A stretch of DNA of 64,000 nt from Janthinobacterium tructae (GTDB taxonomy: Bacteria; Pseudomonadota; Gammaproteobacteria; Burkholderiales; Burkholderiaceae_D): positions 5,022,001 through 5,086,000 of the forward strand of contig NZ_CP041185.1 of NCBI RefSeq assembly GCF_006517255.1, given 5' to 3'. The notes beneath the pieces are model-generated. The model worked only from the letters and a program-made list of their open reading frames with translations, ran no database searches and had not been told where the DNA came from. Below are positions 1 through 64,000 of the stretch, in pieces (within the stretch, counting starts at the first letter, position 1; every line of letters begins with the position of its first letter). Made by a program: the position numbers and the translations under genes.

Positions 1-1
1 C

Positions 2-412
<411 letters not shown>

Positions 413-435
413 TGGCGGACGAGGGAAGGCCGGGC

Positions 436-915
436 ATGCCGGGTATGCAAATCTGGATCGACGCCGATGCCTGTCCCGTGGTCATCAAGGAAATCCTGTA
501 CCGCGTGGCCGACCGCCTGGAGTTGCCGCTCACCCTGGTGGCCAACCAGGGCTTGCGCGTGCCGCCTTCGCGCTTCATCCGTACCGTGCAAGTGCCGTCC
601 GGCGCGGACGTGGCCGACCAGGAAATCGTGCGGCTGTTGAATCCCGGCGACCTCGTCATCACGGGTGACATTCCGCTGGCCGCTGACGTGCTGAGCAAGG
701 GCGGTTTTGCGCTCAATCCGCGTGGCGAGTTTTACACGAAGGACAATATCGCCCAGCAACTGACGATGCGCGCCTTCATGGAAGAGTTGCGCAGCGGCGG
801 TGTGGACACGGGCGGCCCGGCCGCCTTCAGCCAGTCCGACCGGCAGCAGTTCGCCAACAGCCTGGACCGGCATCTGAGCAAGCATCACCGCAAGCCGGCA
901 GTGCCGCAGACGTAA
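436..915 (+). CDS. DUF188 (YaiI/YqxD family) protein
   Basis: A protein of about 159 residues of the YaiI/YqxD (UPF0178, DUF188) family. The signature [19 protein letters not shown] lies at the N-terminus, and [14 protein letters not shown] lies mid-protein. The acidic DADACP motif recalls PIN-like nuclease folds, but I know of no established biochemical role. The start is ambiguous. GTG 400, GTG 409, ATG 412, ATG 436 and ATG 445 are all in frame. A GGGAAGG ribosome site at 423-429, six bases before ATG 436, favours 436. The gene follows ruvB directly and is probably co-transcribed with it. A bidirectional terminator overlaps its stop. Confidence 0.88.
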
Positions 916-942
916 AAAAACCGGCGCAAGCCGGTTTTTTAC
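914..942. terminator. Bidirectional intrinsic terminator
   Basis: A run of A precedes ACCGGC-GCAA-GCCGGT, which is followed by a run of T. The hairpin is flanked by A and T tracts, so it can end transcription from both sides. It sits between the convergent DUF188 gene (plus) and the OmpA-family gene (minus). Confidence 0.9.
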
Positions 943-955
943 GTGCGCATGCAAC

Positions 956-2101
956 TTAACGCGCGACTTTTCTCGTGCCCACCACTTCCACCGTCACGCG
1001 GCGGTTCTTGGCGCGCCCGGCGGCAGTGGTATTGTCGGCCACGGGCTGCGTTTCTCCCTTGCCTTCCGTGTAGACGCGATTCGTTTCCACGCCCTGCGCC
1101 ACCAGATAGGCCTTGACGGCTTCGGCGCGGCGCTGCGAGAGCTTCTGGTTGTAGGCGTCGGAACCGACGGCATCCGTATGGCCTACCGTGACGATGACTT
1201 CCAGGTCCATGCCCGTCAACTGGCCCAGCAACTGGTCCAGCGCCGCCTTGCCTTGCGGCTTGAGTGTCGACTGATCGAAATCAAACAGCGCTTCCGAGGC
1301 AAACGACACTTTTTCCGCCACGGGGGCCGGTGCCGGTGCGGCCACGACGACGGGCGCCGGCATGGCGACGACAGGGGCGACTTCGGGCGCCGGTTGGTAG
1401 GCGGGCGTGGCGCTGGCCGGGCGGCCCAGTTTATACACGAGGCTGACGGAATACAGGTCCGCATCGCCACGGTTGCCGACGGCGTCGTTCAGGCGATAAC
1501 GCTCGACTTCGCCGCGCAGGGCCAGCGCTTCGCTGAACTTGTATTCCAGGCCCAGGCCCAGCTTGGCGTTGAGCTTGCGTTCGCTGGCATGGGTATTGGT
1601 CGAGCCCAGCAGGCGGTTGCCGCTGAATTCCGTGTTGGTCTTGGTGTAATGCATGCCGACCCGGCCCAGCAAGGACAGGCGCTGCGACAGCGGCAGCTGA
1701 CCCAGCAAGTCCAGGTTCACGCCGCGAAAACCCGCTTCGCCGTTGAGCACGCCGTTGCCACTGGTGCTCGACTTGAAGTCGAACTTGCCCAGGTCAAAGT
1801 AACCGGCTTCCACGGCGAAATACTGGTTCAGTTGCCGGCCGACAAACAATTTATAGCCGGTGTCGCGCTGGTCCTTGCTAAAGCCGGTGACAGTCTCGCC
1901 GTTGGCGGCCAGGCTGGCACGCAGACGCGGCTCGTCGATGGTGGCGCGCGACTGGCCCACGCCCGCGCCGATGTACCAGGCGCTGTTGGCCCAGTCCGGG
2001 TTGATGAAAGTGTTGTCTTGCGCCTGCGCCGATTGGCTTGCCAGCAAGGCGCCGGCCATCACGCTCAGGGCGCCCAGTGTGTGTGCGATAGTCATCGTCA
2101 T
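956..2101 (-). CDS. OmpA-family outer membrane protein with peptidoglycan-binding domain
   Basis: A 381-residue outer membrane protein. Residues 1-27 are a signal peptide ending SAQA. About 30-225 form an OmpA-type beta barrel (WYIGAGVGQSRA, YKLFVGRQLNQYFAVEAGYF, LGLGLEYKFSEALALRGEVE). A Pro/Ala/Val linker (about 230-262) leads to the OmpA C-terminal domain, with LFDFDQSTLKPQGKAALDQL, VTVGHTDAVGSDAYNQKLSQ and a final KNRRVTVEV. Family knowledge: this domain binds meso-diaminopimelate in peptidoglycan and tethers the barrel to the wall. The gene starts 7 bases after the stop of the ice-binding-type lipoprotein gene and is almost certainly in its operon. This suggests the two surface proteins act together, but that is inference. 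Confidence 0.93.
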   Translation of the reverse strand: MTMTIAHTLGALSVMAGALLASQSAQAQDNTFINPDWANSAWYIGAGVGQSRATIDEPRLRASLAANGETVTGFSKDQRDTGYKLFVGRQLNQYFAVEAGYFDLGKFDFKSSTSGNGVLNGEAGFRGVNLDLLGQLPLSQRLSLLGRVGMHYTKTNTEFSGNRLLGSTNTHASERKLNAKLGLGLEYKFSEALALRGEVERYRLNDAVGNRGDADLYSVSLVYKLGRPASATPAYQPAPEVAPVVAMPAPVVVAAPAPAPVAEKVSFASEALFDFDQSTLKPQGKAALDQLLGQLTGMDLEVIVTVGHTDAVGSDAYNQKLSQRRAEAVKAYLVAQGVETNRVYTEGKGETQPVADNTTAAGRAKNRRVTVEVVGTRKVAR

Positions 2102-2108
2102 GTCCCGA

Positions 2109-3884
2109 TTATTTGGTGATCTGGTTGTTGCGCAGGGTAACGGCGGCAGCCGTCAGCACGCGGCCATTGAGCAGGGTCGTGTTGTCGCCCACCGTGATGG
2201 CGGCCGACTGGCCCAGGATATTGCCCTTGAAGACGCTGTTCGCGGCCAGGGTGGTGGGGCCGACGGGCAGCCAACTGACGTTGTCGGCGGTGGCGCCATT
2301 GTTCAGGGCAACGATGGAGTTGACGGTCGAATCGAGGGTCAATGCCGTGCGGAAGATGTACACGCCGGGGCCGTTCAAGGTCAGGGTGCCCGTGATACTG
2401 ATGGCGCCCGCATAGCAGTACACGCCGGGGCCGAAGGTCTGGCCACCGAGGTCGATGCCACCGGCAAAGCTGACGTCGCAGCTACGGCTATTACCGTCCG
2501 TGATCGCCGCTTGCAAATCCGTCATGGCGCCGGCCAGGATGGCGCCCGACTTGTAGTTGGTAAAGCCGGCCGCCTGGGTCGGGTCTACCGTTTGCGAAGG
2601 CGCACCAACATCGCCCCGAATCAGCGTGGTGCCGCCCGAATTGTTGGTGATCGAGGTGCCTGCCAGTACGCCGAATGGCGCCGCGCGGCCCAGGATGAGC
2701 GGATTGAATACGGGCGGGATGGCGACGGCGGTGACGGTCAGCAGCGCGCTGCCCGACTGGCCGCCGGCTGTGGCCGTGATGTTGCTGGTGCCGACGGCGA
2801 TGCCGGTGGCGAGGCCCGTGTTCAATACCGTGGCATTGGCGACGGTGCCCGAGGTCCAGGCGGCGCTGTTGGTGATGATGGCGTTCGAGCTGTCCGAATA
2901 CGTTGCCGTGGCAACGAATTGCTGCTGGGTACCGACGGCGATGCTGGCGGTGGCGGGCGTGACGGCGATGCTGACCAGGGTGAGGGCGGGTACGGTCACG
3001 GTGGTGCTGGCAGCCTTGCCGTTGAAGCTGGCGTTCATGACGCTGCTACCAAAGGCGACGCCGGTGACGCGGCCGCTGCTGGCGACCGTGGCCGCCGCTG
3101 GCGTGACTGACACGAAGCTGCTGCCGGCCGTGACGTCAGCCGTGCTGTTGTCCGAGTAGGTGGCAATGACGGCCAGCTGGCGCGTCGCGGCCACTGGCAC
3201 CATGGGGCTTTGCGGCGTGACGGCGATCGACAGCAAGGTGGCCGGGTTGACGGTCAAGACCGTGCTGGCCGTGAGCGTGCCCGTGGTGGCGGTGATCTGC
3301 GTCGTGCCGGCAACCTTGCCCAGTGCCAGGCCGCTGGCGTTGATGCTGGCCGTGGCGGGGGTGGCGGAGGCAAAGGCCGACATGGCTGTGACGTCGCGCG
3401 TGGCGCCGTCGCTGAAGCTGCCGCTTACCGTGAATTGTTGCGTTGCGCCGATGGCGATGGCTGGCGTGAGCGGCGTGATGGCAATTGCCGTGAGCGTGGC
3501 GGGCGAGACGGTCAGCTGGGCCGCCGCGCTCTTGCCGCCGAACGCAGCGCTGATGTTGCTGTTGCCGGCAGCGATGCCGGTGCTCAAGCCAGTGGCCGCA
3601 TTGACGGTCGCGCTGGCCGGCGTGGCCGACGTCCAGGCCGCCTTGGCGCTGACGTCTTGCGCGGAGCCATCGCTATACGTGGCGATGGCCGTGAATTGCT
3701 GGCCGGCACCGATGGCGACCGTCGCCGTGGCTGGCGTGACAGCCAGGCTGGACAAGGTGGCAGCCGGCAAGCCGAGAATGGGATCGCGTCCCTGGTCGCC
3801 GCCGCCGCAACCGGCCAGGGTGGCCATGGCCAGCAGCCCTGCCGAGACGAGCAGCGGGTTCAGATATCGTTTGAAGAGGTTCAT
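2109..3884 (-). CDS. DUF3494 ice-binding-type lipoprotein with four Ig-like (BIG2) repeats
   Basis: A 591-residue predicted lipoprotein. The N-terminus MNLFKRYLNP has a lipobox (LAGC, Cys about 26) followed by GGG. Four Ig-like repeats of about 85 residues follow (about 44-385), each opening with a form of LxSIAVTPxTxxIAxG and containing ATYSDGS...DVT. The last 200 residues form a DUF3494 domain (NPLILGRAAPFGVLAGTSIT, then GAGYxN-like AAGFTNYKSGAILAGAMTDL, GPGVYCYAGAISITGTLTL, GPGVYIFRT, and a closing FKGNILGQSAAITVGDNTTL). DUF3494 is the fold of ice-binding and ice-recrystallisation-inhibiting proteins in cold-adapted microbes. The start at 3884 has an AAGGAAAC ribosome site. The 5' region is strongly structured. 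OmpA follows in the same operon. Ice binding itself is inferred. Confidence 0.9.
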   Translation of the reverse strand: MNLFKRYLNPLLVSAGLLAMATLAGCGGGDQGRDPILGLPAATLSSLAVTPATATVAIGAGQQFTAIATYSDGSAQDVSAKAAWTSATPASATVNAATGLSTGIAAGNSNISAAFGGKSAAAQLTVSPATLTAIAITPLTPAIAIGATQQFTVSGSFSDGATRDVTAMSAFASATPATASINASGLALGKVAGTTQITATTGTLTASTVLTVNPATLLSIAVTPQSPMVPVAATRQLAVIATYSDNSTADVTAGSSFVSVTPAAATVASSGRVTGVAFGSSVMNASFNGKAASTTVTVPALTLVSIAVTPATASIAVGTQQQFVATATYSDSSNAIITNSAAWTSGTVANATVLNTGLATGIAVGTSNITATAGGQSGSALLTVTAVAIPPVFNPLILGRAAPFGVLAGTSITNNSGGTTLIRGDVGAPSQTVDPTQAAGFTNYKSGAILAGAMTDLQAAITDGNSRSCDVSFAGGIDLGGQTFGPGVYCYAGAISITGTLTLNGPGVYIFRTALTLDSTVNSIVALNNGATADNVSWLPVGPTTLAANSVFKGNILGQSAAITVGDNTTLLNGRVLTAAAVTLRNNQITK

Positions 3885-3898
3885 GTGTTTCCTTTGTG

Positions 3899-3975
3899 CA
3901 TGGCAGTCACTGCCGGGCATCCGCGGATGAGGTCATCCGGCAGAGCCATGCCGCCCGTCGCTACAGGGCGATGGC
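3899..3975 (-). promoter_or_regulatory. Structured 5' leader (two hairpins) of the ice-binding-type gene
   Basis: On the minus strand, just upstream of the ribosome site, CATGGC (paired with GCCATG) encloses CTGCCGG (paired with CCGGCAG). This gives a long stem-loop over 3899-3950, with a nested GATG/CATC palindrome in its loop. A second hairpin (CGCCC / GGGCG) lies just upstream, about 3952-3975. The pairing is seen directly. A role in cold- or structure-dependent translation is inference. Confidence 0.45.
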
Positions 3976-4111
3976 GTCACAGGCATGCACTATTTCATTT
4001 AGGAAACTGAAGGTATGTGCGCTGGCGCGCTTAGCTTGTCGGCAATTGGAAAACTGTTCAAAAAGAAACGATTCGGCCTGAAAAACAACGGCGTATGCGG
4101 GCAGAAGACGT

Positions 4112-4138
4112 AAAAAAGCCGACGCAAGGGTCGGCTTC
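4112..4138 (-). terminator. Intrinsic terminator of the DUF2147 gene
   Basis: On the minus strand AAGCCGAC-CCTTGC-GTCGGCTT is followed by a run of T. It lies 22 bases beyond the DUF2147 stop and separates that gene from the ice-binding-type operon. Confidence 0.85.
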
Positions 4139-4160
4139 ATCAGGGCAGGGCGTGCGTTGC

Positions 4161-4628
4161 TTACTCTGCGCGCACCCACGTCTGCGAGCGGCCAAACATC
4201 GGCACGCCGATATAGCCGCGCACTTGCAGCTTGGTGCCGCCTTCCGTCAGTTCGGCCTTGCTCTTGTAGGTCTTGCCATTGGCCGGGTCCGTGATTTCGC
4301 CGCCCGTCCATTCCTTGCCATCATATTTCAGGCCGGACAGGATCACCATGCCGACGATGGGCTGGTCCTTGTTGGCGCCCGTGCACTTGTCGCACTTGGG
4401 ATTCTGGTCTTCGTCAGGGCCGCGGAACAGCTTGTCGATCTTGCCTTGCAAGACGCCGTTGTTTTCCGTGATGACGATGAGCGATTTCGGCTTGCCGCTG
4501 GCGTCGTCGATGGTTTTCCACGTACCGACGGGGGTGTAGTTGCCGTCGCGCGCGGTGGCGCTGCCGGCGATGGCCAGGGCGGCCACCATGATGCTTGCTG
4601 TGATGCTTGCTTTGAATATTGTATGCAT
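4161..4628 (-). CDS. DUF2147 secreted protein
   Basis: A 155-residue exported protein. A signal peptide (MHTIFKASITASIMVAALAI, cut near GSATA-RDG) precedes a DUF2147 domain: PVGTWKTIDDASGKPKSLIV, then VLQGKIDKLFRG, CDKCTGANKDQPIVGMVILS, GGEITDPANGKTYKSKAEL, and a C-terminal VRGYIGVPMFGRSQTWVR. DUF2147 proteins are small periplasmic or secreted beta proteins, often linked to lipid or envelope homeostasis. I cannot give a precise role. The start at 4628 follows a GGAG ribosome site; earlier in-frame codons lack one and would bury the signal peptide. The gene is monocistronic with its own terminator. Confidence 0.9.
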   Translation of the reverse strand: MHTIFKASITASIMVAALAIAGSATARDGNYTPVGTWKTIDDASGKPKSLIVITENNGVLQGKIDKLFRGPDEDQNPKCDKCTGANKDQPIVGMVILSGLKYDGKEWTGGEITDPANGKTYKSKAELTEGGTKLQVRGYIGVPMFGRSQTWVRAE

Positions 4629-4742
4629 TGCCAGTCTCCAATGGTTTTTTTTGATCGGGGCACGAACAGTTATATACCAAGGCAAGACCAGGAGTGCTGC
4701 GCGGCGTCACTGGGACAGCCGCGCAATCCTTCCAAACTTGCC

Positions 4743-7550
4743 TTATGCGCTGGCTAGTTTAGCAAACTGTTCGCGCAATTTTTCAATTGTGGCCGAAAAA
4801 CTGAGCAAGCGCTCGTTTTCTTGCGCAACGATGGCGGCCGGGGCGCGCGCGACGAAGCTTTCATTGCCTAATTTACTATTTACTTTGGCAATTTCCGCTT
4901 CGATACGGGCGATTTCCTTGCCCAGGCGTTCGCGTTCGGCAGCCACGTCGATTTCCACTTTCAGCATCAGCTTGGTGGTACCGACGATGGCGACGGCCGC
5001 TGGCGAGTCCGGCAGCGCATCGACGATCTGCACCTCGGCCAGCTTGCCCAGCGACTGGATGTACGGTGCGTACGAGGCCAGCGCGGCCTTTTCCGTCGCA
5101 TTGCCCGCTTCGACGATCAGCGGCACGCGCACGGAAGGCGAGATCTGCATTTCGCCGCGCAGGTTGCGCGTCGCGTCCGTCAACGCTTTCAGCTGCTGCA
5201 TCCACGCTTCGGCCGACTCGTCGATCTTGTCGGTGTTGGCGATCGGATACGGCTGCATCATGATCGAATCACCGTCAGCTTTCAGGGTCTTGCCGGCCAA
5301 TGGCGCCACCGTCTGCCACAGCGCTTCCGTGACGAACGGGATGATCGGATGGGCCAGGCGCAGCACCACTTCCAGCACGCGCAGCAAGGTGTGGCGGGTG
5401 GCGCGCTGCTGGCCTTCCGTGCCCTGCTGCACTTGCACCTTGGCCACTTCCAGATACCAGTCGCAATACTCGTCCCAGACGAATTTGTAGATGGTGGCGG
5501 CGATATTGTCGAAACGGAAGTCTTCAAAGCCCTTGGCCACGTCCAGTTCAGCGCGTTGCAGCAAGGAGATGATCCACTTGTCCGCTTGCGACAGGTCGGC
5601 TTCGTTCGGCGTGCAGTCCTTGCCTTCCGTATTCATCATGACGAAACGCGTGGCGTTCCACATCTTGTTGCAGAAGTTGCGGTAGCCTTCGCAGCGGCCC
5701 AGGTCGAAATTGATGTTGCGACCCAGCGAGGCATAGCTGGCCATGGTGAAGCGCACGGCGTCCGTGCCGTAGGCCGAAATGCCGTCCGGGAATTCCTTGC
5801 GCGTTGCCTTGGTGATCTTTTCCGCGTCGCGCGGGTTCATCAGGCCGGTGGTGCGCTTGACGATCAAGCCTTCCAGGTCGATGCCGTCGATCAGGTCGAT
5901 CGGGTCGAGCGTATTGCCCTTCGACTTGGACATTTTTTGCCCCGTCGAATCGCGCACCAGGCCGTGCACGTAGACGGTTTCAAACGGCACCTTGCCCGTG
6001 AAATGCGCCGTCATCATGACCATGCGCGCGACCCAGAAGAAGATGATGTCGAAACCGGTGACCAGCACGGACGACGGCAGGAAAGCCTTCATGTCCGGTG
6101 TTTCTTCCGGCCAACCCATGGTCGAGAATGGCACCAGGGCCGACGAGAACCACGTGTCGAGCACGTCGTCGTCGCGCTTCAAGGGGCCCGTGCTGCCGGC
6201 GGCCAGGGCTTTCGCTTCCGCTTCGGCTTGCGTCTTGGCAACGAAAATATTGCCCGCGTCGTCGTACCACGCGGGGATCTGATGGCCCCACCACAGCTGG
6301 CGCGAGATGCACCAGTCCTGGATGTTGTTGAGCCACTGGTTGTAGGTGGTGCTCCAGTTTTCCGGCACGAACTTGATTTCGCCATTGGCGACCTTGTCCA
6401 GCGCCGTTTCCGCGATCGACTTGCCTGGGAAGAAAGTGCCTTCCGGGGCCGGCTTGCTCATGGCGACGAACCACTGGTCCGTCAGCATCGGCTCGATGAC
6501 GACGCCCGTGCGGTCGCCGCGCGGCACCATCAGCTTGTGCGGTTTGACCTGTTCCAGCAAGCCTTGCGCGTCGAGGTCGGCGACGATCTGCTTGCGCGCG
6601 GCGAAGCGGTCCATGCCGCGATAAGCCGCCGGCGCGTCGTCGGTGATCTTCGCGTCCAGGGTCAGGATGACGATCTGCGCCAGTTTGTGGCGTTGGCCCA
6701 CGGCGTAATCGTTCATGTCATGCGCTGGGGTAATCTTCACGCAACCGGTGCCGAATTCCTTGTCGACGTATTCGTCGGCGATGATGGGGATTTCGCGGTC
6801 GGTCAGCGGGAGTTTGAGCATCTTGCCCACCAGCGCTGCGTAGCGCTCGTCCGTCGGATCGACGGCCACGGCCACGTCGCCCAGCATGGTTTCAGGACGG
6901 GTCGTCGCCACCGTCAGGAAACCGCTGCCGTCGGCCAGCGGGTACTTGATGTACCACATGGAGCCGTCTTCTTCCTCGGACACTACTTCCAGGTCGGACA
7001 CAGCCGTGCCCAGCACGGGGTCCCAGTTGACGAGGCGCTTGCCGCGGTAGATCAGGCCTTGCTCGAACAGGCGCACGAAGACATCGGTGACGACTTTCGA
7101 GCGTGGCTCGTCCATCGTGAAGTATTCGCGCTGCCAGTCGGCCGAGGCGCCCAGGCGGCGCATTTGCCCGGTGATGATGGAACCGGATTTTTCTTTCCAT
7201 TCCCACACTTTTTCCACGAATTTCTCGCGGCCCAGGTCATGCCGCGAAATCTTTTGCGCGTCCAGCTGGCGCTGCACGACGATTTGCGTGGCGATGCCCG
7301 CGTGGTCGGTGCCGGGAATCCAGGCCGTGTTGTGGCCCAGCATGCGGTGGTAGCGGGTCAGGCCATCCATGATGGTCTGGTTGAACGCATGGCCCATGTG
7401 CAGGGTGCCGGTGACGTTCGGCGGCGGCAACTGGATGCTGAAGGAAGGTTTTCCGGCATCGAGGGTGGCGGTAAAGTAACCGCGCTGTTCCCACTCGGTG
7501 CGCCAGAATTGTTCAATGTCGGCGGGCTCGAAAGACTTGGCTAATTCCAT
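4743..7550 (-). CDS. valS: Valyl-tRNA synthetase
   Basis: A 935-residue class I aminoacyl-tRNA synthetase that charges tRNA-Val. The HIGH-type motif is in [20 protein letters not shown] near the N-terminus. The editing (CP1) domain follows ([20 protein letters not shown]). The KMSKS loop is [20 protein letters not shown]. The anticodon-binding region and the ValRS C-terminal coiled-coil arm ([20 protein letters not shown]) close the protein. ATG 7550 is the preferred start; the only earlier in-frame codon is TTG 7571, almost at the predicted transcription start. A minus-strand -10 box TATAAT lies at 7580-7585. Length and motifs match the family; nothing unusual. Confidence 0.98.
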
Positions 7551-7579
7551 GATTTGGCGTGTGATTGGCAAAAGGAATC

Positions 7580-7585
7580 ATTATA
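7580..7585 (-). promoter_or_regulatory. Probable valS -10 element
   Basis: The minus strand reads TATAAT here, about 30 bases before the valS ATG. No clear -35 hexamer is visible 16-18 bases upstream, so the promoter call rests on the -10 and on position. Confidence 0.5.
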
Positions 7586-7692
7586 GATGACGCGGCATCG
7601 CCTGCAGCGTGGCAACCTGACTTTTTCAGTGTTTTGGCGGCTTTGCGGGCCGTTTCCCAGCAACAGAACGGGGATGGAAGGGCTGCCGATGT

Positions 7693-8040
7693 TATAATGC
7701 CGGCCTCGGCGCCACCGCCCTATCTTTGCGGACGGCGCCAGCAGATGCAGTTTTATCGAACTCGCGTCCGCGTCACACGGCCAGCGCATCTGCGATGCCA
7801 GCCACCTTCAGAGCGTCCCCTTCGGGCCGGGCGCCTGAGCCACGCGCACCGCCAGCGGTGCACCATTCACGGCGGAATCAAAGCGGCGCGTCCATTGCAC
7901 GCCGCTGCCGCCACAGCTTAGCCAGGATCTTTTGTCCGGCGCGTCGTCTTCTGATACGGCATCCCCCGCATGGCGCCTTGCCGCTTGTGGCCTTGCCGTG
8001 GCCGCCGCTTTCCTGGTTTCGCTTTTACAAGGAAATCATC
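7693..8040 (+). other. Long structured non-coding stretch upstream of the porin (5' leader or small RNA)
   Basis: The 490 bases between valS and the porin hold no convincing gene. A TATAAT lies at 7693-7698. Downstream are several hairpin-forming pairs: GGCGCC at 7709 and 7734; GCAGATGC 7741-7748 with GCATCTGC 7786-7793; GCACCG/CGGTGC at 7846-7861; and AGCGGCG/CGCCGCT nested inside GGCGG/CCGCC (about 7870-7913). The stretch CCTTCGGGCC...GCCTGAGCC at 7819-7841 faintly recalls 6S RNA. No T-run terminator is visible, so it may be a leader of about 330 bases for the porin. The frame open across it is low-complexity Arg/Ala/Pro and is not accepted as coding. Confidence 0.4.
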
Positions 8041-9081
8041 ATGAAAAAAATCGCCATCTTTGCCGGCCTTGCCACCACCCTGGGCGTCTTGCCTGCCGCA
8101 CACGCCCAGTCGTCCGTCGACCTGTATGGCTTGATGGATGCGGGCCTGGTGCAGGAAGGCGGCATCAGCAAGCTCACCAGTGGCGTGTCGGCCGGTTCGC
8201 GCCTGGGCTTGCGCGGCACGGAAGCACTGGGCAATGGCTGGCAAGCCGTGTTCACCCTGGAAGCCGGTGTCCTGAGCGACACGGGCCGCTCCGACCAGGC
8301 GGGCCAATTGTTCGGCCGCCAGGCTTTTGTCGGGCTCAACAGCCCGCTGGGCATGCTGACCATGGGCCGCCAGTACAATCTGCAAAGCCAGGCACTGACC
8401 GACGTGGCCGATCCCTTCGAGGGCGGCCTGGCCGGCGCGGCGACCAACCTGGCCGGCTATTCGGCCACGCGCATCGACAATACCGTGCGCTATACCTCGC
8501 CCGAGCTGCGCGGCGTCACCGCCACCGTGATGTATGGCTTTGGCGAACATACGGGTGTGGTGGCCGATCAGCGCTCGCTGGGCCTGGCCCTGGGCTATGT
8601 CAACGGCCCATTGACCCTGCGCCTGGCGCGCCAGAGCCGTGCCGGCGAGCCGGGCAAGGCTGCCGCCAATAACACTATTCTGGCCGGCAACTACAACTTC
8701 GGCGTGGCCACGGCGTTTGCCGGCTATGGCCGCAACACGGGCGATGGCAGCACCATGTTCTTTGCGGAAAACCCGTATGGCGCGGCGCAGGCGCCGGCCC
8801 AGTCGACGGACAGCCGCGATGCCATCGTCGGCGTGTCCGTGCCGCTCGGTGCGACCACCGTGCTGGCCTCATATGTGCACAAGGATGACCGCAATGCGGC
8901 CAACCGCGATGCGCAGCAGCTGGCCATCGGCGCCACGTATGCCTTGTCCAAGCGCAGCAAGGTCTATGTGGCCTATGCGCACATCCGCAACCGCAACGAC
9001 GCCGCCTACATGGTGGGTAATGCGACGGAAGTGGGCACGGGCAACCGCGCCTTCAACGTCGGCCTGCGCCACGCGTTTTAA
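8041..9081 (+). CDS. Gram-negative porin (Burkholderia/Neisseria type)
   Basis: A 346-residue general porin. The signal peptide MKKIAIFAGLATTLGVLPAA ends HAQ, and the mature protein opens SSVDLYGLMDAGLVQEGG, the usual start of Porin_4 (OmpC-like) proteins in Burkholderiales. Further family marks are SRLGLRGTEALGNGWQAVFT, LFGRQAFVGLNSPLGMLTMG (RQAFVGL) and a C-terminal GLRHAF ending in phenylalanine, as needed for BAM-dependent assembly. It should form a 16-strand trimeric channel. ATG 8041 follows AAGGAAATCATC. The stop overlaps by three bases the stop of the GGDEF-EAL gene on the other strand. The long leader upstream is annotated separately. Confidence 0.96.
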   Translation: MKKIAIFAGLATTLGVLPAAHAQSSVDLYGLMDAGLVQEGGISKLTSGVSAGSRLGLRGTEALGNGWQAVFTLEAGVLSDTGRSDQAGQLFGRQAFVGLNSPLGMLTMGRQYNLQSQALTDVADPFEGGLAGAATNLAGYSATRIDNTVRYTSPELRGVTATVMYGFGEHTGVVADQRSLGLALGYVNGPLTLRLARQSRAGEPGKAAANNTILAGNYNFGVATAFAGYGRNTGDGSTMFFAENPYGAAQAPAQSTDSRDAIVGVSVPLGATTVLASYVHKDDRNAANRDAQQLAIGATYALSKRSKVYVAYAHIRNRNDAAYMVGNATEVGTGNRAFNVGLRHAF

Positions 9082-11162
9082 GCAGCGGCCAGCATGCTGC
9101 CTTCGTGCAGCAGCGCTTCAAAGGCGGGCACGCTCAGCGGGCGGCTGAACAGATAGCCCTGCATCTGGTCGCAGCCGTGCTGGCGCAGGAAGGCCAGTTG
9201 CTGCGGCGTTTCCACGCCTTCGGCGATGACTTTCAGACGCAGGCTGTGCGCCAGCCAAATGATGGCGCACACGATGGCTGCGTCGTCGTCGTGCGTGATG
9301 TCGCTGACGAAGGTCTTGTCGATTTTCAGTACGTCGATGGGGAAGTGGCGCAGGTAGGCCAGGCTGGAATAGCCGGTGCCGAAGTCGTCGATGGACAGTT
9401 GCACGCCCAGCGCCTTCAGGTTGGCCATGATGACCGTGGCTTGTTCCACGTCATGCATGACCATGCTTTCGGTCAATTCCAATTCCAGATGGGCGGCGGC
9501 CAGCCCCGTTTCAGCCAGCGCCTGCGCCACCGCATGCAGCAGATTCCTTTGCTTGAATTGCCGCGCCGACAGGTTGACGGCCAGGCGCAGCGGGCCATGG
9601 CCGGCCAGCTGCCAGGCGCGCACCTGGGCGCATGCGGTGCGCAGCACCCAGTCGCCGATGGGGATGATCAAGCCCATTTCCTCGGCCAGGCCAATAAAAC
9701 TGGCCGGCGCGATGCGCCCCAGTTGCGGATGTTGCCAGCGCAGCAGCGCTTCCATGCCCACCACCTTGCCGCTGGCCAAGTCCAGCTGGGGCTGGTATTC
9801 GAGGTGGAACTGCCCCCGTTCCAGGGCATGGCGCAACTCGCTCTCCAGTCCCAGCCGCTCCAGGGTGCCCGCATTCATGCTTGAGGCATAGAATTGCCAG
9901 TGGCCCCGTCCCTGTTCCTTGGCGCGGTACATGGCGATATCGGCGTGCTTGATCAGGGTGTCGGCGTCCTGGCCATCGTCGGGATACACGGCCACGCCCA
10001 TGCAGCAGCTGAGAAAAAATTCATATTCGCCCAGTTGCAGCGGCTGCGCCACGGCATCCTGGATGCGCTGCAGGATGGCCGCGCCCGGTTCGCCATTGCC
10101 ATGCTGGGGCAGCAGCAGCACGAATTCGTCGCCGCCCAGGCGCGCCACCGTGTCGACTTCGCGCGTGGCGTCGCGCAGGCGCTCGGCCACGCTTTTCAGC
10201 ACAGTGTCGCCCGCATCGTGGCCCAGGGTATCGTTGACGAATTTAAAGCGGTCGAGGTCGATGAACACCACCCACAAGGGCAGGCCGCTGCGCCGCGTCA
10301 CGGCCATCGCCTGCTCCAGCCGTTCACGCAGCAGGGCCCGGTTGGCCAGGCCCGTGAGGATGTCGTGCCTGGCCTGAAATTCCAGTTCCTGTTCGAAGCG
10401 CATGACGGTGCTGATGTCGTATTGCGCCACCACAAAGTGGCTGACGGGGCCATCGCCATCGTCGCGCACGGGTGCGACGAACAGCTCGCTCCAGTAGCAG
10501 CTGCCATCCTTGCGGAAATTGCGCACGATGGCCTTGCCTTCGCGCTGTTCGCGCAGGGCCGCTGTAATCTCATGCATGTCTTGCCGCCCCTGTTCGGGAC
10601 CCTGCAAGTCTTCCAGGCGTTGGCCGATGACTTCGCCAGCCGCATAGCCGGTGATGTGCTCGAAAGCGGGATTGACGTATTCGATCAGGTAGCCCGGCGC
10701 GTCGGCGCTGCACAGGATGATGGCATTGGCCGACACTTCGATGATGCGTTCGCGCAAGCGCAGCGACTGTTCATTGTGCATGCGCGCAGCGATGTCTTCG
10801 GACAGGCGCAAATTGGCAAACTGCAGCGCCGCCGTGCGTTCGCCCGTGATGCGCGCAATCACGGAGTTGCGCGTGACTAGCTGAAAGACATACGCCGTTG
10901 CCAGCAGGCTCGACAATAATCCGCCCAGCAGCACATACAGCGAGCCGCGATGGTTCGCATCCAGGCTCATGCCGTTGGCAGGCAGCATGGCGGCGCGCAA
11001 GGTGTGACCGCTGGCGTGGTACTGCAGCAGCAGCCGGGTGCTTTCCGACTCGATCTGGCGCGCCGAGGCGTAGCACAGGGCCGTCAGGCTCAGGCCGACC
11101 GCCAGTGTGATCAGGGCCGAGGTGGAAACGGAAATGGAGATACGTTTGAAGAATGATTGCAT
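9078..11162 (-). CDS. Membrane PAS-GGDEF-EAL cyclic-di-GMP signalling protein
   Basis: A 694-residue inner membrane protein. Two transmembrane segments (about 12-33 and 75-95) flank a short periplasmic part. A coiled segment, a PAS domain (about 130-250, IIEVSANAIILCSADAPGYL), a GGDEF domain (about 260-425) and an EAL domain (about 435-685) follow. The GGDEF site is intact (RLGGDEFVLLLP), with an RxxD inhibitory site (REVD) five residues before it. The EAL site is intact (GMEALLRWQHP), with DDFGTGYSSLAYL and KVIAEGVET further on. Both cyclase and phosphodiesterase activity are therefore possible; which dominates cannot be told. ATG 11162 begins MQSFFKRIS; upstream codons give an unlikely Arg-rich extension. 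It diverges from the Crp/Fnr-like gene. Confidence 0.94.
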   Translation of the reverse strand: MQSFFKRISISVSTSALITLAVGLSLTALCYASARQIESESTRLLLQYHASGHTLRAAMLPANGMSLDANHRGSLYVLLGGLLSSLLATAYVFQLVTRNSVIARITGERTAALQFANLRLSEDIAARMHNEQSLRLRERIIEVSANAIILCSADAPGYLIEYVNPAFEHITGYAAGEVIGQRLEDLQGPEQGRQDMHEITAALREQREGKAIVRNFRKDGSCYWSELFVAPVRDDGDGPVSHFVVAQYDISTVMRFEQELEFQARHDILTGLANRALLRERLEQAMAVTRRSGLPLWVVFIDLDRFKFVNDTLGHDAGDTVLKSVAERLRDATREVDTVARLGGDEFVLLLPQHGNGEPGAAILQRIQDAVAQPLQLGEYEFFLSCCMGVAVYPDDGQDADTLIKHADIAMYRAKEQGRGHWQFYASSMNAGTLERLGLESELRHALERGQFHLEYQPQLDLASGKVVGMEALLRWQHPQLGRIAPASFIGLAEEMGLIIPIGDWVLRTACAQVRAWQLAGHGPLRLAVNLSARQFKQRNLLHAVAQALAETGLAAAHLELELTESMVMHDVEQATVIMANLKALGVQLSIDDFGTGYSSLAYLRHFPIDVLKIDKTFVSDITHDDDAAIVCAIIWLAHSLRLKVIAEGVETPQQLAFLRQHGCDQMQGYLFSRPLSVPAFEALLHEGSMLAAA

Positions 11163-11400
11163 GATGGCGTCCGGTAAGCAGCGCCGGCGCCGATCCGTGA
11201 TCCGGCAGCCCTGGCAGTGACTGACTGTAGGGCGCGGGGCAGGTGGCGGTCCGTTCGCTGCCGAACAGACCGCCATGCCAGCAAGAAATATAGTGGTGGC
11301 ACTGTGCAGGTGCTGTGTTACGCTCCGGCATATGGCGCCCCTCGTTCGGACGTTTTTTATCTATCCCCTAGCTGACGACTGGAAACCAGGAAAACTGCCC

Positions 11401-12141
11401 ATGTCGAGTCCGCATGCCCAGCTGCACAACCCGAATCAAAACCATTTGCTCGCCGCCATGCTCGACGCCGATTTCGCGCGCCTGGCCCCCCACCTGGAGC
11501 AAGTGTCCATGTTGCTCGGTGACGTGATCTACGATTCGGGCGACAAGCTGCAGCATGTGTACTTCCCCACCACGGCCATCGTTTCCATCCACTACCTGCT
11601 GGAAAACGGCGGCTCGTCCGAGATCGCCGGCGTTGGCAATGAAGGCATCGTGGGCGTGTCGCTGTTCATGGGCGGCAACTCGACCCCCAGCCGCGCCGTG
11701 GTGCAGACGGGCGGCGTCGGCTATCGGCTGAAGGCGCATTTGCTGATGGAAGAATTCGACCGCGCCGGCCCCGTCATGCGCTTGCTGCTGCGCTATACGC
11801 AAGCGCTGATCACGCAAATGTCGCAGACGGCCGTGTGCAACCGCCACCATACGGTGGAGCAGCAGCTGTGCCGCTGGCTGCTGCTGACCATGGACCGCCT
11901 GCCGAACCGCGAGCTGACCATGACGCAGGAGTTGATTGCCAACATGCTGGGCGTGCGCCGCGAAGGCGTGACGGAAGCGGCCGGGCGCTTGCAGCAGCGC
12001 GGCTTCATCAGTTACCGGCGCGGCCATATTTCCGTGCTGGACCGCGCCGGCCTCGAAGGCCATGTGTGCGAATGCTATGGCGTGGTCAAAAAAGAATTCA
12101 CGCGCCTGCTGTCGGACGTGCGCCAGCGCCAAGGTTCCTGA
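11401..12141 (+). CDS. Crp/Fnr-family transcriptional regulator
   Basis: A 246-residue regulator. Residues about 25-140 form a cyclic-nucleotide-binding-like beta roll (SMLLGDVIYDSGDKLQHVYF, PTTAIVSIHYLLENGGSSE, VGNEGIVGVSLFMGG). About 160-235 form a Crp-type winged helix (LTMTQELIANMLGVRREGVT, EAAGRLQQRGFISYRRGHI). It lacks the Fnr N-terminal cysteines and the canonical cAMP-contact sequence, so the effector is unknown. This subtype is common in Burkholderiales beside sensor kinases. ATG 11401 is preceded by AGGA. The hybrid kinase gene starts 44 bases downstream on the same strand, so the two are likely co-transcribed or functionally linked. Confidence 0.9.
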   Translation: MSSPHAQLHNPNQNHLLAAMLDADFARLAPHLEQVSMLLGDVIYDSGDKLQHVYFPTTAIVSIHYLLENGGSSEIAGVGNEGIVGVSLFMGGNSTPSRAVVQTGGVGYRLKAHLLMEEFDRAGPVMRLLLRYTQALITQMSQTAVCNRHHTVEQQLCRWLLLTMDRLPNRELTMTQELIANMLGVRREGVTEAAGRLQQRGFISYRRGHISVLDRAGLEGHVCECYGVVKKEFTRLLSDVRQRQGS

Positions 12142-12185
12142 TCACAGCATTTCCCTCTTATCGTTGTCACAGCCCAGGCTACCTC

Positions 12186-14429
12186 ATGCAATCTGTTGAA
12201 AACATTCCTCCACGCGCACCGTCGCGCTGGCCCATGGCGCTGGCGTTTTCGTTCAGCGCCATCGTGCTGCTGGCCATCGGCGTGCTGGCCTGGCGCGCGC
12301 CGTTCGAGACGGCCTGCGTCATCGATGCGCTGGTCTTCCTGCTGCTGATGCTGCTCGTGGCGCTGTACCGGCGCACGCTGTCGGCCAGCCTGCCGCGCCA
12401 GCTGCTCAAGGCGGGCGCCTTGCAGGATGCCATTTTCAACAGCGCCAATTTCTCGTGCATCGCCACCGATGCGCAGGGCGTGATCCAGATTTTCAACGTG
12501 GGCGCCGAACGCATGCTTGGCTATGAAGCGAGCGACGTGGTCGACAAGCTGACCCCGGCCGGTATTTCCGACGCACAAGAAATCATCGCGCGCGCCGCCG
12601 CCCTCAGTGCCGAACTCGACACGGTCATCACGCCCGGCGTGGAAGCGCTGGTGTTCAAGGCCACGCGCGGCATCGAAGACATCTACGAATTGACGTATAT
12701 CCGCAAGGATGGCAGCCGCTTCCCCGCCATGGTCTCCGTGACGGCCTTGCGCGACGCGCAGAGCAAGGTCATCGGTTACTTGCTGATCGGCACCGACAAC
12801 ACGGCGCGCAAGCAGGTCGAGGCGGAACAGGCGCTGCTGGACCAGCGCTTGCGCGAGCAGCAGTTCTACACGCGCTCGCTGATCGAATCGAATATCGACG
12901 CGCTGATGACGACGGATCCGCGCGGCATCATCAGCGACGTCAACCAGCAGATGGAAGCGCTGACGGGCTGCACGCGCGACGAATTGATCGGCGCACCGTG
13001 CAAGAATTACTTTACGGAACCGGAACGGGCCGAGGAAGCCATCGCACGCGTGTTGCGTGAAGGCAAGTTGACCAACTACGAGCTGACGGCCCTGGCGCGC
13101 GACGGCAAGCAGACGGTGGTGTCGTACAACGCCTCGACCTTCCATGACCGCGACCGCAAGCTGCAGGGCGTGTTTGCCGCCGCCCGCGACGTGACGGAAC
13201 GCAAGCAGTTCGAGCAAGCGCTGCAAGACACGAATATCGAAATGGAAAAGGCCCGCCAGGCGGCGGAAAAAGCGAATCTGGCCAAGTCCGAGTTTCTGTC
13301 GAGCATGAGCCATGAGTTGCGCACGCCCTTGAATGCCGTGCTGGGCTTTGCCCAGCTGATGGCGTCCGAGACGCCGGCACCGAGCTTGCCGCAGCAGCGC
13401 TCGATTGACCAGATCCTCAAGGGCGGCTGGTATCTCTTGCGTTTGATCAATGAAATCCTCGACCTGGCCATGATCGAATCGGGCAAGGTCACCATGTCGG
13501 AAGAGGCGATGTCCTTGCTCGACGTGTTGCAGGATTGCCAGGCGATGATCGCGCCGCAGGCGGAAAAACGCGGCATCAGCATGCATTTCCCCCGCTGCGG
13601 CAAGGCTTTCTATGTGCATGCCGACCGCACGCGCGTGAAACAGGTAATGATCAACCTGCTGTCGAACGCCATCAAATACAACCAGAGCGGCGGCAGCGTG
13701 AAGGTCGAATGTACGCGCCATGCCGACCGCGTGCGCGCCAGCGTCACCGACAGCGGCGCCGGTCTGAATGCCGAACAGATGAGTCAGTTGTTCCAGCCCT
13801 TCAACCGCCTGGGCCAGGAAAGCAGCACGGAAGAGGGCACGGGCATCGGCCTGGTCGTCACCAAGCAGCTGGTCGAACTGATGGGTGGCACCATCGGCGT
13901 CGACAGCACGGTGGGCGTGGGCACCACCTTCTGGGTGGAATTCAAGGCTTCGCGCGCGCCCGAACTGCACCTGGAAGAGGGGGAAGTGCTGCCCGTGGTG
14001 CAGGAAGACCAGGAAAGCCAGCGCACCTTGCTGTACGTGGAAGACAATCCCGCCAACCTGGCGCTGGTGGAGCAATTGATCGCCCGTCGCAGCGATTTGA
14101 AACTGCTGACGGCCATCGATGCGCACCTGGGCATTGACCTGGCGCGCACCTATCAGCCGGACGTGATCTTGATGGATATCAACCTGCCAGGCATCAGCGG
14201 CTATGGTGCCCTGAATATCCTGCATGATGATCCCCTCACCAGCCACATTCCCGTCATGGCCCTGTCCGCCAACGCCGTGCCGCGCGACATCGAGAAGGGC
14301 CTGGAAGCGGGCTTCTTCCGCTATCTGACCAAGCCCATCAAGGTCGTCGAATTCATGGATGCGCTCGACGTGGCCCTGCACCATGCAGCCGCGCACGGCC
14401 TGGCCGACGACACTCACACAGTACGCTAA
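12186..14429 (+). CDS. Hybrid sensor histidine kinase (2 TM, PAS-PAS-HisKA-HATPase-REC)
   Basis: A 747-residue hybrid kinase. Two closely spaced transmembrane helices (about 16-35 and 42-60) leave almost no periplasmic domain, so sensing is probably cytoplasmic through two PAS domains (about 85-210 and 220-340). HisKA has the H-box FLSSMSHELRTPLNAVLGF with phospho-acceptor His about 376. HATPase_c shows NLLSNAIKYN and SVTDSGAGLN. The receiver domain (about 615-735) has the acceptor Asp about 664 in DVILMDINLPG and the switch Lys in RYLTKPI. ATG 12186 begins MQSVENIPP. The REC-PAS gene follows 28 bases later and is the likely partner. No output domain is present, so the phosphate must pass on. 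Confidence 0.94.
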   Translation: MQSVENIPPRAPSRWPMALAFSFSAIVLLAIGVLAWRAPFETACVIDALVFLLLMLLVALYRRTLSASLPRQLLKAGALQDAIFNSANFSCIATDAQGVIQIFNVGAERMLGYEASDVVDKLTPAGISDAQEIIARAAALSAELDTVITPGVEALVFKATRGIEDIYELTYIRKDGSRFPAMVSVTALRDAQSKVIGYLLIGTDNTARKQVEAEQALLDQRLREQQFYTRSLIESNIDALMTTDPRGIISDVNQQMEALTGCTRDELIGAPCKNYFTEPERAEEAIARVLREGKLTNYELTALARDGKQTVVSYNASTFHDRDRKLQGVFAAARDVTERKQFEQALQDTNIEMEKARQAAEKANLAKSEFLSSMSHELRTPLNAVLGFAQLMASETPAPSLPQQRSIDQILKGGWYLLRLINEILDLAMIESGKVTMSEEAMSLLDVLQDCQAMIAPQAEKRGISMHFPRCGKAFYVHADRTRVKQVMINLLSNAIKYNQSGGSVKVECTRHADRVRASVTDSGAGLNAEQMSQLFQPFNRLGQESSTEEGTGIGLVVTKQLVELMGGTIGVDSTVGVGTTFWVEFKASRAPELHLEEGEVLPVVQEDQESQRTLLYVEDNPANLALVEQLIARRSDLKLLTAIDAHLGIDLARTYQPDVILMDINLPGISGYGALNILHDDPLTSHIPVMALSANAVPRDIEKGLEAGFFRYLTKPIKVVEFMDALDVALHHAAAHGLADDTHTVR

Positions 14430-14457
14430 TTCAGCATTTAATTTTAGGAATACCGCC

Positions 14458-15264
14458 ATGCTTCAAGCCACCGAGATCCTGAACGCCAGCATCCTCATCG
14501 TCGATGACCAGGAGGCCAACGTCATGCTGCTCGAACAGGTGCTGCGCAACGCCGGCTACACGCGCATCACCTCCACCATGGACCCGCAAGCCGTGCACGC
14601 GCTGCACCAGCAGCACCGCTACGATCTGATCCTGCTCGACTTGCAGATGCCGGAAATGGATGGCTTCGAAGTCATGGAAGGCTTGCGCGACATCGAGGCG
14701 GGCAGCTATCTGCCCGTGCTGGTGATCACGGCCCAGCCCGGCCACAAGCTGCGCGCGCTGCAAGCTGGCGCCAAGGACTTCGTCAGCAAGCCCTTCGACC
14801 TGGTGGAAGTCAAAACACGCATCCACAACATGCTGGAAGTGCGATTGCTGTACCAGAAACTGGCCGAATACAACAAGTCGCTGGAGCAGATGGTGGAAGA
14901 ACGCACGGCGGAGCTGCGCGAAAGCGAAGCGCGCTTCCAGCGCTTCACGGAACTGTCGTCCGACTGGTACTGGGAGCAGGATGCGCAGGGCAACCTGACG
15001 CGCTTTTCCGGTCCCGTGGCTGAAATGCTGGGCATCGGCAGCGAGGAAGAGCCGCAGCGCTGGAACGCGGCCGAACGCGCCTTGCTCGACGCTAAAATTG
15101 CCGCGCGCGAACCGTTCCTCGACTTCATCTACAGCCGCGCCAACCTCGACGGCAGCACGCAGTATTTGCAGGTCAGCGGCGAACCGATGTTCGACAATGG
15201 CAGCCGCTTCATCGGCTACCGCGGCATCGGCCTCGATGTCACGGAGCGCCATCGCGCTGTTTGA
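14458..15264 (+). CDS. Response regulator with REC, coiled coil and C-terminal PAS domain
   Basis: A 268-residue protein. A receiver domain (about 10-130: ASILIVDDQEANVMLLEQVL, acceptor Asp 61 in LILLDLQMPEMDGFE, switch Lys in DFVSKPFD) leads into a coiled-coil linker (KLAEYNKSLEQMVEERTAEL). A PAS/PAC domain follows (about 155-268: RFTELSSDWYWEQDAQGNLT ... GYRGIGLDVTER). There is no DNA-binding, GGDEF or kinase output; the protein stops right after PAS. It may act by protein contact or as a phosphate sink for the upstream hybrid kinase. It could also be a shortened form of longer REC-PAS-GGDEF proteins, but no matching coding follows. ATG 14458 has an AGGA ribosome site. Confidence 0.9.
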   Translation: MLQATEILNASILIVDDQEANVMLLEQVLRNAGYTRITSTMDPQAVHALHQQHRYDLILLDLQMPEMDGFEVMEGLRDIEAGSYLPVLVITAQPGHKLRALQAGAKDFVSKPFDLVEVKTRIHNMLEVRLLYQKLAEYNKSLEQMVEERTAELRESEARFQRFTELSSDWYWEQDAQGNLTRFSGPVAEMLGIGSEEEPQRWNAAERALLDAKIAAREPFLDFIYSRANLDGSTQYLQVSGEPMFDNGSRFIGYRGIGLDVTERHRAV

Positions 15265-15317
15265 TTGCCGACCGTTGATTTATACTTGTTGCCATCCACA
15301 TCGACAAGGAAAGCATC

Positions 15318-15572
15318 ATGGCTGACAAATCTCCCTCCTACTGGTTTCCCGCCAAGACCTATGGCTGGGGCTGGGGCTTGCCCATCACCTGGCAAGGCTG
15401 GCTGGTGTTTCTGGCCGCACTGGCGCTGTTCGCCTGCGGCGCCTTCCTGTTCCCGCCGCAAACCATGCTCGTCGGCTACATCGTGTATGAAGTGGCCATC
15501 GTTGCCGCGCTCATTTTCATTTGCCAGCTGAAGGGCGAACCGACTGCCTGGCGCTGGGGCAAGAAGAAGTAA
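15318..15572 (+). CDS. Small two-TM membrane protein of unknown function
   Basis: An 84-residue protein with a strong ribosome site (AAGGAAAGCATC then ATG). The N-terminus is aromatic and Gly-rich (SYWFPAKTYGWGWGLPITW). Two hydrophobic helices follow (about 27-46, WLVFLAALALFACGAFLF; about 51-69, VGYIVYEVAIVAALIFICQL). A short basic tail, WRWGKKK, closes the protein. The charge pattern suggests an inner membrane hairpin with a cytoplasmic C-terminus. I do not recognise a named family with a known role; similar short proteins are common in proteobacteria. It sits between the signalling block and the thiamine operon, with its own probable transcript. Confidence 0.8.
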   Translation: MADKSPSYWFPAKTYGWGWGLPITWQGWLVFLAALALFACGAFLFPPQTMLVGYIVYEVAIVAALIFICQLKGEPTAWRWGKKK

Positions 15573-15630
15573 CGCCGAAGCACAAAGACGACAAAGCAAG
15601 AAATCATCTGGCCACGCGGCGCGAACCGCG

Positions 15631-15636
15631 TATAAT
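15631..15636 (+). promoter_or_regulatory. Probable -10 element of the thi operon
   Basis: TATAAT lies 28 bases upstream of the conserved TPP riboswitch core. A good -35 match is not evident at the usual spacing, so only the -10 is claimed. Confidence 0.55.
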
Positions 15637-15663
15637 TGGCTCGCTGCCGCAAGGCGGCAAACG

Positions 15664-15757
15664 CTAGGGGTCCTGCCTTTCGCTGTGGAAACACAGTGCA
15701 AGCGCGGGTGAGAAATACCCTCCGAACCTGATCTGGATAATGCCAGCGAAGGGAAGC
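15664..15757 (+). promoter_or_regulatory. TPP riboswitch (THI element)
   Basis: The conserved THI-box blocks appear in order: CTAGGGGTCC at 15664, GGGTGAGAAATACCC near 15706 (CUGAGA-type pyrimidine-sensing arm), GAACCTGATCTGGATAATGC at 15724-15743 and CAGCGAAGGGAAG just after. It lies 94 bases before thiC and should turn the operon down when thiamine pyrophosphate is plentiful. No terminator with a T-run separates it from thiC. AGGAG at 15841 is the thiC ribosome site, so control is probably at translation initiation; that part is inference. Confidence 0.96.
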
Positions 15758-15832
15758 TTTAGGATGAACGCACCCCGCCTTTCCGCGTGCGCAATTCCGA
15801 ACCTCCTTAGCTGGCTCCAGGCTTAAAAATAG

Positions 15833-17764
<1,932 letters not shown>

Positions 17765-17775
17765 GGGAGAGCGTG

Positions 17776-17988
17776 ATGCCTGCATTGATATCCATCACGC
17801 TCAACGGCGCACCGCACCAGGTGCCGCCGGGGCAAACCCTCGATCAATTGATCGCCGCGCTGTCGCTGGAAAACCAGGCGCTGGCGCTGGCCGTCAACCG
17901 CAACGTCGTGCCGCGCAAGGCGTGGCCGGGCCAGGTCTTGCAGGTGCAAGACCAAGTGGAAATCGTGCGCGCCATCGGCGGCGGCTAG
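17776..17988 (+). CDS. thiS: Sulfur carrier protein ThiS
   Basis: A 70-residue ubiquitin-like carrier that brings sulfur, as a C-terminal thiocarboxylate, to ThiG. The beta-grasp sequence ISITLNGAPHQVPPGQTLDQ and LALAVNRNVVPRKAW fit ThiS, and the C-terminus VRAIGGG gives the required terminal Gly-Gly. GGGAGAG upstream supports ATG 17776; an in-frame GTG at 17773 is also possible. It begins 11 bases after thiC. No thiF gene is visible in the window, so the adenylating enzyme must be encoded elsewhere. Confidence 0.96.
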   Translation: MPALISITLNGAPHQVPPGQTLDQLIAALSLENQALALAVNRNVVPRKAWPGQVLQVQDQVEIVRAIGGG

Positions 17989-18002
17989 ACTAAGGAAAAG
18001 CA

Positions 18003-18797
18003 ATGACAAGTAATAACAATGACGACCTGCTGACGATCGCAGGCAAGCAATATCAATCGCGCTTGCTGGTGGGCAGCGGCAAGTACAAGGACTTGCCGCA
18101 GACGCGCGAAGCGACGGACGCGGCCGAGGCGCAAATCATTACGGTGGCGATCCGCAGGGTCAACATTGGGCAAGACCCGAATGCGCCCAGCCTGCTCGAC
18201 TTCGTGCCGCCGGATCAGTACACGATCTTGCCGAACACGGCCGGCTGCTACAACGCGAAAGATGCCGTCTACACGCTGCAACTGGCGCGCGAACTCTTGG
18301 GCGGACGCAATCTGGTCAAGCTCGAAGTATTGGGCGACGAGAAGACCCTGTTTCCGCACATGCCGGAAACGTTGATTGCGGCCGAAGCGCTGGTCAAGGA
18401 TGGCTTTGACGTGATGGTCTACTGCAGCGATGACCCCATCCAGGCAAAAATTCTGGAAGACATCGGCTGCGTGGCCGTCATGCCGCTGGCCTCCCTGATC
18501 GGCTCGGGCATGGGCATCTTGAATCCGTGGAACTTGTCGCTGATCATAGCCCAGGCGAAAGTGCCGGTGCTCGTCGATGCTGGCGTTGGAACGGCGTCGG
18601 ATGCGGCCATTGCCATGGAACTCGGTTGCGATGGCGTGCTGATGAATACGGCGATTGCCGGCGCGCGCGACCCCGTGCGCATGGCGCGTGCGATGAAGCT
18701 GGCCGTGCGGGCCGGACGCGAAGCGTTTCTGGCGGGGCGCATGCCACGCAAATTCGCCGCCTCGCCGTCGTCGCCGATGGCGGGCCGCCTGGCGTGA
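18003..18797 (+). CDS. thiG: Thiazole synthase ThiG
   Basis: A 264-residue TIM-barrel enzyme that condenses deoxyxylulose phosphate, dehydroglycine and ThiS thiocarboxylate into the thiazole phosphate of thiamine. Typical sequence includes [57 protein letters not shown] and [20 protein letters not shown]. The end, [20 protein letters not shown], is the usual ThiG tail. The ribosome site AAGGAAAAGCA precedes ATG 18003. The TGA overlaps the ATG of the downstream thiD (TGATG). The substrate deoxyxylulose phosphate can come from dxs, also in this window. Confidence 0.98.
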
Positions 18798-19573
18798 TGG
18801 TGCCGATGCGTCTGCCGTGTCGTCCGGTTGTGCTGGTGTTTTCCGGCCTCGACCCTTCGGGCGGTGCCGGCCTGGCCGCCGATATTCTGGCCATTGCGGC
18901 GCAGGGTGCGCATGCCTTGCCCGTCATCACGGCGCTGACGGTGCAGGACAACGACAGGGTCTTTGGCGTGGAAGCGGTGGCGCCGGAACTGCTGCGCCGG
19001 CAGGCGCTGGCCCTGATCGACAAGATGGCGATTCATGCCGTGAAAATCGGCATCCCGGGCAGCGCCGCGAATGCGGCCGTCATTGCGCAACTGATCGCGC
19101 AACTGCGGCAGGCGCGGCCCGATTTGCCCGTGGTGCTCGACCCCGTACTGGCCAGCGGCCATGGCGACGTGCTCAGCCGGGACGACGCCGTGCTGGCGCT
19201 GGCGCCCTTGCTGCCGCTGACGACCGTGATCGTCCCGAACGGGCCGGAAGCGCTGGCCCTCGGTGGCGTAGAAAACCTGCGCGCGCAAGGCTGCCAGCAC
19301 GTGCTGGTGACGGGCGGGCATGGCGACGGTGAGGCAGTGCTCAACCGTTGGTTTGATGCCGAGGGCGGCGAGCGCGAGTGGCGCTGGCCCCGTTTGCCGG
19401 GCGAATTCCACGGCAGCGGCTGCACTCTGGCCTCGGCCATCGCGGCGCGCCTGGCATTGGGCCAGGCACTGCCCGAAGCGCTGGATCAGGCGCAAAGCTA
19501 TAGCCATGCGGCCCTGGCCGGCGCGTATGCGATTGCGCCAGGTCAACTCATGCCGCAACGATTCTTTACATAA
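18797..19573 (+). CDS. thiD: Hydroxymethylpyrimidine/phosphomethylpyrimidine kinase ThiD
   Basis: A protein of about 258 residues of the ribokinase-like PfkB/ThiD family. It phosphorylates HMP phosphate to the pyrophosphate used by ThiE. Motifs seen: VLVFSGLDPSGGAGLAADIL at the N-terminus, HALPVITALTVQDNDRVFGV, VVLDPVLASGHGD, HVLVTGGHGDGEA and the catalytic GEFHGSGCTLASAIAARLAL near the C-terminus. ATG 18797 overlaps the thiG stop (TGATG), implying translational coupling; ATG 18806 is a close alternative. The C-terminal region shows no ThiE or ThiN fusion. The gene is followed by thiE after 10 bases. Confidence 0.96.
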   Translation: MVPMRLPCRPVVLVFSGLDPSGGAGLAADILAIAAQGAHALPVITALTVQDNDRVFGVEAVAPELLRRQALALIDKMAIHAVKIGIPGSAANAAVIAQLIAQLRQARPDLPVVLDPVLASGHGDVLSRDDAVLALAPLLPLTTVIVPNGPEALALGGVENLRAQGCQHVLVTGGHGDGEAVLNRWFDAEGGEREWRWPRLPGEFHGSGCTLASAIAARLALGQALPEALDQAQSYSHAALAGAYAIAPGQLMPQRFFT

Positions 19574-19583
19574 GGAAAACATC

Positions 19584-20228
19584 ATGCGTGGACTGTATCT
19601 GGTCACCCCGAACTGGGATGACACCGACCGCCTGCTCGACGTCAGCGAGCAAGCCCTGCAGGAAGGCGTGGCGCTGCTGCAATATCGCCACAAGAGCGCC
19701 GAGGCGGAGCAACGGCGCGAACAGGCCGGTGCCTTGCTGGCGCTGGCCCGCAAGTATGGCGTGCCTTTCATCATCAATGACTTTATCGAACTGTGCGAAG
19801 AACTCGACGCGGACGGCGTGCACGTTGGTGGCACGGATGCGTCCGTGGCGCAGGTGCGCGCGCGCCTGGGCAAGGAGAAGATCGTCGGCGCCTCGTGCTA
19901 TGGCGACATGGCCCTGGCACGCACGGCCGAGGCCGGCGGCGCCAGCTACGTGGCCTTCGGCGGCTTTTATCCGTCGCTGGTGAAAAAGTACCCGGTGAGC
20001 ACGCCCCTCGATATCGTGCTGCAAGCGAAACGCGAGATCGCCTTGCCGTGCGTGGTGATCGGCGGCATGACGCCGGACAACGCGGCACCGCTGGTGGCGC
20101 GCGGCGCCGACATGGTGGCGGCCATCACTAGCGTCTATCAGGCGGACGATATAGATATTGCGGTGCAGCAATTCGATCAATTGTTTGCGGCATGCGCACG
20201 GGAATGGAAGGCTGATTTGGGCGAATAA
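19584..20228 (+). CDS. thiE: Thiamine-phosphate synthase ThiE
   Basis: A 214-residue TIM-barrel enzyme that joins HMP pyrophosphate and thiazole phosphate to give thiamine phosphate. Conserved parts: MRGLYLVTPN at the start, GVALLQYRHKSAEAEQRREQ (QYR pyrophosphate contact), FIINDFIELCEELDADGVHV, IVGASCYGD, YVAFGGFYPSLVKKY and CVVIGGMTPDNAAPLVARGA. The ribosome site AAGGAAAACATC precedes ATG 19584. It is the last gene of the riboswitch-controlled operon; a new -10-like box appears just after the stop, before the ANTAR regulator. Confidence 0.97.
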   Translation: MRGLYLVTPNWDDTDRLLDVSEQALQEGVALLQYRHKSAEAEQRREQAGALLALARKYGVPFIINDFIELCEELDADGVHVGGTDASVAQVRARLGKEKIVGASCYGDMALARTAEAGGASYVAFGGFYPSLVKKYPVSTPLDIVLQAKREIALPCVVIGGMTPDNAAPLVARGADMVAAITSVYQADDIDIAVQQFDQLFAACAREWKADLGE

Positions 20229-20234
20229 TCGGCA

Positions 20235-20240
20235 TATAAT
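20235..20240 (+). promoter_or_regulatory. Probable -10 element of the REC-ANTAR gene
   Basis: TATAAT, right after the thiE stop and 34 bases before the ATG of the ANTAR regulator. It suggests separate transcription from the thi operon. The -35 region is poor. Confidence 0.5.
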
Positions 20241-20273
20241 AAGAACATCATTCATTACCGAGGTCCCCCACCC

Positions 20274-20906
20274 ATGAGTCAGCCAGCCGCCGCGAAACGC
20301 CTTATCCTGATCGTTGACGATGACCAGCTCCTGTTGGAATTCCTCGGCGAAATCTTGCGCCATGCCGGCTACGAGACGGCCCTGGCCCATTCGGCCGAAG
20401 TGGCGCTGCAAATGGTCGCCCAGCGCGAGCCGGACTTGGCCTTGCTCGACATCCACATGCCGGGCATGTCCGGCCTGGAACTGGCCAAGCGCTTGCATGG
20501 CGAAACGGGCGTGCCGTTCATGTTCCTGTCCGGCAGCGGCGACAGCGAATCGGGCAAGCAGGCGGCCGCCTACGGCGCTGTCGGCTACGTGGTGAAACCC
20601 GTCGATGAAGGCCGTTTGATGCCCGCCTTCGAAGCGGGCCTGGCGCGTGCCGATGAAATCCGCCAGCTGCGGCGCACCGAACTGAACCTGAATGCGGCGC
20701 TGGCCGCCGGGCGTGAAACCAGCCTGGCTGTCGGTTTGCTGATGGGCAAGTTCCAGACGGATCGCAACACGGCCTTCGAAGTGCTGCGCGACCACGCCCG
20801 CTCCAGCCGCCGCAAGATCAATGAAATCGCCAGCCAGCTGCTGCTGGCCGAGGAAACGCTGAACGGCTTGCACGGCGCCTTTTTGAACCGCGCGAAAAGC
20901 AAGTAG
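20274..20906 (+). CDS. Response regulator with ANTAR RNA-binding domain
   Basis: A 210-residue AmiR/NasR-type protein. The receiver domain (about 8-125) has RLILIVDDDQLLLEFLGEIL, acceptor Asp 59 in LALLDIHMPGMSG and the switch Lys in GYVVKPVDEG. A coiled helix (about 130-148) leads to an ANTAR domain (about 149-205: SLAVGLLMGKFQTDRNTAFE, VLRDHARSSRRKINEIASQL). ANTAR proteins bind paired hexaloop hairpins in nascent mRNA leaders and prevent termination. No cognate histidine kinase is adjacent, so this is an orphan regulator. ATG 20274 lies at the end of a short leader. An inverted repeat GGCGCCG/CGGCGCC (20917-20941) follows the stop. Confidence 0.93.
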   Translation: MSQPAAAKRLILIVDDDQLLLEFLGEILRHAGYETALAHSAEVALQMVAQREPDLALLDIHMPGMSGLELAKRLHGETGVPFMFLSGSGDSESGKQAAAYGAVGYVVKPVDEGRLMPAFEAGLARADEIRQLRRTELNLNAALAAGRETSLAVGLLMGKFQTDRNTAFEVLRDHARSSRRKINEIASQLLLAEETLNGLHGAFLNRAKSK

Positions 20907-21018
20907 GTGTTGCACCGGCGCCGGCGTGGCACGTCGGCGCCTGCCTTGTTATGATGTGACGCTACGGCGCGCTGGCGCGCCCGGTTCAACCATACACAGC
21001 ACACACCACAGGACACAC

Positions 21019-22125
21019 ATGAAAACCAAAGCAGCGATTGCATGGAAGGCGGGCGCGCCTTTGACCATCGAGGAAGTCGATCTGGCCGGCCCGCGCGAGG
21101 GCGAGGTATTGGTCGAAATCAAGGCCACGGGCATTTGCCACACCGATTACTACACCCTTTCGGGCGCCGACCCGGAAGGCATCTTCCCGTCCATCCTCGG
21201 CCATGAAGGCGCCGGCATCGTCGTCGATGTGGGCCCTGGCGTGAAAAGCCTGAAAAAGGATGACCACGTCATTCCCCTGTACACGCCGGAATGCCGCCAG
21301 TGCAAATTCTGCCTGTCGCAAAAAACCAATCTGTGCCAGTCGATCCGCTCGACGCAGGGCCGCGGCCTGATGCCGGACGCGACCTCGCGCTTTTCCATCG
21401 ACGGTCAACCCATCTTCCACTACATGGGCACGTCCACCTTCTCGAACTATATCGTCGTGCCGGAAATCGCCCTGGCCAAGATCCGCGAAGACGCGCCATT
21501 CGACAAGGTTTGCTACATCGGCTGCGGTGTGACGACGGGCGTGGGCGCCGTATTGTTCACGGCGAAGGTCGAGGCGGGCGCGAATGTGGTCGTGTTCGGC
21601 CTGGGCGGCATCGGCCTGAACGTGATCCAGGCAGCGAAAATGGTCGGCGCGGACAAGATTATTGGCGTCGACATCAACCCGGCGCGCCAGGCCATCGCGC
21701 GCAAGTTCGGCATGACGCATTTTGTCAACGCCAACGAAGTGGACAACGTGGTCGATACCATCGTGCAACTGACGGACGGCGGCGCCGACTATTCGTTTGA
21801 ATGCATCGGCAACACCACCACCATGCGCCAGTCGCTCGAGTGCTGCCACAAGGGCTGGGGCCAGTCCATCATCATCGGCGTGGCGGCGGCCGGCCAGGAA
21901 ATTTCCACCCGTCCATTCCAGTTGGTGACGGGGCGCGTATGGAAGGGTTCCGCCTTCGGCGGCGCGCGCGGCCGCACGGACGTGCCGAAGATCGTCGATT
22001 GGTATATGGAAGGCAAGCTCAATATCGATGATTTGATCACGCACCGTTTGAAACTGGACGATATCAACCAGGGTTTCGACTTGATGAAGAGCGGCGAATC
22101 GATCCGCTCCGTCGTGCTGTATTAA
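21019..22125 (+). CDS. frmA: S-(hydroxymethyl)glutathione dehydrogenase (class III alcohol dehydrogenase)
   Basis: A 368-residue zinc, NAD-dependent enzyme that oxidises the glutathione adduct of formaldehyde to S-formylglutathione; it can also reduce S-nitrosoglutathione. Evidence: MKTKAAIAWKAGAPLTIEEV; catalytic zinc ligands in ATGICHTDYYTLSG and ILGHEGAGIV; structural zinc cysteines in TPECRQCKFCLSQKTNLC; the Rossmann motif VVFGLGGIGLNVIQAAKMVG; and class III C-terminal sequence RVWKGSAFGGARGRTDVPKI. ATG 21019 follows AGGACACAC. No S-formylglutathione hydrolase gene (frmB) is next to it; that partner must lie elsewhere. A double terminator follows. Confidence 0.97.
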   Translation: MKTKAAIAWKAGAPLTIEEVDLAGPREGEVLVEIKATGICHTDYYTLSGADPEGIFPSILGHEGAGIVVDVGPGVKSLKKDDHVIPLYTPECRQCKFCLSQKTNLCQSIRSTQGRGLMPDATSRFSIDGQPIFHYMGTSTFSNYIVVPEIALAKIREDAPFDKVCYIGCGVTTGVGAVLFTAKVEAGANVVVFGLGGIGLNVIQAAKMVGADKIIGVDINPARQAIARKFGMTHFVNANEVDNVVDTIVQLTDGGADYSFECIGNTTTMRQSLECCHKGWGQSIIIGVAAAGQEISTRPFQLVTGRVWKGSAFGGARGRTDVPKIVDWYMEGKLNIDDLITHRLKLDDINQGFDLMKSGESIRSVVLY

Positions 22126-22132
22126 TTGAAAT

Positions 22133-22180
22133 ACGCCGTACCACGGCGTTTTTGCGGAGGCTGCGGCCTCCGTTTTTTTT
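22133..22180 (+). terminator. Tandem intrinsic terminators after frmA
   Basis: The first hairpin is ACGCCGT/ACGGCGT with five T (22133-22153). The second is CGGAGGC-TGCG-GCCTCCG followed by eight T (22155-22180). The second is very strong. Confidence 0.9.
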
Positions 22181-22313
22181 CGTTCGTGATTTGCCATTCA
22201 TCGCGCAAGCCTGCCGTCCAGGCCAGCCTTTGTGCCGCCTGTCGCAGCGCGCTGGAGGCCAGGTTCGCTTGCCGCTACAGTCAACGCTCCACAACTTTAG
22301 CGACGAGGCAGCC

Positions 22314-23168
22314 ATGTCCACTTCCCACCGTTTGATCCTCAGCCTGGCCGGTATCCTGCTTGGCGGCAGCGCGCTGGCCGTGCAGCCGCCCGAACCGCCC
22401 GCGCCGCCGGTCGCACCGGCCGCACCGAGCAAGCAGATCAATATTTCCATGGGCAGCGGCGATGGCTATGCGCTCGTCGACAGCAGCGAGGATAGCGTCA
22501 CGATGGCAGGCACCGATGTCGATGGCCAGCAGATCAAGCAGCTGCAGCGTTCGCTCAAGGGGCATTTCCTGTGGTTCCGTGACCAGGGCAAGGGCTATGT
22601 GACGCAGGATGCCGCGCTGCTGGCCCGCGTGCGCGACGCCTGGAAGCCGTCGCAAGATCTGGGTTTTCAGATGAGCGGCCTGGGCAAGCAGATGAGCGAA
22701 CATGGCAAGGTCATGGGCGAAATGGGCCGCAAGATGGGCGCCCATGGCGCAGCGCAGGCGAACGGCGGCACGCGCGATGCGGAACAGTTGCAAACGCTGG
22801 GCCGCCAGCAGCAGGAACTGGGCCGCAAGATGGGCGAGGCGGCGCGCCGCCAGGCGCAGGCGACCACGGAGACAGCGCGCCGTGCGGCAGGGCGCGAGGT
22901 GGAGCGTTTGCAGCAGCAGATGGAAGATGCGCAGGATGCCATGGAAGAGGTCAACGACCGCATTGCCACCAAGCAAGAGGTCGAAGCGGCCAAGGCAGAC
23001 GCGCTGTCGCGCCAGATGGATCAGCGTGGCAAGCCGATGGAAACCCTGGGCAAGCAAATGGAAGCGCTGGGCCGCCAGCAGGAAAAGGCATCGAAAGCGG
23101 CCGACAAGACCACGCGCCAGGTGATCGCCCAGGCGCTCAGCGAAGGCAAGGCAAAACTGGTGCGCTAG
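22314..23168 (+). CDS. Exported Met/Gly/Lys-rich repeat protein of unknown function
   Basis: A 284-residue protein I do not recognise. A signal peptide (SLAGILLGGSALA, cut near residue 22) is followed by a Pro/Ala stretch. An N-terminal globular part (about 40-110, INISMGSGDGYALVDSSEDS, HFLWFRDQGKGYVTQDAALL) comes next. A long helical region (about 115-275) then contains repeated seven-residue units of the type GKQMxxxGRxM (QMSGLGKQMSEHGKVMGEMG, LGRQQQELGRKMGEAARRQA, PMETLGKQMEALGRQQEKAS). Its pattern predicts an amphipathic coiled coil with Met every seventh position. It resembles secreted bla-regulator-type repeat proteins only loosely. The start ATG 22314 has GAGG upstream. The stop overlaps by three bases the end of the pseudogene on the opposite strand. 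Confidence 0.8.
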   Translation: MSTSHRLILSLAGILLGGSALAVQPPEPPAPPVAPAAPSKQINISMGSGDGYALVDSSEDSVTMAGTDVDGQQIKQLQRSLKGHFLWFRDQGKGYVTQDAALLARVRDAWKPSQDLGFQMSGLGKQMSEHGKVMGEMGRKMGAHGAAQANGGTRDAEQLQTLGRQQQELGRKMGEAARRQAQATTETARRAAGREVERLQQQMEDAQDAMEEVNDRIATKQEVEAAKADALSRQMDQRGKPMETLGKQMEALGRQQEKASKAADKTTRQVIAQALSEGKAKLVR

Positions 23169-23440
23169 GATCGATGCCAGGCGGCGGCCACGGTGCGGTA
23201 TTGCGCCGGCAACTGCTCCCTGGCCTCGTCCATGCTGGCTTACACGGCATCCTGCAGCGTTTTCCAGTGCGCATCGCAGCTGAAGCGATAAACACGCGCC
23301 TCGTCTGCGTAGCGGCACACGGCCAGGCCGTGGATGGCGACGGGGGCGGCGCCATGCTCATCGGTGATATGGCCGAACGGCAAGTCCGACCAGGCCCAGG
23401 CCAGTACGCGGGCGCCGTCGAGGTGAGTGGGTGGTGTCAT
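23165..23440 (-). pseudogene. Small conserved protein gene interrupted by an in-frame TAA
   Basis: From ATG 23440 the minus strand encodes MTPPTHLDGARVLAWAWSDL ... YRFSCDAHWKTLQDAV and then TAA (23240-23242). The same frame continues without a break through ASMDEAREQLPAQYRTVAAA-WHRS to a TAG at 23165-23167. The tail has protein-like composition and the VYRFSCDxxW...QLPAQYR pattern I remember from intact short proteins of Oxalobacteraceae. A single change from TAC or TAT (Tyr) to TAA would explain it. The product, if the stop is real, is 66 residues instead of 91. Function is unknown. A sequencing error is the main alternative. Confidence 0.6.
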
Positions 23441-23549
23441 GGGATGCAGGCCGCTGTGTCGGGACGCCGATTGTAGCGCGCACATGGAAAACTGGCGCGA
23501 CCCCTGGACAAATGCACAGTATTTTTAACCATGCCGGTATAATCACGGC

Positions 23550-25853
23550 ATGCAAAATCTTCTTCACAACCTCAATCCCGAACAATTGGCTGCCGTCACC
23601 TTGCCGGCCCAGCATGCGCTGATCCTGGCTGGCGCCGGTTCGGGCAAGACCCGCGTGCTGACCACCCGCATCGCGTGGCTGATCCAGACCCAGCAGGTAT
23701 CGCCGCCCGGCATCCTGGCCGTGACGTTTACGAATAAAGCCGCCAAGGAAATGCTCACGCGCCTGTCGGCCATGTTGCCGATCAACACGCGCGGCATGTG
23801 GATCGGCACCTTCCACGGCCTGTGCAACCGCTTGCTGCGCACGCATTACCGCGATGCCGCCTTGCCGCAGACGTTCCAGATCCTCGACTCGCAGGATCAG
23901 TTGTCGGTGATCAAGCGCTTGTTGAAGGCAAACAATATCGATGATGAAAAATTCCCGCCGAAGACGGTGATGTATTTCATCAACAATGCCAAGGACCAGG
24001 GCTTGCGCGCCACGGACGTGGAAGCGTACGACGCGCACGAGCGCAAGATGGTCGAGCTGTACCAGTTGTATGACGACCAGTGCCAGCGCGAAGGCGTCGT
24101 CGATTTTGCGGAACTGCTGCTGCGCACGTACGAATTGCTGAGCCGCAACCAGCCCCTGCGTGAACATTACCAGGCGCGTTTCCGCCACATCCTGGTGGAC
24201 GAGTTCCAGGATACGAATAATCTGCAATACAACTGGTTGAAATTGCTGGCTGGCCACGGCAGCCGCGATGGTGGCGCCCTGTTTGCCGTCGGCGACGATG
24301 ACCAGAGCATCTACGCGTTTCGCGGCGCGAATGTCGGCAACATGAGCGCCTTCGAGCACGAGTTTCAGGTGAAGAACTTGATCAAGCTGGAGCAGAACTA
24401 CCGCTCGCATGGCCACATCCTCGACAGCGCCAACGTGTTGATCGCGAACAATAGCAAGCGCCTGGGCAAGAATCTGCGCACGGACGCGGGCCATGGCGAG
24501 CAGGTGCGCGTGTATGAGGCCAGTTCCGACTTGCAGGAAGCGCAGTGGATCATCGAAGAGGCGAAAAGCCTGATCGCCGATGGCGCCTCGCGCAGCGAAA
24601 TCGCCATCTTGTACCGCTCGAATGCGCAGTCGCGCGTGATCGAACATGCGCTGTTTTCAGCCAGCATTCCCTACCACGTGTACGGCGGCCAGCGCTACTT
24701 CCAGCGCGCCGAGGTCAAGCACGCGATTGCCTATTTGCAATTGATGGACAATCCGCACAATGACTCCGCTTTCTTGCGCGTGGTCAATTTCCCCACGCGC
24801 GGTATCGGCATGCGCTCGATCGAGCAATTGCAGGCAGCGTCCGAGCAATACGGCATTTCGCTGTACGCCTCCGTGCCTTACGTGGCGGGCAAGGCGGGCA
24901 GCGTGCTGGCCGGTTTCGTCAAGCTGATCGAAGGCGTGCGTTTCGAAACGCAGCAACTGTCGCTGCCGGAAATGGTCAGAGTGGTGCTGGAAGCGAGTAC
25001 CTTGCTGCAGCATTATCAGAATGAAAAAGAAGGCGCCGACCGCATCGAAAACTTGGAGCAGATGGTCAGCGCGGCCAGCCAGTTCGTTTCCGAGGAAGGT
25101 TTCGGCCAGGCGGCACCGGCCCATCTGGGGCCAGCCGCCCAGGCGCAGTCGGGCGCACCCGTCGTCAACCAGGATGGCATCGAGATACTCGACGCGGACG
25201 CGCCGTTGCCGGCCGTCATGTCGCCCCTCTCCGCCTTCCTGTCGCATGCATCGCTGGAAGCCGGGGATAACCAGGCGCAGGCGGGCCAGGATGCGCTGCA
25301 GATGATGACGGTGCACTCTGCCAAGGGCCTGGAATTCGACAACGTGTTCATTACCGGCCTGGAAGAGGGCCTGTTTCCGCACGAAAGCAGCTCGAAGGAA
25401 GACAATGGAGTGGAAGAGGAACGCCGGCTGATGTACGTGGCCATCACGCGCGCGCGCAAACGCTTATATATGAGCTTTGCGCAGACGCGCATGCTGCACG
25501 GCCAGACGCGCTACAACATGAAGTCGCGCTTCTTTGACGAGTTGCCGGAAGAAGCGCTGAAATGGCTGTCGCCGAAGGTGCAGGCGAACTGGTTCGGCAA
25601 CCGCAAGTCGGCCTGGGACGAAGCGCCCAAGGTGGCCAGCCTGGGGTCGGACAATGCGATTGCGCAAAAGATCGCGCAAAAAGCCACGGGGGGCGGCTGG
25701 CGCATCGGCGAATCGGTGGCACACGCCAAGTTCGGCGAAGGCGTGATCGTCAATATCGAAGGCGGCGGCGGCAATGCACGCGCGCAAATCAACTTCGGAC
25801 AGCATGGCATGAAGGTGCTGGACCTGGGGATTGCGAAGCTGGAACGGCTGTGA
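23550..25853 (+). CDS. uvrD: DNA helicase II UvrD
   Basis: A 767-residue superfamily 1A 3'-5' helicase used in nucleotide excision and mismatch repair. Motifs in order: Q motif and NPEQLAAVTLPAQHALILAG, Walker A AGAGSGKTRVLTTRIAWLI, Ia TFTNKAAKEMLTRL, Walker B ILVDEFQDTNNLQ, motif III VGDDDQSIYAFRGANVGNM, motif IV NYRSHGHILDSANVLI, motif V TVHSAKGLEFDNVFITGLEE and motif VI ERRLMYVAITRARKRLYMSF. The C-terminal Tudor-like RNA polymerase contact region (WRIGESVAHAKFGEGVIVNI) marks UvrD rather than Rep. It starts at ATG 23550, 28 bases after a TTTAACC-rich stretch. A cluster of REP-like palindromes follows the stop. Confidence 0.97.
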   Translation: MQNLLHNLNPEQLAAVTLPAQHALILAGAGSGKTRVLTTRIAWLIQTQQVSPPGILAVTFTNKAAKEMLTRLSAMLPINTRGMWIGTFHGLCNRLLRTHYRDAALPQTFQILDSQDQLSVIKRLLKANNIDDEKFPPKTVMYFINNAKDQGLRATDVEAYDAHERKMVELYQLYDDQCQREGVVDFAELLLRTYELLSRNQPLREHYQARFRHILVDEFQDTNNLQYNWLKLLAGHGSRDGGALFAVGDDDQSIYAFRGANVGNMSAFEHEFQVKNLIKLEQNYRSHGHILDSANVLIANNSKRLGKNLRTDAGHGEQVRVYEASSDLQEAQWIIEEAKSLIADGASRSEIAILYRSNAQSRVIEHALFSASIPYHVYGGQRYFQRAEVKHAIAYLQLMDNPHNDSAFLRVVNFPTRGIGMRSIEQLQAASEQYGISLYASVPYVAGKAGSVLAGFVKLIEGVRFETQQLSLPEMVRVVLEASTLLQHYQNEKEGADRIENLEQMVSAASQFVSEEGFGQAAPAHLGPAAQAQSGAPVVNQDGIEILDADAPLPAVMSPLSAFLSHASLEAGDNQAQAGQDALQMMTVHSAKGLEFDNVFITGLEEGLFPHESSSKEDNGVEEERRLMYVAITRARKRLYMSFAQTRMLHGQTRYNMKSRFFDELPEEALKWLSPKVQANWFGNRKSAWDEAPKVASLGSDNAIAQKIAQKATGGGWRIGESVAHAKFGEGVIVNIEGGGGNARAQINFGQHGMKVLDLGIAKLERL

Positions 25854-25855
25854 AG

Positions 25856-26045
25856 GTAATCCGACACCAACGCGGGCGCTAACAATGTTGTCGGATTACG
25901 CGTGGCCTTCGGCCCCGCTAATCCGACCTACTGGAAGAAACATTGCCGGTCGTGTAGGTCGGATTAGCGGCGGAACGCTGCGTAATCCGACGCTGCGAGG
26001 CCAACAATGGTGTCGGATTACGCCTTCGGCTAATCCGACCTACGT
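25856..26045. repeat. Cluster of three REP-like palindromic units (BIME-type)
   Basis: Three copies of a palindrome with arms TGTCGGATTACGC and GCTAATCCGACCTAC lie between uvrD and the minus-strand operon: 25889-25931 (forward), 25954-25993 (inverted) and 26011-26043 (forward). A partial arm GTAATCCGACA is at 25856-25866. Units alternate in orientation and differ only in the loop (for example CGTGGCCTTCGGCCC, then CTTCG). This is the layout of REP/BIME elements, which depend on a RAYT transposase elsewhere in the genome. No transposase gene is in the window. Confidence 0.85.
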
Positions 26046-26071
26046 GTGGCATTGCAAGGTATTCGGAAAAT

Positions 26072-26106
26072 AAAAAAGGGGCAGCCTGCGTAGGCTGCCC
26101 CTTTTT
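26072..26106. terminator. Bidirectional intrinsic terminator
   Basis: Six A precede GGGGCAGCCT-GCGT-AGGCTGCCCC, followed by five T: a ten-pair stem with A and T tracts on both sides. It ends the minus-strand thrB operon and blocks read-through from uvrD. Confidence 0.93.
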
Positions 26107-26121
26107 ACATCTGGCCGACGA

Positions 26122-26913
26122 TCACTCGCCGGCCTTGTCCAGCGACACCGTCTTGCTCTCATCGACGGGCACGCCGAAGATCTGGCGGTAGGCGGCGTAG
26201 AACGAGCAATGCATGATGATGGTCAATATCATCGACAGGGGCATCATCAGCTGCATCATCAGCGGCGTGCGGCCAAAGATGACGGCCAGCAACTGGCTGG
26301 TGACAACGCTGATGGCGAACCAGGTGGAAGCGAAGACGATGAAGGCCGACAGCGAGCGCCAGACGGCGAAAAAGCTGAAGAACAGCGACTTGCCCAGGCT
26401 GGTTTGTTTCCAGTAAATCAGCGGTGCGGCAAAGCAGAAGGCCATGGCGGCGGGCACGTACAGCACGATGGCCAGCAGGATGCCCAGGCCCATGCGCGAT
26501 TCGGGGATGGCGGCGCGCGCCGCTTCTTCCGTCAATTGCCCCGTGACCAGTTGCCACAGCAAGCCGTCGTCCACCAGGGTCGAGGCGCCGATGGCAACGA
26601 TGGCCATCAGGATGTACAGCACGCCCAGGCCCAGCAGGGAAGGAAACGCGGGCTTGCGGAAGCCCGAGATCAACAGGCTGGGCAAGACGCGCTTGCCCTG
26701 GTCGATATTCAGGCAGCCTTGCACGAAGGCGATGGAAAACACGGGGACCAGGATGACGGGCAGCATTTGGCCGAGCAGGGGCACGATGCTGACGGCCAGC
26801 ATGCAGAACATATAGCCGAGAAACAGCATCGACATGCCGCCAGGTTGCTGGCGAAACAGGGAGAATCCCTGTTTCACCCATTGCCAACCTGTACTTGCAG
26901 GTAATTTTTCCAT
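26122..26913 (-). CDS. BPSS1780-family inner membrane protein
   Basis: A 263-residue polytopic membrane protein of the family known in Burkholderia as BPSS1780; its function is not established. About six hydrophobic helices are visible (MSMLFLGYMFCMLAVSIVPL, LLGQMLPVILVPVFSIAFVQ, LGLGVLYILMAIVAIGASTL, GLGILLAIVLYVPAAMAFCF, SAFIVFASTWFAISVVTSQL, LMMQLMMPLSMILTIIMHCS). The start MEKLPASTGWQWVKQGFSLF at 26913 is the family N-terminus; upstream codons would add an Arg/Ala-rich tail inside thrB. It begins two bases after the thrB stop, so it is the last gene of the DUF2782-thrB operon. This order is widespread in Burkholderiales. Confidence 0.87.
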   Translation of the reverse strand: MEKLPASTGWQWVKQGFSLFRQQPGGMSMLFLGYMFCMLAVSIVPLLGQMLPVILVPVFSIAFVQGCLNIDQGKRVLPSLLISGFRKPAFPSLLGLGVLYILMAIVAIGASTLVDDGLLWQLVTGQLTEEAARAAIPESRMGLGILLAIVLYVPAAMAFCFAAPLIYWKQTSLGKSLFFSFFAVWRSLSAFIVFASTWFAISVVTSQLLAVIFGRTPLMMQLMMPLSMILTIIMHCSFYAAYRQIFGVPVDESKTVSLDKAGE

Positions 26914-26915
26914 GT

Positions 26916-27872
26916 TTAAAACAGTTCCGGGGCAGGTGTGGCGATACGTTCGCGCAGAATGCGTTCGAAATGCGTGGGATCGTGCGGGGTCAGCATTTCC
27001 GCTTCGCGCGGCTGGTAATAATCGTACAGGCGCGACAGCCAGAAGCGCAGCGCGGCAGCGCGCAGCATTGCTTGCCATGCCGTCTGTTCTTCATGCGTGA
27101 ACGGGCGCACGGCCTGGTAGGCGTCCAGCAGGGCGCGCACGCGCACCTTGTCGAGCACGCCCGTTGCCAGGTCCACGCACCAGTCGTTGACGGTGACTGC
27201 CACGTCGAACAGCCAGGTGTCGCAGCCGGCAAAATAAAAGTCGAAAAAGCCCGTCAGTTGCTCGCCGTCAAACATGACGTTGTTGCGGAACAAGTCGGCA
27301 TGCACGGGGCCGCGCGGGATGGCTTTATAGGTATCGCAAGCTGCAAAGGCGTCCTGGAAATGGATTTCCGCACGCAGCAAATGCGCCTTGGCATCGTCGA
27401 GGTGGTGCAAGACCAGCGGTGTGGTGGCGTTCCACCACTGCAGCCCCCGCAAATTCGGCTGCTGCAGTGGGAAGTCCTGCGCCGCCAGGTGCATCTTCGC
27501 CAGCATGGCGCCGACAGCCGCGCAATGCACGGCTTGCGGTGCCATCTGCGAGCTGCCGTCGAGTTTGCTGACGATGGCCGCCGGCTTGCCTTGCAAGGCC
27601 GTCACCAGTTCGCCATCGGCATTGGCGATCGGCGCGGGCACCAGCACGCCCCGGTCCGCCAAATGACGCATCAGTTGCAGATAAAACGGCAATTGCTCGA
27701 AGCTGAGGTTTTCAAAGATCGTCAGCACATACTCGCCGCGCTCCGTGCTCAGGAAGAAATTGCTGTTTTCGATGCCGGACGCGATGCCCTTGAGCGCCAG
27801 AGGTTTGCCGAGTGGAAACTGCGTGAGCCACTGGCCGATATCGTCCAGGTATAGCGCGGTAAAAACTGCCAT
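26916..27872 (-). CDS. thrB: Homoserine kinase (APH-type)
   Basis: A 318-residue kinase of the aminoglycoside-phosphotransferase fold, the homoserine kinase of beta- and many gammaproteobacteria. It makes O-phosphohomoserine for threonine synthesis. Evidence: [20 protein letters not shown] and [20 protein letters not shown] (nucleotide loop), the catalytic loop [20 protein letters not shown], then the DFG-like [20 protein letters not shown]. It is unrelated to the GHMP-type ThrB of E. coli despite the shared symbol. ATG 27872 is the clear start. It lies between the DUF2782 and BPSS1780-type genes. Annotated by family and conserved context next to polA. Confidence 0.94.
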
Positions 27873-27955
27873 GGGAAAGAGGGGTATGGTCTAAAAGGTC
27901 AAAAAAAGCCGGCTGCCCCGCAGGTGGCCGGGGCAGGGCAGAAGAGAGTGGCTGC

Positions 27956-28351
27956 TTACTTCGCTGCTGCGGGTGGTGCTGGCGCGTCTGCGGCCTCTTC
28001 GTCGCGTTGTTTCTGTTTCTTCTTGCCCAGGTCAAATTCCAGCACTTTCCATTGCGGGCCGCGCAGGGCATTGCCATTGGCCTGGTCGGCGCCGGCGGCC
28101 GGCTTCATGTAATAGGTGCTGCCGCCGCTGGTGACTTTCACTTCGCTGGTGACACCCGCTTCGCGTTTTTCGCTAATCTGCTGCTTGGCGGCGGCCGGCG
28201 CCACGGTGATGGGCGCTTCGCCCATTTCCTCGATACGTTCGAGCTGTGGCGGCGCTTCGCTCGGTTTGGCCGGCGTCTGGGCGCTGGCGATGGCCGAACA
28301 TGCCAGCAGGGGCAGGGCGAGGAATGTCCAGAGTGTCGATGTACGCATCAT
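27956..28351 (-). CDS. DUF2782 exported protein
   Basis: A 131-residue secreted protein. A signal peptide (TSTLWTFLALPLLACSAIAS, cut after AQ) leads to a DUF2782 domain: LERIEEMGEAPITVAPAAAK, ISEKREAGVTSEVKVTSGGS, TYYMKPAAGADQANGNALRG and PQWKVLEFDLGKKKQKQRDE, ending in an Ala/Pro tail. DUF2782 proteins are short periplasmic proteins of unknown role, usually next to polA in beta- and gammaproteobacteria, as here. The start at 28351 (ATGATG) follows GGAAGCGAACCCATC. It opens the minus-strand operon with thrB and diverges from polA. The 304-base space to polA holds both promoters. Confidence 0.88.
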   Translation of the reverse strand: MMRTSTLWTFLALPLLACSAIASAQTPAKPSEAPPQLERIEEMGEAPITVAPAAAKQQISEKREAGVTSEVKVTSGGSTYYMKPAAGADQANGNALRGPQWKVLEFDLGKKKQKQRDEEAADAPAPPAAAK

Positions 28352-28655
28352 GATGGGTTCGCTTCCATGTGTGGGACTGCAGTGCGTGCAGTGCTGTATT
28401 GCCGTCAATTTATCTATAAGGCATTGTAACAAACTGGTAGGCAATGCTGCTTAATACGGCTGATTAAATGCGCGGAAATAGGCCCTGTTCATCCGCCGGG
28501 CGGCCAGGCGAGGGTTCAGTCATGGCAAATTGCGCAAAAAACGCGGGCCCTGTCCCCGGTGGCGCGGCCCTAAACTCTGCGATAATTGGGCGATATTCCA
28601 CCCGCCGCCGCTGTTTCTTTCCGGCTGGCGCGGCTCACCTTATTTTATTGGCATT
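28352..28655. promoter_or_regulatory. Divergent promoter region between DUF2782 and polA
   Basis: No gene is seen in these 304 bases. For polA an extended -10 (TGC GATAAT) lies at 28578-28586, about 70 bases before the ATG. The stretch near 28410-28470 is AT-richer and probably carries the minus-strand promoter. The frame open upstream of polA is rejected because the PolA N-terminus begins at 28656. Confidence 0.45.
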
Positions 28656-31406
28656 ATGCAAAACACCCTGCTGTTAGTCGACGGTTCCAGTTACCTTTAT
28701 CGCGCCTTCCATGCGCTGCCCGACCTGCGCAGCCCGGACGGTTATCCCACGGGCGCCATGCACGGCATGGTCAACATGCTGCGCCGCCTGCGCGCCGATT
28801 ACCCGGCCGCCTACATCGCCTGCGTGTTCGATGCCAAGGGCAAGACGTTCCGTGACGATATGTATCCCGAGTACAAGGCCACGCGCGCCTCGATGCCGGA
28901 CGACCTGCGCCTGCAGATCGAACCGATCCACGAAGCCGTGCGCGCCATGGGCTGGCCCATCTTGATGGTCGACGGCGTGGAAGCCGATGACGTGATTGGG
29001 ACTTTGGCCGTGCAGGCGGCCGCCGCCGGCATGAACGTGGTGGTCTCCACGGGCGACAAGGACCTGGCGCAGCTGGTCAACAGCCAGGTGACCCTGATCA
29101 ATACCATGAGCAATGAAAAGCTCGACGAAGCAGCCGTGCTGGCCAAGTTCGGCGTGCCGCCGAACCGTATCATCGACTATCTGTCGCTGATCGGCGATAC
29201 CGTCGACAACGTGCCGGGCGTATCGAAATGCGGCCCGAAAACGGCCGTCAAATGGCTGACCCTGTACGACAGTCTGGAAGGCGTGATGGAAAACGCGGCC
29301 AAGGTGGGCGGCGCCGTGGGTGAACACCTGCGCACGGCCCTGCCTTGGCTGCCGCAGGCGCGCGCCTTGATCACCGTCAAGACCGATTGCGATCTGTCCG
29401 GCCACATGACGACGATCGCCGACTCGCTGGTGGCGAAACACGAAGACAAGGACGCCTTGCTGGCCTTCTTCAACCGCTACGGCTTCAAGGCGCTGCTGCG
29501 CGAACTGGGCGCGGCGCCGCCTTTGACGTCGCCAGTCGGCGCACCGGTAGCCACGACGAACACGACCGGCGACATGTTCGCCGATGCCGCGCCAGCAGTG
29601 GAAGCCGTGTATGAAACCGTACTGACGGACGAGCAGCTGGACAAATGGATCGCCCTGATCGACGCGGCGTCCCTGACGGCCGTGGACACGGAAACCACCT
29701 CGCTGGAACCGATGACGGCGCAAATGGTCGGCATTTCCCTGTCGGTCGCCGAACACGCCGCCTGCTACATCCCGCTGGCGCACGATTACGCGGGCGCGCC
29801 GGATCAGTTGACGCGCGAACACGTACTGGCGAAACTGCGCCCGTGGCTGGAAGATGCCAACAAGCCCAAGCTGGGCCAGAACCTGAAATATGACAGCCAT
29901 ATCTTCGCCAACCATGGCGTGACGTTGCGCGGCATCGCCCACGATACCTTGCTCGAATCGTATGTGTTCGAATCGCACAAGAAGCACGACATGGACAGCC
30001 TGGCCCTGCGTCACCTGAACTACACGACGATTCCGTTCGAGGATGTGTGCGGCAAGGGCGCCAAGCAGATCACGTTCAATCAAGTCGAGGTAGAGCAGGC
30101 GGCGAAATACGCGGCCGAGGATGCCGACGTGACCTTGCGTTTGCACAATGCCATGTGGGGCAATGTGGCGAACGATGAAAAACTCACCTTCATCTATGAA
30201 AAGATCGAAATGCCGACGGCCGTGGTCTTGCAAAAGATCGAGCGCAACGGCGTGCTGATCGACGACGAATTGCTCAACATCCAGTCGGCCGAACTGGCTG
30301 TCAAAATTCTGGAGCTGGAAAAGAAGGCGTATGAACTGGCCGAGCAGCCGTTTAACCTGGGTTCGCCCAAGCAGATCGGCGAAATTTTCTTCGAGAAGCT
30401 GAAGCTGCCGGTGGTCAAGAAAACCCCGACGGGCGCGCCTTCGACGGATGAAGAAGTGCTGCAAAAGCTGGCCGAGGATTATCCGCTGCCCAAAGTGCTG
30501 CTCGAATACCGTGGCATGGCCAAGCTGAAGTCGACCTACACGGACAAATTGCCGAAGATGATCAACGTCACCACGGGCCGGGTGCACACGAACTATGCGC
30601 AAGCCGTGGCCGTGACGGGACGCTTGGCGTCGAACGATCCGAACTTGCAGAATATTCCCATCCGCAGCGCGGAAGGCCGGCGCATCCGCGAAGCGTTCAT
30701 CGCGCCGCCGGGCAGCCATATCGTCTCGGCCGATTATTCGCAGATCGAATTGCGCATCATGGCGCATATCTCGGGCGATGAAGCCATGCTGCGCGCGTTT
30801 GCCGACGGCATCGACATTCACCGCGCCACGGCCGCTGAAATCTTTGGCGTGCCGGCCGCGGAAGTGCAAAGCGAACAGCGCCGCTACGCAAAAGTCATCA
30901 ACTTCGGGCTGATCTACGGCATGAGCGCATTTGGCCTGGCCGGTAACCTGGGTGTGGACCGCACGGCTGCGCAAAGCTATATCGACCGCTATTTCGCGCG
31001 TTTCTCGGGCGTGAAACAGTATATGGAAGACACGCGCCAGCAAGCCAAGGCGCGCGGCTACGTGGAAACCGTGTTCGGCCGCCGTTTGTGGTTGCCGGAA
31101 ATTAATTCGCCAAATGGCCCGCGCCGCCAGGGCGCGGAACGGGCGGCGATCAACGCACCGATGCAGGGCACGGCGGCCGACCTGATCAAGCTGGCCATGA
31201 TCGCCGTGCAAGGCTGGCTGGAAACGGACGGCTTGCAAACGAAGATGATCATGCAGGTGCACGATGAACTGGTGCTGGAAGTGCCGGATGCGGAACTGGA
31301 ACTGGTCAAGCGCAAGCTGCCGGAACTGATGGCGGGCGTGGCCGCGCTGAAAGTGCCGCTGACGGCGGAAGTGGGAGTAGGGAAGAACTGGGACGAAGCG
31401 CATTAA
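28656..31406 (+). CDS. polA: DNA polymerase I
   Basis: A 916-residue family A polymerase for Okazaki fragment maturation and repair. Residues 1 to about 290 are the 5'-3' exonuclease (MQNTLLLVDGSSYLYRAFHA, VDGVEADDVIGTLA, STGDKDLAQLVNSQVTLINT). About 345-530 are the 3'-5' exonuclease with intact DxE (TAVDTETTSLEP), GQNLKYDSHIFANHG and DADVTLRLH. The rest is the polymerase domain: motif A VSADYSQIELRIMAHISGD, motif B RRYAKVINFGLIYGMSAFGL and motif C MQVHDELVLEVPD. All catalytic residues are present. ATG 28656 gives the usual N-terminus. A REP-like palindrome follows 25 bases after the stop. Confidence 0.99.
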   Translation: MQNTLLLVDGSSYLYRAFHALPDLRSPDGYPTGAMHGMVNMLRRLRADYPAAYIACVFDAKGKTFRDDMYPEYKATRASMPDDLRLQIEPIHEAVRAMGWPILMVDGVEADDVIGTLAVQAAAAGMNVVVSTGDKDLAQLVNSQVTLINTMSNEKLDEAAVLAKFGVPPNRIIDYLSLIGDTVDNVPGVSKCGPKTAVKWLTLYDSLEGVMENAAKVGGAVGEHLRTALPWLPQARALITVKTDCDLSGHMTTIADSLVAKHEDKDALLAFFNRYGFKALLRELGAAPPLTSPVGAPVATTNTTGDMFADAAPAVEAVYETVLTDEQLDKWIALIDAASLTAVDTETTSLEPMTAQMVGISLSVAEHAACYIPLAHDYAGAPDQLTREHVLAKLRPWLEDANKPKLGQNLKYDSHIFANHGVTLRGIAHDTLLESYVFESHKKHDMDSLALRHLNYTTIPFEDVCGKGAKQITFNQVEVEQAAKYAAEDADVTLRLHNAMWGNVANDEKLTFIYEKIEMPTAVVLQKIERNGVLIDDELLNIQSAELAVKILELEKKAYELAEQPFNLGSPKQIGEIFFEKLKLPVVKKTPTGAPSTDEEVLQKLAEDYPLPKVLLEYRGMAKLKSTYTDKLPKMINVTTGRVHTNYAQAVAVTGRLASNDPNLQNIPIRSAEGRRIREAFIAPPGSHIVSADYSQIELRIMAHISGDEAMLRAFADGIDIHRATAAEIFGVPAAEVQSEQRRYAKVINFGLIYGMSAFGLAGNLGVDRTAAQSYIDRYFARFSGVKQYMEDTRQQAKARGYVETVFGRRLWLPEINSPNGPRRQGAERAAINAPMQGTAADLIKLAMIAVQGWLETDGLQTKMIMQVHDELVLEVPDAELELVKRKLPELMAGVAALKVPLTAEVGVGKNWDEAH

Positions 31407-31430
31407 CACTGTGCAGTGGCAGCAATGACC

Positions 31431-31462
31431 GTAGGTCGGCTTAGCGCAGCGTAAGCCGACAT
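31431..31462. repeat. Single REP-like palindrome with compensatory arm changes
   Basis: GTAGGTCGGCTTAGCGCAGC continues as GTAAGCCGACAT. It has the same architecture as the cluster at 25856-26045, but with GGCTTA/TAAGCC where that cluster has GGATTA/TAATCC. Both arms changed together, so pairing is kept. It lies between polA and the hydrolase gene. Confidence 0.75.
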
Positions 31463-31492
31463 TTCCAAACGCAATATCTTCAGGGGAAACGC

Positions 31493-32377
31493 ATGAGCGA
31501 CATGATCACCGATTGTGAAAGTTTGCTGGGCCAGAGCAGCCTGTCCGGGCCGGACGGCCGGCGTGGTTTCCTGAAGGTAGCGCTGGGCGCGGGGTTTGCC
31601 GTGGCCGTGCTGCCCGTGGCGGCGCAAGACGTCATCAAGACGGATTCCGCCGGGCTCGTCACGGGCAGCATGTCGGTGATGGTCGATGGCCAGGCCGTGC
31701 CCGTGTATGCGGCCCAGCCGGAAGGCAAGACGGGTTTGCCCGTCGTGTTGGTCATTTCGGAAATCTTTGGCGTGCATGAACATATCGCCGACATGGCGCG
31801 CCGCTTCGCCAAACACGGGTATCTGGCGCTGGCGCCCGATCTGTTCGTGCGCCAGGGCGATCCGACCAAGGTGGCCAGCATCCCGGAGTTGATGAAAGGC
31901 ATCATTGCCAAGACGTCGGACGCGCAAGTGATGGCGGACCTCGATGCAGTTGTTGCATGGGCGAAGCAGAATGGCGGCGACACGAGCCGCCTGGGCATCA
32001 CGGGCTTTTGCTGGGGCGGGCGCATCACGTGGCTGTACGCGGCGCACAATCCGGCCGTCAAGGCGGGCGTGGCCTGGTATGGCCGCCTGGTGGGCGAAGC
32101 GACTCCTTTGCAGCCGAGCAACCCCATCGATATCGCCCCGACCTTGAAAGTCCCCGTGCTGGGCTTGTATGGCGGCAAGGATACGGGCATCAGCCAGGAA
32201 TCGATCGCGAAGATGAAAGACGCGCTGGCCAAGGGCGGCAACAAGTCGCAATTCGTCGTCTATCCCGATGCAGGCCACGCCTTCAACGCCGATTACCGCC
32301 CCAGCTACGTGGCGGCCGATGCGAAAGACGGCTATGCGCGTTGTTTAGCCTGGTTCAAGAGCCACGGTGTGGCGTGA
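31493..32377 (+). CDS. Dienelactone hydrolase family protein with Tat signal
   Basis: A 294-residue alpha/beta hydrolase. The N-terminus carries a twin-arginine signal (GRRGFLKVALGAGFAVAVL, then PVAAQ), so export in folded form is expected. The DLH core shows LPVVLVISEIFGVHEHIADM (catalytic-site Glu), YLALAPDLFVRQGDPTKVAS, the nucleophile elbow LGITGFCWGGRITWLYAAHN (Cys), LYGGKDTGIS and VVYPDAGHAFNADYRPSY (catalytic His). Dienelactone hydrolases open lactones in the chlorocatechol pathway, but Tat-exported members have no proven substrate. No aromatic degradation genes surround it. AGGGGAAACGC sets ATG 31493. Called by family only. Confidence 0.9.
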   Translation: MSDMITDCESLLGQSSLSGPDGRRGFLKVALGAGFAVAVLPVAAQDVIKTDSAGLVTGSMSVMVDGQAVPVYAAQPEGKTGLPVVLVISEIFGVHEHIADMARRFAKHGYLALAPDLFVRQGDPTKVASIPELMKGIIAKTSDAQVMADLDAVVAWAKQNGGDTSRLGITGFCWGGRITWLYAAHNPAVKAGVAWYGRLVGEATPLQPSNPIDIAPTLKVPVLGLYGGKDTGISQESIAKMKDALAKGGNKSQFVVYPDAGHAFNADYRPSYVAADAKDGYARCLAWFKSHGVA

Positions 32378-32583
32378 TCTGCAGCAGAAAAACACCGCAT
32401 TTCCCAGAAGTTAACGCGAAAGGCGCACCGGGCTGTAAAATGCCCGCTGCGCGCCAATGCAGTACAATTGCATCTTCATCGCGCCACGCTGCCGCCAGAC
32501 GCGCAAAAAATTAAACAATAGATAACAACGCATTCATCAGGCCAGACGCCAGCATCGCGGCGCCAGTGACCCGGCGCCATTTT

Positions 32584-33380
32584 GAGGTAAGAAAATCATC
32601 GATCCCGTCCTTATATCCATTTTGCTCGCGACCACGCTCGCGGGCGTGTTGAGCATTACCGCGGCGGCGATCTTTTCGTTTGCATTCCTGTCCAAGGTGG
32701 TCGAGCGCATGGTCAGCTTGTCCGTCGGCATCATGTTGTCGACGTCATTGCTGCACGCCTTGCCCGAGGCGTTCGAATCGCAGGCGGACCCGCGCAGCCT
32801 GTTCGCCACCCTGCTGGCGGGCTTGCTGGCCTTCTTCATGCTGGAAAAATTTGCCATCCTGCGCCATTCGCACCACCACGAAGGCGATGGCCACCACCAT
32901 GCGCACGGCCACGACAAGCACGAGGCGGGCAAGGCCGGCTGGATGATCCTGGTCGGCGACGGCATGCACAATTTTACCGATGGCATCCTGATCGCCGCCG
33001 CCTTCCTGGCCGACCCGAAGCTGGGCCTGGTGACGGGACTGGCCATCATCGCGCATGAAATCCCGCAGGAAATCGGCGACTTTATCGTGCTGCTCAATGC
33101 CGGCTTCTCGCGTCTGCGCGCGTATATCTTCAATCTGCTGTGCAGCCTGATGGCGGTGGCCGGCGGCTTGCTCGGCTATTTCACCCTGGACCGCGCCAGC
33201 AATCTGATTCCCTACGTGCTCGTGTTCGCCTCGTCCGGCTTCATCTATATCGCCTTGAGCGATCTGATGCCGCAGATGCAGCGCCGCGCCACCCTGCGCG
33301 AAACCATCCCGCAAGTGCTGCTGATCGCATTGGGCGTGTGCATCGTGCTGTTCCTGACGCATAAGCGCCACGGCGGTTGA
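32584..33380 (+). CDS. ZIP-family metal transporter; start codon uncertain, probably non-AUG
   Basis: A ZIP-type (SLC39) divalent metal permease of about 250-260 residues. Features: TM1 (LISILLATTLAGVLSITAAA), a His-rich cytosolic loop (HSHHHEGDGHHHAHGHDKHE), the metal site of TM4 (GDGMHNFTDGILIAAAFL, with HNxxD) and of TM5 (IAHEIPQEIGDFIVLLNAGF, HEIPQE), and further helices to VLLIALGVCIVLFL. Substrate is probably zinc or iron. No ATG, GTG or CTG begins TM1. The first canonical start, TTG 32622, would cut into TM1 and lacks a ribosome site. GAGG at 32584-32587 lies seven bases before ATC ATC (32595-32600), suggesting ATC initiation. The feature is drawn from that ribosome site. An in-frame TGA at 32583 limits any longer start. 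Confidence 0.88.
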
Positions 33381-33388
33381 TGCACCGT

Positions 33389-33419
33389 TTTACCTGCGCA
33401 GTGCCAGCTATGCTATATT
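33389..33419 (+). promoter_or_regulatory. Probable promoter of the leader ORF / ABC-F unit
   Basis: An extended -10, TGC TATATT (33411-33419), lies 40 bases before the leader ORF. A weak -35-like TTTACC is further upstream with long spacing. The extended -10 is what supports the call. Confidence 0.5.
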
Positions 33420-33458
33420 GCCTTTTTGACTAACTAGAACAGAAAGGAGGAAAATATA

Positions 33459-33548
33459 ATGGAAGAAAATTTGTTGCTCGCCTTGTGGCGCGCACGCTCT
33501 TTAAGCGCATTTGCCCGCTCTTGCCCACGTTTTATCGCGCTGCGATAA
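33459..33548 (+). CDS. 29-residue leader peptide upstream of the ABC-F gene
   Basis: ATG 33459 follows a near-perfect Shine-Dalgarno, AAGGAGG (33444-33450), at eight-base spacing, the strongest ribosome site in the window. The ORF encodes MEENLLLALWRARSLSAFAR followed by SCPRFIALR, then TAA (33546-33548). It has no signal peptide or known domain. The position, 108 bases before an ABC-F ATPase that has only a weak ribosome site (CAAGAG), is that of regulatory leader peptides. A CCTCCT at 33569-33574, just after the stop, is complementary to its AGGAGG. Expression as a peptide is inferred; the ribosome site and ORF are seen directly. Confidence 0.65.
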   Translation: MEENLLLALWRARSLSAFARSCPRFIALR

Positions 33549-33656
33549 CCTGGCCAGAGCAAAGCCACCCTCCTAAACGAGTCCTTTCCTGGTACTCCGT
33601 TGTCGTTAGCGCTCCTGTTAACGCGGATGCTTGCATCCCGAACAAAGACAAGAGCC
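33549..33656 (+). promoter_or_regulatory. Putative translational attenuator between leader peptide and ABC-F gene
   Basis: This spacer holds CCTCCT (33569-33574), able to pair with the leader's AGGAGG (33445-33450). It also has a small hairpin, GGATG-CTTG-CATCC (33625-33638), 20 bases before the ABC-F start. There is no T-run terminator, so any control would be translational. The pairings are seen; the switch is inference. Confidence 0.45.
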
Positions 33657-35393
33657 ATGACTACCCTTATCTCTACCCAAGCTTTACAGCTGGACACCCA
33701 CGACGGTTTCCTCTTCAATGAACTCGCCTTTACCTTGCGCCAGGGCGACCGCATCGGCCTGATCGGCCACAATGGCTGCGGCAAATCCACCTTGCTGGGC
33801 TTGCTCAGCGGCACGCGGGAAGCCACGTCCGGCACCATCCATGTCGCCCGTGCCTGCCGTTTGCAGCACGTGGAACAGCACTTGCCAGCCGAACTTGCCA
33901 GCCTGAGCCTGTACGACGCCTTGCTGGCGCCCGTGCTGGAGCAGCCGGAACTGCATTGGCGGATCGACAGCCTGCTGGCCGAGTTAGGCTTCGAGCACGA
34001 GACGGCGCAAGTGCCCGTGCATTCCTTGTCCGGCGGCCAGCACACGCGGCTGCTGCTGGGGCGTGCCCTGCTGCAGGAACCGAACGTGCTGCTGCTCGAC
34101 GAGCCGAGCAATCACCTGGACTTGCCGTCGCTGCTGTGGCTGGAGCAATTCCTGTTGAGCTGGCGCGGCGCCTTCATCCTCGTCTCGCACGACCAGCGCC
34201 TGCTCGACAACGTGGCCACGCGCAGCTGGATCTTGCGCGATAGCCGGCTGTACGACTTCGACTTGCCGTGCGGCCCGGCGCTGGCGGCGCTGGCCGAAGC
34301 CGATCTTGCCGCTGCCGCCCGGCATGCGGCCGAACAGAAGGAAATCGACCGCCTGGCCGTCAGCAGCACCCGCCTGGCCTTGTGGGGCAAGATCTACGAT
34401 AACGTCGGCATGGCGCGCAAGGCCAAGAGCATGCAGCGGCGCATCGACAAGCTGCAGGATGAACAGTCGTTCGTCAGCGATGGCGCGCCCTGGCGCCTGA
34501 CTCTGCGCGGCAAGGCGCTGGCGGCCGACCAGCTGCTGGCGCTCGATGCGCTGGACGTGCGCGCCGTGCCGACGTCTCCCGTGCTGTTTCAGGTGGGCCA
34601 GCTGTGGCTGAAACCGGGCGACAGGGTCGCCTTGCTGGGCGCCAACGGCAGTGGCAAGTCGTCGCTGCTGCGCCAGTGCTGGCAAGCGATCCAGGCGCAG
34701 GAGGAATGGGCTGACCTGCGTTACCACCACGCGGCCAACATCGGTTACTACGACCAGTCGCTCAGGCAACTGGCCGATACGGCCGACCTGTCCGACGCCC
34801 TGTACCCGTTTGCCGTGCAAAACGAGGCGGCGCGCAGCCAGGTGGCGCGCAAGCAAGCCTTGATTTCAGCCGGTTTCCCGTATGCACGCCATGGCCAGAC
34901 GGTGGCCACCCTGAGCGGCGGCGAGAGGGCGCGGCTGCTGTTCCTGGGCCTGTCGCTGGCCAGCTATCATTTGCTGCTGCTGGACGAACCCAGCAACCAC
35001 CTGGACATGCAGGGCAAGGCGGAACTGGGGCAAGCCTTGCGCGGCTTCGAGGGAGGCTGCCTGCTGGTGTCGCACGACCGCGACCTGATCGAGACGGCCT
35101 GCAACCGTTTTTGGGTGGTGGCCGATGGCCAGCTGGAAGAGTGGCCAGACGCGGCCAGCGCCTATGCAAGGCTGAGCGCCGAGGATGGGCCGGCGTTGAT
35201 ACCCGCGCCGCGCGTGGAGCAGGCGTCTGCGGTACTGACGGACATCGACGTGCAACTGGAGCGTTTGTGCGAACTGGAGCAATTGCTGGCGGAAGACCTG
35301 GCGAGAAAACCGCGCCATCAGAAGGCGGCCAGCCAGCAGGCGTGGCAGGCGGAACTGGAACAGTTGAATCAAGCGCTGGGGATAACGTCGTAG
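33657..35393 (+). CDS. ABC-F family ATPase (two ABC domains, no membrane segment)
   Basis: A 578-residue soluble protein with two ABC cassettes. First: LIGHNGCGKSTLLGLLSG (Walker A), HSLSGGQHTRLLLGRALLQE (signature) and VLLLDEPSNHLDLPSLLWLE (Walker B). A short linker (about 210-265) with Ala-rich and Arg/Lys-rich helices (IYDNVGMARKAKSMQRRIDK) follows. Second: LLGANGSGKSSLLRQCW, ATLSGGERARLLFLGLSLAS and LLLLDEPSNHLDMQGKAELG. ABC-F proteins act on ribosomes, as translation factors or antibiotic-resistance factors. This one has a compact interdomain linker and I cannot assign it to a named subgroup. ATG 33657 begins MTTLISTQAL. The leader ORF upstream suggests translation-sensitive induction. 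A terminator follows. Confidence 0.92.
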   Translation: MTTLISTQALQLDTHDGFLFNELAFTLRQGDRIGLIGHNGCGKSTLLGLLSGTREATSGTIHVARACRLQHVEQHLPAELASLSLYDALLAPVLEQPELHWRIDSLLAELGFEHETAQVPVHSLSGGQHTRLLLGRALLQEPNVLLLDEPSNHLDLPSLLWLEQFLLSWRGAFILVSHDQRLLDNVATRSWILRDSRLYDFDLPCGPALAALAEADLAAAARHAAEQKEIDRLAVSSTRLALWGKIYDNVGMARKAKSMQRRIDKLQDEQSFVSDGAPWRLTLRGKALAADQLLALDALDVRAVPTSPVLFQVGQLWLKPGDRVALLGANGSGKSSLLRQCWQAIQAQEEWADLRYHHAANIGYYDQSLRQLADTADLSDALYPFAVQNEAARSQVARKQALISAGFPYARHGQTVATLSGGERARLLFLGLSLASYHLLLLDEPSNHLDMQGKAELGQALRGFEGGCLLVSHDRDLIETACNRFWVVADGQLEEWPDAASAYARLSAEDGPALIPAPRVEQASAVLTDIDVQLERLCELEQLLAEDLARKPRHQKAASQQAWQAELEQLNQALGITS

Positions 35394-35408
35394 TTATCCA
35401 CTGGTAAG

Positions 35409-35442
35409 AAAATGGCGGACCATCTGGTCCGCCATTTTTTTT
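35409..35442. terminator. Bidirectional intrinsic terminator
   Basis: AAAATGGCGGACCA-TC-TGGTCCGCCA is followed by a run of T; a stem of about ten pairs with A and T tracts. It lies between the convergent ABC-F gene and the sulfurtransferase gene, just touching the stop of the latter. Confidence 0.93.
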
Positions 35443-36292
35443 AAGTCGCCGTCGCCACGGGCCGCGCCGGATCGGCGCACCACTCGCTCCACGATCCGGG
35501 ATACAAGGCGGCGCCCGGCAAGCCCGCCACTTCCAGGGCCAGCAGGTTGTGGCACGCCGTCACACCGGAGCCGCATTGCAGGATAGTAGATTCAGCCGTG
35601 CTGATCAGGCCCGCGAATTCCTGCTCCAGTTCTTTGGCGGATTTGAAGCGGCCATCCGCCTGCAAGTTATCCTTGAAGAAACGGTTTTTCGCGCCGGGGA
35701 TATGGCCGCCCACGGGGTCGATGGTTTCGTTTTCACCGCGATAGCGGTCGGGGGCGCGCGCGTCGATCACCGTCAAGGCCTGGGTTTCCAGGTTGGCAAC
35801 GACGTCCTGCACGCTGACCGTGCGCGTCAGGCTGGCTTTCTCCCTCAGATTGCCAACAGGGCGCGGCGCCACGGGGGTGACCAGCGGCAAGCCTTGCGCC
35901 TGCCAGGCGGCCAGGCCGCCGTCGAGTACGGCCACGGCTGGATGGCCGAGCCAGCGCAGCAGCCACCACAGACGGGCGGCGAACATGCCGCCCTGGCCGT
36001 CATAGGCGACCACTTGCGTGTCGTCGTCGATGCCCCAGCCGCGCAAGGTGGCCAGCAGGGCGTTGCGGTCGGGCAAGGGATGCCGTCCGGTAAATTGGGG
36101 GCCGCGCATCGTCTTGGGGCCGGACAGGGCCGTGTCGATGTCGGCAAACTGCGCGTTCTGGATGTGGCCGGCGGCAAACGCGTCGCTGCCGGCCGTGGGG
36201 TTGAGCAAGTCGTGGCGGCAATCGAGAATGACCCAGTCGCTGTCATTCAGGTGGCTGACCAGTTCGCTGGTCTGGATCAAGGTGGTGTACAT
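35441..36292 (-). CDS. 3-mercaptopyruvate / thiosulfate sulfurtransferase (two rhodanese domains)
   Basis: A 283-residue protein with tandem rhodanese domains. The first, inactive domain (about 5-140) has WVILDCRHDLLNPTAGSDAF, GHIQNAQFADIDTALSG and QVVAYDGQGGMFAARLWWLL. The second, active domain (about 160-283) has VIDARAPDRYRGENETIDPV, GHIPGAKNRFF and the active-site loop ILQCGSGVTACHNLLALEVA. The loop CGSGVT is the mercaptopyruvate-type form; thiosulfate-preferring enzymes have CRxGxT. The reaction moves sulfane sulfur to thiol or cyanide acceptors. ATG 36292 begins MYTTLIQTSE; upstream in-frame sequence belongs to the permease gene. It is the downstream partner of the DMT permease, 13 bases away. 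Confidence 0.92.
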   Translation of the reverse strand: MYTTLIQTSELVSHLNDSDWVILDCRHDLLNPTAGSDAFAAGHIQNAQFADIDTALSGPKTMRGPQFTGRHPLPDRNALLATLRGWGIDDDTQVVAYDGQGGMFAARLWWLLRWLGHPAVAVLDGGLAAWQAQGLPLVTPVAPRPVGNLREKASLTRTVSVQDVVANLETQALTVIDARAPDRYRGENETIDPVGGHIPGAKNRFFKDNLQADGRFKSAKELEQEFAGLISTAESTILQCGSGVTACHNLLALEVAGLPGAALYPGSWSEWCADPARPVATAT

Positions 36293-36305
36293 CAGGAACG
36301 CTCCT

Positions 36306-37229
36306 TTACACTTCGCTGGCGATGGGATCCGTGCGCGCGATCGCCGCGCCACGGGCCGTGTTGCGGGTATTGTAATAGGTGGCGGCGATGCCGGAGGCGA
36401 GAATGATGCCGATACCGGCCCAGCCGTGCCAGTCGAACAGGTCGCCAAAGATCACCACGCCCCAGAAGCTGGAAAAGACGATGCCCGTGTATTGCAAATT
36501 TGCAACTACGAGGGTCTTGCCCAGGCGATAGGCGCGCGTCATGGCCATTTGCGCCATGGTGGCGCACAGGCCGATGGCGGCCAGCAAGCCGATGCCGTAG
36601 GCGCTTGTGTGCGCATGCCAGACGACGGGGCCGCCGCCGGCGCTGGCCACATGGCCGATCACGCCGGCGAGGAAATTGACGACCGAGAAATAAAACACGA
36701 CGCGGTATTCGGGTTCGCCCAGCAAGCCCAGCTTGCGCACCTGCAAGTAGGCGAGGGCCGACAGCATGCCGGAAATCAAGGCCGTGATGGCGCCGGCCAG
36801 CTGGTCGGTCTCGAATACGGGTTGCAGCAGCAGGGTCACGCCGACAAAGCTCATGGCAATGGCCGCCACCAGCGGCCACTCGACCTGTTGCATGCCTTTC
36901 CACCAGCCGCCCGCCAGCAGGATCACGGCGATCCAGATGGGCGCCATGTAATTGAGCGTCATGGCCGTGGCCAGTGGCAGGATGGCGATGGCATAAAACC
37001 ACAGCCACAGCGCGATCACGCCCACCACGCCGCGCCACAGATGCTGGCCCGGCATCGTGGTTTTAAAGCTGCCACCCTGGTACAAAATCGTGCAGCCCAT
37101 GACGCTCATGCCGATGATGCCGCGGTACATGACGATTTCGGACGTCGAATACATATCCGACGCCAGTTTGACGCACACGCCCATGATGGCGAACATGAAG
37201 CTGGCAAATAGCATCCACAAAGATTGCAT
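36306..37229 (-). CDS. DMT-superfamily (EamA) permease
   Basis: A 307-residue inner membrane protein with ten predicted helices in two EamA repeats. Helices seen include SLWMLFASFMFAIMGVCVKL, LWRGVVGVIALWLWFYAIAI, MAPIWIAVILLAGGWWKGMQ, VAAIAMSFVGVTLLLQP, YRVVFYFSVVNFLAGVIGHV, AYGIGLLAAIGLCATMAQMA, and the last helices VVIFGDLFDWHGWAGIGIIL. Drug/metabolite transporters export or import amino acids, vitamins or nucleosides. Nothing here fixes the substrate. ATG 37229 is a clear start. It is followed by the sulfurtransferase gene and preceded by the Rieske oxygenase gene 54 bases upstream on the same strand. Confidence 0.88.
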   Translation of the reverse strand: MQSLWMLFASFMFAIMGVCVKLASDMYSTSEIVMYRGIIGMSVMGCTILYQGGSFKTTMPGQHLWRGVVGVIALWLWFYAIAILPLATAMTLNYMAPIWIAVILLAGGWWKGMQQVEWPLVAAIAMSFVGVTLLLQPVFETDQLAGAITALISGMLSALAYLQVRKLGLLGEPEYRVVFYFSVVNFLAGVIGHVASAGGGPVVWHAHTSAYGIGLLAAIGLCATMAQMAMTRAYRLGKTLVVANLQYTGIVFSSFWGVVIFGDLFDWHGWAGIGIILASGIAATYYNTRNTARGAAIARTDPIASEV

Positions 37230-37283
37230 GGGTAATCCTGACGATGAAAATGAAAAAGGCCGCGCAATGCGGCCCTTGAGGCA

Positions 37284-38384
37284 CTACAGTTCGATATTAT
37301 TGCGGTACCACTCGTGGAAGTGCTGCATGCCGTCTTCCATCGGTGACTGGTAAGGACCCACTTCGTTCTCGCCGCGCGCCATCAGGGCCTTGCGGCCCGC
37401 ATCCATGCGCAGGGCGATTTCATCGTCCTCGACGCAGGTTTCCATGTAGGCAGCCCGTTCCGCTTCGACGAAGTCGCGCTCGAACAGCACGATTTCCTCT
37501 GGGTAATAGAACTCCACCACGTTGCGCGTCTTTTGCGGACCGTCGGGCCACAGGGTCGAGACGATCAGCACGTGCGGATACCATTCGACCATGATGTTCG
37601 GATATAGCGTCAGCCAGATGGCGCCATATGGTGGCACTTCGCCGCCACGGAATTGCAGCACCTGCTCCTGCCATTTCTTGTAGGCGGGCGAACCGGCCTG
37701 CTGCAGGCCGCGGTGCACGCCTACCGTTTGCACGCTGTAATCCTTGCCGAATTCCCAGCGCAGGTCGTCGCAGCTGACAAAGCTGCCCAGGCCCGGGTGG
37801 AACGGTTCCACGTGATAATCCTCGAGGTAGACTTCGATGAAGGTCTTCCAGTTGTAGTCGCACTCGTGGATTTCCACGTGGTCGAACATATAGCCGGAAA
37901 AATCGAGGTCTTTCGAGACGGACAAATCTTTCAATTTTTCCATCACGTTGTAGCCATTTTGCTCGAACAGCAAGCCATTCCAGCTTTGCAGCGGCGTTTT
38001 CGACAGGTTCAGGCACGGCGTCTCGGGGAAGTGCGGCGCGCCGATCAATTCCCCCTTGAGGTCGTAGGTCCAGCGGTGCAGCGGGCAGACGATATGATTC
38101 GCATTGCCGCGGCCATTGAACATCAGCGCCTGCCGGTGGCGGCACACGTTGGACAGCACTTCGATACCATTGGCGTTGCGCACGAGCATACGCCCTTCGT
38201 TCTCAGACGCCAGGGTCGCAAAATCGCCGGTTTCCGGCACCATCAGCTCGTGCCCGACATAGCGCGGGCCGGCTTGGAACAATTGCTGCATTTCACGCTG
38301 CAACAGCGTTTCGTCAAAATAGACGTGGACCGGAAGTTGCGCGTTTGAACGCGCCAGCTTGGCGTGAGTAGCCAGATCGGACAT
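37284..38384 (-). CDS. Rieske-type aromatic ring-hydroxylating oxygenase, alpha subunit-like
   Basis: A 366-residue protein. The N-terminal Rieske [2Fe-2S] domain has LSNVCRHRQALMFNGRG and NHIVCPLHRWTYDLKGELIG (CxH and CxxH ligands). The catalytic domain has the mononuclear iron motif EDYHVEPFHPGLG (HxxxxH) with an acidic bridging residue nearby. It lacks a linked beta subunit, reductase or ferredoxin gene, so electrons must come from elsewhere. Many alpha-only Rieske enzymes act on quaternary amines or sterols; no substrate can be named here. The gene keeps its place beside xseB-ispA-dxs in many Burkholderiales, which argues for a housekeeping task. ATG 38384 begins MSDLATHAKL. Confidence 0.9.
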   Translation of the reverse strand: MSDLATHAKLARSNAQLPVHVYFDETLLQREMQQLFQAGPRYVGHELMVPETGDFATLASENEGRMLVRNANGIEVLSNVCRHRQALMFNGRGNANHIVCPLHRWTYDLKGELIGAPHFPETPCLNLSKTPLQSWNGLLFEQNGYNVMEKLKDLSVSKDLDFSGYMFDHVEIHECDYNWKTFIEVYLEDYHVEPFHPGLGSFVSCDDLRWEFGKDYSVQTVGVHRGLQQAGSPAYKKWQEQVLQFRGGEVPPYGAIWLTLYPNIMVEWYPHVLIVSTLWPDGPQKTRNVVEFYYPEEIVLFERDFVEAERAAYMETCVEDDEIALRMDAGRKALMARGENEVGPYQSPMEDGMQHFHEWYRNNIEL

Positions 38385-38789
38385 CCCAACCCCCCATAAA
38401 TGTACAACGGTCAGCAGTGCCCCAGGCCTATCCCTGGGCAACCGCTACAGAGAGAAAGAATCCGCAAAGACCTGAATTCAAATTTGTTGAAACGGTATTT
38501 CGGACAGAACCGGCGATTATAGCGCGTATCGGCCTCGGCATTGCCAAACCCCTCCGGCAAATAGGCTCTTAATGATAAACATTGTCATTTAGCGTGCAAT
38601 TTCCGGCCGATGAGGGCGATTGCGCTAGAATTGACTGCCAAGCTGGCAACGTCTACCTCTTTGAACACGCCGATTGCGCTTTAGTTTTCACTTAATAGTG
38701 TGGTTTGTTCTAAAATAACGCTTCTATGCTGGCCGGGAGTCCCCGGCGTCTCCCTACATACCCCTCGTGCCACGAAGAGATCTGAGTCT
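38385..38789. other. Divergent intergenic region between Rieske oxygenase and xseB
   Basis: These 405 bases hold no convincing gene. A 19-base dyad, AATGATAA-ACA-TTGTCATT, lies at 38571-38589 and resembles a Fur site. For xseB a TAAAAT -10-like box is at 38711-38716 (TTCACT 18 bases before). Just after it is a hairpin GCCGGG-AGTC-CCCGGC (38731-38746). An unsupported 19-codon ORF (ATG 38726 to TGA 38783-38785) ends four bases before xseB. Confidence 0.5.
38571..38589. promoter_or_regulatory. Candidate Fur-like operator
   Basis: AATGATAAACATTGTCATT is an inverted repeat with 7 of 8 matching arm positions around ACA. It is similar in form to the Fur 19-mer (GATAATGATAATCATTATC). It lies 187 bases upstream of the Rieske oxygenase start and 200 bases upstream of xseB. 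A chance palindrome is possible. Confidence 0.35.
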
Positions 38790-39041
38790 ATGTCGAAGAA
38801 ATTAACTGCCGCTGCCGCAGCGCCGGCCTCGTTTGAAGAGGCAATGGCGGAACTGGCGCAGCTGGTAACGCAAATGGAAGCGGGCCAGTTGCCGCTGGAA
38901 GCATCGGTCGCGGCGTATCAGCGCGGCTCGGAACTGGTCAAGTATTGCGCCACCCAGCTCGATAGCGTCGAGGCGCAGGTGAAAGTACTGGAAGGCGACA
39001 TGTTGAAACCGTTCGTGGATGCCGGCGAGGCCGCGCTATGA
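38790..39041 (+). CDS. xseB: Exodeoxyribonuclease VII small subunit
   Basis: An 83-residue small subunit of exonuclease VII, which with XseA degrades single-stranded DNA. The helical hairpin is typical: ASFEEAMAELAQLVTQMEAG, LPLEASVAAYQRGSELVKYC and LDSVEAQVKVLEGDML. An Ala-rich N-terminal stretch (MSKKLTAAAAAP) precedes it. ATG 38790 is the family start. The stop overlaps the ispA start (ATGA at 39038), so the two are translationally coupled. This xseB-ispA-dxs order is widespread in proteobacteria. Confidence 0.96.
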   Translation: MSKKLTAAAAAPASFEEAMAELAQLVTQMEAGQLPLEASVAAYQRGSELVKYCATQLDSVEAQVKVLEGDMLKPFVDAGEAAL

Positions 39042-39949
39042 CGGCCAGCATGCAGCAAGACGGCGTGACCTTCGGCGACTGGATGCAAGCGACCCAGTCC
39101 GGCGTGGAAGACCGGCTCGACCAATTCCTGCCATCGGCGGACACGGTGCCGCACAAGCTGCACGCGGCCATGCGCTATGCGCTGTTGGGCGGCGGCAAGC
39201 GCGTGCGCCCGCTGCTGGTGATGGCGGCTGGCGAACTGTTTGATGTCGATCAAGATACCCTCGCGCGCGCCGCTTGCGCCTTGGAAATGATTCACGTGTA
39301 TTCGCTGGTGCACGACGACATGCCGTGCATGGATGACGATGCCTTGCGCCGTGGCAAGCCCACCGTGCACATCGCCTACGATGAAGCGACGGCCCTGCTG
39401 GTCGGCGACGCGCTGCAATCGCAGGCGTTCATGCTGCTGGCCGACGGCGCGGCGATTCCGCCGGGTCGGCAAATGGCGATGATCCGCCTGCTGGCGCACG
39501 CTTCCGGGTCAAGCGGCATGTGCGGCGGCCAGGCGATCGATCTCGACAGCGTCGGCCTGGCCTTGAGCCTGCCGCAGCTGGAACAGATGCATCAACTCAA
39601 AACGGGTGCCTTGCTGCGCGCGGCCGTGATTCTCGGCGCGCTGGCGGGCAAGGACCTGGCGCCGGACGAGATGACGGCGCTGAACGCCTATGCGCGCGCC
39701 GTCGGCCTGGCGTTCCAGGTGGTGGACGACGTGCTCGACGCCACGGCCGATTCGGCCACCCTGGGCAAGACGGCGGGCAAGGATGCGGCCGCCAACAAGC
39801 CCACTTACGTATCGATACTGGGGCTGGAACCATCGAGAGCCCTGGCAGAACAATTGCGGTGCGACGCCCATGCGGCGCTGGCGCCATTCGGGGACAAGGC
39901 ACGCCGTCTGCGCGAGCTGGCAGACCTGGTCGTGCAGCGGAAGGCATAA
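39038..39949 (+). CDS. ispA: Farnesyl diphosphate synthase (polyprenyl synthetase)
   Basis: A 303-residue trans-prenyl transferase that condenses IPP with DMAPP and GPP to farnesyl diphosphate. The first Asp-rich motif is LVHDDMPCMDDDALRRGKPT (DDxxxxD, bacterial type). The second is AFQVVDDVLDATAD. GGGKRVRPLLVMAAGELF and LKTGALLRAAVILGA are further family regions. ATG 39038 overlaps the xseB stop. The dxs gene starts at the base after the stop codon, so these form one operon feeding the MEP isoprenoid pathway; products supply ubiquinone (ubiA is elsewhere in the window), undecaprenyl phosphate and carotenoids. Confidence 0.97.
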   Translation: MTASMQQDGVTFGDWMQATQSGVEDRLDQFLPSADTVPHKLHAAMRYALLGGGKRVRPLLVMAAGELFDVDQDTLARAACALEMIHVYSLVHDDMPCMDDDALRRGKPTVHIAYDEATALLVGDALQSQAFMLLADGAAIPPGRQMAMIRLLAHASGSSGMCGGQAIDLDSVGLALSLPQLEQMHQLKTGALLRAAVILGALAGKDLAPDEMTALNAYARAVGLAFQVVDDVLDATADSATLGKTAGKDAAANKPTYVSILGLEPSRALAEQLRCDAHAALAPFGDKARRLRELADLVVQRKA

Positions 39950-41818
39950 ATGAAACTGTTAGAAACTATCAATGAACCAGCGCAAGTGCGCAAGCTGGCC
40001 CGCTCGCAACTGGTGCCGCTGGCGCAGGAATTGCGCAGCTTCCTGCTCGACTCCGTCTCCAAGACGGGCGGCCACCTGTCGTCCAACCTGGGCACGGTCG
40101 AGCTGACCGTCGCGCTGCACTATGTGTTCAACACGCCGCACGACCGCATCGTCTGGGACGTGGGCCACCAGACCTATTCGCACAAGATTTTGACGGGCCG
40201 GCGCGAGCGCATGCACACCCTGCGCCAGAAGGATGGCATTTCCGGCTTCCCGAAGCGCGACGAGAGCGAGTACGACACCTTCGGCACGGCGCACTCGTCG
40301 ACATCCATTTCCGCAGCGCTGGGCATGGCGCAGGCGGCCAAGATCAAGGGTGACCCGCTGCACGCGATCGCCGTGATCGGCGATGGCTCGATGACGGCCG
40401 GCATGGCTTTCGAGGCGATGAACAATGCAGGCGTGCAAGAAGACATCAACCTGCTGGTGATCCTGAACGACAACGACATGTCGATCTCGCCGCCTGTGGG
40501 CGCGCTGAACCGCCACCTGGCGCGGCTGATGTCGGGCCAGTTCTATGCGGCAGCGAAAAATGTCGGCAAGTCCGTCTTGCCCGGCCCCGTACTGGAATTG
40601 GCGAAGCGCTTCGAAGAGCACGCCAAGGGCATGGTCGTGCCCGCCACCATGTTCGAGGAATTCGGTTTTAACTATATCGGCCCCATCGATGGCCACGACC
40701 TCGATTCGCTGATCCCGACCTTGCAAAATATCAAGCAATTGAAGGGTCCGCAATTCCTGCACGTGGTCACCAAGAAGGGGCAAGGCTACAAGCTGGCCGA
40801 GGCCGAACCGATCCTGTACCACGGCACGCCGAAGTTCAATCCACTGGAAGGCATCAAGCCGGCCACGGCGCCGGGCAAGATGACGTACACGGAAGTGTTC
40901 GGTAACTGGCTGTGCGATATGGCCGCGCACGACAAGCGCCTGGTGGGCATCACGCCGGCCATGCGCGAAGGCTCGGGCATGGTCAAGTTCGAACAGCAAT
41001 TCCCTAACCGTTACTTTGACGTGGGCATTGCCGAGCAGCATTCCGTGACCTTCGCTGCGGGCCTGGCTTGCGAGGGATTGAAACCCGTCGTGGCCATCTA
41101 TTCGACTTTCCTGCAGCGCGCCTACGATCAGCTGATCCACGACGTGGCGCTGCAAAACCTGGACGTGACGTTCGCGCTGGACCGCGCCGGCCTGGTGGGC
41201 GCCGACGGCGCCACGCACGCGGGCAACTACGACATGGCGTTTTTGCGCTGCATCCCGAACATGGTCATCATGGCCGCGTCCGACGAAAACGAATGCCGTC
41301 AAATGTTGACCACTGGCTACCACTATCCGGGCCCGGCGGCCATCCGCTATCCGCGCGGCGCCGGTGCCGGCGTCGCCATCGTGCCGGAACTGACCAGCAT
41401 CGAGATCGGCAAGGGCGAGCTCAAGCGCCACGGCAAGCGCATCGCCATCCTGGCCTTTGGCTCGATGGTGGCACCTAGCGTGGCAGCGGGTGAGAAGCTC
41501 GACGCGACGGTGGCCAACATGCGCTTCGTCAAGCCGCTCGATGTGGCGCTGGTGAAACAGCTTGCCGCTGAGCACGATTACCTGGTGACGGTGGAAGAGG
41601 GCTGCATCATGGGCGGCGCCGGTTCGGCCGTGGCCGAGGCCCTGGCAGCGGAAGGTATCGTCAAGCCGATTTTGATGCTGGGCTTGCCAGACGTCTTCAT
41701 CGACCATGGCGACCCCGTGCAACTGCTGAAAAGCGTGGGCCTCGACGCCACCGGCATCGCCGCCTCGATCGAGCAGCGCTTCCCGTCCGCAGGGCCGCGC
41801 CTGGCGATGGTCAGCTAA
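39950..41818 (+). CDS. dxs: 1-deoxy-D-xylulose-5-phosphate synthase
   Basis: A 622-residue TPP enzyme that condenses pyruvate and glyceraldehyde 3-phosphate. The product enters the MEP isoprenoid pathway and is also a precursor of thiazole (ThiG) and pyridoxal. Evidence: [40 protein letters not shown], the TPP motif [20 protein letters not shown] with [35 protein letters not shown], and the transketolase domain [34 protein letters not shown] and PRGAGAG. All match Dxs. ATG 39950 directly abuts the ispA stop. A strong terminator follows. Nothing is unusual. Confidence 0.99.
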
Positions 41819-41837
41819 GAAGCTCAAGCAAGATAAC

Positions 41838-41864
41838 AGCGGCACTGCGGTGCCGCTTTTTTTT
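41838..41864 (+). terminator. Intrinsic terminator of xseB-ispA-dxs
   Basis: AGCGGCAC-TGCG-GTGCCGCT followed by seven T after the stem: an eight-pair hairpin just 20 bases after the dxs stop. Confidence 0.93.
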
Positions 41865-41948
41865 GTCTGGCGAGATTTTACGCTGCACTGCAACATTTAT
41901 CCTCCGGGAATGCTACGATGACGCTTTGATACCTTCTCAAAGTCCACC

Positions 41949-44075
41949 TTGCATTTCAGGAAACTTCACCGCCGTTCGCGTGCACTGGCCGGCCGCTGGC
42001 TGACGGGCATGCACGCCTATACCGACACCCTGTCGCAGCGCCGTCCCCTGTGGATGGTCACCCTGGCCATCGACGAAACGAATCTGTCCGAGGGCTTGCG
42101 GGCCGCCTGTGCTTCCAGCGCCATGCTGCTGCTGGGCCTGCTGTTCGATCAGCCCGATTTTTCCTGGGCCGCCATCGGCGCCTTCTGGACTTGCCTGGCC
42201 GACGCGGCCGGCACGCGGCGCATGCGCTTCGTCTCGATGCTGGGCTTCGGCCTGCTGTCGACCGTGGCCGGCGGCCTGACGGCGCTGGCGGCCGGCCATG
42301 GCGTGGCGACGGCTGCCATTGCCGTACTGCTGTTTTCCTGGGCCGGCGCGCTGGCACGCATCTGGGGCGCGGCCACGGCGCAAGTGGCCATCCTGGCGGC
42401 CACGGCCTGCGTGGTGATGGTCACGCACCCATTGGAATCGATGACGCAGACGGCGCCATTCCTGGGCCTCTACATGTTCGGCTGCCTGTTTGCCACGGTG
42501 CTCAGTTTTACCGTCTGGCGCATCCACCCGTTCGGCCCTAGCCGGCGCGCCATCCGCGCCGCGTATTCGCGCCTGGCCGGCATCGCGCGCGACAATGCGC
42601 GCTTCCTCGAACATGACGCGCCGCAGGCGGACGCCGCTGCGCATGGCGCCAGCTACCGTTCGCAGGCGCGCGCCGCGCTGGAAGCGGCGCGCGTGGCGCT
42701 GGCCGCCGTGCCGCCCGCACGCGCGGGCCGCAGCGCTCTGTACGACAACCTGCTGCTGGCGCTCAGCGACGCCGAGCGCATCTTCGCCTATCTGATCGCC
42801 GTCACGCATACCTGCGAGCGCGAGCAGCAGCGGCTGCACCAGGACCCGCGCGCGCGGCGCAGCCTGGAAGTGATGGCCGTGCTGCTGCGCCGCCTGGGGC
42901 AGGCCGTGCAGCGCCAGCCGGAAACGCCGCCCCTGGAATTGCAGCGCCGCCTGGCGGGCTGCGGACGGCGCCTGGAAGCGGCGCTGGGCGCCTTGCTGCC
43001 GCTGCGCCTGAACGTGGACTTCATGGAACTGGGCTTGCCGCGCGCGGCGCAGCTGCCATGGCGCGAGGCGGCCTTCCTGGCGCTGGGGCAGGCGTGGCAG
43101 ACGGCGAAAGTCAACGCCACGCCGCAGTCGCTGAGCTGGCGCCATGCGGCGCGCGTGTCGCTGGCCACGACGGCCGGCTTCCTGCTGGTCGAGGCCTTGC
43201 ATATTCCGTTCGGTTACTGGGCCACCATGGCGACCTTGCTGATACTGCAGCCGTCCGTGTCGACCACCTGGCCGCGCGGCATCGAGCGCGTCGCTGGCAG
43301 CGTGCTGGGCGCCGTGCTGGCCGTGCTGATCGGCCTGGCCGTGCACACCCCGCTGGCGATCTCGCTGGTGGTGTTTCCCCTGATCGTCGCCACCATGGCT
43401 TTGCGCAGGGTCAGCTACAGCCTGCACGTACTGTTCATGACGCCCGCCTTCGTGCTGGTGGCCGACTATGCGGCGCCCGCCAGCGAGATGGTGTATGCGA
43501 TGAGCCGCCTGAGCAACAATGTGCTCGGTTGCGTGCTGGCCCTGCTGGCCACGTTTTTCCTGTGGCCGGACCGCGAAGCGGACGACCTGGACCAGCGTCT
43601 GGCGAAAGCCGTGTCGGCCAACCTGAAATACCTGCTGGCCGTGCTGGCGGCCGGTGGAAAATGGGATAGCGCCATCGCGCGCCTGCGCCGCGAGGCGGGG
43701 CTGGCCAGCAATAACGCGGAACAGGTGCTGCAGCGTCTGCGCATCGAGCGCCGCCTCGACCGCAGCGCCGGCGTGGGACTGGCGGCGCTGCGCACCTTGC
43801 CGCTGCTGCGCCGCGTGGCGGGCAGCACGGCGCGCATCAGCCTGAGTCCCCAGGCCGAGCCGGCGCCGCCCGAGCTGCAGCAATGGATTGCCGAGGTCAG
43901 TGCTGAAATGGATGCCTTGCTGCGCGGGGATTCCGGCGCCCCGGCGCCCGGCCCCTGCATCAGCGAGGTGCTGACGCCTTTGCAGGCCGATGCCGTGACG
44001 CAGGTACAGTTGCTGCGCGGCTTGCTGCGCGAACATGTGCATGTGCAGCCGTCCAGGGTGGCGGTGCCCGCATAA
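41949..44075 (+). CDS. FUSC-family (fusaric acid resistance-like) inner membrane transporter
   Basis: A protein of about 708 residues. Two blocks of helices (about 50-190 and 400-530) flank a long cytoplasmic segment (about 195-395, rich in Ala and Arg: AIRAAYSRLAGIARDNARFL). The second block has the FUSC core: WRHAARVSLATTAGFLLVEA, FGYWATMATLLILQPSVSTT, RVAGSVLGAVLAVLIGLAVH and YSLHVLFMTPAFVLVADYAA. Family members (AaeB, YccS, FusC types) export aromatic acids or relieve envelope stress. No membrane-fusion partner gene is adjacent. The first in-frame start is TTG 41949; ATG 42009 (MHAYTDTLSQ) is a later alternative; neither has a good ribosome site, so the N-terminus is uncertain. Confidence 0.88.
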   Translation: MHFRKLHRRSRALAGRWLTGMHAYTDTLSQRRPLWMVTLAIDETNLSEGLRAACASSAMLLLGLLFDQPDFSWAAIGAFWTCLADAAGTRRMRFVSMLGFGLLSTVAGGLTALAAGHGVATAAIAVLLFSWAGALARIWGAATAQVAILAATACVVMVTHPLESMTQTAPFLGLYMFGCLFATVLSFTVWRIHPFGPSRRAIRAAYSRLAGIARDNARFLEHDAPQADAAAHGASYRSQARAALEAARVALAAVPPARAGRSALYDNLLLALSDAERIFAYLIAVTHTCEREQQRLHQDPRARRSLEVMAVLLRRLGQAVQRQPETPPLELQRRLAGCGRRLEAALGALLPLRLNVDFMELGLPRAAQLPWREAAFLALGQAWQTAKVNATPQSLSWRHAARVSLATTAGFLLVEALHIPFGYWATMATLLILQPSVSTTWPRGIERVAGSVLGAVLAVLIGLAVHTPLAISLVVFPLIVATMALRRVSYSLHVLFMTPAFVLVADYAAPASEMVYAMSRLSNNVLGCVLALLATFFLWPDREADDLDQRLAKAVSANLKYLLAVLAAGGKWDSAIARLRREAGLASNNAEQVLQRLRIERRLDRSAGVGLAALRTLPLLRRVAGSTARISLSPQAEPAPPELQQWIAEVSAEMDALLRGDSGAPAPGPCISEVLTPLQADAVTQVQLLRGLLREHVHVQPSRVAVPA

Positions 44076-44166
44076 GCGAGCGGCGTGGCGCAGATGCCAC
44101 AGGCTGCCCGTAATTTTTACGCATGTCAAAAAAACAGCCGAGTTTTGATCTTTCTGCCTTGTAAAT

Positions 44167-44191
44167 GCGAATAGCAATAGTTATCATTTGC
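44167..44191. promoter_or_regulatory. Fur-box-like operator upstream of the TonB receptor
   Basis: The core AATAGCAATAGTTATCATT sits inside a palindrome flanked by GCG at the left and TGC at the right. It matches the layout of the Fur consensus GATAATGATAATCATTATC and its extended GCAAATGAGAAT form. It lies 92 bases before the receptor ATG, the usual place for iron control of TonB-dependent receptors. Confidence 0.6.
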
Positions 44192-44282
44192 AACTGGCGG
44201 CATGAGAAGACGACACTGGAGGATCAAGTGAAGGGCGGCATCATGAGACTGCCCCTTTCCCATCCGCAGTTGAAGGTTCTTC

Positions 44283-46835
44283 ATGTCTTCCATTCTTACC
44301 CTGCGCCAGTCCGTGCTGGCCATCGGCCTGGCCTTTGGCGCCAGCGCCGCCTCTCCCCTTGGTCTTGCCGCCGAAGCGGACGCCGATGAACCGGCACCGC
44401 AGGTGCTGCCCGAAGTGCGCACGCAGGCCGAACGTGTCTCCGTGGGCGAGCAGCGCCTGGACAGGCGCCAGATCGAAGCGATGAAGGGTATCGATGGCAA
44501 TGTCACGAGCTTGTTGCGCATCAATCCCAGCGTGCAATTCGATAACAAGCAGCAAGCCTCCGCTACCCAGGGCGAGCTGGCCCCGGCCGACATCAGCATC
44601 AATGGGGCCAAGTTCTACGATAATCTGTACCAGATGGATGGCATGTCGCTCAACAACGATATCGGTCCCGTCAGTAGTAATCCCGCCAGCAATACCACGC
44701 CACCGTCGGCCAGCCAGGGCTTTGCCGTCGATACCAGCCTGCTGTGCGACGTGACGGTGCTCGACTCGAACATCGGCGCCGAGTATGGCCGCTTCAAGGG
44801 CGGCGTGGTGAAGGCCAACACTTGCGCGCCCACGCGCAAGCTGTCCGGCCAGGTTTCCGTGGAAAGCACGCGCTCGTCGTGGATGCAATACAAGCTCAAC
44901 GATAGCCAGAAGGAAAGCGCCACCACGTCGACGACGGCGGCCTTGCAGCCCGAATTCGAGAAATGGACGTACCGTGCCGCGCTGCAGGGCAAGGTGACGG
45001 AGAATTTCAGCCTGATCGGCAGTTTTATCCGCAAGACGTCGGACATTCCCCTGAATGGCTACGGCAACCGTTTGCAAAGTGAAAGCGATGCCAACCGCAA
45101 GGTACAAAAGCGCGGCAGCGACAATGCCTTCGTGCGCGGTTTCTGGACCATCGGCCCCGGCGTGCTGGCCGATTTCTCGCTCATGCATGCACCGGCCAGT
45201 GGCGACTATTTCATTGCCAATGCAAAAAACAGCACGTATCACCTGAAAAGCGGCGGCACGGGTGTCAACCTGGGCCTGACGCATCCCGTGGGATTGCTGG
45301 GCAATGCCAAGGCGGAGCACCGATTGAGCTGGAACAAGATGGACAGCTCGCGCGATGCCGATGCCAGCGTCTGGAAAGCCTGGCGCTACTCGAGTGGCAA
45401 GAACTGGGGCGTCAAAACGGGCACGGGTGCGACGGGCTGGGCCAGTAACGAGGGCGGCTGGGGCGACGTCGACCAGGAACAGGAAAATATCGCGTACCAG
45501 GGCAAGCTGAAGTGGGAGCCGCTCGATTTGCTGGGCATGTCGCATACTTTCGAGGCCGGTGTGGAACTGGACTATCAACGCAGCAGCTATGTGCGCCACA
45601 CGCAGTATGAGCAATACCAGGCATCGCTCAATACCAACACTTGCAATATGCCGGGTGGCGCGGTGGACACGCAATACTGCTCGCTGGCCACGCCCTGGAA
45701 TGTGGCGTCGAACGTGCGCGGCCAGTACCTGGCGCAGCGCATTATTTACTACGCGGGCGCCTATGAGCTGAACAACAAGATGCGTGGCGCCTTCCTGCAG
45801 GACGATGTCAGGCTGGGCGACGTGCGCCTGCGCCTGGGCGTGCGCTACGACAGCGACGAGCTGTCGCCGAAGTCCAGTATCGCGCCGCGCCTGTCGGCCT
45901 TCTGGGATGTGGCAGGCAAGGGCACGACACTGATCGAGGCAGGCGCCAACCGCTACTATGGCCGCAATTTCTTTGATTTCTACGCCCATTCGAAACGCCT
46001 GGCGCTGCAGACGTCGCCGCAGACGCGCACCCTGTCGGGCGGCTTGCTGAAGGATTGGGCAGCGCCCGTGATGGCCGCCAACTGGGCCTGGTACAAGACG
46101 GGCGACATGAAGGTGCCGTACACGGATGAAAAAATGCTGGGCATCAGCCAGCAATGGGCCGGCGTGAAGTGGAGCGCCAAGCGCGTGCTGCGCGAAGGCC
46201 GCGACGAGATGGTGCAGCATTTGTTGTCGCCGGCTAATTTCTATTGGGATAACGTGGGCCGCACGGACAGCAAGGTCTGGACGTTTGCCGCCGAAACGGC
46301 GCGTCCCCTGCGTTGGGGCGATACGGCTACGCACGTGCAGTTCGGCTACGACCGCACGCGCATCCACTCGTCGCACGCCGATTACGCGGATAGCCTGAGC
46401 GATCTCGCGGGCGACTTGAAAGACTATATCTATTACCAGGGCAAGTTCATGCGCTGGGTGGACCGCCCTGCGAATAATTACAACCGTCCCTGGACGGCGC
46501 GCCTGTTGCTGTCGACGGATATCCCTGCATACCGCCTGAAAGTGGACAACTTCTTGCGCATGCGGGGGCCGGAAACGGGCATGGCGGCGACGGGCGAGTC
46601 CAGGCTGTTCGACGGCGAGGTGGCCACCGTCTTCAAAGATATTACGGTGGGCAAGTCGATCACCTGGGACCTGCGCGTGCAGTATGCGCTGCCGAAGACG
46701 GGCGCGGGCGAGGGCTTTGTGAACCTTGGGATCGAGAACGTGAGCAACCGCAGCAATCCCCTGTTCCAGTCGACGACCGAGGTCGTGTATGAAAAAGGCC
46801 GCCAGTTTACGCTGGAACTCGGTTACCGTTTCTAG
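44283..46835 (+). CDS. TonB-dependent receptor
   Basis: An 850-residue outer membrane receptor. A signal peptide (LRQSVLAIGLAFGASAASPL, then GLAAEA) leads to a plug domain (about 45-190: LPEVRTQAERVSVGEQRLDR, QVLRINPSVQF-like LLRINPSVQFDNKQQASATQ, ISINGAKFYDNLYQMDGMSL, VLDSNIGAEYGRFKGGVVKA). A 22-strand barrel ends in FTLELGYRF with the terminal Phe. The ligand is unknown. The plug has an unusual Ser/Asn/Pro-rich stretch (SSNPASNTTPPSASQG). A Fur-box-like site lies upstream, and a di-haem peroxidase gene follows 19 bases after the stop, so the two form an iron-regulated unit. AAGG upstream supports ATG 44283. Confidence 0.92.
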   Translation: MSSILTLRQSVLAIGLAFGASAASPLGLAAEADADEPAPQVLPEVRTQAERVSVGEQRLDRRQIEAMKGIDGNVTSLLRINPSVQFDNKQQASATQGELAPADISINGAKFYDNLYQMDGMSLNNDIGPVSSNPASNTTPPSASQGFAVDTSLLCDVTVLDSNIGAEYGRFKGGVVKANTCAPTRKLSGQVSVESTRSSWMQYKLNDSQKESATTSTTAALQPEFEKWTYRAALQGKVTENFSLIGSFIRKTSDIPLNGYGNRLQSESDANRKVQKRGSDNAFVRGFWTIGPGVLADFSLMHAPASGDYFIANAKNSTYHLKSGGTGVNLGLTHPVGLLGNAKAEHRLSWNKMDSSRDADASVWKAWRYSSGKNWGVKTGTGATGWASNEGGWGDVDQEQENIAYQGKLKWEPLDLLGMSHTFEAGVELDYQRSSYVRHTQYEQYQASLNTNTCNMPGGAVDTQYCSLATPWNVASNVRGQYLAQRIIYYAGAYELNNKMRGAFLQDDVRLGDVRLRLGVRYDSDELSPKSSIAPRLSAFWDVAGKGTTLIEAGANRYYGRNFFDFYAHSKRLALQTSPQTRTLSGGLLKDWAAPVMAANWAWYKTGDMKVPYTDEKMLGISQQWAGVKWSAKRVLREGRDEMVQHLLSPANFYWDNVGRTDSKVWTFAAETARPLRWGDTATHVQFGYDRTRIHSSHADYADSLSDLAGDLKDYIYYQGKFMRWVDRPANNYNRPWTARLLLSTDIPAYRLKVDNFLRMRGPETGMAATGESRLFDGEVATVFKDITVGKSITWDLRVQYALPKTGAGEGFVNLGIENVSNRSNPLFQSTTEVVYEKGRQFTLELGYRF

Positions 46836-46854
46836 TCAACTCTTCGGCAGGCGC

Positions 46855-48003
46855 ATGAACATGGCATCCCACCTGAAAAAAACCACCGTCGCCCTGGCCG
46901 CCTTGCTGGCGGGCGGCGCCCTGTTACTCAGCCTCGATGGCCAGGCGCGCGAGGGCGCTCCATCCGCCGTTGAGCCTTGCGCTGGCGCAAGCGGCTGGGA
47001 CCTGGCCTGTCTGCGCCAGACGTATGCGCGGCCGATCGCCGGCTGGCCCCGGCCGCAGGTGGCCGACGGCGTCACGCCGGCCGAGCTGGCCCCGGTCTCG
47101 GCCATGCCCGTGCCGTCCCTGGCGCCGGCCGTCGTGGCGCTGGGGCAGCGCCTGTTCAACGACCCCCGTTTGTCGCGCTCGAATGCGGTGGCTTGCCTCA
47201 GCTGCCACAGTCCCGCGCACAGCTTTGCCGACAGCAAGCGCGTTTCCGTCGGACACGAAGGGCGGCTGGGCCAGCGCAATACGCCGGGCTTGCTGGGCGT
47301 GGCGCAGATCAAGCCGCTGTTCTGGGATGGCCGCGCCAGCTCCCTGGAAGAGCAGGCGCTGGGGCCCTTGCAGCATGCCGACGAGATGGCCATGGACGTG
47401 CCGGCCCTGCCGGCCAAGCTGGCCGCGCTCGATGATTACACGGCGCAGTTCGATGCGGCTTTCGGCCAGGGCGCCGGCGTGACCCTGCCGCGTATCCTGA
47501 CGGCGCTGGCCGACTACCAGCGCACCTTGCTGCCGCCCGTCACGCGTTTCGATACTTTCCTGGAAGGCGAGCGCACGGCCCTGAACGACCGCGAGCTGCT
47601 GGGCCTGCATCTGTTTCGCACCAAGGCGCGCTGCATGACGTGCCACAGCGGTGCCTTGCTGACGGACCAGCAATTCCATAACCTGGGGCTGACGTATTAC
47701 GGACGCAAGAAATATGAAGACCTGGGCCGCTATCTGGTGACGGGCAAGGATGGGGATGTGGGCAAGTTCCGCACGCCGGGCTTGCGCGGCGTGGCGCAAT
47801 CAGGGCCGTGGATGCACAACGGCCTGTTTCCGCAGATGGTGGGTTTGCTGAACATGTATAACGCGGGCATGTCGCGTCCCGTGCCGCACAACGCACAGCA
47901 GGCGGTCGATCCGAAGTTTCCCGTCACCTCGCCCCTGCTGCAACCGCTGCAGCTGACATCGGACGAAATCATCGCCTTGAAGTCCTTCCTGGAAGTGCTG
48001 TAG
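46855..48003 (+). CDS. Di-haem cytochrome c peroxidase / MauG-family protein
   Basis: A 382-residue exported protein. The N-terminal helix (TVALAALLAGGALLLSLDG) is a signal peptide or anchor. Two c-type haem sites are present: CLSCH (about 114-118) and CMTCH (about 260-264). Family marks: LGQRLFNDPRLSRSNAVACL, HSFADSKRVSVGHEGRLGQR, NTPGLLGVAQIKPLFWDGRA, FRTPGLRGVAQSGPWMHNGL. Relatives either reduce hydrogen peroxide (CcpA) or modify peptide substrates (MauG, MbnH). Location should be periplasmic. ATG 46855 (MNMASHLKKT) lies 19 bases after the receptor stop. Pairing with a receptor recalls MbnH-type partners, but no precursor peptide gene is found in the 19-base gap. Confidence 0.9.
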   Translation: MNMASHLKKTTVALAALLAGGALLLSLDGQAREGAPSAVEPCAGASGWDLACLRQTYARPIAGWPRPQVADGVTPAELAPVSAMPVPSLAPAVVALGQRLFNDPRLSRSNAVACLSCHSPAHSFADSKRVSVGHEGRLGQRNTPGLLGVAQIKPLFWDGRASSLEEQALGPLQHADEMAMDVPALPAKLAALDDYTAQFDAAFGQGAGVTLPRILTALADYQRTLLPPVTRFDTFLEGERTALNDRELLGLHLFRTKARCMTCHSGALLTDQQFHNLGLTYYGRKKYEDLGRYLVTGKDGDVGKFRTPGLRGVAQSGPWMHNGLFPQMVGLLNMYNAGMSRPVPHNAQQAVDPKFPVTSPLLQPLQLTSDEIIALKSFLEVL

Positions 48004-48048
48004 GCGCGGCGCGTCATGCACGTCCGCGATCCTCTGTCACTTCCCGCT

Positions 48049-48603
48049 TTACCCTCTGGTGCGGTCATGCCGCCACAGCACGTCGCTGCCGCCGGCAAAG
48101 CGGTTCAGCACGCGCGACAGCACGAACAGCAGGTCCGACAGGCGGTTCACGTACTGGCGCGGATGCTCGTGGATGGTTTCCGCATTGGCCAGGGCGACGA
48201 TGCTGCGCTCGGCGCGGCGGCACACAGTGCGGCATACATGCGCCAGCGAGGCGGCGCGCGAACCGGCCGGCAGGATGAATTCACTCAAGGCGGGCAGGTC
48301 CGCATTGTATTTCGCCAGTAAATCATCGAGGCGCAGCACATGCTCTTCCTTGATCAGCTGGTAGCCGGGGATGCAGATTTCCCCGCCCAGGTCGAACAGG
48401 TCGTGCTGGATGGCCACCAGCTCGTCGCGCAAGGCGTCTGGCATGGCTTCGCACAGCAGCAAGCCGATATTGGAATTGAGTTCGTCCACGTCGCCCATGG
48501 CGTGGATGCGGGCGCTGTCCTTGCTGGTGCGGCTGCCGTCGCCCAGGCCGGTGCTGCCATTGTCGCCCGTGCGCGTGGCGATTTTCGAGAGTCGGTTGCC
48601 CAT
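48049..48603 (-). CDS. Cob(I)alamin adenosyltransferase (PduO type)
   Basis: A 184-residue PduO-type ATP:cob(I)alamin adenosyltransferase, which makes adenosylcobalamin. Motifs: LSKIATRTGDNGSTGLGDGS (ATP-binding N-terminus TRTGDxGxT), RIHAMGDVDELNSNIGLLLC, and the C-terminal GSRAASLAHVCRTVCRRAER and PRQYVNRLSDLLFVLSRVLN. The start ATG 48603 (MGNRLSKIA) is the normal family N-terminus. It diverges from glcD, with about 150 bases for both promoters. No other cobalamin genes are nearby. The stop lies 46 bases after the stop of the convergent di-haem peroxidase gene; I see no terminator between them. Confidence 0.95.
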   Translation of the reverse strand: MGNRLSKIATRTGDNGSTGLGDGSRTSKDSARIHAMGDVDELNSNIGLLLCEAMPDALRDELVAIQHDLFDLGGEICIPGYQLIKEEHVLRLDDLLAKYNADLPALSEFILPAGSRAASLAHVCRTVCRRAERSIVALANAETIHEHPRQYVNRLSDLLFVLSRVLNRFAGGSDVLWRHDRTRG

Positions 48604-48753
48604 GATGCTGATCCTGTCAATGAAGAATGGGGGCAGCATACGACACTGCGCGCCGCCTGGCTGCGGATTTGGCTTCTAAATGGACAAAAAAAGCGCTGCG
48701 CGCCACTTTTGTGCTTACAATCGTTGCACGCCCATGCCCATTCCCCCCATCTT

Positions 48754-50244
48754 ATGCTCAATGCTGCCCCTGAACCTGGATTGACCGCCGCGCGCCAGCA
48801 AGCCGTCGTCGCGGCCCTGCTGGCCGTGCTGCCGGCCCGCTGCGTGCTGTCCGACGCCGAAGATACGCGCCCGTACGAATGCGACGGCCTGGCCGCCTAC
48901 CGCCAACTGCCGATGGTGGTCACCCTGCCCGATACGGAGGAACAGGTCATCGTCATCCTCGGCGTCTGCCGGGAACTGAAGGTGCCGATCGTGCCGCGCG
49001 GCGCCGGCACGGGCTTGTCGGGTGGCGCCTTGCCGATCGCCGACGGCGTGGTGCTGTCGACGGCGCGCCTGAACCGCATCGTGCGCCTGGACGCCTACGC
49101 GCGCATCGCCGTGGTGCAGCCGGGGGTGCGCAACCTGGCCATTTCCGAAGCGGCGGCGCCCCATGCGCTGTACTACGCGCCCGATCCATCCTCGCAGATC
49201 GCCTGCAGCATCGGCGGCAACGTGGCGGAAAACTCGGGCGGCGTGCATTGCCTGAAATACGGCTTGACCGTGCACAATGTGCTGCGCGTGCGCATCGTCA
49301 CCATCGATGGCGACGTGCTGGAGCTGGGTGGCGAATGCCTCGACTCTCCGGGCCTCGACCTGCTGGCCGTTTTCATCGGCTCCGAAGGCATGCTGGGCAT
49401 CGTCACGGAAGTGACCGTGAAACTGATCCCGAAACCGGCCACGGCCAGGGTCATCATGGCGTCCTTTGACGACGTCGTCACGGGCGGTAACGCCGTGGCC
49501 AACGTGATTGCCGCCGGCATCATTCCGGCCGGGCTGGAAATGATGGACCAGACGTCTTCGCGCATGGTCGAACCGTTCGTCAAGGCGGGCTACGACATCG
49601 ATGCAGCCGCCATTTTGCTATGCGAAGCGGACGGCACGCACGAGGAAGTGGAAGAGGAAATCGCCCGCATGACGGCGGTGCTGGAAGGGGCGGGCGCCAG
49701 CGCCATCGCCGTCTCGCAGTCGGAAGCGGAGCGCATGAAGTTCTGGTCCGGCCGCAAGAACGCGTTTCCCGCCGCCGGGCGCATCTCGCCTGATTACTAC
49801 TGCATGGACGGCACCATCCCGCGAAAAAAACTGGCGGAAGTCCTGACGGGCATCGCCGGCATGGAAACGACGCATGGCTTGCGCTGCGCGAATGTGTTCC
49901 ACGCGGGCGACGGCAATCTGCATCCGCTGATCCTGTTCGACGCCAACAAGCCCGGTGAATTCGAGCGCGCCGAAGCGTTTGGCGCGGACATCCTGGCCCT
50001 GTGCGTGGCCGTCGGCGGTACCATCACGGGCGAGCATGGCGTGGGCATGGAAAAGATCAATTCCATGTGCGTGCAGTTTACGCGCGCCGAACTCGATGCC
50101 TTCTTTTCCGTCAAGCGCGCCTTCGACCCGCATACCCTGCTGAACCCGGACAAGGCGATACCCACCTTGAACCGCTGCGCCGAATTCGGCAAGATGCATG
50201 TGACGGCAGGGCGCCTGCCATTCGCCAACCTGCCCCGTTTTTAA
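48754..50244 (+). CDS. glcD: Glycolate oxidase FAD-linked subunit GlcD
   Basis: A 496-residue FAD-linked oxidase. The PCMH-type FAD domain (about 45-225) shows PMVVTLPDTEEQVIVILGVC, VPIVPRGAGTGLSGGALPIA, YYAPDPSSQIACSIGGNVAE and FIGSEGMLGIVTEVTVKLIP. The C-terminal substrate domain has FPAAGRISPDYYCMDGTIPR, CANVFHAGDGNLHPLILFDA (HxGDGNLH) and GGTITGEHGVGMEKINSMCV. With GlcE and GlcF it oxidises glycolate (or D-lactate) to glyoxylate, passing electrons to the respiratory chain. ATG 48754 (MLNAAPEPGL) is the family start. It is followed by glcE and glcF on the same strand. Confidence 0.96.
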   Translation: MLNAAPEPGLTAARQQAVVAALLAVLPARCVLSDAEDTRPYECDGLAAYRQLPMVVTLPDTEEQVIVILGVCRELKVPIVPRGAGTGLSGGALPIADGVVLSTARLNRIVRLDAYARIAVVQPGVRNLAISEAAAPHALYYAPDPSSQIACSIGGNVAENSGGVHCLKYGLTVHNVLRVRIVTIDGDVLELGGECLDSPGLDLLAVFIGSEGMLGIVTEVTVKLIPKPATARVIMASFDDVVTGGNAVANVIAAGIIPAGLEMMDQTSSRMVEPFVKAGYDIDAAAILLCEADGTHEEVEEEIARMTAVLEGAGASAIAVSQSEAERMKFWSGRKNAFPAAGRISPDYYCMDGTIPRKKLAEVLTGIAGMETTHGLRCANVFHAGDGNLHPLILFDANKPGEFERAEAFGADILALCVAVGGTITGEHGVGMEKINSMCVQFTRAELDAFFSVKRAFDPHTLLNPDKAIPTLNRCAEFGKMHVTAGRLPFANLPRF

Positions 50245-50260
50245 TTTGCCGGAGACTCCT

Positions 50261-51331
50261 TTGCAAGCGATAGTGGAACAATTCAGGCAGGCCATCCTGG
50301 CGGCCAGCGCGGCGGGCACGCCCTTGCGCCTGCGCGGCGGCGGCACGAAAGACTGGTATGGACAGCAATGCGACGGCGCAGTGCTCGACACGCGCGCGTA
50401 TGCGGGCATCATCGACTATGAACCGACGGAGCTGGTGATCACGGCCCGCTGCGGCACGCCGCTGGCGGACATTGAGGCGGCACTGGCCGCGCGCAACCAG
50501 ATGCTGGCCTTCGAGCCGCCGCATTTCGGTCCTGGCGCCACCGTGGGCGGCGTCGTCGCCAGCGCGCTGTCCGGCCCGCGCCGCGCCAGCGCGGGCGCGC
50601 TGCGTGATTTCGTGCTGGGCGCCGTGCTGATGGACGGTCATGGCGAGCGCCTGGCCTTCGGCGGGCAGGTGATGAAAAACGTGGCCGGCTACGATGTCTC
50701 GCGCCTGCTGGCGGGGTCCATGGGCACGCTGGGCCTGATCCTGGAAGTGTCACTGAAGGTGCTGCCCTTGCCGCTGCGCGAAGCGACGTTGCGCGTGGCG
50801 TGCGCGGAAATCGCCGCCTTGCGCTTGCTCAATGAATGGGCGGGCAAGCCGCTGCCGATATCGGCCAGCTGCTGGCACGACGGCGTGCTGACGGTGCGTC
50901 TGTCCGGCGCTGAAGCTGCCGTGTCGGCAGCGCTGCACACGCTGGGCGGCGAGCTGCTGGCAGCCGATGAGGCGGCCGCCTTCTGGCTGGCCGTGCGCGA
51001 ACAGACGCACGCATTCTTTGCGGGCGCGGGCAGCTTGTGGCGCCTGTCGTTGCCGCCGCACGCCAGCGCCGTGATTTTAAAAGGGCGCCAGCTGATCGAG
51101 TGGGGCGGCGCGCAGCGCTGGCTGAAGCTCGACGGCGATGCTGACGCCGATAGCGCCCGGCATATCCGCCAGGCCGTGGCCGCTCTTGGGGGGCACGCCA
51201 CCCTGTTCCGCGGCGGCGACAAGGCGGTGGGCGTGTTCCACCCGCTGGCGCCCGCCATCGCCACCATCCACCAGCGCCTGCGGCAGGCTTTCGACCCTGC
51301 CGGCATCTTCAACCCGCACAGAATGTATTGA
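50261..51331 (+). CDS. glcE: Glycolate oxidase FAD-binding subunit GlcE
   Basis: A protein of about 356 residues, the second FAD-binding subunit. Typical parts: IVEQFRQAILAASAAGTPLR, LRGGGTKDWYG, IIDYEPTELVITARCGTPLA, MLAFEPPHFGPGATVGGVVA, GGQVMKNVAGYDVSRLLAGS (GKNVAGYD motif) and FDPAGIFNPHRMY at the C-terminus. There is no ATG near the N-terminus. TTG 50261 has GGAG at 50251-50254 with six-base spacing; an alternative TTG at 50246 lacks a ribosome site. Hence a TTG start at 50261 is preferred. It follows glcD after 16 bases and precedes glcF by six. Confidence 0.93.
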   Translation: MQAIVEQFRQAILAASAAGTPLRLRGGGTKDWYGQQCDGAVLDTRAYAGIIDYEPTELVITARCGTPLADIEAALAARNQMLAFEPPHFGPGATVGGVVASALSGPRRASAGALRDFVLGAVLMDGHGERLAFGGQVMKNVAGYDVSRLLAGSMGTLGLILEVSLKVLPLPLREATLRVACAEIAALRLLNEWAGKPLPISASCWHDGVLTVRLSGAEAAVSAALHTLGGELLAADEAAAFWLAVREQTHAFFAGAGSLWRLSLPPHASAVILKGRQLIEWGGAQRWLKLDGDADADSARHIRQAVAALGGHATLFRGGDKAVGVFHPLAPAIATIHQRLRQAFDPAGIFNPHRMY

Positions 51332-51337
51332 GCGCGC

Positions 51338-52567
51338 ATGCAAACCAATCTCGCCGATTTCATCAAGAATACGCCGGCAGGCGACGAAGCCGAAGCCATC
51401 CTGCGCGCCTGCGTGCATTGCGGCTTTTGCACGGCCACCTGTCCCACCTACCAGCTGCTGGGCGACGAGCTCGATGGCCCGCGCGGACGCATCTACCTGA
51501 TCAAGCAAGTGCTCGAAGGCGCGCCCGTCACGGCCAAGACGCAGACGCACCTGGACCGCTGTCTGACCTGCCGCAACTGCGAGTCGACCTGTCCCTCGGG
51601 GGTGCAGTACGGGCGCCTGGTCGACATCGGCCGCAACGTCGTCGAACAGCGCGTGCAGCGCCCCTTGCGCGAACGCGCCTTGCGCTTCGCCCTGAAGGAA
51701 GCCTTGCCGCGCCGCTGGCTGTTTACACCCGTGTACAAGGCGGGACAGGCGCTGCGGCCCTTGCTGTCAAAAGGCTTGCAGGATAAATTGCGCCCGGGCG
51801 CCGCCGCCGGCGCATGGCCCGCGCGCCAGCACGCGCGCAGCATGCTGCTGCTCGATGGCTGCGTGCAGCCGGCCATGTCGCCCAACATCAACGCGGCCAC
51901 GGCGCGCGTGCTCGATGCGCTGGGCGTGCAATTGATCGTCGCGCCGAAGGCCGGTTGCTGCGGCGCGCTGCGCCATCACCTGAACGACCAGGAAGCGGCG
52001 CTGGACGACATGCGCCGCAATATCGACGCCTGGTGGCCGTATGTCGACAGTGCCGAAGCCATCGTCATGACGGCGTCCGGCTGCGGCGCCACGGTGAAGG
52101 AATACGGTCATTTGCTGGCGCACGACGCGCAGTATGCGGAGAAGGCGCGGCGCATCGCCGCGCTGACGCGCGATTTGTCCGAGATCATGCCGGCGTTTGA
52201 AAACGAGCTGGTGGCGCAGCTGAAAGGGCGCATCGGCAAAAAAGTGGCGTATCACCCGCCGTGCACCCTGCAGCACGGCCAGCAAATCCGCGGCAAGGTG
52301 GAGCAGGTGCTGCGCGCCGTCGGCGTCGACGTGCGCCTGTGCGCCGACAGCCATTTGTGCTGCGGTTCGGCGGGCACGTATTCGATCCTGCAGCCGGCCC
52401 TGTCGCAGCAGCTGCGCGACAACAAGGTGGCCAACCTGGAAGCGTGCGAGCCCGATGAAATTGTGTCGGCCAATATCGGCTGCCTGAGCCACCTGCAGTC
52501 GGGCACCGAGACGCCCGTGCGGCACTGGATTGAGCTGATCGACTCCGCTTTGTCCCAGGTTAAATAG
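51338..52567 (+). CDS. glcF: Glycolate oxidase iron-sulfur subunit GlcF
   Basis: A 409-residue subunit with two 4Fe-4S clusters near the N-terminus: LRACVHCGFCTATCPTYQLL and DRCLTCRNCESTCPSGVQYG (CxxCxxC...CP). Two CCG-type domains follow (KAGCCGALRHHLNDQEAALD; ASGCGATVKEYGHLL; HPPCTLQHGQQIR; DSHLCCGSAGTYSILQPALS), as in HdrB-like electron transfer proteins. It passes electrons from GlcDE to the quinone pool. ATG 51338 is a clear start. Its last eight bases overlap the end of the second GGDEF-EAL gene on the other strand. Confidence 0.96.
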   Translation: MQTNLADFIKNTPAGDEAEAILRACVHCGFCTATCPTYQLLGDELDGPRGRIYLIKQVLEGAPVTAKTQTHLDRCLTCRNCESTCPSGVQYGRLVDIGRNVVEQRVQRPLRERALRFALKEALPRRWLFTPVYKAGQALRPLLSKGLQDKLRPGAAAGAWPARQHARSMLLLDGCVQPAMSPNINAATARVLDALGVQLIVAPKAGCCGALRHHLNDQEAALDDMRRNIDAWWPYVDSAEAIVMTASGCGATVKEYGHLLAHDAQYAEKARRIAALTRDLSEIMPAFENELVAQLKGRIGKKVAYHPPCTLQHGQQIRGKVEQVLRAVGVDVRLCADSHLCCGSAGTYSILQPALSQQLRDNKVANLEACEPDEIVSANIGCLSHLQSGTETPVRHWIELIDSALSQVK

Positions 52568-54710
52568 ATACTTCGCTATATTGCGCAGTTTTCCATTGTG
52601 GCGCCGGGATAAAATTGTTCGCCCACTCCAGCACGGCGTCGGCCGGCATGGGGCGGGCGATGCCGTAGCCTTGCGCCAGGTCGCAGCCCAGCTGGATCAG
52701 GCGCGCGCCATGTTCGACGCTTTCCACGCCTTCGGCGATCACCGTCAAGCTGAATGAACGGGCCAGGCCGATGACGGCGCGCACCAGGTGCAGGTCGTCG
52801 CGGTCGTTGAGCATGTTGCGCACGAAGCTCTGGTCGATCTTGACGATGTTCGCCGGCAGACGCTTCAAATACGACATCGACGAGTAGCCGGTGCCGAAAT
52901 CGTCGAGCGCGAACGTGATGCCCAGCGCCTGGCAGGCGCGGATGATGCGGCGCACGTCCTCGATGTCGTGCAGGGCCGACGATTCGAGGATTTCCAGTTC
53001 CAGCATGCTGGCGCACACGCCGGGAAATTCGCCGAGGATGGTTTCCAGGCGCGAGATGAAATTGGGTTGCTGGAAGTGGCGCGCCGCGATATTCACACTG
53101 ACCACCCAGTGCTTGCCGGCCGCACCCCAGCGCTGCAGCTGCCACAGGGCCTGGCGCAGCACCCATTCGCCGATGTCGATGATCAGGTCCGTCTGCTCCA
53201 CCAGCGGCAGGAATTGCGCCGGTGCCAGCACGCCGCGGCGCGCATGCTGCCAGCGCAGCAGCGCTTCCATGCCCACCACCGTGCCGGCGCGCATGTTTAC
53301 TTTTGGCTGGTAGTACAGCCGCAGTTCGCCGTTGATCAGGGCCTGGCGCACTTCCGTGCGCTGGTTGTGGTGGGTGCGCACTTCTTCATCGAGATTGGTG
53401 TCGAAGAAATGGTACTGGTTGCGCCCCGTCAATTTCGCCTGGTAGACGGCGTGGTCGGCGTGGCGCAGCAGGCTTTCCGTATTCAAGTCCTTGCCCGCAT
53501 AGACGGCGATGCCAGCGCTGGCCGTCATGTGCAGCGCCTGCTGGTCGCACTGGTAGGGGCGGCTCAGTTCCTGCATCAATTGCGTGACGTTCTGTTCGAT
53601 GCTGGCGATATTCACCTGGCCGCACAGCAGCATGACGAATTCATCGCCGCCCAGGCGCGCCGCATAGTGGACCTGGCCCGTAAAACTGTGCAGGCGGCCC
53701 GCCACCTGCTTGAGGATTTCATCGCCCGCTTCGGCGCCGTAGCGGTCGTTGATGACCTGGAAGTGGTCGAGGTCGAACAGGCAGACGGCCAGCAGGCGCT
53801 GGCGTTCGCGTGCCAGGAACAGTTCCTGTTCGAAGCGGGCGGCCAGCGCGGCACGGTTGGGCAAACCGGTCAGTACATCATTGTAGTTTTGCCATGATAG
53901 TTTTTGCAGCGCCTGCTGCATGTGCACGGTTTCGTTCAGCTGCTCGCCCAGCTGGCGCTGGCTGGTCTTCAGCGAGGAAAATAGTTCTTCGACATCGCCG
54001 GCCATGCTGTTGAACGAGTGCGACACGGCTTGTGCTTCGGGCGTGGCGCCAGCGGCCAGGCGCACGGCGAAGTTGCCTTCGCGGAAGCGGTCGGTCGCTT
54101 GCACCAGCCGCGCCAGCAAGCGCCGGTGCGTGGCCAGGATCAAGCTCAGCAAGAGGAAGACCAGCACGATATTGATGGTGCTGAGGACGGCCTGTTCGCG
54201 TACCCGCTGCCATACCTGCGCCAGGGGCAGGCCGGGCGTGTAGTGCAGGGCGAGGATGCCGTCGCCGCCGTCCGGCAGCGCCACCGTCAGGCGGCTGCGG
54301 ATGGCCGTGATGCCGGCCAGGCGAGCGAACCACGCGGGCACCGTGACCGCCACGCTGTCGGCCAGCGGTTTGTCGGCCAGCACTTCGACATGCGCGTCAG
54401 CCGTGTCCCAGCGCGCGGAAACGAGGCTGCGGTTCAGCGGCAGGGCGCCGCGCAGCACCTGGCGCACGCTGTCGTGCATCGCGTGACTGTGCGTGTGTAC
54501 CGTCAGTGGCAGCACGCTATTGGCCAGGAACAGGTCGAGTTGCCGGGCATCGCTCTGGTAGCGCGCCTTGGCCAGCGCCGTTTCCGTACCGAGCAGGGCG
54601 TGATAGCGAACGGCGGAAACGGCGAGTATCAGGAAGAAAATAGGAATGAAGAGACGGGAATAAATGCCCATCCGCATCCATGAAGATATGAATTTCCCAA
54701 AGACTGGCAT
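52560..54710 (-). CDS. Membrane HAMP-GGDEF-EAL cyclic-di-GMP signalling protein
   Basis: A 716-residue protein. TM1 (about 16-36, YSRLFIPIFFLILAVSAVRY), a periplasmic sensor region (about 40-170), TM2 (about 178-198, STINIVLVFLLLSLILATHR) and a HAMP domain (about 200-250) precede GGDEF (about 285-445) and EAL (about 455-705). GGDEF is intact (RLGGDEFVMLLCGQ); the RxxD inhibitory site five residues upstream is absent (QVHYAARLGGDEF), unlike the first such protein in this window. EAL is intact (GMEALLRWQHARRG), with ALDDFGTGYSSMSYLKRLPA and VIAEGVESVEHG. Net activity is probably phosphodiesterase-leaning but unproven. ATG 54710 has no clear ribosome site; ATG 54677 and 54671 are later alternatives. 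Confidence 0.91.
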   Translation of the reverse strand: MPVFGKFISSWMRMGIYSRLFIPIFFLILAVSAVRYHALLGTETALAKARYQSDARQLDLFLANSVLPLTVHTHSHAMHDSVRQVLRGALPLNRSLVSARWDTADAHVEVLADKPLADSVAVTVPAWFARLAGITAIRSRLTVALPDGGDGILALHYTPGLPLAQVWQRVREQAVLSTINIVLVFLLLSLILATHRRLLARLVQATDRFREGNFAVRLAAGATPEAQAVSHSFNSMAGDVEELFSSLKTSQRQLGEQLNETVHMQQALQKLSWQNYNDVLTGLPNRAALAARFEQELFLARERQRLLAVCLFDLDHFQVINDRYGAEAGDEILKQVAGRLHSFTGQVHYAARLGGDEFVMLLCGQVNIASIEQNVTQLMQELSRPYQCDQQALHMTASAGIAVYAGKDLNTESLLRHADHAVYQAKLTGRNQYHFFDTNLDEEVRTHHNQRTEVRQALINGELRLYYQPKVNMRAGTVVGMEALLRWQHARRGVLAPAQFLPLVEQTDLIIDIGEWVLRQALWQLQRWGAAGKHWVVSVNIAARHFQQPNFISRLETILGEFPGVCASMLELEILESSALHDIEDVRRIIRACQALGITFALDDFGTGYSSMSYLKRLPANIVKIDQSFVRNMLNDRDDLHLVRAVIGLARSFSLTVIAEGVESVEHGARLIQLGCDLAQGYGIARPMPADAVLEWANNFIPAPQWKTAQYSEVSI

Positions 54711-54854
54711 CGTTTTTTGATCGATATCTGCGAATAATTATGTCAACATTATCACCGAAATTTGCTATTGGAAACACAATATTAATATCAAGCATGAAAT
54801 AAATACGGATAGCTTGATTTCATCGTTTGTTGTTTTAAATCAAACCATCGAGTG
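54711..54854. promoter_or_regulatory. AT-rich spacer between the GGDEF-EAL and glutathione peroxidase genes
   Basis: These 144 bases are markedly AT-rich against the surrounding GC-rich coding sequence (for example CACAATATTAATATCAAGC). No gene is seen. It probably holds the minus-strand promoter of the GGDEF-EAL gene. An inverted TAGCTTGATTT / AAATCAA pairing near 54812-54841 follows the peroxidase stop and may act as a weak terminator. Confidence 0.4.
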
Positions 54855-55340
54855 CTATTCCTGTAGCAATTGCCGAATGTCGGCCGCCAGGCTGGCCGGT
54901 TTGCTGGCCGTCGCGTAGCGGCGAAATACGCTGCCATCCTTGCGCACCAAAAACTTGGTGAAATTCCATTTGATCGCTTGCGTGCCCAATATGCCGGGCG
55001 CCGCCTGTTTTAATTGCGCAAACAGGGGATGGGTCTGCGGACCATTTACGTCGATCTTGGCAAACAGGGGAAAGGTGACGCCGAAGTTTTTCTCGCAAAA
55101 AGTGCCGATGTCCGCATTCGAGCCCGGTTCCTGCTGGCGGAATTGGTTGCAGGGAAAGCCCAGCACGACCAGACCCTGGTCGTGAAATTCGCGGTACAGC
55201 GCTTCCAGGCCCTCGTATTGCGGCGTGAAGCCGCAGGCGCTGGCCGTATTGACGATCAGCAGCACCTTGCCCTTGTATCTCGCCAGGTCGACCGGCGTGC
55301 CGTCCAGCGCCTCGGCCTGGAAAGCGTGGATGCTGGCCAT
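54855..55340 (-). CDS. Glutathione peroxidase (Cys-type)
   Basis: A 161-residue thioredoxin-fold peroxidase. Motifs: LARYKGKVLLIVNTASACGF with the catalytic Cys in the NTASxCGFT loop (Cys in place of selenocysteine), VLGFPCNQFRQQEPGSNADI (resolving Cys and Gln), and AIKWNFTKFLVRKDGSVFRR (catalytic Trp/Asn). It reduces hydroperoxides with thioredoxin or glutathione; most bacterial Cys forms use thioredoxin. No signal peptide, so cytoplasmic. It starts one base after the stop of pilU on the same strand, so it may be read from the pilT-pilU transcript. ATG 55340 is a clear start. Confidence 0.94.
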   Translation of the reverse strand: MASIHAFQAEALDGTPVDLARYKGKVLLIVNTASACGFTPQYEGLEALYREFHDQGLVVLGFPCNQFRQQEPGSNADIGTFCEKNFGVTFPLFAKIDVNGPQTHPLFAQLKQAAPGILGTQAIKWNFTKFLVRKDGSVFRRYATASKPASLAADIRQLLQE

Positions 55341-55341
55341 G

Positions 55342-56481
55342 TCAGAGCAGTCCCAGTTTGGCGGTGCCCGTTTGCGGGGGCGGTTCCGGCGCCGTTGCGC
55401 CCTTGAGCTTGATCGTCAGGCGCAGGTCGTTGACGGAGTCCGCATTGCGCAGCGCGTCTTCGTAGCTGATGGCGCCTGCTTCGTGCAGGTCGAACAGGGC
55501 TTGGTCGAACGTCTGCATGCCATGCTCGCGCGATTTTTTCATCAGCTCCTTGATCTCGTGCACCTGGCCCTTGAAGATCAGATCGCTCATCAGCGGCGAA
55601 TTGAGCAGGATTTCCAGCGCCGCCTTGCGTCCGCCGCCGTCCTTGTTGGGGATCAGCCGCTGCGAAATCATGCCCTTCAAATTGAGTGACAGATCCATCA
55701 GCAGCTGCTGGCGCCGCTCTTCGGGGAAGAAATTGATGATGCGGTCCAGCGCCTGGTTGGCGTTGTTCGCGTGCAGGGTCGCTAGGCACAGATGGCCCGT
55801 CTCGGCGAATGCGATGGCGTGGTCCATGGTGTCGCGGTCGCGGATTTCGCCGATCTGGATCACGTCGGGCGCCTGGCGCAGGGTGTTTTTCAGGGCCGTG
55901 GCCCAGTCGTCCGTATCGACGCCCACCTCGCGCTGGGTGACGATGCAGTTGCCGTGCGGATGGATGAATTCCACGGGATCTTCGATGGTGATGATGTGGC
56001 CGTGGCTGTGCGCGTTGCGGTGGCCCACCATGGCCGCCAGCGTGGTCGACTTGCCGCAGCCCGTGGCGCCCACCATGATGACGAGGCCCCGCTTGCTCAT
56101 CACGATGTCTTGCAGAATGGCCGGTAAGCCCAGTCCGTCCAGCGTGGGGATGGCGGTATTGATCAATCGCAAGACCATGCCTGCCTGACCCATCTGCACG
56201 AAGGCGGACACGCGGAAACGCCCGAGGCCGTCCGGGCTGATGGCGAAATTGGCTTCGCGGCTGGACGCGAATTCGGCCGCCTGGCGTTCGTTCATGACGG
56301 CGCGCACGTAGCCGGCCGCCTGCTGCGCATCGAGCGCGGCGCCCGCCAGCGGCGTCAGCTTGCCGTCGAGCTTGATGGCGGGCGGAAAGCCGGCCGTGAT
56401 GAACAGGTCGGAGCCGCCCCGTGCGCGCATCTGCGCCAGCAGCGCGTGCATGGCGCCATAGTATTCGTGCGTCGTCTGCAT
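55342..56481 (-). CDS. pilU: Type IV pilus retraction ATPase PilU
   Basis: A 379-residue AAA+ secretion ATPase of the PilT/PilU family. Walker A GLVIMVGATGCGKSTTLAAM, Asp box HIITIEDPVEFIHPHGNCIV, Walker B APDVIQIGEIRDRDTMDHAI and His box AETGHLCLATLHANNANQAL are intact. The PilU-specific C-terminal part (LMSDLIFKGQVHEIKELMKK, SREHGMQTFDQALFDL) separates it from PilT. PilU helps PilT disassemble pili for twitching and DNA uptake. ATG 56481 (MQTTHEYYGAM) follows pilT after four bases, one operon. A later ATG at 56451 is possible. Confidence 0.95.
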   Translation of the reverse strand: MQTTHEYYGAMHALLAQMRARGGSDLFITAGFPPAIKLDGKLTPLAGAALDAQQAAGYVRAVMNERQAAEFASSREANFAISPDGLGRFRVSAFVQMGQAGMVLRLINTAIPTLDGLGLPAILQDIVMSKRGLVIMVGATGCGKSTTLAAMVGHRNAHSHGHIITIEDPVEFIHPHGNCIVTQREVGVDTDDWATALKNTLRQAPDVIQIGEIRDRDTMDHAIAFAETGHLCLATLHANNANQALDRIINFFPEERRQQLLMDLSLNLKGMISQRLIPNKDGGGRKAALEILLNSPLMSDLIFKGQVHEIKELMKKSREHGMQTFDQALFDLHEAGAISYEDALRNADSVNDLRLTIKLKGATAPEPPPQTGTAKLGLL

Positions 56482-56485
56482 GGGC

Positions 56486-57529
56486 TTATCCGGGGAAGTT
56501 TTCAGGCGATTTGGCGGCCGAGCGGGCCGCTTCGGCCGAGATCGTGCCGCGCCGCACCAGGTCGGAGAGGCACTGGTCCAGGGTCTGCATGCCCACGTTG
56601 CTGCCCGTCTGGATGGCCGAATACATCTGCGCCACTTTCGCTTCGCGGATCAGGTTGCGCACGGCGGGCGTGGCCAGCATGATTTCATGCGCGGCCACGC
56701 GGCCCGCGCCGTCCTTGGTTTTCAGCAAATTCTGCGAAATGACGGCTTGCAAGGATTCGGACAGCATGGCGCGCACCATTTCCTTTTCCTCTGCAGGAAA
56801 GACGTCGATGATGCGGTCGATCGACTTGGCCGCCGACGAGGTATGCAGGGTGCCGAACACCAGGTGGCCCGTTTCGGCTGCCGTCAGCGCCAGGCGGATG
56901 GTTTCCAGGTCGCGCAATTCGCCCACTAAAATCACGTCCGGGTCTTCGCGCAGGGCCGAGCGCAGCGCGTTGCTGAACGAATGCGTGTGCGAGCCCACCT
57001 CGCGCTGGTTGATCAGGCATTTTTTTGGCTCATGCACGAATTCGATCGGATCTTCGATGGTCAGAATATGGTGGTTCAGGCGTTCGTTGACGTGGTTCAC
57101 CATGGCCGCCAGGGTGGTCGACTTGCCGGAGCCCGTCGGACCCGTGACGAGCACCAGGCCGCGCGGACGCATGGCCAGCTCGCCGAAGATGCGCGGGGCG
57201 TTGAGTTCTTCCAGTGTCAGCACTTTTGAGGGAATCGTGCGCAGCACGGCCGAAGCGCCCCGTTCCTGGTTGTAGGCGTTGACGCGGAAGCGCGCCAGGC
57301 CGGGAATCTCGAACGAGAAATCGCATTCCAGCGCTTCTTCATAGGCCTTGCGCTGGCTGTCGTTCATGATGTCGTAGATCATACTGTGCACTTCCTTGTG
57401 CTCGAGCGGCGCCACGTTCAGGCGGCGCACGTCGCCATGGACGCGTATCATCGGCGGCAGGCCGGAAGACAGGTGCAGGTCGGAAGCCTTGTTGCTGACG
57501 GAGAAAGCGAGTAATTCGGAGATGTCCAT
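56486..57529 (-). CDS. pilT: Type IV pilus retraction ATPase PilT
   Basis: A 347-residue hexameric ATPase that powers pilus retraction. MDISELLAFSVSNKASDLHL at the start, Walker A GLVLVTGPTGSGKSTTLAAM, Asp box HILTIEDPIEFVHEPKKCLI, Walker B EDPDVILVGELRDLETIRLA, His box AETGHLVFGTLHTSSAAKSI and the C-terminal AIRNLIRE-like AVRNLIREAKVAQMYSAIQT are all as expected for PilT. ATG 57529 is a normal start. It is divergent from the yggS-like gene, with only 64 bases between; the shared region must carry both promoters. The pilT, pilU pair is a standard twitching unit. Confidence 0.97.
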   Translation of the reverse strand: MDISELLAFSVSNKASDLHLSSGLPPMIRVHGDVRRLNVAPLEHKEVHSMIYDIMNDSQRKAYEEALECDFSFEIPGLARFRVNAYNQERGASAVLRTIPSKVLTLEELNAPRIFGELAMRPRGLVLVTGPTGSGKSTTLAAMVNHVNERLNHHILTIEDPIEFVHEPKKCLINQREVGSHTHSFSNALRSALREDPDVILVGELRDLETIRLALTAAETGHLVFGTLHTSSAAKSIDRIIDVFPAEEKEMVRAMLSESLQAVISQNLLKTKDGAGRVAAHEIMLATPAVRNLIREAKVAQMYSAIQTGSNVGMQTLDQCLSDLVRRGTISAEAARSAAKSPENFPG

Positions 57530-57593
57530 TTATAATCCCTGTGCCTGCATTGATGGGCTGGCGCACTGTGCCGCCGCCCCTATACACTAGAAA

Positions 57594-58304
57594 ATGATTA
57601 TGTCCACAATCGAACAGAACTTGCAAGCCGTGCGCGACAGTATTGCGCAGGCCGCCGCTGACGCGCAGCGTGCGCCGGCCGACGTGACCCTGCTGGCCGT
57701 GTCAAAAACCTTTGGCGCGGACGCCGTGCTGGCCGCCATGCGTGCGGGCCAGGCGGCGTTTGGCGAAAATTATCTGCAGGAAGCGCTCGACAAGATCGCC
57801 TTTGTGAAGGAGGCCGCACCGCAGCACGTCCCGGCATGGCACTTCATCGGCCCCATCCAGAGCAACAAGACGCGCCCCATCGCCGAACACTTCGATTGGG
57901 TGCACACGGTGGAGCGGGAAAAGATCGCCGTGCGCCTGTCCGAGCAGCGCCCGGCCGGCTTGCCGGACCTGAATATCTGCCTGCAAGTCAATATCAGCGG
58001 CGAAGCGAGCAAGAGCGGCGTGACGCCGGCTGACTTGCCGGCGCTGGCGCGCGCCGTGGCGCAATTGCCCCGCTTGCGCTTGCGCGGCCTGATGGCGATT
58101 CCCGAGCCGGAAACGGATGTCAACCTTCAGCGCGCTGCCTTTGCGCAATTGCGCGTGCTGTACCAACAATTGAAGGCCGACGGGTTGGCGCTCGACACCC
58201 TGTCGATGGGCATGTCGGCCGACTTGCGTGCCGCCGTGCTGGAAGGCGCCACCATCGTGCGCGTGGGCAGTGCCATCTTCGGTTCCCGTAATTACTCTCA
58301 CTGA
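57594..58304 (+). CDS. YggS-family pyridoxal phosphate homeostasis protein
   Basis: A protein of about 236 residues, alanine racemase N-terminal fold (YggS/YBL036C family). It binds pyridoxal phosphate and buffers its level rather than acting as an enzyme. Seen: VTLLAVSKTFGADAVLAAMR (PLP lysine in VSKT), AAFGENYLQEALDKI, WHFIGPIQSNKTRPIAEHFD, ISGEASKSGV, LRLRGLMAIPEPETDVN and LDTLSMGMSADLRAAVLEGA (phosphate site). It starts at ATG 57594 or ATG 57600 (MSTIEQNL); no ribosome site decides. A TATACA box lies just upstream. The proC gene follows 18 bases later, a common pairing. Confidence 0.95.
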   Translation: MIMSTIEQNLQAVRDSIAQAAADAQRAPADVTLLAVSKTFGADAVLAAMRAGQAAFGENYLQEALDKIAFVKEAAPQHVPAWHFIGPIQSNKTRPIAEHFDWVHTVEREKIAVRLSEQRPAGLPDLNICLQVNISGEASKSGVTPADLPALARAVAQLPRLRLRGLMAIPEPETDVNLQRAAFAQLRVLYQQLKADGLALDTLSMGMSADLRAAVLEGATIVRVGSAIFGSRNYSH

Positions 58305-58322
58305 TTGAATGAAAGAATCACC

Positions 58323-59153
58323 ATGACGACAGAATTGAACATCGCCTTCGTGGGCGGCGGCAATATGGCCGCGGCCCTGATCGCAGGCCTGGCAGGCAAA
58401 CTGACCCTGGGCGGCAACATCCACGTGATCGACCCGCATGCGCCCGCGCTGGAAAAATTGCAGGCGCAATTCGGCGTCACCACGGCCATTGCCGCCGGTG
58501 ACGCGCTGCGCACCGTGGACGTGATCGTGCTGGCCGTGAAACCGCAAAGCATGCGCGAAGTGGCGGCGCAATTGCTGCCTTTCCTCGACGGGGAACGGGC
58601 GCCATTGATCCTGTCGATCGCGGCCGGCATCCGCGCCGCAGACCTGTCGCGCTGGCTCGGTGATTACCGCGCCATCGTGCGCTGCATGCCGAACACGCCG
58701 GCCCTGATCGGCATGGGCATCACGGGCATGGTGGCCAGCAGCGGCGTCAGCGAGGAACAGAAAAAGACGGCGGACGCCATCCTGCGCGCCGTCGGTCAGA
58801 CCGTCTGGCTCGACGACGAGGCGAAGATCGACCCCGTCACGGCCGTGTCGGGCAGCGGCCCCGCCTACGTGTTCTACTTTATCGAAGCGATGCAGCAGGC
58901 GGCTGCCGAACTGGGCTTGACGCCCGAGCAGGGCACGCAGCTGGCGATTGCCACCTTTACGGGGGCGGCGCAGCTGGCGGCGAATTCCAGCGAACCCGTG
59001 TCGCTGCTGCGCGAGCGCGTGACGTCGAAGGGCGGCACGACGTATGCGGCCCTCACCAGCATGGAAGAGAGCGGTGTGAAGGCGGCCATCGTCAAGGGCA
59101 TCAAGGCGGCTGCGCAGCGCGGGCGCGAGATGGGTGAGGAGTTAGGTAAATGA
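58323..59153 (+). CDS. proC: Pyrroline-5-carboxylate reductase
   Basis: A 276-residue NAD(P)H enzyme for the last step of proline synthesis. The Rossmann motif is LNIAFVGGGNMAAALIAGLA. Further typical sequence: DVIVLAVKPQSMREVAAQLL, IVRCMPNTPALIGMGITGMV, and the C-terminal DPVTAVSGSGPAYVFYFIEA (substrate site) and RERVTSKGGTTYAALTSMEE. ATG 58323 begins MTTELNIAF. It is the second gene of the yggS-proC pair. The stop is followed by an AT-richer stretch without a hairpin. Confidence 0.97.
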   Translation: MTTELNIAFVGGGNMAAALIAGLAGKLTLGGNIHVIDPHAPALEKLQAQFGVTTAIAAGDALRTVDVIVLAVKPQSMREVAAQLLPFLDGERAPLILSIAAGIRAADLSRWLGDYRAIVRCMPNTPALIGMGITGMVASSGVSEEQKKTADAILRAVGQTVWLDDEAKIDPVTAVSGSGPAYVFYFIEAMQQAAAELGLTPEQGTQLAIATFTGAAQLAANSSEPVSLLRERVTSKGGTTYAALTSMEESGVKAAIVKGIKAAAQRGREMGEELGK

Positions 59154-59177
59154 GTAGGTAAATAAGTGGGCAAGTAA

Positions 59178-59894
59178 TCAGATCACCTTGACGGCGCGGC
59201 CGATGTATAAAATCGGCCCCGTCGGCCGGCCCGTGGGCGAACCCGTAGCCGGTTCCAGCGTGATTTCAAACAGCTGCTCCGGCTGCAGCGGCGGCAGCTT
59301 GTCCAGGGTCAGCTTGAGGCTTTGCCCCGGCTTGACCAGGCCCAGCGAGACAGGCGCGCCCCAATCCTTGCCCTTGGTCCAGAATTGCAGGGCTTTTTGC
59401 TGCGGCACATTTGTTGGTCCCAGCGGGATCAGGCGCAGGTCGCGGTTCTTGCCGCCACGTCCGCCCGCCTGCACGATCCAGCCCGGTGATTTATCCTGTG
59501 GCGCCACCAGGACGACCAGGTAGCCGGGTCCGGCTGGCGCCTGCAGTTGGATGGTGACCAGCACGGCCAGCGCGGCCGTGGCCGCCAGGCCGCCGCCGGC
59601 CAGCAGCCTCCAGAACGCCAGGCTGTTCCACCATGCCTGCCAGCCGCCCGCTTGCCGCACGGTGTTCGGCGTGAACAGGCTGGCGCTGATGCGCGGCCAC
59701 AGTTGCGCCGAGGGCGTTTCGGGAGGCGCCAGGCTTGTCAAGGGCAGCAGACGCTGTTCCCAGGCATCGACGGCATCGCGCAAGGCGGCGTCGCGCGGCA
59801 AGCGCTGTTCCACTTCCGCGCGCTCGGCCAGCGCCAATGTGCCCAGCACATACTCGCCGGCCAGCCGTTGCAATTGCTCGTCGCTATCGATCAT
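59178..59894 (-). CDS. Anti-sigma factor (RskA/ChrR-like), membrane-anchored
   Basis: A 238-residue protein. The N-terminal region (IDSDEQLQRLAGEYVLGTLA, LAERAEVEQRLPRDAALRDA) resembles the anti-sigma zinc-finger-like helical domain but without the HxxxCxxC zinc ligands. A single transmembrane helix (about 106-126, LLAGGGLAATAALAVLVTIQ) and a C-terminal RskA-type domain (about 130-238, YLVVLVAPQDKSPGWIVQAG, ALQFWTKGKDWGAPVSLGLV) follow. It should hold the sigma factor at the membrane until a signal. ATG 59894 overlaps the sigma gene stop by four bases (59891-59894), implying coupled translation. Confidence 0.9.
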   Translation of the reverse strand: MIDSDEQLQRLAGEYVLGTLALAERAEVEQRLPRDAALRDAVDAWEQRLLPLTSLAPPETPSAQLWPRISASLFTPNTVRQAGGWQAWWNSLAFWRLLAGGGLAATAALAVLVTIQLQAPAGPGYLVVLVAPQDKSPGWIVQAGGRGGKNRDLRLIPLGPTNVPQQKALQFWTKGKDWGAPVSLGLVKPGQSLKLTLDKLPPLQPEQLFEITLEPATGSPTGRPTGPILYIGRAVKVI

Positions 59895-60448
59895 CCCATG
59901 CACTCCCGCAAGGCGGCCAGGCCCCGCTTGACCCAGGCCTTGACGGTTCCCAGCGGCGCTTGCAGGCGCTGCGCGATTTCGCTGTGGGTACAGCCATCGA
60001 CGTAGGCGTACAGAATGCTGTTGCGCTTGGGTTCGTCCAGGTGGCCGAGGCAATCGTGCAGTTTGCCCATGTTCGCCTGAAGCGCGTAGGCATCACCGGC
60101 GTCATCGCCTTGGCGTTGGTGCAGCAGGGTTTCCACGGTATCCTCGTCGGCCGATACTTCATGGGCGCGGGCGCGCGCCACGTTCAGTGCCTGGTGCCGC
60201 ACCACCACATAGATCCAGCCCTTGCCGCTGCCGCGCGTGGCGTCGAAGCTGTCGGCACGGCGCCAGATATTCAGGAAGGCGTCGTGCAGCACGTCTTCGG
60301 CCAGGGCCCGCTGGCGTACGATGCGCAGGGCCACACCCAGCAGGTAGCGGCTTTCCTGCTGGTACAGGCCGTGCAATGCCTGCTGCTCGCCCCTGGCGCA
60401 GGCGCGCAGGGCGGCATCGTAATCGTAAGGGGCGGCTGGGGCTGGCAA
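59891..60448 (-). CDS. ECF-family RNA polymerase sigma factor
   Basis: A 185-residue sigma-70-like factor. Region 2 (YDYDAALRACARGEQQALHG, EDVLHDAFLNIWRRADSFDA, GSGKGWIYVVVRHQALNVAR) and region 4 (LDEPKRNSILYAYVDGCTHS, EIAQRLQAPLGTVKAWVKRG) are present; the linker is short and regions 1 and 3 are absent, as in ECF factors. Only TTG 60448 can start it; no ATG or GTG is in frame before region 2, and no good ribosome site is seen. Paired with its anti-sigma gene. The DUF3455 lipoprotein gene lies upstream on the same strand. Confidence 0.9.
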   Translation of the reverse strand: MPAPAAPYDYDAALRACARGEQQALHGLYQQESRYLLGVALRIVRQRALAEDVLHDAFLNIWRRADSFDATRGSGKGWIYVVVRHQALNVARARAHEVSADEDTVETLLHQRQGDDAGDAYALQANMGKLHDCLGHLDEPKRNSILYAYVDGCTHSEIAQRLQAPLGTVKAWVKRGLAALRECMG

Positions 60449-60510
60449 GGTTGGCGCAATCGTTTGGACGCAATTATCAGGAGTAAACGGTTAGCAAGTT
60501 TTCAATGCCG

Positions 60511-60537
60511 AGTATAGGCCAGAAACCGGCTTGCCAA
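60511..60537 (-). promoter_or_regulatory. Possible sigma-70-type promoter of the sigma/anti-sigma pair
   Basis: On the minus strand TTGGCA (60532-60537) and TATACT (60511-60516) are separated by 15 bases, a short but possible spacing. It lies about 60 bases before the TTG start of the sigma gene. A self-recognition ECF promoter was looked for but not identified. Confidence 0.35.
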
Positions 60538-60554
60538 CCGTCACGTCCATGGTT

Positions 60555-61112
60555 TTATAGTGATTTCCAGAAGATGTAGTCGGCCTGGTAGGGCACCCAT
60601 TGTTTGGCGCCGACGGACTCCATGCCGCAGGGGCTGCTTGGCGCCACGCCGCCGCTGGTGGCCACGCGCTGGATGTAGCTGACGCCCTGCATGGCGCCGC
60701 TGCCCGTGGCCGGGTTGGCTTTGACCAGCTGATACGGGATATTGCCCGCGCCGGCCGGCGCCACGGCCACTTGCGTCGCCGTCACTTTCGAGCCGTCCAG
60801 GTTGGCCCAGGTGGCAGGCGGACCGACATACGTGCCCACTTGCATGCCGCTGCGGTCGTTCAGGGCTGCATCCGGGCCCACGAAGACCCATTCATGCCCC
60901 GTCATGTCTTTCTTGGCCTTGCATTCATAGGCGATCTTGCCCACGCCCACCGTCTGCATGGCGACCTGGTGGCCATCGGGCACCTTGACGGCGTTCGGCA
61001 ATTGTTCCTGCGAATAGCGCGCACTCATCGGTGCGCAGGCGGCCACGAGCAGGGCGGCGCCCAGGACGGTGAGTGCAGGGGCGGTAAGGCGTGGGGCGGT
61101 GATGGCAAGCAT
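60555..61112 (-). CDS. DUF3455 lipoprotein
   Basis: A 185-residue predicted lipoprotein. The signal peptide (TAPALTVLGAALL) ends in a lipobox VAAC (Cys 26), followed by APMSARYSQEQLPNAVKVPD. The rest matches DUF3455: GKIAYECKAKKDMTGHEWVF, VGPDAALNDRSGMQVGTYVG, TWANLDGSKVTATQVAVAP, and the C-terminal KQWVPYQADYIFWKSL. DUF3455 proteins are often found in bacteria and fungi and have no known activity. An AGGAG ribosome site precedes ATG 61112. It lies upstream of the ECF sigma pair and may belong to that regulon; this is inference from position. Confidence 0.88.
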   Translation of the reverse strand: MLAITAPRLTAPALTVLGAALLVAACAPMSARYSQEQLPNAVKVPDGHQVAMQTVGVGKIAYECKAKKDMTGHEWVFVGPDAALNDRSGMQVGTYVGPPATWANLDGSKVTATQVAVAPAGAGNIPYQLVKANPATGSGAMQGVSYIQRVATSGGVAPSSPCGMESVGAKQWVPYQADYIFWKSL

Positions 61113-61201
61113 GGCAAACTCCTGGTAGTTGGCTCAACCGGTTGGTTGATACGATTACTACGCATGGGTCTGCCATTTGGATGCAGCCAGGTAAAAATAT
61201 T

Positions 61202-61549
61202 TTAAGGCGGCGTGTCTTTCTTGCTGAAACGCCGCGCCAGCGCCAGCACGACGGGCAGGGCGGTGGTGGCGTGCTTGAGCAGCGCGCTGCTGGCCCGCAG
61301 CAGCGGCAGGAAACGGCGCGGGCGTACCAGCAGCAGGCCCAGCGCGGCGCCCCCCAGCATCAGGGGGATTTTAAAACGCGTGGCCAGGGTGTGGCGCAGA
61401 TTGCCGCCCGTCAATGGTTCCAGCAGCTGGCGCGTCTGCACGCCCAGGGCCAGGCGCTGCAGCGCGCATTCGGCCAGCAGCGCGTCGCGCCGCTGCGCCA
61501 GGCTGGCGGCCGTGTGCACATGCGATAACTTGGTGGGATGCGTGGTCAT
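61202..61549 (-). CDS. Small membrane-associated protein, YqjK-like position
   Basis: A 115-residue protein. A helical N-terminal half with Arg/Leu repeats (SLAQRRDALLAECALQRLAL) leads to a hydrophobic helix (about 68-84, IPLMLGGAALGLLLV) and an Arg-rich C-terminus (PRRFLPLLRASSALLKHATT). It has no strong domain. The position, directly after a YqjE-like gene with a four-base overlap (61546-61549), matches YqjK in the YqjD-YqjE-YqjK set. ATG 61549 begins MTTHPTKLSH. I would call it only a likely functional equivalent. It ends in a basic tail, SKKDTPP. Confidence 0.75.
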   Translation of the reverse strand: MTTHPTKLSHVHTAASLAQRRDALLAECALQRLALGVQTRQLLEPLTGGNLRHTLATRFKIPLMLGGAALGLLLVRPRRFLPLLRASSALLKHATTALPVVLALARRFSKKDTPP

Positions 61550-61932
61550 GGCCGCTCCGATTCCCGGCGCGCCAGCAATTGCAGTTCGTCCAGGTCTTTG
61601 TTCAGTTCGGAAAGTGTGAAGGACAGCAGTTTCGGCTTGCTGCGGAAACTGGCGCGCACACCGAGCAGGGTGGCGAGGGCGGCAGCGATGAAGACGGCGG
61701 CCGTGATGGCGATGGCGGCGATGCGGTGCGTGTCCCAGAACAGCACGATGACGAGGAACACGATCAATACCAGGCCGACGAACAGGCACAGCAGTGCCAG
61801 CATGGACAGCGCCAGATAGGACAGGAAGCGCAGCGACTCTTCTTCCATTTCCACGGCCGCCAGGGCCAGACGGGTCTGGACGATGGCGGCGAGGGTCGCT
61901 GCGACTTGGGCGACATTGTGCACGATAGCCAT
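61546..61932 (-). CDS. YqjE-like / phage-holin-superfamily membrane protein
   Basis: A 128-residue protein with two transmembrane helices (about 39-62, FLSYLALSMLALLCLFVGLV, and 72-92, IAAIAITAAVFIAAALATLL) between amphipathic ends. It matches the YqjE/holin-superfamily III (DUF1469) layout: an N-terminal helix with acidic residues (VQTRLALAAVEMEEESLRFL) and a basic C-terminal stretch. These proteins are envelope proteins of unknown function, not lysis holins; a phage origin is not supported by context. ATG 61932 is the start. The gene overlaps the YqjK-like gene and follows the YqjD-like gene by 47 bases. Confidence 0.85.
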   Translation of the reverse strand: MAIVHNVAQVAATLAAIVQTRLALAAVEMEEESLRFLSYLALSMLALLCLFVGLVLIVFLVIVLFWDTHRIAAIAITAAVFIAAALATLLGVRASFRSKPKLLSFTLSELNKDLDELQLLARRESERP

Positions 61933-61979
61933 ATGCTGCCTTTCGCGTCAGGGGAGACGGCTTGCGCCGTCGGTGCTAC

Positions 61980-62336
61980 CTAGCGGCGTGACGAGGAAAG
62001 CAGCAGGCCGAACAGCACGCCAACGACGGCGCCCGCACCGACGGCTTTCCAGGGATTGTCCTGCACGTATTCATCGGTGGCCTTGGCCGCCTTCTTGGTG
62101 CGTTCGAGCAAGTCTTCTTCCAGCTTGATCAAGTCTTTCTTGGCCGTTTCCAGGGTGGCGATGAACTTGTCCTTGACGGCTTTGACATTCTCGCCCGTCT
62201 GATCCTTGGCGCCATCGAGCCAGCCTTCCGCTTCATTGATGACGGTTTTCAGGTCGCCGACCAGTTTGTCGCGCGCCTTGTCGGCGTCGGCGAGGATGCT
62301 GTCGCTGCTGGATTTTCCGGTATGTATCGAGCTCAT
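61980..62336 (-). CDS. ElaB/YqjD/DUF883 family membrane-anchored protein
   Basis: A 118-residue protein. A long helical region rich in Lys and Asp/Glu (DADKARDKLVGDLKTVINEA, GENVKAVKDKFIATLETAKK, LLERTKKAAKATDEYVQDNP) is followed by a C-terminal membrane helix with glycine zipper (WKAVGAGAVVGVLFGLLLSS) and an SRR end. In E. coli YqjD and ElaB are tail-anchored proteins that bind ribosomes in stationary phase. The same job is plausible here but not shown. ATG 62336 begins MSSIHTGKSS. It opens the minus-strand trio with the YqjE-like and YqjK-like genes. Confidence 0.92.
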   Translation of the reverse strand: MSSIHTGKSSSDSILADADKARDKLVGDLKTVINEAEGWLDGAKDQTGENVKAVKDKFIATLETAKKDLIKLEEDLLERTKKAAKATDEYVQDNPWKAVGAGAVVGVLFGLLLSSSRR

Positions 62337-62444
62337 GTATTACCTCATGGAAGTGAAACTGCACAGTGAAATACCAGTGTAGGCAGCAGCGGACAGGCTA
62401 GTCTTGCGCCGCCTCAAGAGTTGCTGCGACGCAAGGATCATTGA

Positions 62445-63299
62445 TTAACGGAAAGCAAAGTCCAGCACCACGCCCGCAAATACCGCTGCTCCTAGCCAGT
62501 TATTATGCCGGAACGCGGCAAAACACGGCATGCGCTCGCGTGCGCGTATCAGGGTGTAGTGGTAAACGGCGCAAGCGGCCGCCACCAGCAAGCCCGCCAC
62601 ATACCAGTAACGCAAGCCCAGGTGCCAGCCGCAGACCAGCCACAACAGCAGGAAAGCGGCATAGCACAGCATGATGATGGCCACGTCGTAGCGGCCAAAG
62701 GTGATGGCCGAGGTCTTGATGCCGATCTTTAAGTCGTCGTCGCGGTCGACCATCGCGTATTCCGTATCGTAGGCCACGGCCCAGAAAACATTACCCAGCA
62801 GCAGCAGCCAGGCGACGACGGGCACGGAATCCGTGATGGCGGCAAAGCCCATGGGGATGCCGAAGCCGAAGGCGATGCCCAGGTACGCTTGCGGAATCGC
62901 AAAGAAACGCTTGAAGTAGGGATAGGTGCCGGCGATGATGACGGCGGCCACCGACAGTTGCTTGGTGAGCGCATTCAAGGGCAGGATCAGGCAGAAGGCC
63001 AGCACGGTCAGCACGCCGGCCACGGCCAGCGCTTCCTTGCCGCTGATGCGCCCGCTGGTGATGGGACGATCCACCGTGCGCTTGACGAATTTGTCGATAT
63101 CCTGGTCGGCGTAGTCGTTGATGGCGCAGCCAGCCGAGCGCATCAGGAAAGTGCCAAGTGTGAAGATGAGCAGCAGCCGCCAGTCCGGCACGCCTTGCTG
63201 CGCCAGCCACAGCGCACACAGGGTAGGCCACAGCAGCAATACGGTACCGATAGGCTTGTCCAGCCGTATCAGGCGGAAATACAGCGCCAGCTTGTTCAT
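62445..63299 (-). CDS. ubiA: 4-hydroxybenzoate polyprenyltransferase
   Basis: A 284-residue integral membrane prenyltransferase that attaches the polyprenyl chain to 4-hydroxybenzoate in ubiquinone synthesis. Two Asp-rich motifs are intact: [20 protein letters not shown] (NDxxDxxxD) and [20 protein letters not shown]. Nine or so helices are visible (for example [20 protein letters not shown] and [20 protein letters not shown]). The N-terminus [20 protein letters not shown] is typical. ATG 63299 is the start. It is next to oxyR, an order common in Burkholderiales; the two are on the same strand. Farnesyl diphosphate from IspA is the precursor for the side chain. Confidence 0.97.
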
Positions 63300-63376
63300 G
63301 GAAGACTCGATCTTGTTGAAGAGAAAGGTCGATTATCGCAAATAGTATGCAAATGTACTATTTTGACGCCTGGCCG

Positions 63377-64000
63377 CTAGGTTGCGTCTTCGCACAAGGG
63401 GGTAATGCCGGGCAAGTCGCAGCTGGCGATGGCTGCGCACAGGGCATCGATGGCGGCCTTGCGCGTAAAACTCTTGCGCCACAGCATCACCACCCTGCGC
63501 GATGGCACGGGGGCGGCGAAGGGCCGGTATTCGAGCATGCCCTCGGTGGCGTGCATATTGGCGACGGAGGCGCGCGGCAGCACCGTCAAGCCGATGCCGC
63601 TGGCCACCATGTGGCGGATGGTTTCCAGCGAGGAACCTTCAAACGTGCGCTGCATGCCGTTGCCGGGCGAGGAAAAACGCGCCATTTCGGGGCACACTTC
63701 CAGCACCTGGTCGCGGAAGCAGTGGCCATTGCCCAACAGCAGCATGGTTTCCGATTTCAAGTCTTGCGCGGCGATTTTTTCACGCGCGGTCCACGGATGC
63801 TGGCGCGGCATGGCAACGACGAACGGTTCGTCATACAGTTCCTGCATGGCCATGCCGTGGTCGGGCAGGGGCAGGGCCATGATGGCCACGTCCAGTTCGC
63901 CCTGGCGCAGCAATTCGAGCAGGCGAACCGTGAAGTTTTCCTGCAAAATCAAAGGCATTTGCGGCACCTGGTCTATCATGGCCTTGACCAGGGGGGGCAG
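63377..64000 (-). CDS. oxyR: LysR-family peroxide regulator OxyR, C-terminal part (5' end outside window)
   Basis: The visible 207 codons read as the effector-binding domain of a LysR-type regulator. The two redox cysteines of OxyR are present with the right spacing in LLLGNGHCFRDQVLEVCPEM (Cys-x8-Cys, as C199 and C208 of E. coli OxyR). Other parts: LLELLRQGELDVAIMALPLP, DEPFVVAMPRQHPWTAREKI and FEGSSLETIRHMVASGIGLT. The frame is open to the window edge, so the helix-turn-helix N-terminus lies beyond 64000. Peroxide forms a disulfide and activates catalase and peroxiredoxin genes. The glutathione peroxidase at 54855-55340 could be a target, but no site was looked for. Confidence 0.95.
   Translation of the reverse strand: MPPLVKAMIDQVPQMPLILQENFTVRLLELLRQGELDVAIMALPLPDHGMAMQELYDEPFVVAMPRQHPWTAREKIAAQDLKSETMLLLGNGHCFRDQVLEVCPEMARFSSPGNGMQRTFEGSSLETIRHMVASGIGLTVLPRASVANMHATEGMLEYRPFAAPVPSRRVVMLWRKSFTRKAAIDALCAAIASCDLPGITPLCEDAT

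Follow-up and report, generated by a model that had tools for sequence, protein, structure and literature searches.

A likely ribosome-dependent translational attenuator upstream of an accessory ABC-F gene in Janthinobacterium tructae and related loci of beta- and gammaproteobacteria

In attenuators of the ermC type, a leader ORF is combined with RNA segments that pair as 1:2, 2:3 and 3:4, and a stall on the leader frees a ribosome site of the main gene that is otherwise shut. The available parts of the literature also describe leader-controlled induction by antibiotic stalling for the Gram-positive resistance ABC-F genes msrD, cplR, vmlR, lsaA and tiaA/are5sc. For the Escherichia coli toiL-topAI system, the available part of the report describes a leader that pairs with the downstream ribosome site in a hairpin broken by stalled ribosomes (PMC12121999). 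We analysed a 64,000-nucleotide stretch of the Janthinobacterium tructae genome (the window), in which a short leader ORF precedes an ABC-F gene, and conclude that an accessory ABC-F, probably one that protects ribosomes, is likely governed here by a ribosome-dependent translational attenuator. It resembles the ermC type in its leader ORF, in four segments with 1:2, 2:3 and, less strongly, 3:4 complementarity and, as proposed, in a closed main site that a stall would open, but differs in its proteobacterial host and ABC-F target, in the co-evolution of segment 1 with the ABC-F ribosome site (1:4) and a 3:4 helix that is the weakest, and in two highly conserved hairpins between segments 3 and 4 (Table 1). 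As in toiL-topAI, the host is Gram-negative and leader sequence is predicted to pair with a downstream ribosome site, whereas toiL-topAI controls a toxin-antitoxin operon and is described, in the part of PMC12121999 available, with one repressive hairpin and no 2:3 alternative. The Gram-positive genes likewise have a leader ORF 5' of the ABC-F gene, but the leaders quoted in the source excerpts have 3-9 residues (for example MYLIFM, MR[I/M], MIN, MAGN, MVGDDDISG) as against 26-31 codons here; the present leader peptide is unrelated to them in sequence and, unlike them, carries its conserved motif internally. No published report of this element was among the matches listed.

Table 1. Positions in the window of the features of the candidate attenuator and its ABC-F gene.
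Feature	Position	Strand	Basis
Putative extended -10, TGCTATATT	33411..33419	+	Sequence; identical in 15 of the 29 genus loci
Leader ribosome site AAGGAGG	33444..33450	+	Rank 1 of 4694; GGAGG-type in 78 of 78 loci
Leader ORF, 29 codons and TAA	33459..33548	+	Intact in 77 of 78 loci; pN/pS
R-S-L-S, candidate arrest motif (family [R/H]-x-[F/L/Y]-[G/S])	33495..33506	+	35 dereplicated loci
Segment 1, GCUCUUGCC, within leader ORF	33517..33525	+	Pairs with segment 2 or 4; swap test
Hairpin P2, AUCGC-GCU-GCGAU, over last leader codons and stop	33534..33546	+	De novo consensus folds
Segment 2, GGCCAGAGC and AAAG, 3' of leader stop	33552..33564	+	Swap tests 1:2, 2:3
Segment 3, in spacer	33584..33604	+	Swap tests 2:3, 3:4; 2:3 predicted under stall
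Hairpin A, CGUUAGC-GCUCCU-GUUAACG	33604..33623	+	Consensus folds; 97.6% of cells paired
Hairpin B, GGAUG-CUUG-CAUCC	33625..33638	+	Consensus folds; 96.6% of cells paired
Segment 4, GACAAGAGCC, at the weak ribosome site of the ABC-F	33647..33656	+	Pairs with segments 1, 3
ABC-F gene, 578 aa	33657..35393	+	Two ABC_tran domains

The leader ORF encodes the 29-residue peptide MEENLLLALWRARSLSAFARSCPRFIALR. Its AAGGAGG lies eight bases 5' of the ATG and, by anti-SD duplex energy, ranks first among the 4694 start-codon sites of the window (frames of at least 20 codons, both strands), as the sequence-only reading had held. That reading was also right that a 108-base spacer separates the leader stop from an ABC-F gene with a weak site (-0.9 kcal/mol, compared with -11.6 kcal/mol for the leader). 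Examination of 78 ABC-F loci (60 distinct) from Burkholderiales, Enterobacterales, Aeromonas and Vibrionaceae revealed an intact leader ORF of 26-31 codons at the same place in 77; a GGAGG-type site preceded all 78, the site type being part of the search criterion. Eighteen of 40 plasmid-collection records were retrieved, and the leader count took in 21 of the 26 loci of one locus set. Leaving aside L103, in which the frame is broken, and near-identical loci (93% rule) reduced the 77 others to 35, whose leader-site duplex energies range from -11.6 to -12.9 kcal/mol. Leader conservation, proposed earlier as a check, held for the intact ORF and for codons -20 to -11, where pN/pS was 0.36 in frame versus 0.83 and 1.26 in the shifted frames; the last ten codons gave no frame signal (0.68 versus 0.70 and 0.63). 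The strong ribosome site and the codon-level selection in the 5' part would also suit a trans-acting small protein, with the RNA pairing incidental; this is scarcely credible given that few residues are constant across families, that the partner and its distance are constant and that segment 1, inside the ORF, co-evolves with the ABC-F ribosome site.

The leader peptide drifts except at a few positions. Among the 35 dereplicated loci, [F/L/Y][G/S] was found in all and [R/H] in 28, and this pattern, R-S-L-S in the window, is a possible arrest motif. Serine replaces [F/L/Y] in L044, a locus dropped by dereplication as the same as L076. The +x+ macrolide motif, named in the available part of PMC10314930, was considered and rejected: the window leader contains RAR, which is missing from relatives with DAR, GVRAF or SHFF, and +x+ is therefore not the family motif. 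Upstream of the leader, TGCTATATT looks like an extended -10, as previously proposed, but only 15 of the 29 genus loci carry it unchanged and a consensus promoter scan did not list it; the promoter is therefore plausible and is treated here as putative.

The ABC-F gene was present in 29 of 40 genus genomes, and DNA similar to the leader occurred in exactly the same 29. With the RNA model R1, 29 strong matches were obtained in these 40 genomes, all in ABC-F genomes, along with four weak further matches (E 0.22-0.98), and among 399 genomes of the order the model matched the five that had been found to carry the ABC-F. Three weak partial matches of 64-77 bases (E 0.001-0.008) were seen besides in the order sample. 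At cut-off, the ABC-F was found in its own genome only in the class (369 genomes) and phylum (60 genomes) samples. At the two other ABC-Fs found in the same genome (L126 and L127, YheS-like and YbiT-like; E<=1e-35), the sequence before the first three candidate starts contains no short ORF preceded by a GGAGG-type site, and inspection by eye found no matching layout at the far relatives L086-L088 (27-30% identity; L089 and L090 lay outside this check). The ABC-F is accessory and patchy in presence.

The encoded protein scores above the PF00005 cut-off with two stretches and has the ABC-F layout, in which a helical linker connects two ABC ATPase domains and there is no membrane domain; its predicted structure (pLDDT 84.7) places linker helices at residues 205-246 and 250-269. 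The best matches in a fold search were ABC-Fs, with resistance and housekeeping types scoring alike and not separated by the comparison. Among the best 25 of 192 model matches, no curated resistance ABC-F model was passed: NF000355 came closest with 302.7 bits, its cut-off being 380, and the other resistance models listed fell far below their own cut-offs. The available part of Murina et al. 2019 (PMC6723617) describes PAF1 as a patchy proteobacterial ABCF subfamily, present in Vibrio and Klebsiella and absent from Escherichia, and predicts it to be a resistance factor. We found the gene in Vibrio and Klebsiella, in a search that left Enterobacter, Serratia and Citrobacter outside, and the Klebsiella gene had no blastn match in the E. 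coli collection. The ABC-F thus fits PAF1 in distribution, on which the assignment rests. The main text of that paper gives no hit for leader, uORF or attenuation (PMC6723617).

The switch is built from segments other than the CCTCCT to which it had been ascribed, and one of them lies within the leader ORF. CCTCCT is indeed present 3' of the leader stop (33569-33574), at a distance of 20 bases and not 21, but its supposed pairing with the leader ribosome site is not supported. An exact CCTCCT occurs in 20 of the 29 genus loci but in 0 of 26 dereplicated loci from other genera, and the leader site pairs with this stretch no better in its own locus than in swapped ones (p 0.73); this helix was rejected. 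The swapped-partner test on 35 loci, with segment windows set at fixed offsets picked after reading the sequences, bore out the structural covariation that had been proposed as a check. Pairs 1:2, 2:3 and 1:4 each fit their own locus better (p<1e-4), 3:4 did so less strongly (p 0.0012), and the control pairs 1:3 (p 0.87) and 2:4 (p 0.40) showed no home advantage. This pattern, 1:2, 2:3 and 1:4 included, was retained with 18 and with 10 loci; 3:4 was not significant with 6 loci (p 0.17). Two RNA alignments hold 30 of the 35 loci (18 and 12, with L051, L053, L094, L108 and L110 outside); in these, 77.8% of cells are paired for 2:3 and 87.7% for 1:4, and neither contains double changes in 3:4. 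Unguided folding of the 12 gamma sequences gave a consensus with 1:2, P2, 3:4 and hairpins A and B; the unguided beta-type consensus lacked 3:4. P2 shows little covariation in the beta-type set because it is nearly invariant there. As judged from these comparisons, segments 1, 2, 3 and 4 co-evolve as RNA partners, and 1:4 rather than 3:4 may be the main lock of the ABC-F site.

Within the genus, mean identity reaches 98.5% over hairpins A and B (33603-33643), loops included, above the 79.7% at fourfold sites in the ABC-F start; over 33644-33656 it is 98.9%. The conservation of the hairpins, extending into the loops, would suit a reading in which they bind a ligand or a protein and the leader gives only translational coupling. 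We consider this very improbable, since the loops differ between beta-type and gamma-type loci, segment 1, within the leader ORF, co-evolves with both segment 2 and segment 4, and 33389-33660 has no Rfam match at E<=1 (five weak matches fall between 32350 and 35500).

In the attenuator that we propose, the leader would be translated steadily from its strong site, and in idle RNA either segment 2 or segment 4 would be the partner of segment 1. Once at the leader stop, a ribosome would hide segment 2 and free segment 1 behind it, and 1:4 would therefore lock the ABC-F ribosome site, with segment 3 as a possible further lock (3:4). A ribosome stalled at or beyond roughly the conserved [F/L/Y][G/S] codons would cover segment 1 and thereby prevent both 1:2 and 1:4; segment 2 would then take segment 3, and the ABC-F site would open more easily. 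The motif would lie at a distance from which a ribosome stalled on it extends just as far as the switch. Segment 3 in the window would use its 5' part for segment 2 and its 3' part for segment 4, the two uses overlapping by only 2-3 bases, a point against the proposal.

Which helix forms in which ribosome state is suggested by folding models. A modelled stall gave a mean of 15.4 pairs in 2:3 and 0 in 1:4, and a ribosome placed at the leader stop 2.0 and 6.7, respectively; the window gave 10.1 pairs of 1:2 with no ribosome, 12.9 of 2:3 when stalled and 6.8 of 1:4 at the stop, and 3:4 formed few pairs. The modelled unpaired fraction of the ABC-F site averaged 0.34 with no ribosome, 0.42 with a stall and 0.36 at the stop (0.37, 0.55 and 0.50 in the window). 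On average, the cost of opening this site drops from the conserved [G/S] codon on and climbs near the stop, with a decrease of at most 0.8 kcal/mol in the window; the minimum lies 5' of the motif codon in 8 of 35 loci, and shuffled spacers retain a smaller effect (1.91 versus 3.29 kcal/mol). Opening is thus predicted to be modest, both averaged over the loci and for the window itself. Set beside the ermC type, the translated leader appears to have its counterpart in the ORF with its site (77 of 78 loci) and the 5' codon selection, and the competing 1:2 and 2:3 helices in the swap tests and the exchange in the folding models; 3:4 closure has the swap test and the gamma fold on its side, and the lack of double changes, the missing beta-type helix and the few modelled pairs against it.

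Control could instead act on transcription, with a stop in the spacer, by Rho or by RNA polymerase, that is averted when a leader ribosome stalls or the ABC-F is being translated. According to the source parts available, msrD is under transcription attenuation and cplR under control at both levels, both with intrinsic terminators, and translation repression leads to Rho termination at topAI (PMC12121999). Here, a scan of the window found no terminator-like site in 33330-33720, and the conserved pairings lead up to the ribosome site of the ABC-F, which leaves a transcriptional step quite unlikely.

Comparison across loci thus speaks for a conserved ORF, co-evolving segments, a strong upstream and a weak downstream site, and a constant partner. 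The core of the sequence-only reading, a leader-peptide attenuator before an accessory ABC-F, is strongly supported by the constant partner, the 5' codon selection, the co-evolving segments and the patchiness. Its CCTCCT pairing is not supported, and ribosome stalling, like an antibiotic as the cause, is what we infer. Most likely, the ABC-F is switched on by a ribosome stall on the leader, as an antibiotic would cause; the stall would come from a compound at the peptidyl-transferase centre or tunnel and would be relieved by the ABC-F. The same switch might have another trigger, such as an intrinsic or metabolite-dependent arrest peptide or a general slowing of translation, with the ABC-F itself rescuing the stall in a feedback. 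The action of certain ABC-Fs on stalled ribosomes in the absence of any drug counts in favour of such a trigger. So do the damping of msrD expression by MsrD through its leader (PMC10314930, part available) and the peptide drift, which suits a broad sensor like toiL, said in the part of PMC12121999 available to answer several drug classes. We nevertheless hold another trigger to be unlikely, as the leaders compared contain no conserved run of one codon that would hint at amino-acid sensing, and the ABC-F is patchy (29 of 40 genus genomes), as resistance ABC-Fs are described to be in the available part of PMC6723617.

Chances are about even that these loci form a new attenuator family across beta- and gammaproteobacteria, in which the motif [R/H]x[F/L/Y][G/S] senses ribosome-targeting compounds and turns on PAF1 ABC-Fs. 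If the motif is an arrest motif, it would open a new way to study how the ribosome is stopped by nascent chains and tunnel-binding compounds. The leader-controlled resistance ABC-Fs in the parts of the literature compared are all Gram-positive; if the proposal is true, PAF1 would give Gram-negative bacteria an intrinsic ribosome-protection system that can be induced, and its lock would be unusual in that leader codons close the downstream site whenever the leader is finished normally. A predicted ABC-F subfamily found in Klebsiella, Vibrio, Proteus and relatives from the environment would then bring its own sensor, which would allow the compounds that it responds to to be tested directly and would support the role predicted for it.

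Co-evolution of its pairings argues that the RNA leading into the ABC-F gene is a four-segment switch, in which a leader ORF and the spacer behind it hold the alternating strands (pairings are written 1:2, 2:3 and so on). The sequence-only reading had singled out the leader ribosome site as the strongest in the window and that of the ABC-F gene as weak; the former ranked first among 4694 start-codon sites of this stretch of the 6.31 Mb genome, and the anti-SD energies were -11.6 and -0.9 kcal/mol, respectively. The perfect hairpin and T run behind the ABC-F gene resemble a terminator for that gene and are overlapped by sub-threshold Rfam matches to Xoo2 and SorY.

Features of the leader and ABC-F locus (window positions)
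Feature	Position	Remark
ZIP-family transporter gene	end at 33380	upstream neighbour of the element
Putative extended -10	33411-33419	between ZIP-family gene and AAGGAGG
Leader ORF	33459-33548	29 codons; preceded by AAGGAGG site
Segment 1	33517-33525	in leader ORF; GCUCUUGCC
Hairpin P2	33534-33546	leader end and stop
Segment 2	33552-33564	past leader stop
CCTCCT	33569	
Segment 3	33584-33604	in spacer
Hairpin A	33604-33623	
Hairpin B	33625-33638	
Segment 4	33647-33656	ABC-F ribosome site
Spacer, leader to ABC-F		108 bases
ABC-F gene	33657-35393	578 aa
Hairpin, then T run	35410-35442	directly 3' of ABC-F gene

The leader travels with the ABC-F. Of 40 genus genomes, 29 carry the gene, and DNA like 33389-33660 occurs in exactly these; R1, a covariance model of the element, found one strong copy in each (29/29, E<=5.3e-32) and just four further matches in the genus (E 0.22-0.98). 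We examined 78 ABC-F loci, 60 of them distinct over 1 kb of sequence: 29 from the genus, 6 from the family and 4 from the order, plus 21 of 26 relatives' loci and 18 of 40 plasmid-collection records. An ATG ORF with a GGAGG-type site, itself part of the search criterion, lay within 280 bases upstream of the ABC-F in all 78. Of these ORFs, 77 are 26-31 codons long, each with a C-terminal Arg and a stop 97-129 bases ahead of the ABC-F start. The sole exception, L103 (CP093281.1, a Pseudomonas silvicola record), has a broken frame of 13 codons, possibly through record quality or a decaying copy; the former is likely, because the ABC-F match there is also split in three pieces.

The leader is under peptide-level selection in its 5' part: counted back from the stop, genus codons -20 to -11 had an in-frame pN/pS of 0.36, versus 0.83 and 1.26 when the frame was shifted. 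The last ten codons lack this contrast (0.68 versus 0.70 and 0.63) because they sit in RNA helices. Despite strong drift of the peptide, all 35 dereplicated loci have Phe/Leu/Tyr followed by Gly/Ser as well as a final Arg (33 CGA, 2 CGT); Arg/His stands two residues N-terminal to Phe/Leu/Tyr in 28. In a Janthinobacterium locus dropped by dereplication (L044, same as L076), Ser replaces Phe/Leu/Tyr. The Gly/Ser codons read RGY in 34/35 loci, so their conservation may have an RNA-level reason; the remaining codon is TCC, which favours a peptide-level one. Segment 1 starts within the fourth codon past Gly/Ser and reads GCUCAAGC in Klebsiella, ACUCAGGC in Morganella and GCGCUUACC in the beta-type locus L093.

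Pairing of CCTCCT with the leader ribosome site, as originally proposed, did not hold: the own locus paired no better than swapped ones (p 0.73), and CCTCCT occurs in 20/29 genus loci but 0/26 outside the genus. Covariation across the element lay elsewhere. In a swap test comparing pairing energies of fixed windows within a locus and with swapped partners (35 dereplicated loci, 10,000 permutations), own-locus versus swapped means were -17.0 versus -13.6 kcal/mol for 1:2, -15.7 versus -13.4 for 2:3 and -12.9 versus -10.0 for 1:4, with no permutation as low, and -10.9 versus -9.8 for 3:4 (p 0.0012). Control pairs, for which the proposed switch has no use, showed no such preference in the same loci (1:3, p 0.87; 2:4, p 0.40). 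The pattern persisted when the set was thinned to <80% identity (18 loci) or <70% (10 loci); with 6 loci 3:4 lost significance (p 0.17). Perfect helices of at least 7 pairs occurred in 23/35 loci for 1:2 (21% in shuffles) and 27/35 for 1:4 (19%), with lesser excess for 2:3 (18/35, 33%) and 3:4 (11/35, 23%).

Unguided RNAalifold of 12 gamma sequences returned 1:2 enclosing P2, and 3:4 (GCUUAC:GUAAGC) enclosing hairpins A and B. For 18 beta-type sequences (17 Burkholderiales and Aeromonas) it returned 1:2, P2, A and B; 3:4 was missing, a local hairpin using segment 3 being preferred. Segment 3 and an adjacent upstream GAG-rich stretch can form such a hairpin in beta-type loci (e.g. L061, L063, L091, L093), possibly a third state of the switch. 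In the beta-type alignment the off-state structure had 93.4% of cells paired and 12 double changes, none in 3:4; 1:4 had 87.7% and 4, and 2:3 had 77.8% and 10 (each 0/500 shuffles as high). The double changes in 2:3 fall on three pairs, a level reached in 368/500 shuffles. Hairpins A and B (33603-33643) show 98.5% mean identity in the genus, loops included, compared with 79.7% at fourfold sites over codons 2-60 of the ABC-F, and UCGUYAGC at the foot of A recurs in 15/18 beta-type and 7/12 gamma sequences; their primary sequence is more conserved than pairing alone requires.

To model ribosome occupancy, we folded all 35 RNAs with 30 bases barred from pairing as the ribosome's footprint, the stall being placed four codons past Gly/Ser. 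Mean pairs were 4.7 (1:2), 5.5 (1:4), 10.8 (2:3) and 1.7 (3:4) without a ribosome; 15.4 (2:3), 0.8 (3:4) and zero (1:2, 1:4) with the stall; and 6.7 (1:4), 2.0 (2:3) and 1.3 (3:4) with the ribosome at the leader stop. The window RNA gave the clearest exchange, from 1:2 (10.1 pairs, no ribosome) to 2:3 (12.9, stall) or 1:4 (6.8, stop). From this exchange we infer that a ribosome finishing the leader would hide segment 2 and let segment 1 close the ABC-F site, and that one stalled on segment 1 would prevent this closure. The predicted opening is modest: the mean unpaired fraction of the site was 0.34 without ribosome, 0.42 with stall and 0.36 at the stop (window, 0.37, 0.55 and 0.50), and the stall left it more open than no ribosome in 25/35 loci and than the stop in 28/35. 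The mean change in opening cost was -0.01 kcal/mol for a P site one codon ahead of Gly/Ser, -0.95 at Gly/Ser, about -1.9 at +3 to +6 codons, and +0.5 and +1.3 at +13 and +14. Stop minus stall cost averaged 3.29 versus 1.91 kcal/mol in shuffled spacers and exceeded 1 kcal/mol in 26/35 loci versus 54% of shuffles; the lowest cost precedes the motif codon in 8/35, and the window's cost falls by at most 0.8 kcal/mol. The case for a switch therefore rests more on co-evolution than on energies. A terminator-like site was sought in 33330-33720 and none was found, which argues for translational control.

The element follows the 1:2, 2:3, 3:4 arrangement known from ermC-type translational attenuators, with 3:4 as its weakest helix. 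For leader codons pairing with a downstream ribosome site, the closest system is toiL-topAI of E. coli, as described in PMC12121999. Leaders described for other leader-controlled ABC-Fs (PMC10314930, PMC10201436, PMC12421871) are shorter than ours, and msrD and cplR (PMC10314930, PMC10201436) have intrinsic terminators, unlike this spacer region. Among the matches listed from open-access full texts, no paper dealt, by its title and the opening of its abstract, with the leader of a proteobacterial chromosomal ABC-F, and the main text of the uORF4u paper does not mention Proteobacteria.

Both family and fold support the identity of the protein as an ABC-F. It is an accessory gene, present in 29/40 genus genomes (E<=1e-150) and, at E<=1e-120, in 27/294 family genomes (6 non-genus) and 5/399 order genomes (own genome counted). 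The plasmid collection holds 39 records of remoter relatives, every one <60% identical (Pantoea, Rahnella, Vibrio, Klebsiella, Proteus, Aeromonas, Ewingella, Morganella, Pseudomonas, Photobacterium), and Buttiauxella has one at 55%. Three plasmid-labelled records (L095, L096 and L106; Aeromonas, Klebsiella, Proteus) span 4.1-5.4 Mb and are probably chromosomes; a Morganella record (L107, 50.6 kb) is of plasmid size. In Buttiauxella brennerae (L085, 2501-4210) the ABC-F frame stops at 561 codons, with query similarity running beyond the stop. Blastn with a Klebsiella stretch carrying the ABC-F found nothing similar in the E. coli collection. The ABC-F reached no curated resistance-family cut-off among the best 25 of 192 models, so a resistance role stays a prediction. 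Its distribution fits that given in PMC6723617 for PAF1, a proteobacterial ABCF subfamily, an assignment made on distribution; there, Murina et al. (2019) predict PAF1 members to be resistance factors.
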